Part shown: positions 1-33,045 of the stretch, piece by piece
How the letters are laid out: each line of letters starts with the position of its first letter
Position numbering within the stretch: the first letter of the stretch is position 1
From: a virus
Direction: 5' to 3' (one strand)
IMG/VR virus record: IMGVR_UViG_3300042566_000771
Location: 1-33,045 of that record
Length of the DNA: 33,045 nucleotides
Program-made: the position numbers and the translations under genes
Notes under the pieces: model-generated
The model's database searches: none
Told to the model about the DNA's origin: nothing
The model's input: the letters and a program-made list of their open reading frames with translations, nothing else

Positions 1-1
1 G

Positions 2-325
2 ATGCTGAAGAAGTCGGAACTGCGTCAGGCTTACTTGACCGGTGACGCTGCTTCGCCACTCCGCAACGGTAAGGTTGGTCAGGTTGACCGCTTCACCATC
101 TATCAGTCGAACTTGCTTTCGATTGGTACCGGTGGCGACGCTAACAAGACGTTCTGTCTTGCTGGTCACCCTAAAGCTACCTGCTTCGCTTCGCAGTTCG
201 TGAAGACCGAAACAGTTCGCTTGACCGACACGTTCGGCGACGGCATTCGCGGTCTGAAGGTTTACGGTTACAAGGTCGTTGTTCCTAACGCCCTCGTCAC
301 CTTGAAGCTGAAGACTGGAGCCTAA
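2..325 (+). CDS. Major capsid protein, C-terminal part (5' end outside window)
   Basis: The reading frame is open to the left edge, so the first visible Met is probably internal and the gene begins upstream. About 107 residues are visible. They include a segment reading like the P-domain end of HK97-fold coat proteins of podoviruses: a VDRFTIYQSNLL strand, a GHPKATCFA segment, then FGDGIRGLKVYGYKVVVPNAL near the end. The role as coat subunit is inferred from this pattern, from its place just before head-tail connector genes, and from the strong terminator that follows directly, as is common after coat genes. It could be another abundant head protein; identity is fairly but not fully certain. 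Confidence 0.65.
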   Translation: MLKKSELRQAYLTGDAASPLRNGKVGQVDRFTIYQSNLLSIGTGGDANKTFCLAGHPKATCFASQFVKTETVRLTDTFGDGIRGLKVYGYKVVVPNALVTLKLKTGA

Positions 326-332
326 TAGATTG

Positions 333-364
333 GGGGCGGGGGAAACCTCGCCCCTTCTCTTCTT
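333..364 (+). terminator. Rho-independent terminator after the capsid gene
   Basis: A 9-bp GC stem (333-341 with 346-354, one G-T pair) closes a GAAA tetraloop and is followed by the pyrimidine tract TTCTCTTCTT. It starts eight bases after the capsid stop codon. It would partly separate coat expression from the downstream tail genes. Confidence 0.85.
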
Positions 365-414
365 AGATGAGGGCATGCACTGTGCCTTCTGCTAAACAGA
401 GAACGAGGGATACC

Positions 415-684
415 GTGGAAAAAGCAATTGAAGATATGAGCAAAGACGAGCTCGACATCTACGCACGAGACAAGTTCGGCGTGGAACTTGATAAGCGTCG
501 CCGCATCGAGGATCTCGTTGAGCATGTGAAGACGCTCGTAAACAACAAGGGTAAGGTTGTTGAGGCAGTTGCCAAGGCTGAGCGTAAACCAAAAATCGTG
601 CGTCATTTAAAAACGGGTGTGGAATGGTTCTGGAGTCCTCTATATAAGGGCAATCCAGACCTTGAAGTTATCGAGTGGGAATAA
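415..684 (+). CDS. Small head/connector-region protein with LEM/HeH-like helix motif
   Basis: About 89 residues. I chose the GTG at 415 because a GAGGGA Shine-Dalgarno lies six bases upstream; the in-frame ATG at 367 has no such site and sits directly behind the terminator. The N-terminal half (KDELDIYARDKFGVELDKRRR then IEDLVEHV) has the helix-extension-helix character of short LEM/HeH/SAP-like segments common in small phage head proteins. The C-terminal half is basic then aromatic (VEWFWSPLYKGNP). The gene lies between the coat terminator and the adaptor gene. Function is unknown; a capsid-associated or connector accessory role is only inferred from position. Confidence 0.7.
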   Translation: MEKAIEDMSKDELDIYARDKFGVELDKRRRIEDLVEHVKTLVNNKGKVVEAVAKAERKPKIVRHLKTGVEWFWSPLYKGNPDLEVIEWE

Positions 685-689
685 ACTAA

Positions 690-1361
690 ATGCCGACGAC
701 CAAAGCTGTTGATCTAATCAGTCGAGTTAGCATCACACTCCAAGATCCGACGTTTGTGCGTTGGACTCAGGGTGAGCTGCTGAACTACCTCAACGATGCC
801 CAGCGGCAGGTCGTCTTGTTTCGTCCAGACGCGAAGGCGGTAAACGCTCCGTTTACATGCACTAATACCGCAAAGCAGACACTGCCTGCGGAAGGTCTTC
901 GCCTTATCAATGTCTTAAGGAACACTGGCGGTCGAGCAGTTACCAAGGTCGACCGCAGTATTCTCGATGTGCAGCTTCCAACGTGGTACGAGACCGCAGC
1001 TCTTGCTGACGGCGTGAAGCACTACGTGTACGACGCTCTTGACCCAAAGAACTTCTACGTCTTTCCAAAGCCAGCAAACTTGCACCAGATCGACATCGTG
1101 TATGCGATATCACCAGTTGATATCGTAATCGCGAACTACACCACTGATGTGCAGGTAATCGGCATCGACGACATCTACGCCAATGCGTTGATGGACTACA
1201 TGATGTACCGCGCCTACCAGAAGGACAGCGAGTTCGCCAATCTCAACCGCGCTGGTGTGTACTATCAAGCGTTCACGACGTCTCTGGGTATCAAGTCGCA
1301 GGCTGATGGCGGCTTACTCGAAAGCATGGTCTCGCAGCAGCCACGGCGTACCGCCCAGTGA
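690..1361 (+). CDS. Phage adaptor / head-tail connector-like protein
   Basis: 223 residues starting at an ATG five bases after the previous stop. The N-terminus (AVDLISRVSITLQDPTFVRWT, then ELLNYLNDAQR) is typical of the phage adaptor family found in podoviruses, where helices I-II are followed by a beta-rich domain. Later segments such as VYDALDPKNFYVFPKP and a final helical block (DDIYANALMDYMMYRAYQKDSEF) match that family by eye. Such proteins sit between portal and tail tube. The stop codon overlaps the GTG start of the next gene (GTGA), so the two are probably translationally coupled. Family placement is by recognition only. Confidence 0.7.
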   Translation: MPTTKAVDLISRVSITLQDPTFVRWTQGELLNYLNDAQRQVVLFRPDAKAVNAPFTCTNTAKQTLPAEGLRLINVLRNTGGRAVTKVDRSILDVQLPTWYETAALADGVKHYVYDALDPKNFYVFPKPANLHQIDIVYAISPVDIVIANYTTDVQVIGIDDIYANALMDYMMYRAYQKDSEFANLNRAGVYYQAFTTSLGIKSQADGGLLESMVSQQPRRTAQ

Positions 1362-1978
1362 GGTACAGCGACCTCTTCGTCTACGTCCTGAGTGAGGCTC
1401 CGTCCTGCCCTGAGTTCACCGCTGAAAGGGCTATCAGGGACACTTGCATCGACTTCTGCGCACGCACCGACTTATATCGTGCGGAGCCACAGACGCTCGT
1501 TATCTCAAGGGGCGTAACTGACTACGAGATCGATGCGCCTACCGGCACTGAACCGAACCATGTGAAGGCGATCATGCTTGATGGTCGTGCTCTCGAGTCG
1601 GTTCCTTATGAAGATGCCTTCATGAAGATCGAGCTGTCGGACTTCGGAGCGCCTACATACTTCTCGCAATACGACAACCGCACTGTCCTAGTAGGGCCAA
1701 AGCCAGAGGGCAGGGTAAGTCTAAAGGTTCTGTACACGCTGAAGCCTACACAGACCTCCACAACGATTCCAGACACCATTGGCCTCGAGCATCGTGAGAC
1801 GCTGGTGGCTGGAGCTTTGTTCCGCCTGCAGATGATGTCTGGTCAACCTTGGATGGATGGTGCTGCTGCTGGTGCCAACCGACAGCTTTACGAGCGTGGC
1901 ATTGCTGCGGCTATGCGGCAGGCCAAGTACGGTCATGGTGGAGCAGCCCTCACTGTGAAATCAAGAGAGTTCATCTAA
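1358..1978 (+). CDS. Second adaptor / tail-tube-A-like protein
   Basis: 206 residues from a GTG start that overlaps the preceding stop by four bases. It begins RYSDLFVYVLSEAPSCPEF, then has helices (AERAIRDTCIDFCARTDLYR), a beta-rich centre (YEIDAPTGTEPNHVKAIMLDG, VGPKPEGRVSLKVLYTLKP) and a closing helix pair with RETLVAGALFRLQMM. This helix-beta-helix layout and the neighbour suggest a head-tail adaptor or tail tubular A-type ring protein. Its stop overlaps the next start (TAATG). The exact ring it forms cannot be decided from sequence. Confidence 0.65.
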   Translation: MRYSDLFVYVLSEAPSCPEFTAERAIRDTCIDFCARTDLYRAEPQTLVISRGVTDYEIDAPTGTEPNHVKAIMLDGRALESVPYEDAFMKIELSDFGAPTYFSQYDNRTVLVGPKPEGRVSLKVLYTLKPTQTSTTIPDTIGLEHRETLVAGALFRLQMMSGQPWMDGAAAGANRQLYERGIAAAMRQAKYGHGGAALTVKSREFI

Positions 1979-2352
1979 TGGCGTATTCAGAGACCATATA
2001 CCTTGTTCAGGGCGACACACTGCCACAGCTCAAGATCACTGTGCGTGATCGCAATGAGGCCGCTGCCGGTAAAGTACTAGACCCAGAGGATCAGTCCACT
2101 TGGGCGCTAGTTAACCTTACTGGCAGCACTGTTCGTATGCGCATACGCGAGGTCGGTGGTTCCTCAGTAAAGGCAACGCTTGTCGGTAACAATACAAACC
2201 CACTGATTGGTGAGGTGGTGTTTTTGTTCGATGCATCTACGCTCGACACTGCTGGTGTATTTGAAGGCGAGATCGAATACACCTCGCAAACAGGTGGCAT
2301 ACAGACCGTATACGAGCTGATTAAGCTTCAGGTGCGCGAGCAGTTCTCTTAA
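1978..2352 (+). CDS. BppU-like small tail/baseplate protein
   Basis: 124 residues. It opens with IYLVQGDTLPQLKITVRDRN, contains DLTGSTVRMRIRE-type beta strands (seen here as VNLTGSTVRMRIREVGG), and closes with VFEGEIEYTSQTGGIQTVYELIKLQV. This is the pattern of the short phage beta-sandwich related to the N-terminal part of baseplate upper proteins (BppU). The ATG overlaps the previous stop by one base. Likely a structural component near the fibre attachment point; the precise partner is unknown. Confidence 0.65.
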   Translation: MAYSETIYLVQGDTLPQLKITVRDRNEAAAGKVLDPEDQSTWALVNLTGSTVRMRIREVGGSSVKATLVGNNTNPLIGEVVFLFDASTLDTAGVFEGEIEYTSQTGGIQTVYELIKLQVREQFS

Positions 2353-2362
2353 GGAGTAACCA

Positions 2363-3568
2363 ATGGCAGATGCCGGTGAAACTGACAGTGTTGATGCCGT
2401 CCGGATGGCGGCAACGCTCAAGTATTCAGAGCCGTCAGCCGCTACGGAGTACGTTGAACTTAAAGCAGAAACACGCTACACACTACTAGCGTCTGCAAGT
2501 AAGTATGTGACCCTAGCGACGCAGAGCGCTTATGTTCGTCTCTCTTCTGTCCTGTCATACATCGATATAAAAGCTATTGCTCAGCTTGGTGATTGGCTTG
2601 TCTTTCGCGTCTTTACTGAGGCAACGCAGGTTCTTGATCAAGTCTTGCGCTTATTTGGCAAGAGTTTGTCTGATAATGCCTCGGCAAGTGACGCTGCCCA
2701 AAAATCGTTCAGCACTAGGCGTAGTGACGCAGCAACTGCCACCGACACTATGTCCCGCCAGTCAGGCAAGGTGTTAGCGGACAGCGCAACCGGCGCAGAC
2801 GCAGCAAGGAAGACTACCAGCAAGATCCGGACAGAAGCTCTATCTGCTTCCGACTTCTCAATCAAATCACTTGGGAAGGCGAGTAGCGAAGCGCTGTCAG
2901 CTACTGACGTCCTGCTTAAGACACTAGCATTCTCGAGATCTCTGTCTGAGTCACCGCGTGCGACAGACATTGCGGCAAAGACGTTTGGCAGAGGGTTGAC
3001 AGATACAACCTCTACTACAGATCTTGCCAGCAAAGGATTCAGCAAAGGGCTAAGCGATTCCTTTTCTACCGCTGATGTCGTCGTGCGATTGGCGGGTAAA
3101 GGCCTGAGCGACATCGCTGCGACGGTGGACTCTAGAGAACTTAGCTTGGGCAAGTCTCTGACCGACATTGGTCTGTCGGCAGATCTGGCTGAAAAGACAT
3201 TTTCAAGGTCTACATCAGATGCTGTGGCGGCTAGTGATGTTCGCACGCGATCCTTTGGAAAGGCGCTGGAAGACACTGCTTACGCAACAGATGACGTTAA
3301 CGGCGCTTCTGCGGACGACGATCAGACAATTCAGTTCTTCAAATCACTGTCGCACGCAGTTTTTTCCACCGACATCATCTCGATTGTATCGAGCTACTCT
3401 AGAGTGTATAGCGATGCAGCTTATGCTTCTGAAGCGTCGGCAAAATTATTCGGTAAATCGCGTGTAGATCAGGCGGTGACATCTGACTCTGGCTTTGTTA
3501 AAAGCCAAGGGTACTGCGATATCGATTACTTCATGGAGGATTACGTGGGCGCTACAAGAACATTCTGA
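2363..3568 (+). CDS. Repeat protein of the tail region (9-residue and 18-residue repeats)
   Basis: 401 residues with a clear AAGGAG ribosome site eight bases before the ATG. Two repeat systems are visible. Residues 30-74 are five consecutive 9-residue units beginning Y-V/T/I (YVELKAETR, YTLLASASK, YVTLATQSA, YVRLSSVLS, YIDIKAIAQ). Residues 98 to about 385 contain roughly fifteen degenerate units of 17-20 residues with the pattern F-G/S-K/R-x-L-S/T-D/E then x-x-x-A/S-T/S-D, ending in a basic residue (for example FGKGLSD-like and SATD-like halves). No enzyme motif is seen. Position between a baseplate-like gene and fibre genes suggests an elongated virion or fibre-linking protein; this is inference. 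Confidence 0.7.
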   Translation: MADAGETDSVDAVRMAATLKYSEPSAATEYVELKAETRYTLLASASKYVTLATQSAYVRLSSVLSYIDIKAIAQLGDWLVFRVFTEATQVLDQVLRLFGKSLSDNASASDAAQKSFSTRRSDAATATDTMSRQSGKVLADSATGADAARKTTSKIRTEALSASDFSIKSLGKASSEALSATDVLLKTLAFSRSLSESPRATDIAAKTFGRGLTDTTSTTDLASKGFSKGLSDSFSTADVVVRLAGKGLSDIAATVDSRELSLGKSLTDIGLSADLAEKTFSRSTSDAVAASDVRTRSFGKALEDTAYATDDVNGASADDDQTIQFFKSLSHAVFSTDIISIVSSYSRVYSDAAYASEASAKLFGKSRVDQAVTSDSGFVKSQGYCDIDYFMEDYVGATRTF

Positions 3569-3576
3569 GGTTAAAC

Positions 3577-4026
3577 ATGAACACGAACGAAATGATCAAG
3601 GCCACTGGCCGACTGAATATCCAAGTCATCGGTCCTGATGGCATGATCAAAGATGAGCAGACCGTCGACAACTTGGTTGTCAGCGTTGGTCTGAACTTCA
3701 TCGCTAGCCGCATCCGCGACGCAAGTTCGACAGTGATGTCGCACATGGCTGTCGGATCTGGCACTGCTCCAGCAGCAAGTGGCAACACCGCCCTTGGCAC
3801 TGAGCTTGGTCGTGTTGCACTGACCTCTACCACCGCCACCAATAATGCCGTTGCATTTGTAGCTACGTTTGGCGCTGGTGTCGGCACTGGCGCAGTGACA
3901 GAAGCTGGTCTCTTCAACGCATCGACGGCTGGCACAATGCTTTGCCGCACAGTATTTGGCGTTGTAAACAAAGAGGCTGCAGACACGATGTCGATCACTT
4001 GGACTGTGACCATCGGCGCTGCGTAA
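3577..4026 (+). CDS. Conserved tail-associated structural protein
   Basis: 149 residues, ATG preceded by TGAGG. The middle resembles a small domain recurring next to podovirus and siphovirus fibres: DNLVVSVGLNFIASRIRDASS followed by MSHMAVGSGTAPAASGNTALGTE and a hydrophobic beta-rich end (SITWTVTIGA). No catalytic residues are evident. It sits directly upstream of the large fibre gene, with which it shares spacing and direction, so a role in fibre or tail-tip structure is likely but not demonstrated. Confidence 0.65.
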   Translation: MNTNEMIKATGRLNIQVIGPDGMIKDEQTVDNLVVSVGLNFIASRIRDASSTVMSHMAVGSGTAPAASGNTALGTELGRVALTSTTATNNAVAFVATFGAGVGTGAVTEAGLFNASTAGTMLCRTVFGVVNKEAADTMSITWTVTIGAA

Positions 4027-4047
4027 TTTTTCTGAGGCGAGTTAAAG

Positions 4048-7000
4048 ATGGCAACTATTGTTACGCGGTCCGGAAAAGGCTCGCCTCTTACCAATGCTGA
4101 AGTTGATGGCAACTTCACGAATCTGAATACGGAGCTGGGGACAAAGGTTGATGCCTCGTCTCTGGCTACCGTAGCTACCACTGGCGCGTATGCGGACCTT
4201 ACCGGTAAGCCAGCGCTTGGCACAGTTGCTGCGCAAAGTGCAGATGATGTCGCGATTACTGGCGGCGAAATTACCGGCACAACGATGGATAGCATTAGCA
4301 ACCACGTTGGTGCTGACCATATCCACTACAAGGTCAAGGCAAATGAAGTCCTAGCCAAGGGCAATGTGGTTAAGGTTGTCGGCTATAACGCTGGCGAAAA
4401 TGCCTTTGAAGTCGCCAAGGTAACTTCGGCAAGCGACATCGCTGTCGGCGTTGTCTACCAGCCGCTCGTCAGTGGCGCTCTTGGTGCGATCATCAACACC
4501 GGCCTCTTGGAAGGCGTCGACACCTCGGCGTTCAGCGTCGGCACAGTGTTGTACCCAAACACGTCTGGCGGCTTTACCAGCACTAAGCCAACGACGGGCC
4601 GCTATCAGGCATTAGCTTTTGTTGTGCGCTCAAACGCCAACAACGGCACAATCCTGATCGAAGCGTCTGAGCCGCAAGCGACGAGCTTGAGCCAGTTCAC
4701 AAACGACAGCGGCTACATCACTGGCATTACATCTGGCAACGTCACCACAGCCCTTGGCTACACGCCAGCAAACATATCTGGCCCAACCTTTAGCAATGGC
4801 ATAACCGTCAATAACGGCGACAATCAGGTTCAGATTGCTTTTGATGGAAACCTTGAAATTGTTCGGGCTGATGGCAATGGTTATATTGATTTTAAAAATA
4901 CCATTGGCGAAGATTACGATAGCCGCATTCAGCAAATAGGCTCTGGCTTCGCAATGACGGGAACAGTTTCGGCTGGCGATGAGTTTCGCGCACCGATTTT
5001 CCGCGATACACCTAACACTGCATATTTTATCGACCCCGCTGGCACATCAAACATAAGCGGCTTAACACTAGATGGCACATTAGCTGGTGTAACAGGGCGT
5101 TTTGCCAAAAACCAAACCGCTGGAAACTACACCACGGCTGCGCTGTGGACTGAAAGCTATGGGAACACGGCAACTGGCATTGCATTCCACATTAGCGGTG
5201 TAGTCGGCAAATTCCTTGAAATGCGAACTGACGGCATTCTTTATTGGCAAGGAATTCTGAACGCTGATGGCGAACTTCGTGCGCCAATCTTTCGCGATAT
5301 GGACAACAGTGCATATTATGTAGACCCTACTGGCACATCAAACCTTAACAAGTTGACCGCAAGCAATCGATCAATGGTTGGTAACGCAAGCATATTTATG
5401 GATAGCTTGGACGCCAACACATACTATCCAGTTACCATACCTGTGCCTGTTGCACGGCAAACAACGCTTCGCATTGAAAACGCGCTCAATTCGAACGCGC
5501 CGTCATGGTCTACGCATCCATCGGGCTTTTCTTGTTATATCGAATGGACAACTAACGGTCTTGGCTGGGGAACAATTGGCATATCAAGGCGCGTAACTGA
5601 TTGGCGTGAACAATTCAACACCGTTCAGATTGTCGGTGGCATTGACCAGATGACGTTCAGCAGCCAAGAAGTCATTTGGCTTCGCGGTGGCGCTAATTAC
5701 TTTTTCTCCGCCGACTGCGATGTAACGCCTACTGTTCGAACGACCTCATACACATTGAATGGGCAAACTGTTGCTCCGCGCTCATCTCCTTACAACGACC
5801 CTTGGGAAACTGCTCAGGGCAAGATGTCTTACGGGACATTCCAAGCTAATGTTCGCGTTACCGCTGGCACGGATATCCGCGCACCAATCTTTTATGATAG
5901 CCCCAACACTGCGTTTTACGTTGATCCTTCGGAAACATCGCAGCTAAAAACAGTCGAAGCTTCTGGCGGCATCGGTTTCCGCACGTTTTCTAACGGTTCC
6001 GCCAGTATCAACAGCCAGTTTTATTTTGCCAATGCTGCAAACAGCCGTGCGTGGAACTGGCAGCTTGACGAAAACAATGACGCTGCATTGTGGAACTATG
6101 AAGGTTCTTCGTGGAACAAACGCTTTACGTTTACCGCTGGTTCTAATTTTACCGCTGGCGGTATTGTGACGGCCAACGTCGATATTCGCGCACCTATTTT
6201 TCGCGATAGCGTTAATCCAGCCTATTACCTTGACCCAGATAGCAGTTCTGTTTTGGGTGGCGTTTATTCTAACGGACAAGTCCGTGCTACTGGCTGGTGG
6301 GGTTCGCAATCTGCCAGTGCAACAGGGCTTGGTGTTGAGATAGGACAAAACGGTGGGCGCAGTTATGTTCTGTCCTACAACCGCGACATTGCTAACTATG
6401 GGCCAATGTCGTTTGAGGCTACCGACTTTACTTTTACGGGAGTTGGCGGCGGGTTTATTCAAGTCAACACCAGTGTCCGCGCACCCATTTTTTATGATAC
6501 GCCAAACACTGCATTTTACCTCAACCCAGCCGAAACATCTGTTTTAAGCGCCCTTAATGTTAATGGCAGTGCTGTATATCGCAGCGATTGGACAACTCGC
6601 TTTCAATCTGGCAGCGACTTCGTTGACGGCACATTGGTCACAACCGACATTCCTGCGACAGCGTGGGCTGGTGACAGCTTTGTCATTGAGATCACTGGCA
6701 AGACCTACGACCAGAACAACCCACCAGTTAAGGTGGTGGCGCAAGGCTATTTGTATAACGACACCATCATCAACTACAGCGGCATCTCGTATGCAGGAAA
6801 CTTCGCGTCCTACATAAAGGTCTTTGAAGAAGGTGGCGTTCTGAAGTTCTGGTGGCCGCGTATAAGCTACTGGAACTCATTTAACGTGAACGTGATGGGC
6901 ATGGATGGCCCAAGCAACAACACGATCACGCGCAATCGCGTTACGGCTATCAGCAACTCGACTGAGCCTACTGGAACCAAGAAGCAGCAGATCAACCTTA

Positions 7001-9009
7001 CAAAGACGCTGAAGACGGGTGATGCCGCAGGATCAATCAGCGGTTTCAATAACCCTACAACAGCGCCTACCGCAAACACGATTGTTTATCGTGATGGAAT
7101 TGGTGACATTGCCGCCCGTGAAATCATCCTTAGTTCGGGTCTTTCGACCGCCACGCCTACTGTTTTGGTTTCGATGTTTCCAACCACGAACCAGATGGTT
7201 CGCACAACGCCAACGGCTGTTGCGGCGGCAATACAGGGCGCAGCTTCTGGCACTTGGAATATAAGGTCGGCTGACCTTAACCAAGCACGATACGCAAACA
7301 CTGACTTTAATACGCTTGGGGCAACACCCGAAGTGTTTAGGGCTTATTCAAATTACATTCCTTCTGGTGGCTCATACAATCAGCCGCCAAACGGCGCTGG
7401 TGACTACAAGGTTATTCAGTGGGGCGGTATAGAGGGCGTTGCAGGAAACTGGGGCGGTCAAATTGTCCAAAACTTCTACGATGACCGTATGTGGTTCCGC
7501 AGAAGCTTTGGCACTACATGGCAAGCATGGCGTGAATTTATCCATGACGGCAATTACACCAACTACGCAATGCCAACGGGTTCATTGGCTACCAATACCG
7601 TTGAGGTTCGCGCACCTATCTTCCGTGACAACATTAACACTGGTTATTTTATTGACCCTGACGGCAATTCAAACCTTAGCCAATTGATGACAACGGGTGC
7701 TGTAGTTATTGGCGGCAACTTTACGAACAATGGCTACAATTCCGTAGGAAGCACTCGCCTTTTATTCGGCGGCGGTAATGAACCCGATACCTATTTCATA
7801 GGCACAAACCTTGAAAACTATGGCGGGAATTACACCAAGCTAGATTTGCGGTGGCACACTGGCATCCGCATGGGGGCAAGGCCAAACTACGGCGGCATAC
7901 GTTTCTATAATGATGAAACCCTCGCAACGCAGATTTTTGCAATAGGCAAGGATGGTAGTTACGCACAAGCAAACCAAAGTATGCGTGCGCCTATCTTTCA
8001 AGATTTAGACAACACTGCTTATTTTATAAATCCAAACGACAGTCAATCTATCCGCACAGTAGGAGATTGGAGAGCAGATAGCAGCGCGTGGACAGGTGAG
8101 TTTGCAGGTAAAATTCAATACCATGCTAACAATTGGTATTTTCAGGCCGCAAATCAGTGGGAGTTCCGCAGGTCGGATAGCGCAAACGCATTTTCTGTAT
8201 CTCAGGCAGGTGTAGTGATTGCCCTTGGCGATATGCGTGCGCCAATATTTTACGATAGCCCCAACACTGGCTTCTTCGTTGACCCTTCATCTACGTCCAA
8301 CATAAGCGGATTGTCTGTTGGTAACCGCATAACTGGAAGCATCAGCGGTGACGCACAGCGACTATTTAACCACACAGGCGCAAACAACGATGGCCTTCAA
8401 TTCTGGAACACCGTAGGCAATTCAACGCTCAATCCAAACACGGGTTGGCACTATGCCCTTCGTTTGGCGCATGGTGACGCTGATACATACTACAACGCAA
8501 CTTTGGCTGTCGATTTTTTCGCAGACAATGTTTACCTTCGTCGCAAGACGGGTGGAAGTGACCAACCGTGGAAGCGGTTTGCGCTTTACGATAATGTTTA
8601 CGAAGCTATTTTTTACGCAAGCTCTTTTAGCGATGCAAACAACACTGCCTTTTATCTCGACCCCAACAGCACAGGCACATCGCTTAACGTAGCGGGTTCA
8701 ATCGTAGCTGCTGGTAACGTCACTGCGTATTCCGACATCCGCATCAAAGCGAACGTCGAGACAATCCCAAGCGCATTGGACAAGCTTGACCAGATACGGG
8801 GCGTTACATACACCCGCACAGATCTCGATGACAAAGAGCAGCGTTACGCTGGTGTCATCGCACAAGAAATAGAGAAAGTTTTGCCAGAGGCTGTGCGCGA
8901 CCTTGGCAATATCAAAGCAGTCGATTACAACGCCACCATCGGCTTGTTAATTCAAGCTGTAAAAGAATTGCGCGACGAAGTAGAGGCGATGAAGTCTCGT
9001 TTACATTGA
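4048..9009 (+). CDS. Giant tail fibre/spike with C-terminal peptidase S74 chaperone
   Basis: 1,653 residues. The start (ATIVTRSGKGSPLTNAEVDG, NFTNLNTEL) is a common fibre N-terminus. Eight copies of a module with consensus RAPIF-x-D-x-x-N-T-A-Y-F-x-D-P, followed by T-S-x-L, begin at residues 314, 411, 611, 714, 811, 1188, 1313 and 1397; a ninth degenerate copy lies near 1519. Copies separate variable segments, suggesting interchangeable domains along the shaft. The C-terminus is an S74 intramolecular chaperone: Ser1562-Asp in the SDIRIK motif, the GVTYTR strand, YAGVIAQEIEKVLPEAV, and a final coiled helix. S74 domains trimerise fibres and cut themselves off before that Ser, which would release about 92 residues. 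Codon style in much of 4800-8650 is more AT-rich than flanking genes, hinting at exchange of receptor-binding modules. Confidence 0.88.
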   Translation: MATIVTRSGKGSPLTNAEVDGNFTNLNTELGTKVDASSLATVATTGAYADLTGKPALGTVAAQSADDVAITGGEITGTTMDSISNHVGADHIHYKVKANEVLAKGNVVKVVGYNAGENAFEVAKVTSASDIAVGVVYQPLVSGALGAIINTGLLEGVDTSAFSVGTVLYPNTSGGFTSTKPTTGRYQALAFVVRSNANNGTILIEASEPQATSLSQFTNDSGYITGITSGNVTTALGYTPANISGPTFSNGITVNNGDNQVQIAFDGNLEIVRADGNGYIDFKNTIGEDYDSRIQQIGSGFAMTGTVSAGDEFRAPIFRDTPNTAYFIDPAGTSNISGLTLDGTLAGVTGRFAKNQTAGNYTTAALWTESYGNTATGIAFHISGVVGKFLEMRTDGILYWQGILNADGELRAPIFRDMDNSAYYVDPTGTSNLNKLTASNRSMVGNASIFMDSLDANTYYPVTIPVPVARQTTLRIENALNSNAPSWSTHPSGFSCYIEWTTNGLGWGTIGISRRVTDWREQFNTVQIVGGIDQMTFSSQEVIWLRGGANYFFSADCDVTPTVRTTSYTLNGQTVAPRSSPYNDPWETAQGKMSYGTFQANVRVTAGTDIRAPIFYDSPNTAFYVDPSETSQLKTVEASGGIGFRTFSNGSASINSQFYFANAANSRAWNWQLDENNDAALWNYEGSSWNKRFTFTAGSNFTAGGIVTANVDIRAPIFRDSVNPAYYLDPDSSSVLGGVYSNGQVRATGWWGSQSASATGLGVEIGQNGGRSYVLSYNRDIANYGPMSFEATDFTFTGVGGGFIQVNTSVRAPIFYDTPNTAFYLNPAETSVLSALNVNGSAVYRSDWTTRFQSGSDFVDGTLVTTDIPATAWAGDSFVIEITGKTYDQNNPPVKVVAQGYLYNDTIINYSGISYAGNFASYIKVFEEGGVLKFWWPRISYWNSFNVNVMGMDGPSNNTITRNRVTAISNSTEPTGTKKQQINLTKTLKTGDAAGSISGFNNPTTAPTANTIVYRDGIGDIAAREIILSSGLSTATPTVLVSMFPTTNQMVRTTPTAVAAAIQGAASGTWNIRSADLNQARYANTDFNTLGATPEVFRAYSNYIPSGGSYNQPPNGAGDYKVIQWGGIEGVAGNWGGQIVQNFYDDRMWFRRSFGTTWQAWREFIHDGNYTNYAMPTGSLATNTVEVRAPIFRDNINTGYFIDPDGNSNLSQLMTTGAVVIGGNFTNNGYNSVGSTRLLFGGGNEPDTYFIGTNLENYGGNYTKLDLRWHTGIRMGARPNYGGIRFYNDETLATQIFAIGKDGSYAQANQSMRAPIFQDLDNTAYFINPNDSQSIRTVGDWRADSSAWTGEFAGKIQYHANNWYFQAANQWEFRRSDSANAFSVSQAGVVIALGDMRAPIFYDSPNTGFFVDPSSTSNISGLSVGNRITGSISGDAQRLFNHTGANNDGLQFWNTVGNSTLNPNTGWHYALRLAHGDADTYYNATLAVDFFADNVYLRRKTGGSDQPWKRFALYDNVYEAIFYASSFSDANNTAFYLDPNSTGTSLNVAGSIVAAGNVTAYSDIRIKANVETIPSALDKLDQIRGVTYTRTDLDDKEQRYAGVIAQEIEKVLPEAVRDLGNIKAVDYNATIGLLIQAVKELRDEVEAMKSRLH

Positions 9010-9020
9010 AGGACATTAGA

Positions 9021-9425
9021 ATGACGTTAGCATACACATGGGCGCTCAAAAGCCTAAAGAAAGCAGACACCGCCGACTTGGCTGGTGTGATCGTGCAGAC
9101 ACAATGGACCTGCACCGGTACCGACGAAGACGGTGACAGCGGCGTATTCAACGGCGCAACACCTTTCAATCCGCAGGAAGTAGATCCACTAGGCTTCACC
9201 GCCTACGAAGATCTGACTGAAGAGCAGATACTTGGTTGGATTCAAGCAGTGGTTGTCGGCTCATACAAAGAGCACATCGACGCGCAGATCATGAAGCAGA
9301 TTCAATTGATCAAGACGCCGGTCGAAGAAGTACCAGAGGGCCAGTTCCCTTGGTCACCGCCTGCTGAAGAAACAGACGGTCCGTCAACAACAACACCAGA
9401 AGCTCAGGAAGAAGAAGCAGCATGA
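9021..9425 (+). CDS. Small phage tail-region protein (DUF7936-like)
   Basis: 134 residues. I use the ATG at 9021, seven bases after a GAAGGA site, not the TTG at 9006 that overlaps the fibre gene. The protein starts TLAYTWALKSLKKAD, continues with VIVQTQWTCTGTDEDGDSG and FNGATPFN, and has the motif LTEEQILGWIQAVV followed by an IDAQI helix, as in short phage proteins coded after fibres. The tail is acidic and Pro/Thr-rich (residues about 105-134). The family name is from memory. The function is unknown; it overlaps the next gene by four bases. Confidence 0.65.
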   Translation: MTLAYTWALKSLKKADTADLAGVIVQTQWTCTGTDEDGDSGVFNGATPFNPQEVDPLGFTAYEDLTEEQILGWIQAVVVGSYKEHIDAQIMKQIQLIKTPVEEVPEGQFPWSPPAEETDGPSTTTPEAQEEEAA

Positions 9426-9589
9426 ACCCAGAACTAGATAAGCTCGACGCCGCCAATCAGACGATCACTCTCGACGTAACGCCGCAGGAGATCAACGTGA
9501 TCTTTGCAGCACTCGCCGAACTGCCTCATCGCGTGGCAGACCCACTCATGCGCAAGTTGTTTGAGCAGGCGCAGAAGGTCGCTGGATAA
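9422..9589 (+). CDS. Small conserved phage protein, 55 residues
   Basis: The ATG overlaps the preceding stop (ATGA), so translation is probably coupled. The sequence has a single predicted beta strand then two helices: ITLDVTPQEINVIFAALAEL followed by PHRVADPLMRKLFEQAQKVAG. This 'T-x-x-E-x-N-x-I-x-x-A-L-x-E-L-P' pattern recurs in small genes beside phage fibre and tail genes. No function is known to me. Confidence 0.65.
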   Translation: MNPELDKLDAANQTITLDVTPQEINVIFAALAELPHRVADPLMRKLFEQAQKVAG

Positions 9590-9592
9590 CTC

Positions 9593-10054
9593 ATGCCAAC
9601 GCCCACCGGCACAATCTCCATGTCAGATGTCAACACTGAGCTTGGGCGGTCTAGTACCACCAACATCTCGCTCAATGAGACTGCGGTACGGACATTGGCC
9701 GGTGTGGCATCTGGCACGATCTCGATGGACAACCTTCGTGGTAAGTCCAATGTGAGCTTTTCTCCAGATGGCGGCACGTCTGCTGGCAGCGCCGTTCTTT
9801 TGCTCGACCAAGGTATTTTGACCGCAAGCGTAACAATTAGCTGCTCTCAATCTGCTGTTTGGACTTGGAGTGGGGGTGGTGGTGGGTCTCCCTATGTATC
9901 AGTTTCTAGCGGCGGATCTGCTACCAGCATTATATTTGAAGTTTCTGCATCAGTATTTGGCGGATGGGCCGTTGCCAATTTCACAGTGCAAGCCACTGCT
10001 GGCGGCATAACTCGTTACTGGAATGTTGAACTTATAGCTGAAGATAACTCGTAG
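9593..10054 (+). CDS. Tail/fibre-associated protein with phage GTISMSDVN motif
   Basis: 153 residues. The N-terminal 55 residues carry a motif widely seen at the start of phage tail and fibre proteins: PTPTGTISMSDVNTELG, later LNETAVRTLAG and SGTISMDNLRGKS. The remainder is beta-rich with a Gly run (SGGGGG) and looks like a small sandwich domain. It follows the 55-residue gene by three bases and is the last gene before a terminator-like hairpin, so it closes the first tail transcription block. A decoration or adhesion role is inferred. Confidence 0.65.
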   Translation: MPTPTGTISMSDVNTELGRSSTTNISLNETAVRTLAGVASGTISMDNLRGKSNVSFSPDGGTSAGSAVLLLDQGILTASVTISCSQSAVWTWSGGGGGSPYVSVSSGGSATSIIFEVSASVFGGWAVANFTVQATAGGITRYWNVELIAEDNS

Positions 10055-10077
10055 CAAAGTGATCTAACTTGCTTTTT
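10053..10077 (+). terminator. Probable rho-independent terminator
   Basis: An imperfect stem (AGCAAAGT against ACTTGCT, one bulged A) with a six-base loop runs straight into TTTTT. It begins at the stop codon of the preceding gene and lies in the 108-bp gap before the next tail gene. The stem is short, so termination may be partial. Confidence 0.55.
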
Positions 10078-10130
10078 AGCGCACCATAAGCGATGAAGCA
10101 TAAATTTTAATTCAACGCCTCTCCATGTAC

Positions 10131-10165
10131 GGAGGTGAGGAGGTAAGCAGATAGGCTTACAGATG
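10131..10165 (+). promoter_or_regulatory. Ribosome binding site bridged by a hairpin
   Basis: Two strong purine sites (GGAGG at 10131-10135, GAGGAGG at 10137-10143) lie 20-32 bases before the ATG at 10163, too far for direct use. Between them and the ATG is a perfect 6-bp hairpin (GTAAGC 10143-10148, GCTTAC 10155-10160). Folding it would remove 18 bases and put the first GGAGG about nine bases from the start. Such bridging is known from T4 gene 25; its use here is inference. Confidence 0.5.
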
Positions 10166-11842
10166 GCTAGTATCAAACTGCAGACATTTGGTGGTGTGTT
10201 ACCCCAAGTTTCTCCGCGCCTTTTGCCGGATACAGCGGCAACCATTGCTGAGAACGCACGCTTTGATTCTGGCCGTCTCTCTGCTTGGCGAGCTCCTGTT
10301 GCTGGCGTCGACCACAACAACGCCTCCTTCGTTGTTCCCAACACCACTCGCACGATCTACAGGCATCGTGACCGGCAGGGTAATCCCTACTGGCTTGTGT
10401 GGACCACCGACGTCCACGCCGTCCCTTCGCCAATTGCTGAAGATCCATACGACCGTCTGTACTGGACAGGTCAGCAGTTCCCTCGCATGGCGATTGGTAC
10501 AGAGATCACTGGATCTGTTGCGCCTACATACGAGCCTTCGGTAACGCGAAAGCTTGGTGTTCCTGCGCCTACGGATCAGCCTACTGTTTCAATAACGACG
10601 ACGGTAGCTGATACCACTATCACTGCGCTGTCCCGCGCTTACGTTTATACGTGGGTGTCGGGCCTTGGTGAGGAGTCAGCTCCTTCTCCAGCTTCACCCA
10701 TCATTGATGTGAAAACGGGTGAGACCGTTACCGTAACGATCACTGGCCCCGTTCCATCTCACATCTATAACACCGTCTCTAGGCCAGCCGTTCGCCGTGT
10801 CTACAGAACCAACATTAATGGTGAGTTCCAGTTCGTTAAGGATATGGCGTACAACGCCACGTCAACGACTGACGCAATCCTAGACGAGGATCTGGGAGAA
10901 ATCATTCCATCCACCAACTGGGATGCACCGCCTGACGAGAATGCTGGCGACCACCCAGACGGCCCTATGCTTGGGCTGACATCGATGCCAAATGGCATTC
11001 TTGCCGGTTTTTCTGGCCGATCTGTATTCTTCTCTGAAGCATTCCTGCCTCACGCATTTCCTAAAGCCTATTCGCTGACTACCAAGTCTCGAGTCGTTGG
11101 CCTCGCCAGCATCAGCATTGGCCTGATGGTTATGACCACCGGCAAGCCCGTTCTGATGACTGGATCATCACCGGCTGCGATGACGGCTACAGAGATCGAC
11201 AACAACCAAGCGTGCGTGTCTGGTAGGTCAATAGCCGACATGGGTGAGGTTGCGCTGTACGCCTCTCCTGACGGGCTTGTGGCGGCGGGTGAGAGCGGCG
11301 TTAACCTCATCACCGAAGGCATCTTCACACGCGACCAGTGGCAGGCTCTGAACCCATCGAGCATCCACGGCCACCACTACGAAGGTCGGTACATCTTCTT
11401 CTGGCAGAACGGGGGCCAGAGCGGTGGCTACGTCTTTGACGGTCGCGGTGAGTACCCCCAGATCTCCACTCTCAATTACTACGCCAAGGCTGGCTACAAC
11501 GACCCTGTAGACGATGCTCTGTATCTGGTGATTGAGACGGCTGGTGTCAGCACCGTTCGCAAGTTCGATGCAGGTACGGCATCGCCGTATACGTGGCAGT
11601 CAAAAGAGGTCCGGCTTGAGAAGCCTATCAACCCATCCTGCGCAATTGTTGACGCAGAGGCTTATCCGGTTACGTTCACTTTATACGCTGATGGCGTATC
11701 GAAGCACACGCAGTCTGTGACTAGCGGATCGATGTTCCGCCTGCCTGCTGGCTACCTTTCAAAGGAATTCCAGTTCCGCCTCACGGGTTCCAATGATGTG
11801 AACCAAGTGCTTATTGCGGAGTCGCCGGAGGAGTTCCAGTGA
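10163..11842 (+). CDS. Tail nozzle / tail-tube-B-like structural protein
   Basis: 559 residues. The start ASIKLQTFGGVLPQVSPRLLPD, then AENARFDSGRLSAWRAP, is the usual opening of large podoviral tail proteins that build the tubular or nozzle part below the adaptor rings. The body is almost wholly beta (repeated TITALSRAYVYTWVSGLGEE-like Ig or FN3 strands near 155-240, then propeller-like repeats such as MGEVALYASPDGLVAAG near 350-420). No enzyme motif is seen. Its GTG-coupled successor is a fibre protein, consistent with a tail-tip position. Assignment to the T7 gp12/P22 gp10-type role is by layout, not by detectable identity. Confidence 0.55.
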   Translation: MASIKLQTFGGVLPQVSPRLLPDTAATIAENARFDSGRLSAWRAPVAGVDHNNASFVVPNTTRTIYRHRDRQGNPYWLVWTTDVHAVPSPIAEDPYDRLYWTGQQFPRMAIGTEITGSVAPTYEPSVTRKLGVPAPTDQPTVSITTTVADTTITALSRAYVYTWVSGLGEESAPSPASPIIDVKTGETVTVTITGPVPSHIYNTVSRPAVRRVYRTNINGEFQFVKDMAYNATSTTDAILDEDLGEIIPSTNWDAPPDENAGDHPDGPMLGLTSMPNGILAGFSGRSVFFSEAFLPHAFPKAYSLTTKSRVVGLASISIGLMVMTTGKPVLMTGSSPAAMTATEIDNNQACVSGRSIADMGEVALYASPDGLVAAGESGVNLITEGIFTRDQWQALNPSSIHGHHYEGRYIFFWQNGGQSGGYVFDGRGEYPQISTLNYYAKAGYNDPVDDALYLVIETAGVSTVRKFDAGTASPYTWQSKEVRLEKPINPSCAIVDAEAYPVTFTLYADGVSKHTQSVTSGSMFRLPAGYLSKEFQFRLTGSNDVNQVLIAESPEEFQ

Positions 11843-14800
11843 GCTTACCTAAGACACCTATTAAGGGTGATCCAGAGACTAGGCGTTTTCTCGAGGCTGT
11901 TCGCCAGAAGATTGAAAACGTCGATGGCAAAGCTCTAACGATCTCTGACCTGCGTGGCGCTGGTTTTTTTGAGCGCAATGGAATTGATGTTGGTGGCGGC
12001 GGTACAGAAGTGCAAGCGCCAACCGTACCTACAAACCTTGAAGTAGACGGCGCGTTTGAAAACATTATTATTACGTGGGACTACGCAGAGTATACGGGTC
12101 ACAGCAACTCTCGCCTCTATCGCTCGACCACAAACGTCTTTGCCAACGCTGAAGTTCTGGCAAATGTAAACGCTCGCGTTTATGCAGACTTAGTAGGATC
12201 TGACAAGACCTACTACTACTGGGTTTCCAACGTAAATCTTAACGGCATAGAGTCCGCCACCAGTCAATCGGCTGGTGTGATTGGCGAAACACTGCCCAAC
12301 ACTCAGTACCTGCTCGACACTCTTACAAACTCTATAGGCAACTCTCAGCTTAACGTGCAGCTTGGCACGCGAATTAATACGATTGAGTCGACGCAGACCT
12401 CTATTCAAACGCAGATCGACGATCTTGAAACGGCATTTGGTAACTCTTCGTCGTCTGCAGATAACTTGGCTGCAGCGCAGGCGGCTGCGGAAGCTTCTAT
12501 TGCGGCTAAGGTCGAAGCTATTGGCGCAAAGGACACAGCCGTTCAGGCTAAGGTCGACGCCATCACCGCAAAGGACGATGCTGTTGTTGCAAAAAATACT
12601 GCTCAGACTGCTGCTACTAACGCGGATACCTCCGCAGGTACGGCAACAAGCGCAGCTACTACCGCAACCACATCCGCCTCACAAGCCGCAACCAGCGCAG
12701 CTAACGCAGCCACTTCAGCAACCGCATCAAACACAGCAAAGACTGCAGCAGAAAGTGCGAACACCGCTGCACAAACAGCGTCGGGTGCGGCAGCAACGTC
12801 AGCCACAAATGCGTCAACCTTCGCCACCAACGCAGAAACCGCAGCAACTGCCGCCGATACCTCGAAGGTAGCTGCAGAATCCGCCAAGACAGACGCGCAG
12901 ACCTCTGCGACAGCAGCATCGACTAGCGCCAGCACAGCCACCACTGCAGCCACAAACGCATCCAGCGCATCCACAGCGGCTAATACCGCTAAGGTGGAGG
13001 CGGAAGCAGCCAACGCGACCGCACAGACCGCAGCGAGCTCCTCAGCGACAAATGCGACCCTTGCTCAGGGTTACGCCGACGAAGCAGAAGCAGCGTCATC
13101 TGTATCTACCGCCGCCTCAATTACTGCGGTGGCATCGAAGGATGCAGCGGAGACAGCTAGCGGTAGTGCTGCGGCATCTGCAACTGCGGCAGCAACCAGC
13201 GCATCGTCCGCCACTGCTTCGGCGACCAGTGCAACGAACTCGGCTTCGGCTGCTAACTCGTCCAAGCTCACCGCAGAAACGGCTGCTGTAACTGCAACGG
13301 AGTCAAAGGACGCTGCTGTCGTTGCCAAGGATGCTGCGGTAACTGCAAAGAATAGCGCTGAGGTAGCCAGCACCGCTGCTGTGTCGGCAAAGAACACGGC
13401 GGAATCAGCTAGCGCAACTGCCGTAACATCTGCAACCACCGCCACAAATAGCGCAACATCAGCAGGCAACTCCGCCGACGCATCGGCTGGATCTGCAACC
13501 ACAGCAACAACCAAGGCCACTGAGGCCAGTAACTCAGCCGCTTCGGCTAACGTATCGCGGGTGGCGGCGGAAAGTGCTCGAGATGCTTCGAACACGTCTG
13601 CGTCCGCAGCGGCTACATCGGCATCACAAGCGGCAACGAATGCAGATGAGGCAGGCGACAGTGCATCAGCTTCGGCTAGCTCGGCGGTGGTGGCTACTTC
13701 CGCAAAGACTGACGCGCAGACGGCTGCAACGAACGCAGCCAACTCTGCCACTACCGCTCAGACATCTGCTAATGCGGCATCGACCTCCGCCTCCACTGCT
13801 TCAACCAAAGCAACGGAAGCCTCTCAGTCAGCATCAGCGGCCAGTGGATCTGCCTCGAGTGCGTCTACTAGCGCGTCTGGTGCTCTTGCGTCTAGGAACC
13901 AAGCAGCTCAGTCAGCGACAGATGCGGCTGGGTTTGCGACAGCTTCAGCTCAAGATTACTCCGTCATTAACGCACGCCTAAACAACTTTGGCGGCAGCGG
14001 GATATCGGTAGAGCAGAACGCCACTGCAACGGCCAGCACAGTCAACGGCCTGTCTGCTCAGTACACCGTCAAGATCGACAACAACGGGTATGTGTCTGGT
14101 TTCGGTTTAGCTTCTTCCGCGATTAACGGGACACCTGTTTCCGACTTTATCGTGAGGGCGGATAGATTCGCCATTGCCAGCCCAGCCGGTCCCAGCATTG
14201 CTCCGAAGACACCGTTCATTGTTACAACAACGGATTCGGTAATAAACGGCGTCAATGTTCCGGCTGGTGTCTACATAGATACCGCAACGATTCAAAACGG
14301 ATCGATAGCCAATGCGAAGATCGGCAACTTGGCGGTCGACAACGCCAAGATCGCTAACGGCGCTATCTCAAGCGCCAAGATCGGGGACGCAGAAATTGGC
14401 TCTGCCAAGATACAAGACGGTTCTATTGTAAACGCCAAGATTGCCTTTGCAGCCGTCGGCTCCGCCAACATTATCGACGCATCGATTGTCAGCGCAAAGA
14501 TCGGTAACGCTGCCGTTAACACACTAAAGATTGCTGGCAACGCAGTAACGCAGACCCTGATTTTCACCGCGCCAGACCTCCTTGTCTCAAACACAATTTC
14601 AAGTAGCGGTGGCGGTACGGTATGTGACTATGAGTTCGTCGGCTATGGAAGTGGAAGCTACGAAGCGTACTTTGATGGATATGAAGGCTATTACTACGTA
14701 TTCGTTGGTAGTGGCAATGGCAGTTATGAATACACCTGCTCAACAGTGGCATCGTCAGTTAGTGGTGGCTATCAGATTATAGAGACGCCAACTATTACCG

Positions 14801-15132
14801 TAGGGGATGCGGTTAGTGGTGCGTTAATTATTGTGTTTTACGCAACGATTGATGCGGCGTCTGCGAAAGACGCTGGTCAGTTTGTCATCTTGCAAGTTAG
14901 CGTCGATGGCGGTCCTTATCAGTCAGTCGTTCAGACCAAGCTTGGCGCTCGAACAAACAGCGGTGCAGACACGTACTTTGTTATGCCTATCTCTATCCCG
15001 TGGTCAGTCACATCTGCGCAGACAGTTCGCGTGCGCGTTTATACCGGCAACCGTCACATCACGACTAACGGCGCAACCAACGCATCCTACATGCGCAACA
15101 TCAACCTAAGCCTGCTGGGAGCAAAGCGATGA
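11839..15132 (+). CDS. Large tail fibre: FN3, Ala-rich coiled stalk, gpJ-like C-terminal region
   Basis: 1,097 residues from a GTG overlapping the previous stop. Residues about 55-150 form a fibronectin type III domain (APTVPTNLEVDG, IIITWDYAEYTG, YYYWVSNVNLNG). Residues about 210-704 are an extreme Ala/Ser/Thr-rich stretch with AATSA, TAAES and KDAA units, typical of trimeric coiled fibre stalks. Residues about 705-830 resemble the central straight fibre (DUF1983) of lambda gpJ-type proteins: VNGLSAQYTVKIDNNGYVSG then DFIVRADRFAIASP. Residues 815-905 carry a series of AKIG-N/D-x-x-I short repeats. The end is a Tyr/Gly-rich beta domain. It is probably a receptor-contacting side or tip fibre. 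It stands in an apparent podoviral tail block although the gpJ-like part is best known from siphoviruses. Confidence 0.8.
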   Translation: MSLPKTPIKGDPETRRFLEAVRQKIENVDGKALTISDLRGAGFFERNGIDVGGGGTEVQAPTVPTNLEVDGAFENIIITWDYAEYTGHSNSRLYRSTTNVFANAEVLANVNARVYADLVGSDKTYYYWVSNVNLNGIESATSQSAGVIGETLPNTQYLLDTLTNSIGNSQLNVQLGTRINTIESTQTSIQTQIDDLETAFGNSSSSADNLAAAQAAAEASIAAKVEAIGAKDTAVQAKVDAITAKDDAVVAKNTAQTAATNADTSAGTATSAATTATTSASQAATSAANAATSATASNTAKTAAESANTAAQTASGAAATSATNASTFATNAETAATAADTSKVAAESAKTDAQTSATAASTSASTATTAATNASSASTAANTAKVEAEAANATAQTAASSSATNATLAQGYADEAEAASSVSTAASITAVASKDAAETASGSAAASATAAATSASSATASATSATNSASAANSSKLTAETAAVTATESKDAAVVAKDAAVTAKNSAEVASTAAVSAKNTAESASATAVTSATTATNSATSAGNSADASAGSATTATTKATEASNSAASANVSRVAAESARDASNTSASAAATSASQAATNADEAGDSASASASSAVVATSAKTDAQTAATNAANSATTAQTSANAASTSASTASTKATEASQSASAASGSASSASTSASGALASRNQAAQSATDAAGFATASAQDYSVINARLNNFGGSGISVEQNATATASTVNGLSAQYTVKIDNNGYVSGFGLASSAINGTPVSDFIVRADRFAIASPAGPSIAPKTPFIVTTTDSVINGVNVPAGVYIDTATIQNGSIANAKIGNLAVDNAKIANGAISSAKIGDAEIGSAKIQDGSIVNAKIAFAAVGSANIIDASIVSAKIGNAAVNTLKIAGNAVTQTLIFTAPDLLVSNTISSSGGGTVCDYEFVGYGSGSYEAYFDGYEGYYYVFVGSGNGSYEYTCSTVASSVSGGYQIIETPTITVGDAVSGALIIVFYATIDAASAKDAGQFVILQVSVDGGPYQSVVQTKLGARTNSGADTYFVMPISIPWSVTSAQTVRVRVYTGNRHITTNGATNASYMRNINLSLLGAKR

Positions 15133-15485
15133 AAACATACGCCTTTAATGAAAGCGGTCGCTGCCTGTGGAAAGCGGATTTGCAGATTGACGCGGAAGAC
15201 GTGACGGTTGTGTACTCTGAACTTGAAGCAGATCCCAACGAGATTTGGTACGACATCGAGAACGAGCGTATTGAGTACCGCCCACCATTTGCTGTGCAAA
15301 TCTCAACTAACAAGATTGAGAATATTCCTGTCGGTACGACCCTTGCGATTGAGGGCAATGAAGTACTAGTGAATGATGGCGTATTCGAAATAGAAGTACA
15401 GATGCCGCAGACCGTTCGCGTTACGCTAGAAAATCTGCGCTACTTGATGACGGAAGTTGAGGTGCCGTGTGAAGTACAAAATTGA
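15129..15485 (+). CDS. Small fibre-associated phage protein
   Basis: 118 residues, start overlapping the fibre stop by four bases. Beta-rich throughout (KTYAFNESGRCLWKADLQI; NEIWYDIENERIEYRPPF; TTLAIEGNEVLVNDGVFEIEV), with no signal peptide or membrane segment. The next small gene starts inside its 3' end. Position after a fibre gene suggests a fibre chaperone or accessory subunit, but I do not recognise a family. Confidence 0.6.
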   Translation: MKTYAFNESGRCLWKADLQIDAEDVTVVYSELEADPNEIWYDIENERIEYRPPFAVQISTNKIENIPVGTTLAIEGNEVLVNDGVFEIEVQMPQTVRVTLENLRYLMTEVEVPCEVQN

Positions 15486-15624
15486 ACAGAATTACAGCGC
15501 ACTTCGTGGGCGCGAGTACCCACCGATTGCTGAGCAACTCGATGCGTTGTGGAAGGGCGGGAAAGATCTCGAGGCAATGCGTCAGCAGGTGATGGCGGTC
15601 AAAGAGAAGTACCCCAAGAAATGA
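15469..15624 (+). CDS. Short phage protein, 51 residues (YPPIAEQLDALWKGG motif)
   Basis: The frame starts with GTG at 15469 inside the previous gene and ends at 15624. The peptide KYKIEQNYSALRGREYPPIA then EQLDALWKGGKDLEAMRQQV has the pattern 'YP-x-I-x-x-Q-L-D-A-L-W-K-G' that recurs in short proteins beside phage tail fibres. It overlaps the next start (ATGA). Its recognisable motif makes it a real gene although very short. Function unknown. Confidence 0.7.
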   Translation: MKYKIEQNYSALRGREYPPIAEQLDALWKGGKDLEAMRQQVMAVKEKYPKK

Positions 15625-16019
15625 TGAACAGCATTGATCCTCGAGAATGCCGCGAATTCATCCTGTCTGCGCTGCTTGAGGTCGCTGAGAAGACGGACGC
15701 TGAGTGGACGCCTGACGATATCTATAACGCGCTCTTGGCAGGGAAGGCATTTTTGTTTATGCATTCTTTTGATAGTGAGAGTTTTGTTGTATTGAGCCAA
15801 TACAAACACCCGTACCTAAACCGCAGCGTGCTTGTCGTTGATGTTGCGTACAGTAAAACGGGTGATGCGATAGACCTGAACCAGCATGAGTTAGAAGAGC
15901 TAGCAAAAGCAGCAGATTCAGGCTATATCGAGTTCTCTTCCCCGCGTGCGGGATTCAAGAGAGTAGCCGAAAAACATGGTTACCAAAATGTCTGCACGAC
16001 GTATAGGAAGAAGCTGTAA
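15621..16019 (+). CDS. GNAT-like phage protein
   Basis: 132 residues. I use the ATG at 15621 that overlaps the previous stop; longer in-frame starts would run through the preceding gene. The fold pattern fits a small acetyltransferase-like protein found among phage structural genes: helix, strand FLFMHSFDSESFVVLSQYK, strand SVLVVDVAYSK, then EFSSPRAGFKRVAEKHGYQN and a closing strand with TTYRKKL. The 'S-x-R-x-G-F' plus 'H-G-Y' end resembles the acetyl-CoA side of GNATs, but the canonical Q/R-x-x-G-x-G/A loop is not evident, so it may not be catalytic. It lies just before the internal virion genes. Confidence 0.6.
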   Translation: MMNSIDPRECREFILSALLEVAEKTDAEWTPDDIYNALLAGKAFLFMHSFDSESFVVLSQYKHPYLNRSVLVVDVAYSKTGDAIDLNQHELEELAKAADSGYIEFSSPRAGFKRVAEKHGYQNVCTTYRKKL

Positions 16020-16642
16020 TGGGTAAGGGTGCTAAGAAACTAGACGAGACCGAAGAGCAAAGAGCTCTTGCTGAAATCGCTGCACAGCGGTTCAATCGGT
16101 ATAAGGAAGTCTTCGCTCCGCTCGAGGACCAGTATATTCAACAGGTCTTCGACGTTCGCGATCAGTCGAACTATGAGAACGCTGGCGGCATTGCTGCCTC
16201 GCAGTTCCAGAGAGAGTTCCAGACTGGTCAAGAGAAGCTTACGGACCAGATGTTCCAGCAGGGCGTAGATCCCTCCGCTGGTGCATTCCAAGAGAACAGC
16301 GCAGCGCTACGGCGTGCTCAAGCAGTTGGGCAAGGCATGGGCGTATCTGGCGCAAAGGTCGCCAACACAGATCGCTTCTATCAAGGCCTGCGTGGCGTGA
16401 TGGCGATTGGTCAAGGTCAGGCAGCGGACGCAATCGAAGGCATGGCTGGGATTGCTCGTCAGTCTCGGGAAACTGCCAACGCTGAAGCGGCGAGAGCCTT
16501 CGACAAGAGCAGCGCAATTCGCTCTGGCGTTTCGGCTGGCCTTGGTTACGCCGCCACACCGTTTGTTGATAGCAAGCTGAAGAAACCGTCGACTCCTTCG
16601 CCAACCTTCAGCGGCACCACCACTCCAAAAGGCGGAATCTAA
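16019..16642 (+). CDS. Probable internal virion / ejection protein A
   Basis: 207 residues, start overlapping the prior stop by one base (TAATG). Largely helical and Gln/Ala-rich: EEQRALAEIAAQRFNRYKEVF, FQREFQTGQEKLTDQMFQQG and GQAADAIEGMAGIARQSRET. The end is Gly/Ala-rich (SGVSAGLGYAATPF) then Pro/Thr. Such helical, low-complexity proteins encoded just before a giant virion protein are typical of podoviral DNA-ejection sets (T7 gp14-16 or P22 gp7/20/16 roles). No sequence match to a named family is claimed. Confidence 0.6.
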   Translation: MGKGAKKLDETEEQRALAEIAAQRFNRYKEVFAPLEDQYIQQVFDVRDQSNYENAGGIAASQFQREFQTGQEKLTDQMFQQGVDPSAGAFQENSAALRRAQAVGQGMGVSGAKVANTDRFYQGLRGVMAIGQGQAADAIEGMAGIARQSRETANAEAARAFDKSSAIRSGVSAGLGYAATPFVDSKLKKPSTPSPTFSGTTTPKGGI

Positions 16643-17377
16643 ATGAGCTTCTTTGACAACCTTGCATTTGTAATGGGCGGAGACGCCGACATTACGCCAG
16701 AGTTCAAAAGCGCTTTTGGCGAATATGATGCCATGACAAAGACGGTGACCCCTATGGGTGCAACGCCGCAATCGGCTTTTTCTGCGCCAGCAATTATGAG
16801 CACTGCGCCTAACACTCAGCCAGTCGTGCCGCAGAACTTTCGTGGCGGACTTTTCGGCGGCGGAGACTATTTCCCTACGTCCAACTTTACCGACGCATCC
16901 CCCAATACGATCACTACCGGCGAGGGCGGTGGCTTGTATGGCGGTAACGTCAGCTATAACCCAACAGATAGCGCATACGGCAACATTAACCCAGCAAACT
17001 ACTTAATGGACAAGAAGAAGGGAGCGTCAAACTTGAGCGCTGCCGTTACGCGAGCTCAGTATCAGGATTATCTGAACCGCTTTGCTCCCGTCGAAAACTT
17101 TCTTGTTGGTCAAGTCGATGGTCGCAACACCAAGGATCTAGGCTTCGACGTCGCTCGAGCGAACCAGTCCGTAATGAATGCAGGCGTAAACATGCAGGGC
17201 CAGCAGGAGCGAGCAATGGGACGCTTTGGCCTTCAGTACAACGGGCCATCAATCGGAAGCTCAAACGATATTACTGGCGGTCGAGTGGCCGCAATGAACC
17301 AAGCCCGTATGGCAGATGAAGAGCGTGCTCTTTCACTTATGTCCGGATCAGGGCAACCCGCAGGAGGAGGTCGATAA
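16643..17377 (+). CDS. Probable internal virion protein B
   Basis: 244 residues. The N-terminal half is Gly/Pro/Asn-rich and likely disordered (GGGDYFPTSNFT, GEGGGLYGGNVSYNP). The C-terminal half is helical with LNRFAPVENFLVGQVDG and ANQSVMNAGVNMQGQQERAM, followed by YNGPSIGSSNDITGGRVAAM. It ends at TAATG, shared with the next gene, whose strong GGAGGAGG ribosome site lies inside this coding sequence. Role as part of the ejection set is inferred from position and composition. Confidence 0.6.
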   Translation: MSFFDNLAFVMGGDADITPEFKSAFGEYDAMTKTVTPMGATPQSAFSAPAIMSTAPNTQPVVPQNFRGGLFGGGDYFPTSNFTDASPNTITTGEGGGLYGGNVSYNPTDSAYGNINPANYLMDKKKGASNLSAAVTRAQYQDYLNRFAPVENFLVGQVDGRNTKDLGFDVARANQSVMNAGVNMQGQQERAMGRFGLQYNGPSIGSSNDITGGRVAAMNQARMADEERALSLMSGSGQPAGGGR

Positions 17378-17922
17378 TGGCTGGTCTTATTGGCGTAGGT
17401 CGCAACACTCTTGGTCAAGCGTCTGTTGGTTTTCAGCAGAGCGCAGGTCTCGAAGCAAACCGCAATGCCGCACAGCAGCAGCTTAATGCAGCTCGTGCCG
17501 CACAGCGCTCAAGCATGGTGTCCACAGGCGCAGGCCTTGGTGGTTCCATTGGTGTGAACAATCTCATGGCAGCAAACGCTGCGGCTAAGGCAGGTACTAC
17601 GGTTGCAGCAGGCACCACCGCCGCTTCCGCTGCTCCTGCAGTTCTTACACCCGCAATCCAAGCCGCTGTACCAGCAACAGCCCTTACCTCCACAGGCGGA
17701 TTTGTTGGCACAAGCACTGCCTTGGGAGCCGGAGCAGGAACAACGGCAGGAATGACAACATTGGGCGCAGCGGGTGCGGCGGCTGCACCAGCGGCGGCTG
17801 CACCAGTAGCGGTAGGAGGAGCATCGACCGGTGCACTGGCTGGCATTGGCGCAATCGCAACGCCTTTATTAATTGGTGCAGGCGCTGCACTTCTTCTCGA
17901 CTCCTTGTTCGATATCTTTTAA
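17377..17922 (+). CDS. Ala/Gly-rich internal virion protein with C-terminal membrane segment
   Basis: 181 residues. An N-terminal helical region (SVGFQQSAGLEANRNAAQQQ, LNAARAAQRSS) leads into a long Ala/Thr/Gly-rich hydrophobic tract and a C-terminal predicted membrane segment at about 152-176 (LAGIGAIATPLLIGAGAALL). The pattern of one N-terminal helix bundle plus a membrane-inserting end fits proteins that form the trans-envelope ejection conduit, like T7 gp14. That role is inferred from features and gene order only. Confidence 0.6.
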   Translation: MAGLIGVGRNTLGQASVGFQQSAGLEANRNAAQQQLNAARAAQRSSMVSTGAGLGGSIGVNNLMAANAAAKAGTTVAAGTTAASAAPAVLTPAIQAAVPATALTSTGGFVGTSTALGAGAGTTAGMTTLGAAGAAAAPAAAAPVAVGGASTGALAGIGAIATPLLIGAGAALLLDSLFDIF

Positions 17923-17933
17923 GGCTTTTAGTT

Positions 17934-19118
17934 ATGGCAATCGATCCAGCACAGTCATTCTCCAACGCCCTTGGTCAAGGCCTTGGGATCATGAAGTCCT
18001 ATCGCGATGAGGCGCGGCAGGATGAGGATCGTTCGTTCGAAAAGTCCATGAAGCTAGAGACCCAGCGTCAGGCACAAGAGCAGCTTAAGCTTATGGTTGA
18101 AGACGGTAAGCGCAAGCAGGGTTTATATGACGAAGATATGACTCCAGACCGCATTGCGAACCGTAGTCGTGTGTCGGCGGCGTCAGCGCTCTTAACCGAA
18201 GCACAAGCTAAAGACGCGGGAATTTTAGCTGATAACCGCCAAGACACAATTGATACGGACAAGAAGGTAGCTTTAGGAGGCTTGGCCGTTCAGCAAACTA
18301 ACGCTGGAAGCCAGCGGATGAACGCCATCACGAGCAGGGGGGAGCTTAGTCTGAGGACGCGGATGTACAACGACGAGCTAGAAGACAAAATAGCAAATCG
18401 AGCGCTTCAAGATGTATGGAAATTCGTTGGCACTACTGGAAAAAATCCAACTCCAGAAAACATGCGCTCTCTTATGGGAAATAATATCGCAGGATCAGCG
18501 CTAATTAAATTGGCTTCCAAAGCATACGACTCACCGATTCTTGAAGAGATTATGCAAAACCCTTATGGCGACTGGATGAACAGCGGTAAGAAGCTTGGCG
18601 TTGCGTTGAGATTTGCAAGGGACACGGAGGTTATTAACGCGACAGTTAAAGCGCAGGGCTTTAAGCCTTCAAAAACAAAAGCTACAAAATTTCAAGCGGT
18701 TCCTAAAAAAGGCCCCAATGGACAAACGATGATTGCGGTAACACTGAGTGGACCAGATGCAAGAACTGGGAAAAATAAAACATTTACCGGCTTGGTCAAA
18801 CCCGAAACTCTTTTTGAGTCCGGTGCTGTTGCGGCTAATGTCTTCAGGGGAATTAACAACGACCCGATGTTAAGGGGTCGAATGGTTCAGATGTATCAAG
18901 CTACAAATGAAGACCGGTACTACAAAATTCTAGGTTATGAAGCGAATCGACTTGAGAAGCTGATTAAGAACCCGCAGAGTTTGGTGACAAAAAATATAAC
19001 CGAGGAACAGATAGTTGCATCAGCGCAAAAGCGCTTAGCTGCTCTGGAAAGCGGCGATCCAAACATAACAGCCGACACAGTTTTCAAATACATGGGCCGC
19101 ATTGGCTCGTTAGATTAA
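17934..19118 (+). CDS. Probable internal virion protein C (helical)
   Basis: 394 residues. The first 110 residues are strongly charged helix with coiled-coil character (SYRDEARQDEDRSFEKSMKL; ETQRQAQEQLKLMVEDGK). The rest has mixed helices and a beta patch (ATKFQAVPKKGPNGQTMIAV) and ends with an EEQIVASAQKRLAALESGD helix. From about 18400 onwards codons are visibly more AT-rich than in neighbours. Place directly before the giant gene suggests the gp15-like partner of the ejection machine; this is inference. Confidence 0.6.
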   Translation: MAIDPAQSFSNALGQGLGIMKSYRDEARQDEDRSFEKSMKLETQRQAQEQLKLMVEDGKRKQGLYDEDMTPDRIANRSRVSAASALLTEAQAKDAGILADNRQDTIDTDKKVALGGLAVQQTNAGSQRMNAITSRGELSLRTRMYNDELEDKIANRALQDVWKFVGTTGKNPTPENMRSLMGNNIAGSALIKLASKAYDSPILEEIMQNPYGDWMNSGKKLGVALRFARDTEVINATVKAQGFKPSKTKATKFQAVPKKGPNGQTMIAVTLSGPDARTGKNKTFTGLVKPETLFESGAVAANVFRGINNDPMLRGRMVQMYQATNEDRYYKILGYEANRLEKLIKNPQSLVTKNITEEQIVASAQKRLAALESGDPNITADTVFKYMGRIGSLD

Positions 19119-19148
19119 TTTCCCCGTGTAAGTGGCAGAAAGCTAAAG

Positions 19149-22100
19149 ATGTCTGAAGATAATAATAGACTACGATTTGCCCGTACACGCTGGGAGGATT
19201 TGGGTAAAACCACCACTCAGAGTTCATCGCCTAGTCAGCAAGGTACGCAGCGGCCTGCAAGTAATCCAAAATGGCAGGCAGAGCTTAAAGCCGCAGACCG
19301 TGAGATTGAAGCTCTGAGAACACGTCTTCGGGCAGGTGAGTTCAAAGGCAGAGAAGCCGCTTTTGCTGCGGAGTCTTTGAATGGACTCAATGAGCGGCGC
19401 AAGGACATCACCGCCAAGATCAACGCTGGACGCGAAATAAAAACCACCGTTGGCGATGTTGGTCGCGAAATTGTTAATGCGCCGTTTCGTGGCACAACCG
19501 GCGCGATACTAGGTGGCGTTGCAGGTGTCGCCGACTATGCTGGCCTAGACGAGTCTGCTGAGTCTGTTCGCGCATATCGGGACGATGTCCTTAAAAATTA
19601 TGCTGCGCCAGAGTCGGCTTCACAAAATCGTTTTCTGCGTTACGGCGGAATGGCCGGTGAAGCACTTGGCTCTACAGTTCCTTATCTCGCAGGTGGCGTA
19701 CCTTCTGTTGCTGTACGCGCAGGCGTTGGCGCTTTGGCTTTTGGTGGCGGCGTTGATCAGCAAGATGCGCGTGTCAAGCAGGCGCGTGAGCAGGGGCTTA
19801 CAGTTTCCTCTGGTCAGGAAGTGCTTGCCGAAACATTTGGCGGCGTTGTCGGTCTTTCCGAACTTCTACCAGTTAAGGGTCTACTTTCCCGAGTTCCAAA
19901 TGGCTACGGTCAAAAAGTTGTCGAGATGGTTGGTCAACGATTTGCCTCCACAGCAGTTGGTAGGGCAATGGCTCAGGGCGGCAAGAGAGCTGTTGGCAGA
20001 GTTGCTGGTAGCGCAATTGAAGAGGGTGTTCAGGAGGCTGCTGCGGGTGTTGCCCAAGACCTTATTGAGCTTGGCGTCTACAACGAAAATGTAGACGTTG
20101 GTCAGTCGGCTCTACAGGACTTTGCGCTTGGCGGCTTTGTTGGCGGTGCAATCAGAGGTGGTAGAGAAGCTGTTGGTCGCTACCGTGGCGAGGACATGAA
20201 CGGCGCTCCAGCTACGCCCCCACAAACAAACACAGACCAAGAGCTTCTTGACGCACTTACAGCACGCGGTCAAACAGCCGGTCAGACCACCCTTCGCCTT
20301 GAAGGTCCGAGCGCGTCCGATCTGGCTGGCATGGATAATATCTCCGCTGGCGGAATGAACTACACGCCAACACAGATCCTAGAGTTCGCGGCTAACAACC
20401 AGAATAATCCACGCATCGCCGACATCATGTCGCAGCCAGTTGGTGATGAGACTAAGGTTCAGCAGGTAGCTCGCATCCTTAATCAGGAAGAGGCGTCTCG
20501 AGTAGAGCCCGAAGCCGTTCGCCGTATCTCTGGAATGTTTGGCGGCACCAACTCTGTCAGCGGTTCGAAGCAGATGATTGCCGACGAGCTTGCAAAGATT
20601 AGCCCAGCCGTCATTGCTGAGAGTCCAACTCTTTCAGCTATAGCCCAGTCGCTAGAGTCGACTGGTAAACAGTTCGTCAGCGGCTTGCGTAACGCCGTTA
20701 GCAATTATCAGCCAGCTACACAGCAAAACCAGACGTTTGTTGCCCGTCCGTTTGTAACGACACAAGAAGCGGCAGACGGCAATCGTGAGATCGTAGCTGA
20801 CGGCAGCGTAGTCATGACGCCGGACCAAGTTTCCGGCGAAGCACAGCGCTTGCGGGAGACTGAGCAGTCATTCCGAATGGCTGATGCGCGTCAAGGGCGG
20901 TATGACAAAGCCACGAGCGAAGGCGCTCAGCGTGAAGATCTTCGCGCAGGTGCTCCTGATCCTACCCCACAGTTTTTTCTTAACCCCGAATACTACGGCG
21001 AAGATCTTGGCGGAATTGCGGCAACGATTGTCGGCGCTGAAGGCGGGAAAGTTAACATTCAGTATGAGCAGCAAGCTCAAGATGGGTCCGTTCAGACTGT
21101 ATCTGAGCAAGTAGATCCGTCTACTTTATTCGCTCGCCTCGTAAGAGAAACGCCCCGTCTGTCACAGGATCTGGCTGGTGATCTGCGTAAGCCAAAGGCT
21201 GGCGTCGGAACAGGCATGAACCCACGTCGGTCTGTTGACCGTACTCAGTCACGCTCTGTCGTTCCGTTTCAAGAAGATGCCCCAGCTCCTCCAGAGCAGC
21301 AGGCGCAGAACGCGCAGGTCAATCCCCAGATAGAGCGTGCGCCAAACGTAGAGGGCAACGTAGAGGGTCCGAACGAAATTAGTGGTCCACCTGCCCAGCT
21401 CCAAGCTCCAGCACAGAAGGCTTTGCCAGCTCCAGATCAGGAAACGGCACCAGCTCCAGAAGCCAAGGAAGAAACGCCTGCTGAAGATGAGGCGGCTAAG
21501 GTTGAAAAGCACGTTGAGAATATCGAGGACAAGATCCTTAACGACGACCGCAATGGTGTTGTTCGCTACGCCGCCAAGGTTCACAAGGAAGGTCTTATCG
21601 ACGACGCAGACCTTGCTGAGATCAAGCGCATGTCCAAAGACAAGGACATGGGGGCGGAGGATATTGGCCCAGAGCTTATCAGCCAGCTCAATACCAAGCA
21701 GGGTGATGGTGATACTCGTTACTCTGGCCGAGCCTCTAAGCGCAAGAAGCGCACATACGCTACTGGTGCGTCTACGACGGCAACGCAAACCGACACCAAA
21801 GCTGAGTCACAAGCTGAAACACAGGCTGAGCCGACCACCGAAGAACGGACCATTCGTCCCGAAAACACGGACAACAACATTGACGATGTTGGTCGCGGGG
21901 TCACTAAAGCCAGCGACACCGTAGCGCGTAACCCAACTCCGCGTAAGGATGAAGCTGCCAAGGGTGACGAAAAGAAGATCGATCACGAAGCGGTTATTGA
22001 AGACCGTCTAAACAAGATTGCTTCTCGTGGACGCCAAGGTCGGATTATCGCCAATCGCCTGCGATCAATCATGAAGCAGGGCGGCTACAACCCAAAGCAG

Positions 22101-25100
22101 TTTTACTATGCCTTTGCTGCAGGCGATGTCATGTCGCGTGTATTGCCGAAAAATGCCAGCGTCGATATTCTTTTTGTCCCATCACTTAAAACTACAAACG
22201 AAGCGGCTGCTGCCGCAAGCGGCATTGAACTTGGCGCTGAGAATACAGGCAATTATGAGATCTACGATGTAAGCCAGAACGGAATGAATGGCCTTATCAC
22301 GCTGTCACTAAGCGAAGATCTTGCAGCCTACACTCGCGAAAGCGCCGCGCATGAGGCGTTCCACGTTATCCAAGACATGCTAGAGGTCTACGACCCGCAA
22401 GCATTCGATATGCTCAATAACGTGTTCGAAGATGGGATGACCGTCAAGCAATTCGACGCAAGCATCTTGCGCGTTTTAAAAGCGACGGACATGGGCAACG
22501 GCATCAGCTTTTATGATGACCTAGTTGCAAACTTCGGCGATAAGCCACTTGCTTTCTATGAAGCGCAGGCCGTTGCGTTTGGCGCTTTGGTCAATGCCAA
22601 GGAAAGCGGTTCTCCGATGCGTGGTCTTAAGGCTACCCTTGCTCGCATTGTCGACATGATCGAGCGCTTCCGTCGCGAGTTTGGCAACCTTCTCCGCAAC
22701 GATAACGTAACAACATTGGCGGACTACTTCGAAGGCTACCGCAGCGGGAAAACACAAGAGTACCTAGATGATGTGGCTGCACCCACCAAGCTTACAAAGG
22801 AAATTGCTGGACTAGAGGGATCAGAAAGATACTCTGGTCGTAAGAAAGACAGCGCCACAGGCGAGTTCAAGAAGAACATCAAAGCATCTAAGCTTTCCGC
22901 TGATGAGCTATTTGCTCAGCCAGACGTTAAGCAAGGGACGATGGGTGTCACCGAAGCGGCCATTGAAATCCAGAAGCGCACGCTTTCTATTCTTGGCAGG
23001 CCCATCACTGCAGCCGGTCAGAAGGATGACCTTCTTGCACAGACCGTAGCCCATGAGGTGAAGTCTGAGCTAGCACGTTCCGGCAAGCGCAACGCTTCTG
23101 GCTGGTACACAGAGGAGATGCGCAAAGCCACTGCTGTTGCCTCCATGATCCACCCTGAGATCTCTACTGATGTAGGCGCTCAACTGCACTTTACTGCAGC
23201 TCTTGCTATTACTTCGCAGAATCAATCTGTCGATGCCAACGCTGTGTTTGCTGAGCGCTGGTACGAGTATTACAAGAAGAACGGCAAGTTCCCTGAGAAC
23301 GAGGGTTGGGGTAAAGCTGCATCCTCGATTATGTCCAATGCCAAGCTCTTCAACTCAATCGTTGAAAAGTATGGTGCTGAGGCAGTCTCGAAGTTCTTCG
23401 CCACCAAGTTCACAGTCCGCGAGCTGCGTGCTGCTGGCTTTAACAATGTGTCCGGCGCATCCGAAGAAATGGTCTACGGTAGCGCAGTGCTTGGTCCAAA
23501 GATTGGCTTTGGCTTCTACTCAAACCTCAATGGTCGCTACGATCCAGTAACCATAGACATGTGGTTTATGCGGACGTGGGGCCGCATGACCGGTGACCTT
23601 ATTGGTGCCGATCCTGAGCTTATCCAACAGCAAGAAGAGCGCCTTACTAAAGCGCTGGCTGATGACGGTCGTCCTACAAACGCATACGGACCAGAGCTTC
23701 TTGAGGTTGCACAGGCTGAGTCTAAGGCCTTTGAGAAAGACTTTAAGGTTAACCGCGCCGCCTACGACAACGGAGAGAAGGTTAAGCCAGAGACCGCGCT
23801 GGCTGCGCAGCGCCTTCTTGCCAGCTTTGAAGACACAAAGGATGCACCGAAGGCTGATTGGCAGCGCACTTGGATACGAGATATTGTTGCTAAGTCGCAA
23901 CAGATCTTGCAAGGCGATGGTATTAACATTACCAATGCTGATCTTCAGGCCGTGCTCTGGTATCCAGAAAAGAGGTTGTGGTCTAAGAAGTTTGGTGTAC
24001 GGGAAAAGGGCAAAGGCGCAGACGATGCGGGTAGCGCTGGCGAAACCAGCTACTACGACGAGTTCGTTCGCATTGCCAAGAAGCGAGGATTTACCGATGA
24101 GCAAATCAGTACCGCCGTTCAACCCAAGGGGGGACGGGGACAAGGATCAGGAAGAGTTCTGGGCGGAGAAGCCGTCAATCAAAACGCTGACGGACAATCT
24201 GGGGCCGCTAATGAATTCGCGCCCAGAGACGCCAGACGCTTCATCCAAGATTCAGTCGTTACCAGACTCAATAAAGAGTTCCCCATTCTTGATGGCGCTG
24301 GGTCAGCAACTTCTGGAAGACCATCCGAACATGTCAGCAGAAAAGTTGGCGGAAACCTTGCGCGGAGCGTAGAGGGCCGCACACCTGTAGTCGCTACATA
24401 CAGCCACTCAGTAAAAGTAAAGAACGCACTTGCTGTAGCTGGTGTTGATGCTCCTAAGTTCCTTGAGCTGACCAACGGCCCAGCTTCGGCCAAGCTGTAT
24501 CATCGACTTATCTCTGAAGCGCAGAAGGCCAATAAGGCTGGCGCTGCAGTCTACGTCTACGATAAGAAAGATTACGCCGACATGCGCCTGTTCCTCACTG
24601 AGGACGGGCTCACTGGCTTTGCCCTCAAGGGCGACGATCTTGTGTCGGTGTTCAAGCACCCATCGTCAGAAACTAGGGGTGTCGCTATCCCTCTCGCACG
24701 TATGGCGGTGTGGCTAGGCGCTCGCCGGTTGGACGCATACGACACCGTCCTCCCTTATTTGTACTCAACGGCTGGCTTCAAAGTCGCGGCGAGGATGAAG
24801 TGGGACAATGAACAGGCACCAAAAATCTGGGACAAGACTGAGTTCTCCGCCTTCAATAACGGCGAGCCAGATGTTGTCTTCATGTACCACGATCCCGCAC
24901 GCAGCGACTTCTATACGAAGGGCGAGGGCGAGTACTTCGACCAGTACGATGACGCCGTGGCAGCTCAATCGGGCAAGGCTGGTAACGTCCAGTACTCTGG
25001 CCGCACAAGTCGTGCTGTCTACACACCAGAGCGCACCGAAAAAATAATCAGCGCTATGGCAGAGGGCAAGAATGAGTCCAAGGGCTGGATGACATTCATG

Positions 25101-28100
25101 TCCCCAGACGAATTCCTTGGTCTAACTTTGTCCAAGTCTGGGCGCGACATTCTTGCAACAATGGACCCCACCAAGACCCGTGCTCGTCCGCTTAATATTG
25201 AAGAGCTTAGGCAGGTAGGCGAACCACTGTTCCTTACCGTTAGGGAAGCCGGTGAAATCAGTGAGGTTCAGCGGCAGCTAGGCGTCACGTCTCTTCCTTG
25301 GCAGGTGATGGGGCATGAAGGCCGTCACCGCATGGCAGCATTTAAAGATGCTGGCATAGAACAAATCCCTGTCGTTCTTATGCGACAGAACGGAGTGGCT
25401 CAGCTCGAAGACATTGCCAACATATCTCTTGCGCCGCAGCGCGGTGGTCGTAGCGACCAGTACAACAGCGGCGACACCAGTATAGATGTCGGCGAAGCTG
25501 TGCCTATCAGCAACGACAACGCTGACCGCATCAGAGGCATGATGACCGGTGAAGGCGTTCGCTTCTCTGGCCGTCGTGCGCGAAACACTGACGGTGTGTC
25601 TCAGTCCATGATGGATAAAGTCGTTTCTGAAGAGCCAAATGTAGGCGTCTTCGGAAAGTTCTTTGATAATATGGTTGGGCGTATCGGAAATGAAAGCCGC
25701 CGCAGAGCACTTGTTCGCAACGTCGTAAACGACAAAGATAGCGCGTTTGTCCTCGACAAAATGCTAGACGCTGCGCTTCGTGGTGTAGACCCTGCGGATG
25801 GGCGTGTTGCTGTAGACGGCTCGAGCGTTGGCCGAATGATGGAGATGGCTTCTCAGTCCACTGGCGTAGTACAGGGGGCGTTGGAGCTTGGCCCTCCTGT
25901 ATTCGACGGCGAGATAACCACTTTCAGTGATGATATCAGCGGTCTGTTTGATATCTTTTCGCCTATTGGTGAAGAGCGAGCCGGTGCCTTTCAAACATAT
26001 GCTGTCGCTCGTCGCGAAAGCGATTTGCGCAGGAAGGGCAGGATTGGCTTCACCGAAGTTACCGACGCAGAAATTGCGGAGACCTTGCGCAACGCTGACG
26101 CAGATTTTGCTGAGGTCTTTGACGCCTATCAGGAATTCAACGGCGCGATCATCGACTACGCTGTAGACACCGGCCTTCTAACAGAAGAGCTGGGTGATAC
26201 GCTGAAGGGTATGGATTACGTACCTTACTATCGTGCCGTTGAGCAGGATGACGGCGAGCTTGATGTGCTTGGCCCCAAGATGCAGGCCGCAATGAATAAC
26301 CCCAAGTCAGCCCTCGACCTGAAGCTGAAGGGTGGCAGCACGGGTCTTGGGAACCTCTATGAAAACATGATCCGCAATACGCAGTCTATCATTGGTGCGG
26401 CTCGCAAGAACCTCGCCTTACAAGAGGCTGCTGACGCTATTGATGCCTTGAACGATCTTGGTGTCGATGACATTGGTCGTCGTGTTAATACTCCCGATGG
26501 AGAGGGCATTATGCGCCTTCGCGTCGATGGTAAGCCGGTCTATTACCAGATAGAAGACCCCGCTGTATGGGCGACCATTGCTTCCCTTGGTCCTCAGCAG
26601 ATGAACATCGTCGTGGAGGCTTTCTCCAAATTCGCAAATGTTCTTCGGACGAGTGTGACACTCGCCCCATCCTTCATGATCGCCAACTTGTGGCGAGGAA
26701 AGATAAGCACCTATGTCACAACCGACGCGAAGCTGACTCTTGGTATCGATACTTTCAAGGGCATGAAGGACGCATACCAGAACGGAGAAACCACAAAGAT
26801 CATCAAAGCCAACACGGGCATTGGTGGCTACGCTTACGGTATGGGTGAAAGGGACTTCGCTAATGAAATCCGCAGGCGTTACCGTAGACAAGAGGGTGGT
26901 GGCTACGGCTTTACTCGTGACTGGTTGGACCGCCTCAAGGGTGGTTTGGTCGCGGCAGAAAGAGTGGGTGAGGCGACGGAACTTGCTGAGCGCGTGAAGC
27001 TGTACAACGACGTCGTTGCGAATGGCGGAAGCCCGAAGACGGCGGCGTATGAAGCCATGAACCTGACTAACTTTGGCCGCAAGGGCGCAGGTCAGGGATA
27101 CGTAGGGGCCACGATGAAAGTGTTGATCCCAATGATCCCGTTCCTCAATGCCCGTATTCAAGGCTTGTACCGCATTGCCGAAAACCAGCAGAACGAACCC
27201 ACCATTATGGGTCTGCGTAAAAAGGTATTGCTGCGCGGCATGCTTTACACACTGGCTTCGTCCGCCATCTACGCAATGTTTAGCGATGATGACCGCTGGG
27301 AGGAAGAAACTGTCGAGAACAAGATGCTCTACGACATCATGTATGTAGGCGACAAGACAATCTATCTGCCCCGTCCGTTCGAAGTAGGAACGATATTTGG
27401 ATCTATGCCCGTAGCTCTCTATGATTACGCTCGTGATCAAGATGGGGGAGAAGCTTCGGATAAGTTGGTCTTCGCCTTCACAAACACGTTCGCTATGAAC
27501 CCAATCCCGCAGGGTGTTAAGCCAACGCTGGAAGCATTTGTGAACTACAGCTTCTTCAGAGGCGGACCAATCGATACGATGGCAGACCAGAACCTACCGG
27601 CTGGCATGCGCTATGACGAGAGGACAAGCGAGACAGCCAAGGCAATTGGCGGTGCTGCTGGTGTATCTCCGAAGAAGGTTGACTACGTCCTGAACGGCTA
27701 CTTAGGCACTATGGGCGCTGGCTTTATCAGTGGTGTTGACTCTGTCCTTTCAGGCGTAGGAGTCATCCCAAAGAAAGCCGGTGGCCTATTCGGTGACCCT
27801 TACCACATTGGGGATACAATCGCATCAGCCAGTGGCCTCACTCGCTTTGTAAAAGACAGCGACCGCACCACAAGTCGGTTTGTCAGTGACTTCTATGAGC
27901 TTAAGAGGGAGGCTGATCAAGCTAACAGAGCTCACAAGAAGCTGATCGAAGAGGGGCGCAGGGAAGAGGCTCTTGAGTATGCTGAGGAAAACAAGTTCCC
28001 TCTGCAAGCTCGCAAGCAGCTTGGAAAGCTCAGCAAAGATATCTCTAAGGTCAACAACGATATCGACGAGGTCGAAGTCGACCCGAAGCTAACCCCTGCG

Positions 28101-28220
28101 GAGAAGCAGCTTAAGCTAAGGCCTCTGCTGCGCAAGCGCAAAGATCTAGCGCGGAGAGGGTATGACTATGCTCGTGGAGCTCGAGTAGTCTTACCCGTCG
28201 AGGAAGAGGTTGAGGAATAA
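19149..28220 (+). CDS. Giant polyvalent virion protein, 3,023 residues (metallopeptidase-, GNAT-, ParB- and LPD38-like parts)
   Basis: Domains seen in order. Residues 1-110 are charged helix; 115-345 are Gly/Ala-rich, amphipathic and possibly membrane-active. A Pro/Gln/Glu-rich linker covers about 710-940. About 950-1225 is metallopeptidase-like, with H1068-E-A-F-H1072 and a possible third ligand E1138. 1230-1660 is a conserved-looking helical region (MWFMRTWGRMTGDL). 1658-1742 is a linker that overlaps a second reading frame. 1745-1945 is GNAT-like (GARRLDAYDT, LYSTAGFKVAAR). About 1955-2105 is ParB-like with G2055HEGRHR2061. About 2490-2990 matches the LPD38 type of phage polyvalent protein (FANVLRTSVTLAPSFMIANL, PMIPFLNARIQGLYR). 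Short R/Q-Y/F-S-G-R motifs at 857, 1227, 1948 and 2138 fall between the parts. Such proteins are injected with DNA; individual activities here are unproven. Confidence 0.85.
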   Translation: MSEDNNRLRFARTRWEDLGKTTTQSSSPSQQGTQRPASNPKWQAELKAADREIEALRTRLRAGEFKGREAAFAAESLNGLNERRKDITAKINAGREIKTTVGDVGREIVNAPFRGTTGAILGGVAGVADYAGLDESAESVRAYRDDVLKNYAAPESASQNRFLRYGGMAGEALGSTVPYLAGGVPSVAVRAGVGALAFGGGVDQQDARVKQAREQGLTVSSGQEVLAETFGGVVGLSELLPVKGLLSRVPNGYGQKVVEMVGQRFASTAVGRAMAQGGKRAVGRVAGSAIEEGVQEAAAGVAQDLIELGVYNENVDVGQSALQDFALGGFVGGAIRGGREAVGRYRGEDMNGAPATPPQTNTDQELLDALTARGQTAGQTTLRLEGPSASDLAGMDNISAGGMNYTPTQILEFAANNQNNPRIADIMSQPVGDETKVQQVARILNQEEASRVEPEAVRRISGMFGGTNSVSGSKQMIADELAKISPAVIAESPTLSAIAQSLESTGKQFVSGLRNAVSNYQPATQQNQTFVARPFVTTQEAADGNREIVADGSVVMTPDQVSGEAQRLRETEQSFRMADARQGRYDKATSEGAQREDLRAGAPDPTPQFFLNPEYYGEDLGGIAATIVGAEGGKVNIQYEQQAQDGSVQTVSEQVDPSTLFARLVRETPRLSQDLAGDLRKPKAGVGTGMNPRRSVDRTQSRSVVPFQEDAPAPPEQQAQNAQVNPQIERAPNVEGNVEGPNEISGPPAQLQAPAQKALPAPDQETAPAPEAKEETPAEDEAAKVEKHVENIEDKILNDDRNGVVRYAAKVHKEGLIDDADLAEIKRMSKDKDMGAEDIGPELISQLNTKQGDGDTRYSGRASKRKKRTYATGASTTATQTDTKAESQAETQAEPTTEERTIRPENTDNNIDDVGRGVTKASDTVARNPTPRKDEAAKGDEKKIDHEAVIEDRLNKIASRGRQGRIIANRLRSIMKQGGYNPKQFYYAFAAGDVMSRVLPKNASVDILFVPSLKTTNEAAAAASGIELGAENTGNYEIYDVSQNGMNGLITLSLSEDLAAYTRESAAHEAFHVIQDMLEVYDPQAFDMLNNVFEDGMTVKQFDASILRVLKATDMGNGISFYDDLVANFGDKPLAFYEAQAVAFGALVNAKESGSPMRGLKATLARIVDMIERFRREFGNLLRNDNVTTLADYFEGYRSGKTQEYLDDVAAPTKLTKEIAGLEGSERYSGRKKDSATGEFKKNIKASKLSADELFAQPDVKQGTMGVTEAAIEIQKRTLSILGRPITAAGQKDDLLAQTVAHEVKSELARSGKRNASGWYTEEMRKATAVASMIHPEISTDVGAQLHFTAALAITSQNQSVDANAVFAERWYEYYKKNGKFPENEGWGKAASSIMSNAKLFNSIVEKYGAEAVSKFFATKFTVRELRAAGFNNVSGASEEMVYGSAVLGPKIGFGFYSNLNGRYDPVTIDMWFMRTWGRMTGDLIGADPELIQQQEERLTKALADDGRPTNAYGPELLEVAQAESKAFEKDFKVNRAAYDNGEKVKPETALAAQRLLASFEDTKDAPKADWQRTWIRDIVAKSQQILQGDGINITNADLQAVLWYPEKRLWSKKFGVREKGKGADDAGSAGETSYYDEFVRIAKKRGFTDEQISTAVQPKGGRGQGSGRVLGGEAVNQNADGQSGAANEFAPRDARRFIQDSVVTRLNKEFPILDGAGSATSGRPSEHVSRKVGGNLARSVEGRTPVVATYSHSVKVKNALAVAGVDAPKFLELTNGPASAKLYHRLISEAQKANKAGAAVYVYDKKDYADMRLFLTEDGLTGFALKGDDLVSVFKHPSSETRGVAIPLARMAVWLGARRLDAYDTVLPYLYSTAGFKVAARMKWDNEQAPKIWDKTEFSAFNNGEPDVVFMYHDPARSDFYTKGEGEYFDQYDDAVAAQSGKAGNVQYSGRTSRAVYTPERTEKIISAMAEGKNESKGWMTFMSPDEFLGLTLSKSGRDILATMDPTKTRARPLNIEELRQVGEPLFLTVREAGEISEVQRQLGVTSLPWQVMGHEGRHRMAAFKDAGIEQIPVVLMRQNGVAQLEDIANISLAPQRGGRSDQYNSGDTSIDVGEAVPISNDNADRIRGMMTGEGVRFSGRRARNTDGVSQSMMDKVVSEEPNVGVFGKFFDNMVGRIGNESRRRALVRNVVNDKDSAFVLDKMLDAALRGVDPADGRVAVDGSSVGRMMEMASQSTGVVQGALELGPPVFDGEITTFSDDISGLFDIFSPIGEERAGAFQTYAVARRESDLRRKGRIGFTEVTDAEIAETLRNADADFAEVFDAYQEFNGAIIDYAVDTGLLTEELGDTLKGMDYVPYYRAVEQDDGELDVLGPKMQAAMNNPKSALDLKLKGGSTGLGNLYENMIRNTQSIIGAARKNLALQEAADAIDALNDLGVDDIGRRVNTPDGEGIMRLRVDGKPVYYQIEDPAVWATIASLGPQQMNIVVEAFSKFANVLRTSVTLAPSFMIANLWRGKISTYVTTDAKLTLGIDTFKGMKDAYQNGETTKIIKANTGIGGYAYGMGERDFANEIRRRYRRQEGGGYGFTRDWLDRLKGGLVAAERVGEATELAERVKLYNDVVANGGSPKTAAYEAMNLTNFGRKGAGQGYVGATMKVLIPMIPFLNARIQGLYRIAENQQNEPTIMGLRKKVLLRGMLYTLASSAIYAMFSDDDRWEEETVENKMLYDIMYVGDKTIYLPRPFEVGTIFGSMPVALYDYARDQDGGEASDKLVFAFTNTFAMNPIPQGVKPTLEAFVNYSFFRGGPIDTMADQNLPAGMRYDERTSETAKAIGGAAGVSPKKVDYVLNGYLGTMGAGFISGVDSVLSGVGVIPKKAGGLFGDPYHIGDTIASASGLTRFVKDSDRTTSRFVSDFYELKREADQANRAHKKLIEEGRREEALEYAEENKFPLQARKQLGKLSKDISKVNNDIDEVEVDPKLTPAEKQLKLRPLLRKRKDLARRGYDYARGARVVLPVEEEVEE
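24097..24372 (+). CDS. Candidate nested gene inside the giant gene, 91 residues
   Basis: In the +1 frame relative to the giant gene, an ATG at 24097 has a GAGGA site seven bases upstream and opens 91 residues ending in TAG. The product looks protein-like: acidic start with DGDKDQEEFWAEKPSIKTL, a Ser/Pro linker, then an amphipathic end (SPFLMALGQQLLEDHPNMS, AEKLAETLRGA). Over the same bases the giant frame is a Gly/Arg-rich linker with six AGA codons and frequent GGA and CAA, as expected when another frame is the better coded one. The frame is open for about 500 bases further upstream, so openness alone is not evidence. Function unknown; a chance ORF remains possible. Confidence 0.5.
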   Translation: MSKSVPPFNPRGDGDKDQEEFWAEKPSIKTLTDNLGPLMNSRPETPDASSKIQSLPDSIKSSPFLMALGQQLLEDHPNMSAEKLAETLRGA

Positions 28221-28262
28221 AAAGTGACTGTGATACCCTGACTTCCAAAGAGTATCACAGTC
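28221..28262 (-). terminator. Leftward rho-independent terminator beyond attP
   Basis: A perfect 11-bp inverted repeat (28226-28236 with 28252-28262, 15-base loop) lies just after the giant gene stop. Read on the minus strand the stem is followed two bases later by TTTTT; on the plus strand there is no T tract. It therefore suits transcripts coming leftward from int through attP. Confidence 0.65.
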
Positions 28263-28310
28263 CCGTTAGGTTTATCGCGTAAGTACTGGAGCGGCAAGGG
28301 CTTTTCCCGT

Positions 28311-28327
28311 TGTGGGTGCCTCCAACC
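28311..28327 (+). repeat. 17-bp inverted repeat, attP-side copy
   Basis: TGTGGGTGCCTCCAACC is present here on the plus strand and exactly, on the minus strand, at 29302-29318 in the int leader. It abuts and overlaps by three bases the tRNA-Gly half, on the side away from int. A 17-bp exact match in 33 kb is unlikely by chance. Confidence 0.8.
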
Positions 28328-28372
28328 TTGCCAAGGTCGAGGTCACGAGTTCGAGCCTCGTTACCCGCTCCA
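28325..28372 (+). other. attP core: 3' half of tRNA-Gly(GCC)
   Basis: The sequence holds an anticodon loop TTGCCAA (anticodon GCC), a perfect T stem-loop (ACGAG, TTCGAGC, CTCGT), acceptor strand TACCCGC, discriminator T and CCA. This equals the 3' half of bacterial tRNA-Gly. No D arm or matching 5' acceptor precedes it, so it is not a working tRNA gene. Integrases of this class recombine at tRNA 3' halves and restore the gene, and the integrase lies 82 bases away. The exact crossover cannot be placed; 48 bp is the upper limit I can see. Confidence 0.85.
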
Positions 28373-28381
28373 ATCAATAAC

Positions 28382-28403
28382 TTACGTGGTTTTGCTCACG
28401 TAA
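28382..28403. repeat. 7-bp inverted repeat between attP core and int
   Basis: TTACGTG (28382-28388) and CACGTAA (28397-28403) flank an 8-base loop. No T tract follows closely on either strand, so a binding site for integrase or an excision factor is as likely as a hairpin. Role unknown. Confidence 0.45.
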
Positions 28404-28415
28404 TTTATGGAATAC

Positions 28416-28455
28416 GGGGGTTGTTTATCCACAGATATTCAGCCCCCTTTTTCTT
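28416..28455 (+). terminator. Rightward terminator of the late operon
   Basis: GGGGGTTG and CAGCCCCC pair (one G-T) around a 16-base loop and run into TTTTTCTT, ending at the int stop codon. It faces transcription arriving from the giant gene and protects the convergent int gene. The loop contains TTATCCACA (28425-28433), identical to the consensus DnaA box; this may be chance. Confidence 0.75.
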
Positions 28456-29281
28456 ACAGCGATCCGACATTGTCCGCCACTTTGCGCAGGTGCTTTGTCG
28501 ACAAGTGCGCATAGCGTTGGACCATCCTGTCATCCGACCAACCACCCATCTCCCGAACGGCTGCGGTGTGAGTACCCTTCTGGATGTGCCACGAGGCCCA
28601 CGTATGCCGCAGGTCGTGCCATCTGAAGTTCTCTATCCCAGCCCTCTTCAGAGCCTTCCTGAACGCCTTCGTATTGCTGCGCTGCACTGGCCTGCCGCCA
28701 TATGCAAACACCCACTCAGCGTTCTTGTCCTTGGACCTGAACCGTTTCCAGAGAACGTCGTAGGCGGTGTCGTTCAAAGGGATGGAGAGCGGCTTTCCGT
28801 TCTTCATCTTCTCGCCGACAATCGTCACCATCCTGTTCTGAAGGTCGACCTCTTCCCAGCGAAGCTCGCGGACGTTGGCGTCCCGAAGTCCAGTGGTGAG
28901 GGCGAAGATAACCTTGTCCTTCAGATGTGACGGCAGCTCTCTGATCAAGCGACGGGCTTCGTCCTTATCGATGTACCGAACCCTCGAGGTCTCTTCCATC
29001 CTCTTGATCTTGGGTACGGTGTCGATCCATTCCCACTCGTCCCTCGCCATGTTCAGCACTGACCGCAGCACGGTCAGGTAACGGTTGACGGTGGACACAG
29101 CGCGGGTCTTCAGCATGTCATCGCGAAGATCCGCCAACACCCCCTTTGTGATACGGCCAAGAGGCAGGCCACCCAAGTAATGCGAGAGCACCTCTATATA
29201 GTGCTGCTCTTGCTTAATGTGCTTGGTGGTCCGTCCATTCAGCCACCGCTTTGCGGCTTCGTCCCAAGTCTTACCTTCCAT
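28454..29281 (-). CDS. int: Tyrosine-family site-specific integrase
   Basis: About 275 residues from the ATG at 29281. This start has GGAGGG four bases upstream and begins directly at the SAM-like core-binding domain (GKTWDEAAKRWLNG). A longer form from GTG at 29347 (297 residues) is possible. Catalytic residues, numbered for the 297-residue form, are R155 (TTGLRDANV), K180 in GEKMKNGKP, H244-x-x-R247 (WHDLRHTWASW), W270 in GGWSDD replacing the usual His, and the nucleophile Y279 (RYAHLS). It joins phage attP to a host tRNA-Gly gene. It is the last gene of the leftward early operon and faces the late genes. The start region is enclosed in a hairpin, suggesting translational control. Confidence 0.93.
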   Translation of the reverse strand: MEGKTWDEAAKRWLNGRTTKHIKQEQHYIEVLSHYLGGLPLGRITKGVLADLRDDMLKTRAVSTVNRYLTVLRSVLNMARDEWEWIDTVPKIKRMEETSRVRYIDKDEARRLIRELPSHLKDKVIFALTTGLRDANVRELRWEEVDLQNRMVTIVGEKMKNGKPLSIPLNDTAYDVLWKRFRSKDKNAEWVFAYGGRPVQRSNTKAFRKALKRAGIENFRWHDLRHTWASWHIQKGTHTAAVREMGGWSDDRMVQRYAHLSTKHLRKVADNVGSL

Positions 29282-29285
29282 AAAC

Positions 29286-29310
29286 CCTCCAATCGGTGAA
29301 CGGTTGGAGG
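29286..29310 (-). promoter_or_regulatory. Hairpin closing the int ribosome binding site
   Basis: In int mRNA, CCTCCAACCG and CGATTGGAGG form a 10-bp stem with one mismatch and a five-base loop. The 3' strand contains the Shine-Dalgarno of the ATG at 29281. Folding would hide that site. The 17-bp inverted repeat shared with the attP side overlaps the 5' strand of this stem. Confidence 0.65.
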
Positions 29311-29318
29311 CACCCACA
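29302..29318 (-). repeat. 17-bp inverted repeat, int-leader copy
   Basis: Exact inverted partner of 28311-28327. It contributes the anti-Shine-Dalgarno strand of the int hairpin. A leftward transcript that continues through attP would carry both copies as complementary segments. Confidence 0.8.
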
Positions 29319-29363
29319 GTCGTCATCATACAATCCATTTCGACCACAACCTTCCTATTTAAC

Positions 29364-29717
29364 TTATTCCGTCCGCTTGATCGCGTTATCCCTTACCAAT
29401 CTGTAGGAGCGGGGGGCATCGAACCCCAGCCTGACTGCTGGCTTCCGCCGTTCGCGGTCCTCAGCCTTCCATCTAATAAAGCCAACGAGAGCAACAACGA
29501 CGATGCCGTCGACGGTGTACTCCTTGCGCTCATGATCCAGTTGGAAGAGCTCCTCTGATCCATCGCTGCGCTTAACAGAGATCTCAGCGAACTCACCAGC
29601 CGCACTCTGACCAATCCTCCGCACACCAATTGCGTGATCGAAGGTCTGCTCCAAGTCTTCCGTCAGGTTCTCGCCTCCATAAACAAGAGATCCTTCGTTT
29701 CTAACAATCACCAACAT
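29364..29717 (-). CDS. CsrA-like protein with a central insertion
   Basis: 117 residues. The first 17 residues (MLVIVRNEGSLVYGGEN) resemble the start of the carbon storage regulator CsrA. Residues 68-114 resemble its remainder: TVDGIVVVALVGF, then VRLGFDAPRSYRLVRDNA, against the CsrA pattern 'VRIGI-x-AP...V-x-R-x-E'. About 50 residues with an acidic helix (NLTEDLEQTFDHAIG) are inserted between the halves, and the CsrA loop before VRLG is also longer (RWKAEDRERR). CsrA dimers bind GGA in RNA hairpins near ribosome sites. The ATG lies inside the 3' end of the small membrane gene, and int follows 16 bases after the stop. CsrA kinship is by eye and could be coincidental. Confidence 0.55.
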   Translation of the reverse strand: MLVIVRNEGSLVYGGENLTEDLEQTFDHAIGVRRIGQSAAGEFAEISVKRSDGSEELFQLDHERKEYTVDGIVVVALVGFIRWKAEDRERRKPAVRLGFDAPRSYRLVRDNAIKRTE

Positions 29718-29838
29718 CAGTTAAAGAACCCCAATATTTAAGGAACCACTTCATAGCCCAGAGGTAAGTTGCCAGCACGTACCATAAATAGTGCAGGCCG
29801 CCGACGTGGATCAACAAACAAGCGATTAGCAGTGTCAT
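29701..29838 (-). CDS. Small membrane protein, 45 residues
   Basis: A short frame starting ATG at 29838, with AGGT eight bases upstream, and overlapping the start of the CsrA-like gene. The peptide is strongly hydrophobic and aromatic: TLLIACLLIHVGGLHYLWYV, then LATYLWAMKWFLKYW. It likely crosses the membrane once or twice. It fills the gap between two operon genes that otherwise would hold about 175 bases of no gene. No family is recognised; small early phage membrane peptides of this sort can affect host or superinfection functions, but nothing here shows that. Confidence 0.5.
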   Translation of the reverse strand: MTLLIACLLIHVGGLHYLWYVLATYLWAMKWFLKYWGSLTDVGDC

Positions 29839-29853
29839 TCCATTTACCTAAGA

Positions 29854-29876
29854 AGGGGTGACTACAAGCCACCCCT
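29854..29876 (-). terminator. Hairpin, possible weak leftward terminator or attenuator
   Basis: AGGGGTG and CACCCCT pair around a nine-base loop; on the minus strand TTCTT follows. It lies between the SSB-like gene and the small membrane gene, so it could lower expression of the distal genes including int. The T tract is short. Confidence 0.45.
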
Positions 29877-29891
29877 CCCATTTGTTATTCA

Positions 29892-30185
29892 TCAGAACGG
29901 TGCGTCGTCCAGATCGTCTTGTGGTGGCGGTGCCTGCCGCTGCACTGGTGCATCGACTAGCTTCTTCTTCCACACGCGACCGGCAAAGAACTTGCCCTTC
30001 GCACCATCGATCACACGAGCTTCGATGTTCAGCTCTTCACCACCCTCGAGCAGCATCCTGCCGCTGTAGATAGGAACACCTTCTGGGTCCCAATCCTTCT
30101 CGCGATAGAACTTCTTGCGCTCCTCGATCCGCTCCTCGCTGTCGCGGAAAAGAGAAAACGTATTTGGTTTTTGTTCGTAAGCCAT
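29892..30185 (-). CDS. SSB-like small protein with acidic C-terminal tip
   Basis: 97 residues. A helical start (FSLFRDSEERIEERKKFYRE) is followed by strands that could make a small OB-like barrel: PIYSGRMLLEGGEELNIEAR, VIDG, KFFAGRVWKKK. After a Pro/Gln linker the protein ends DDLDDAPF, very close to the acidic tip (DDDIPF type) by which bacterial SSB recruits partner proteins. Its place next to annealase and exonuclease genes supports a single-strand DNA-binding or recombination helper role. It is shorter than classic SSB, and the fold is inferred. Confidence 0.55.
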   Translation of the reverse strand: MAYEQKPNTFSLFRDSEERIEERKKFYREKDWDPEGVPIYSGRMLLEGGEELNIEARVIDGAKGKFFAGRVWKKKLVDAPVQRQAPPPQDDLDDAPF

Positions 30186-30198
30186 CCTTGTGCCTTTC

Positions 30199-30381
30199 TT
30201 ATGAGAGTTCTACTTTGCGCATACGATCAATGTGCGCAAGGTATAGGTTAATTGCCTGTCGCACGACGCCTGCGATAGGCCGGTCTTCTTTAATAGACAT
30301 CTCGCACAGTGCGCGATACATCACGTCGTCAATCGTTGTCTGCACCAGACGGTTCTGGTGATCTTTCCTTGGTCGTCCCAT
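30199..30381 (-). CDS. Ribbon-helix-helix (CopG/Arc-type) protein
   Basis: 60 residues; the ATG lies one base after the exonuclease stop, with GAGGA inside that gene's end. GRPRKDHQNRLVQTTIDDVM is a basic arm plus the beta strand (RLVQTTID), followed by helix A (DVMYRALCEMSIKED) and helix B (PIAGVVRQAINLYLAHIDRM), as in ribbon-helix-helix DNA-binding proteins. It is a probable repressor or accessory DNA-binding protein. The palindrome TGTTTCGAAACA beside the operon promoter is a candidate operator, but no link is shown. Confidence 0.75.
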   Translation of the reverse strand: MGRPRKDHQNRLVQTTIDDVMYRALCEMSIKEDRPIAGVVRQAINLYLAHIDRMRKVELS

Positions 30382-30382
30382 G

Positions 30383-31285
30383 TCAATCCTCTATGCTTTT
30401 GACGATGTAGCTGATTACAGAATCCTTTCTGAAGCCATCAATGGTTTTCCCTTTGGCGGCTAGAAGACTGTCAACGTCTACGGTTTTGTAAATGGCGGCA
30501 TGATCGACCGCCCCTTTCTTCTCTACCTTCGAAACCTTAATCCGGCCTGTCTGGAAAGAACCGAACTCAGAGCCCAGTTCTTTTTTGAGAGCTTCGTATG
30601 CATCCTTCAACGGAGCAATCTCTGCTTCCTTCACCTTGATCTCGAGAAAGAGATCCGACATCAGCTCAGTGCGCACGTTTGATACGACAGCGAGCTCCGT
30701 ATCGAGATACGCCTTGGCTTTAGTTTCGTCCCCGATTGTCTCGAGGTATTTTTTGCGAAACGCTTCAAGCTTTGGCAGGTTGTCGGTGAACCAAGTGGGA
30801 TGCCGCTCGAGCCGCTCGAGAAGATACAAGTCCTCCCGTATGTAGCAAAAGAAATCCATCCACTTGAGATCACAGACCTCCATGACATGCTGGCACTGTG
30901 CGTAGTAACTCGGTTTCTCATGAACCGAATATGGTTGCTTTGCCCAGTACGGACACTTGATCTCCAAGCCACCGTCAAGACCGATCAGTCCATCAGGTGA
31001 TGCACCAAGCCAGTCGTAGTCATCGTGCTTAACGATGCCGGTCTGCGTAACTGTGACACCAGCCACAGACTCGTAGAACGCTAGAGCAACAGGCTCCATG
31101 CGCTCACCATGATTAGTGGCGGCATTGCCAGTGAATTCACGAGCAGCACCGAAGTGTTCACGAACCATGTCGCGCATCACATCTTCAGTCTTCTGGAATG
31201 GGTTAACACCAAGGATTCCACCAATACGGCTTCCGGTGATGACGCCTACACGCGCCTTAAACCACTCGTCACTTCTCTGTTCCAT
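30383..31285 (-). CDS. YqaJ/lambda-exonuclease-family recombination nuclease
   Basis: 300 residues, ATG with AAGGA eight bases upstream. N-terminal EQRSDEWFKARVGVITGSRI is the family signature, where RS-x-EW and GSR surround the DNA end. Later come E61 in GERMEP, D98 in GASPDG, E108-I-K110 in LEIKCP, and Q130-x-Q132 in YYAQCQH, the expected PD-(D/E)xK active site with its Gln. A long helical tail (VKEAEIAPLKDAYEALKKEL) follows. It degrades 5' strands from DNA ends in phage single-strand annealing recombination. Its partner, the annealing protein, is the gene directly upstream. Confidence 0.92.
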   Translation of the reverse strand: MEQRSDEWFKARVGVITGSRIGGILGVNPFQKTEDVMRDMVREHFGAAREFTGNAATNHGERMEPVALAFYESVAGVTVTQTGIVKHDDYDWLGASPDGLIGLDGGLEIKCPYWAKQPYSVHEKPSYYAQCQHVMEVCDLKWMDFFCYIREDLYLLERLERHPTWFTDNLPKLEAFRKKYLETIGDETKAKAYLDTELAVVSNVRTELMSDLFLEIKVKEAEIAPLKDAYEALKKELGSEFGSFQTGRIKVSKVEKKGAVDHAAIYKTVDVDSLLAAKGKTIDGFRKDSVISYIVKSIED

Positions 31286-31296
31286 GCAATAAATCC

Positions 31297-31944
31297 TTAC
31301 TTGGAGAGCGCAGCTTTGCGTGCGTCCTTGGTCTTCGTTACTTCGGCAAAGAGCACGTCATCATTGCGATTGCGTGCGTACTTACTGGCCTTAGTGAACG
31401 CTGCCTTCAGATCATCGAGGGTTGCCGCATCAGTGACAGCCTTCAGTAGCTGAGCCTTCTCGTCGACAATGCTGGCGGTAGTCTCTGCTGCAGGAGCAGG
31501 AGCAGGCTTCTGCTTGCTGGCGTCAGGAAGATCCTCACCAGCGTAGATGTAGAGGCCAAGCCCAAACAGTGACATTGCCTTCACGAGGCAACGCATCTTT
31601 GCGTCATTGATGTCGCGTGCATTTGGGTTCTTGATGGCTTGGTTCTTGTAGTCCATCACCGGCAACCACATCGTGTGGGTGATGTCTTCTACAGTCAGCA
31701 CACAACGAACCTCAGCCGTTCCATCCGCATAACGGATGACGCCATCATTGTTCAGGTCACCGAACTCACCCGACTGATTCTCAAAGTAGAACTCAGCATG
31801 CGGGTAGTGGTCCATTAACGTAGCCCACGCCCATGACCACGACAGATACGAGAAGCCATTCTTCTTCTCGATGTTCTCGTTGACGTTTATGGCTGAGAGA
31901 GTTTCCCAGACGGTCTTCGTCTTGGGAATTGAAACAGTCTCCAT
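31297..31944 (-). CDS. Single-strand DNA annealing protein, DUF1071/Sak (Rad52-like) type
   Basis: 215 residues from the ATG at 31944, which lies six bases after AGAAAGGA; the ATG at 31950 is directly against that site and is less likely. Family segments are NGFSYLSWSWAWATLMDHYP, the strand EVRCVLTVEDITHTMWLPVM, and RDINDAKMRCLVKAMSLFGL then GLYIYAGEDLP. The C-terminal 65 residues are a Pro/Ala linker plus helices. It anneals complementary single strands made by the exonuclease encoded 11 bases downstream. It is the first gene of the leftward early operon. Confidence 0.88.
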   Translation of the reverse strand: METVSIPKTKTVWETLSAINVNENIEKKNGFSYLSWSWAWATLMDHYPHAEFYFENQSGEFGDLNNDGVIRYADGTAEVRCVLTVEDITHTMWLPVMDYKNQAIKNPNARDINDAKMRCLVKAMSLFGLGLYIYAGEDLPDASKQKPAPAPAAETTASIVDEKAQLLKAVTDAATLDDLKAAFTKASKYARNRNDDVLFAEVTKTKDARKAALSK

Positions 31945-31961
31945 ATACATTCCTTTCTGCT

Positions 31962-31979
31962 AACACGCTTCGTCGTGTT
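31962..31979 (-). promoter_or_regulatory. Hairpin at the 5' end of the leftward early mRNA
   Basis: AACACG and CGTGTT pair around a six-base loop. It begins at the predicted transcription start and ends 18 bases before the annealase ATG, just ahead of its ribosome site. It may stabilise the mRNA. Confidence 0.45.
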
Positions 31980-31986
31980 GAAGCAC

Positions 31987-32014
31987 AACATAGAGACTAT
32001 TTTTTCAGCGTCAA
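31987..32014 (-). promoter_or_regulatory. Leftward early promoter (sigma-70 type)
   Basis: On the minus strand TTGACG is followed after 16 bases by TATGTT. It points at the annealase gene, with a predicted start near 31980. It is the best promoter match in the control region and would drive the recombination genes down to int. Confidence 0.7.
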
Positions 32015-32020
32015 TTCCTG

Positions 32021-32032
32021 TGTTTCGAAACA
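32021..32032. promoter_or_regulatory. 12-bp perfect palindrome, candidate operator
   Basis: TGTTTCGAAACA ends seven bases upstream of the -35 of the leftward promoter. A related TTCGAA core lies at 32140-32145 inside the rightward promoter spacer. Position and symmetry suit a repressor or activator site; the protein is unknown. Confidence 0.5.
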
Positions 32033-32131
32033 TGTGGAAAAAGTTTACGGCTGTGTCATTCCTGCATCACACATATAAAGCCGCGTAGAAAACTTCTGCA
32101 CCGCGCATGTAGAACGCCAACACATTTCCTC

Positions 32132-32160
32132 TTGCGCAATTCGAAAAGCGGAAATATGTA
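32132..32160 (+). promoter_or_regulatory. Rightward promoter for the replication gene
   Basis: TTGCGC, 17 bases, TATGTA. The predicted start at about 32167 coincides with the first base pair of the structured leader. Match to consensus is moderate. Confidence 0.5.
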
Positions 32161-32165
32161 CAGCA

Positions 32166-32300
32166 TGTGACGGCTACCGTATCGCGACGGGAACCGACCA
32201 ATGTTCGCTTGTGCGAAACCTCCAAATTTCGCATTGGTCCTGCCGTCACAGTTTTAAGCGAACACACAGGAGCGGTTAAGGACCGCAGAGTTGGAGGTTT
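32166..32300 (+). ncRNA. Structured leader of the replication gene with anti-Shine-Dalgarno
   Basis: Five complementary sets are present: TGTGACGGC (32166-32174) with 32242-32250; GACCAATG (32196-32203) with 32232-32239; TGTTCGCTT (32202-32210) with 32256-32264; AAACCTCCAA (32216-32225) with the ribosome site TTGGAGGTTT (32291-32300); and a small hairpin GCGGT/ACCGC (32272-32286). The first two nest as one long stem whose loop carries the anti-Shine-Dalgarno. The third competes with the second. This suggests switchable translation of the replication protein. Folding is by eye only. Confidence 0.6.
32251..32279 (-). promoter_or_regulatory. Possible antisense promoter in the leader
   Basis: On the minus strand TTAACC, 17 bases, TAAAAC. 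The predicted antisense transcript would start at the same TGTGACGGC stem and cover the anti-Shine-Dalgarno loop. Each hexamer matches four of six consensus bases, so this is tentative. Confidence 0.3.
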
Positions 32301-32303
32301 TAA

Positions 32304-33045
32304 ATGTCACATGAGTTGGGCGGGTACGTCCTTATCTACCGCCGTCTATTGGATCACTCGATCTTTCGCACTGATGCGGAGGCTATGGCCTTTGCATGGA
32401 TGGTGCTGCGAGCATCGTGGAGAGAAGTAGATGTGCGCTACAAAGATCGCCCCATAAAACTGCAGCGTGGGCAGCTTGCGATGTCAGTACGGGACATGGC
32501 TACGCACCTAGAACGCAGCAAAGATTGGGCAAATCGCTTTCTCACGCGCCTCGTTGACCGCGACATGGTGTGCGTCGATAGCGCGACAGGTGTCACCATC
32601 ATTTCTATCAACAATTACAACGCTTTCCAGCTCGATCCTAAAGGGCAGAGCGACAGGTCCGCGACAGCGGCGCGACAGGACCGCGACACCACCGCGACAC
32701 AGAACAATAAAGGGAATAAAGAGAAAGAAGAGAATAAAGGGAATAGTAAGAAGGCTGACGCCTTCTCTGTGCCTGATTGGATTGATGCGGATGCATGGTC
32801 GGATTGGGAAGAGCAGCGCAAGCAGATCAAGAAACCTCTGACGGATCAGGCGCGGAAGCTAGCGATCAACGTCCTACGTGAAGGCGTAGAGGCAGGGCTG
32901 TCGGTTCGCCAGATCATCGACCACAACATCAATGGTGGCTGGCAAGGAATGTTCCTACCGAAGGGAAATGCCAAAGCCGCAACAAGCCCAATGGCTGGCA
33001 TGTCTTTCAAGCAGGCACGCGAGAAGCTAGACGATCTTCGCTACA
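32304..33045 (+). CDS. Phage replication initiator (lambda O/DnaD-DnaT-like), 3' end outside window
   Basis: At least 247 residues, frame open to the right edge. GGAGG lies six bases before the ATG. The N-terminal winged-helix region has the usual phage pattern: GGYVLIYRRLLDHSIFRTDA, then IKLQRGQLAMSVRDMATHLE, then SKDWANRFLTRLVDRDMV and NNYNAFQL. A low-complexity Arg/Asp/Thr then Lys/Glu/Asn linker (about 115-150) is where the DNA repeats lie. The C-terminal part (DWIDADAWSDWEEQRKQI, KPLTDQARKLAIN, DHNINGGWQGMFLP) resembles DnaT/DnaD-type replication proteins that load the host helicase. It is the first rightward early gene; a helicase loader may follow outside the window. Confidence 0.8.
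   Translation, partial: MSHELGGYVLIYRRLLDHSIFRTDAEAMAFAWMVLRASWREVDVRYKDRPIKLQRGQLAMSVRDMATHLERSKDWANRFLTRLVDRDMVCVDSATGVTIISINNYNAFQLDPKGQSDRSATAARQDRDTTATQNNKGNKEKEENKGNSKKADAFSVPDWIDADAWSDWEEQRKQIKKPLTDQARKLAINVLREGVEAGLSVRQIIDHNINGGWQGMFLPKGNAKAATSPMAGMSFKQAREKLDDLRY
32650..32704 (+). repeat. Five iteron-like direct repeats, 11-bp period
   Basis: GCGACA occurs at 32650, 32661, 32672, 32683 and 32694, exactly 11 bp apart; the consensus is GCGACAGGNCC with decay in the last copies. A sixth GCGACAGG is at 32583. Eleven is not a multiple of three, so the motif is read in all three codon phases, pointing to selection on DNA. Spacing near one helical turn would place bound proteins on one face. 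Confidence 0.8.
32701..32752 (+). other. Purine-rich AT tract, candidate unwinding element of the origin
   Basis: Directly after the iterons, 52 bases are almost all A and G with a few T and one C. AATAAAGGGAATA occurs twice (32706-32718 and 32733-32745). A purine-skewed, easily melted tract next to iterons inside the initiator gene is the layout of lambda ori. Confidence 0.65.

Follow-up and report, generated by a model that had tools for sequence, protein, structure and literature searches.

The DNA analysed here, called the window below, is a virus record of 33,045 nt from IMG/VR, and the feature under study, at 32166-32300, is the leader of its replication initiator gene (rep). We propose, with a probability of roughly two in three, that this leader encodes a compact antisense RNA of three stems (32166-32250) and that rep is repressed by it, most likely in trans. 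The sequence supports an RNA fold with covariation, two target contacts that co-vary with their antisense segments, and an exchange of specificities; repression, action in trans and a role in immunity are what we infer for the RNA. An earlier note on this DNA had described a regulatory, switch-like leader. Conservation and target covariation back its anti-Shine-Dalgarno pairing, but a switch acting in cis, while possible, is not the best-supported reading.

The rep gene is the last of the window and runs past its end; the ribosome-site target ends four bases upstream of its ATG at 32304, and in relatives a primase-helicase gene comes after it. It is divergent from the genes for a Sak annealing protein and a YqaJ exonuclease, with an integrase gene further on, and the three-stem RNA sits between the divergent Sak gene and rep, not between integrase and alpA. 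A transcript start at 32167, as predicted before, is plausible: the promoter-like element upstream of it (Table 1) is largely conserved in relatives L002-L013, but it is weak by the E. coli consensus and absent from the promoter scanner's list. No cI/Cro-type HTH_3 protein was detected in the window and six related records of up to 58 kb, possibly incomplete; an Arc-like protein is encoded, and there may be repressors of types other than cI/Cro HTH_3. Elsewhere, the structural region of the window holds a single ORF of 3023 aa (19149-28220), matched in size by an ORF in each of the relatives G003, G005 and G001, and a probable tail-fibre ORF of 1653 aa (4048-9009) carries many repeats of the RAPIFRDxxNTAYFxDP type. 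In relative L263 there are genes for an anti-restriction protein of the ArdC type and for a protein resembling B12-dependent ribonucleotide reductase (4111-5082 and 6736-8733).

Table 1. Features of the leader and of the gene that it precedes (positions in the window)
Feature	Position	Strand	Description
Promoter-like element	32132-32160	+	TTGCGC 32132-32137, 17-nt spacer, TATGTA 32155-32160
Three-stem RNA core	32166-32250	+	P1 = 32166-32174 with 32242-32250; predicted fold z -4.7; P1 covariation
P2 hairpin	32177-32190	+	CCGT-ATCGCG-ACGG; predicted fold; two pairs changed on both sides in L045
P3	32196-32239	+	32196-32204 with 32231-32239; hairpin 32205-32216; 14-nt unpaired bulge 32217-32230
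Antisense segment a'	32202-32210	+	TGTTCGCTT; 9/9 complement of 32256-32264; co-varies with target, versions A-E
Antisense segment b' (anti-Shine-Dalgarno)	32216-32225	+	AAACCTCCAA; 10/10 complement of 32291-32300
Target site a	32256-32264	+	AAGCGAACA; just 3' of P1; AAGCGAAC kept in close relatives
Small hairpin between the two targets	32272-32286	+	GCGGT-TAAGG-ACCGC; kept in version A with U-A to U-G
Target site b, Shine-Dalgarno region	32291-32300	+	TTGGAGGTTT; TGGAGG kept in relatives
rep, replication initiator / DnaD-like helicase loader	32304-33044	+	phrog_678 (E 1e-22), phrog_2514; putative target gene

The predicted core combines P1 (9 bp), P2 (4 bp) and P3 (9 bp, including one U-G pair), and its energy of -35.7 kcal/mol compares with -21.5 ± 3.0 kcal/mol for shuffled sequences. 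Both parts of the long stem described before, 9 bp and 8 bp, proved exact (32166-32174 with 32242-32250, 9/9; 32196-32203 with 32232-32239, 8/8), while P2 and the hairpin within P3 were absent from that description. The claim that so many complementarities are not expected by chance was confirmed with 1000 dinucleotide shuffles of the 135 nt: none reached the eight 8-nt complements observed and one reached the four 9-nt complements, a 10-nt complement being present in 11. The anti-Shine-Dalgarno match is likewise exact over its 10 nt, as it was in 2 of 20,000 shuffles of the upstream stretch. It had been placed in the loop region of the stem; it does lie inside P3, but mostly in the single-stranded bulge and not in a plain loop. 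The further 9-bp pairing (32202-32210 with 32256-32264) is also exact, but instead of competing with the inner stem it looks like a second antisense contact, a'/a. Both antisense segments are within P3, with a' in the hairpin preceding b'; the first matches a site immediately downstream of the RNA, the second the ribosome site of the gene that follows. Rfam scans of the window, at gathering and at permissive settings (111 nt, E<=10), returned no relevant family, riboswitch or leader, and a DNA search of phage records gave no match.

The leader is present in front of rep in 14 relatives, and in the 12 viral contigs whose Rep is 88-100% identical the core is nearly invariant. Among these close relatives P3 occurs as GACCAATG/CATTGGTC, GGCCAATG/CATTGGCC and GGCTAATG/CATTAGCC, with two pairs altered on both sides and so compensatory, and the spacer between the two targets has suffered indels, yet AAGCGAAC and TGGAGG are unchanged. 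The same RNA is found in L044 and L045, whose Rep is 58-60% identical; among 24 stem pairs, assigned by hand between the window and such a relative, 15 are the same, one is changed on one side, eight on both sides, and none is broken. P1 covaries against L045 as well as over versions A-E (below), so that a search for covariation across related phages, which the earlier note had named as a check, finds compensatory changes in P1, P2 and P3. Within version A, that of the window, there is hardly any variation in the a'/a and b'/b pairs, and support for these two contacts therefore depends on versions B-E. No convincing copy was seen in viral contigs with more distant Rep relatives (<=53% identity) and three sphingomonad-type genomes, and a scan for a pattern that fixed a GACGGC stem and a TTCGC hairpin gave mostly unrelated matches. 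Distant DnaD-like Rep relatives (L176, L180, L181, L210 and L221; also L179, L215, L219 and L224) have another leader, without an Rfam match, some 250-330 nt ahead of the Rep match, with Bacteroidota-type promoters (TAnnTTTG) and followed by a small ORF and then rep. This leader contains an apparent H-type pseudoknot (in L180, for example, GTTAC..GTAAC flanks GGTCTCAC, whose partner is GTGAGACC) and also a segment, for example AAACCCTACAA, that complements TTGTAGGGTTTTTTTT, which may be a terminator or an antisense target.

Further versions of the RNA were found by searching with the primase-helicase downstream of rep and with the scaffold motif. Version A pairs a' GTTCGCTT with a AAGCGAAC and b' AAACCTCCAA with the Shine-Dalgarno TTGGAGGTTT. 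Version B (L044, L045) has a'/a GTTCGCCCAA/TTGGGCGAAC, a b' contact of about 5-6 pairs including G-U, and no small hairpin between the targets. Version C (L270, L272, L283, L274, L280) has GTTTGCCT/AGGCAAAC and, for b'/Shine-Dalgarno, CCTTTCAA/TTGAAAGG, the Shine-Dalgarno of L274 and L280 being one base off. Version D (L278) has GTCTGCTGGT/ACCAGCAGAC and a weaker b' contact of 5-6 pairs with G-U, and version E (L340) has GCGCTCTA/TAGAGCGC and CCTCGTCG/CGACGAGG; the cognate b'/Shine-Dalgarno pairs of versions C and E differ from that of the window. In all five versions a replication initiator or helicase-loader gene lies downstream (in B by homology to the Rep of the window). Because the versions came from sequence searches, comparisons among them are partly post hoc; with that limit, the longest cognate a' match is 9, 10, 8 and 10 nt in A-D against at most 7 nt for non-cognate pairs, and when both segments are scored over A-E the true assignment (71) is the best of 120 permutations, the next scoring 58. 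The short b'/b contacts of versions B and D count against an antisense function.

The versions also appear to change hands. L270 shares about 97% identity with L008 in the sequence preceding the RNA and again in the primase, yet the two have different RNAs and rep genes, and the same kind of break separates L280 from L005 and L274 from L012; L280 and L270 share an RNA version and have different rep genes. Drawn from a handful of contigs, this joint exchange of RNA and rep resembles the swapping of immunity specificities.

The antisense reading would work as follows. In the bulge of P3, b' would pair with the Shine-Dalgarno of rep, and a' in the P3 hairpin with the specificity site just past the RNA, so that ribosomes would be blocked from starting rep and the primase-helicase operon would stay off. 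Processing or termination would split the RNA from a longer transcript, and the freed RNA would most likely act in trans on new rep messengers; a resident phage could in this way hold down its own replication and that of like phages. Precedents for such a model are the C4 RNA, which acts on ant in P1 and P7, and the CI RNA of the P4 replication operon. Two considerations favour action in trans: the analogy to C4, and an antisense domain that is both closed and exchangeable.

The alternative that survives best, which we consider unlikely though worth keeping in view, is a leader acting in cis, in which the segments would pair within one transcript and hide or free the Shine-Dalgarno, perhaps under the control of Rep, a host factor or the speed of transcription. 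RNA and target are adjacent in every contig read. In folds of the growing transcript the three-stem core is the minimum-energy structure up to 32300, and once the start codon region is included, in a transcript to 32330, a cis fold with b' paired to b is predicted to be preferred (-55.0 kcal/mol versus -49.9 with the core enforced), which counts against the trans part of our proposal; pairing in cis and in trans are hence both possible. Against the cis reading, the trans-acting C4 RNA is likewise built as a closed three-stem antisense domain whose specificity contact is separate (PMC5320573), and a match to an Rfam riboswitch or leader family is absent. Far less probable still are inverted repeats that serve as DNA-level signals, in an origin of replication or an operator, or alternatively a riboswitch that senses a ligand. 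Inverted repeats do adjoin a replication initiator gene here, but the compensatory changes track RNA pairing and the locus showed no direct repeats (iterons), two grounds on which the origin or operator reading was dropped; in addition, the targets co-vary with the antisense segments, 28-67 nt separate the repeat arms, and no known riboswitch family matches.

A wider setting for the antisense RNA is suggested by the int-alpA family (RF02996). At its gathering score of 35.8 bits, and even in the permissive scan, the int-alpA model leaves the window copy undetected; the sister versions score 33.4, 32.2, 31.2, 27.6 and 21.9 bits, and L340 scores 33.0. All of these lie under the gathering score, although the E-values in the search of phage records were 3.3e-6 to 7.9e-8 per record. 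Our own covariance model R1, built from 19 compact int-alpA RNAs, missed the window, L044/L045 and C4, and for this reason we do not claim formal int-alpA membership. The Rfam cut-off is passed by 18 of the 22 phage records tested and by matches in 50 of 398 genomes sampled from the phylum. At the 30 int-alpA genomic loci that we read, the P3 loop complements a site a few nt past P1 and the Shine-Dalgarno of the next ORF. For 29 of these genomic loci the longest complement averages 6.0 at site a and 5.5 at the Shine-Dalgarno, compared with 4.28 ± 0.31 and 4.06 ± 0.28 when loops are permuted; for 41 phage loci the values are 6.12 (site a) and 5.56 (site b), compared with 4.21 ± 0.17 and 4.87 ± 0.14 for permuted pairs. 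Genomic members often stand 10-20 nt past an integrase-like ORF (translations inspected), and phage members stand before replication genes, HNH and GIY-YIG endonucleases, a serine recombinase and a VapE/primase protein. In L330, L334, L338, L374, L381, L391 and L392, compact int-alpA RNAs lie right before homing-endonuclease-like genes (HNH, NUMOD4, GIY-YIG) or a serine recombinase, and their loops match the Shine-Dalgarno of these genes or nearby sites.

In the literature searched, to which the original description did not belong, int-alpA is named in one list and we found no statement of its function; an antisense mechanism for the family seems to be unreported there. We tentatively suggest, at somewhat less than even odds, that RNAs of the int-alpA type form a wide class of portable antisense brakes, directed at the Shine-Dalgarno and placed before 'selfish' DNA genes (those for replication initiators, homing endonucleases and recombinases, and integrase-linked genes), and that the extended two-segment subtype confers immunity at the RNA level, its specificities being swapped as cassettes among near-identical phages in which no cI/Cro-type repressor was detected. 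Our results offer the family a concrete, testable mechanism, backed by co-varying targets, together with a subtype by which temperate phages probably set the expression of a replication gene and which, without a protein repressor, may determine what phages exclude one another; the naturally matched antisense/target pairs make compensatory-mutation tests direct.

Among known systems, riboswitches and cis-acting anti-Shine-Dalgarno leaders share with the window RNA an anti-Shine-Dalgarno in a 5' leader and mutually exclusive folds, but it matches no known aptamer family, and whereas a riboswitch conserves its ligand core while the surroundings vary, here it is the matched antisense/target pairs that vary between relatives. 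With int-alpA RNAs it shares the P1-P2-P3 arrangement, the UA after the 5' arm of P1 (32175-32176), the GAA after P2 (32191-32193), the UG before the 3' arm of P1 (32241-32242), and complementarity of a segment in P3 with a site immediately past P1 as well as with the Shine-Dalgarno of the following gene. It differs in that the sister versions fall 2-14 bits under the int-alpA threshold, P3 is about 25-30 nt longer, two separate antisense segments replace the one loop that serves both sites, and the RNA precedes a replication gene instead of lying between integrase and alpA. The C4 covariance model (RF01695) finds no match in the window, while the same search gives 68.8 bits for P1 c4 and 74.9 for the P4 CI RNA, which by this model is a C4 member. 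Like them, the window RNA is a short three-stem RNA just upstream of its target in the same direction, with target a a few nt past the RNA and target b at the ribosome site; in P1 the 77-nt c4 RNA is followed by a 3-nt gap, target a2, and then b2 before icd. C4 acts in trans, its b' covering the ribosome site and its a' providing specificity (PMC5320573), and explains the heteroimmunity of P1 and P7 (PMC12197685); the P4 RNA likewise guards a replication operon (PMC5320573). Unlike C4, whose P1 stem has 17 bp, the window RNA has a P1 of 9 bp, its putative target is a replication initiator and not ant/icd, and a' precedes b' with both in P3, whereas C4 has b' in the P3 loop and a' in the following junction; because this order is opposite to that of C4, the two contacts cannot form one continuous antiparallel duplex, a point against the antisense reading. 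Formally a member of neither family, the window RNA is by analogy best described as one that would work like C4 on an int-alpA-like scaffold.
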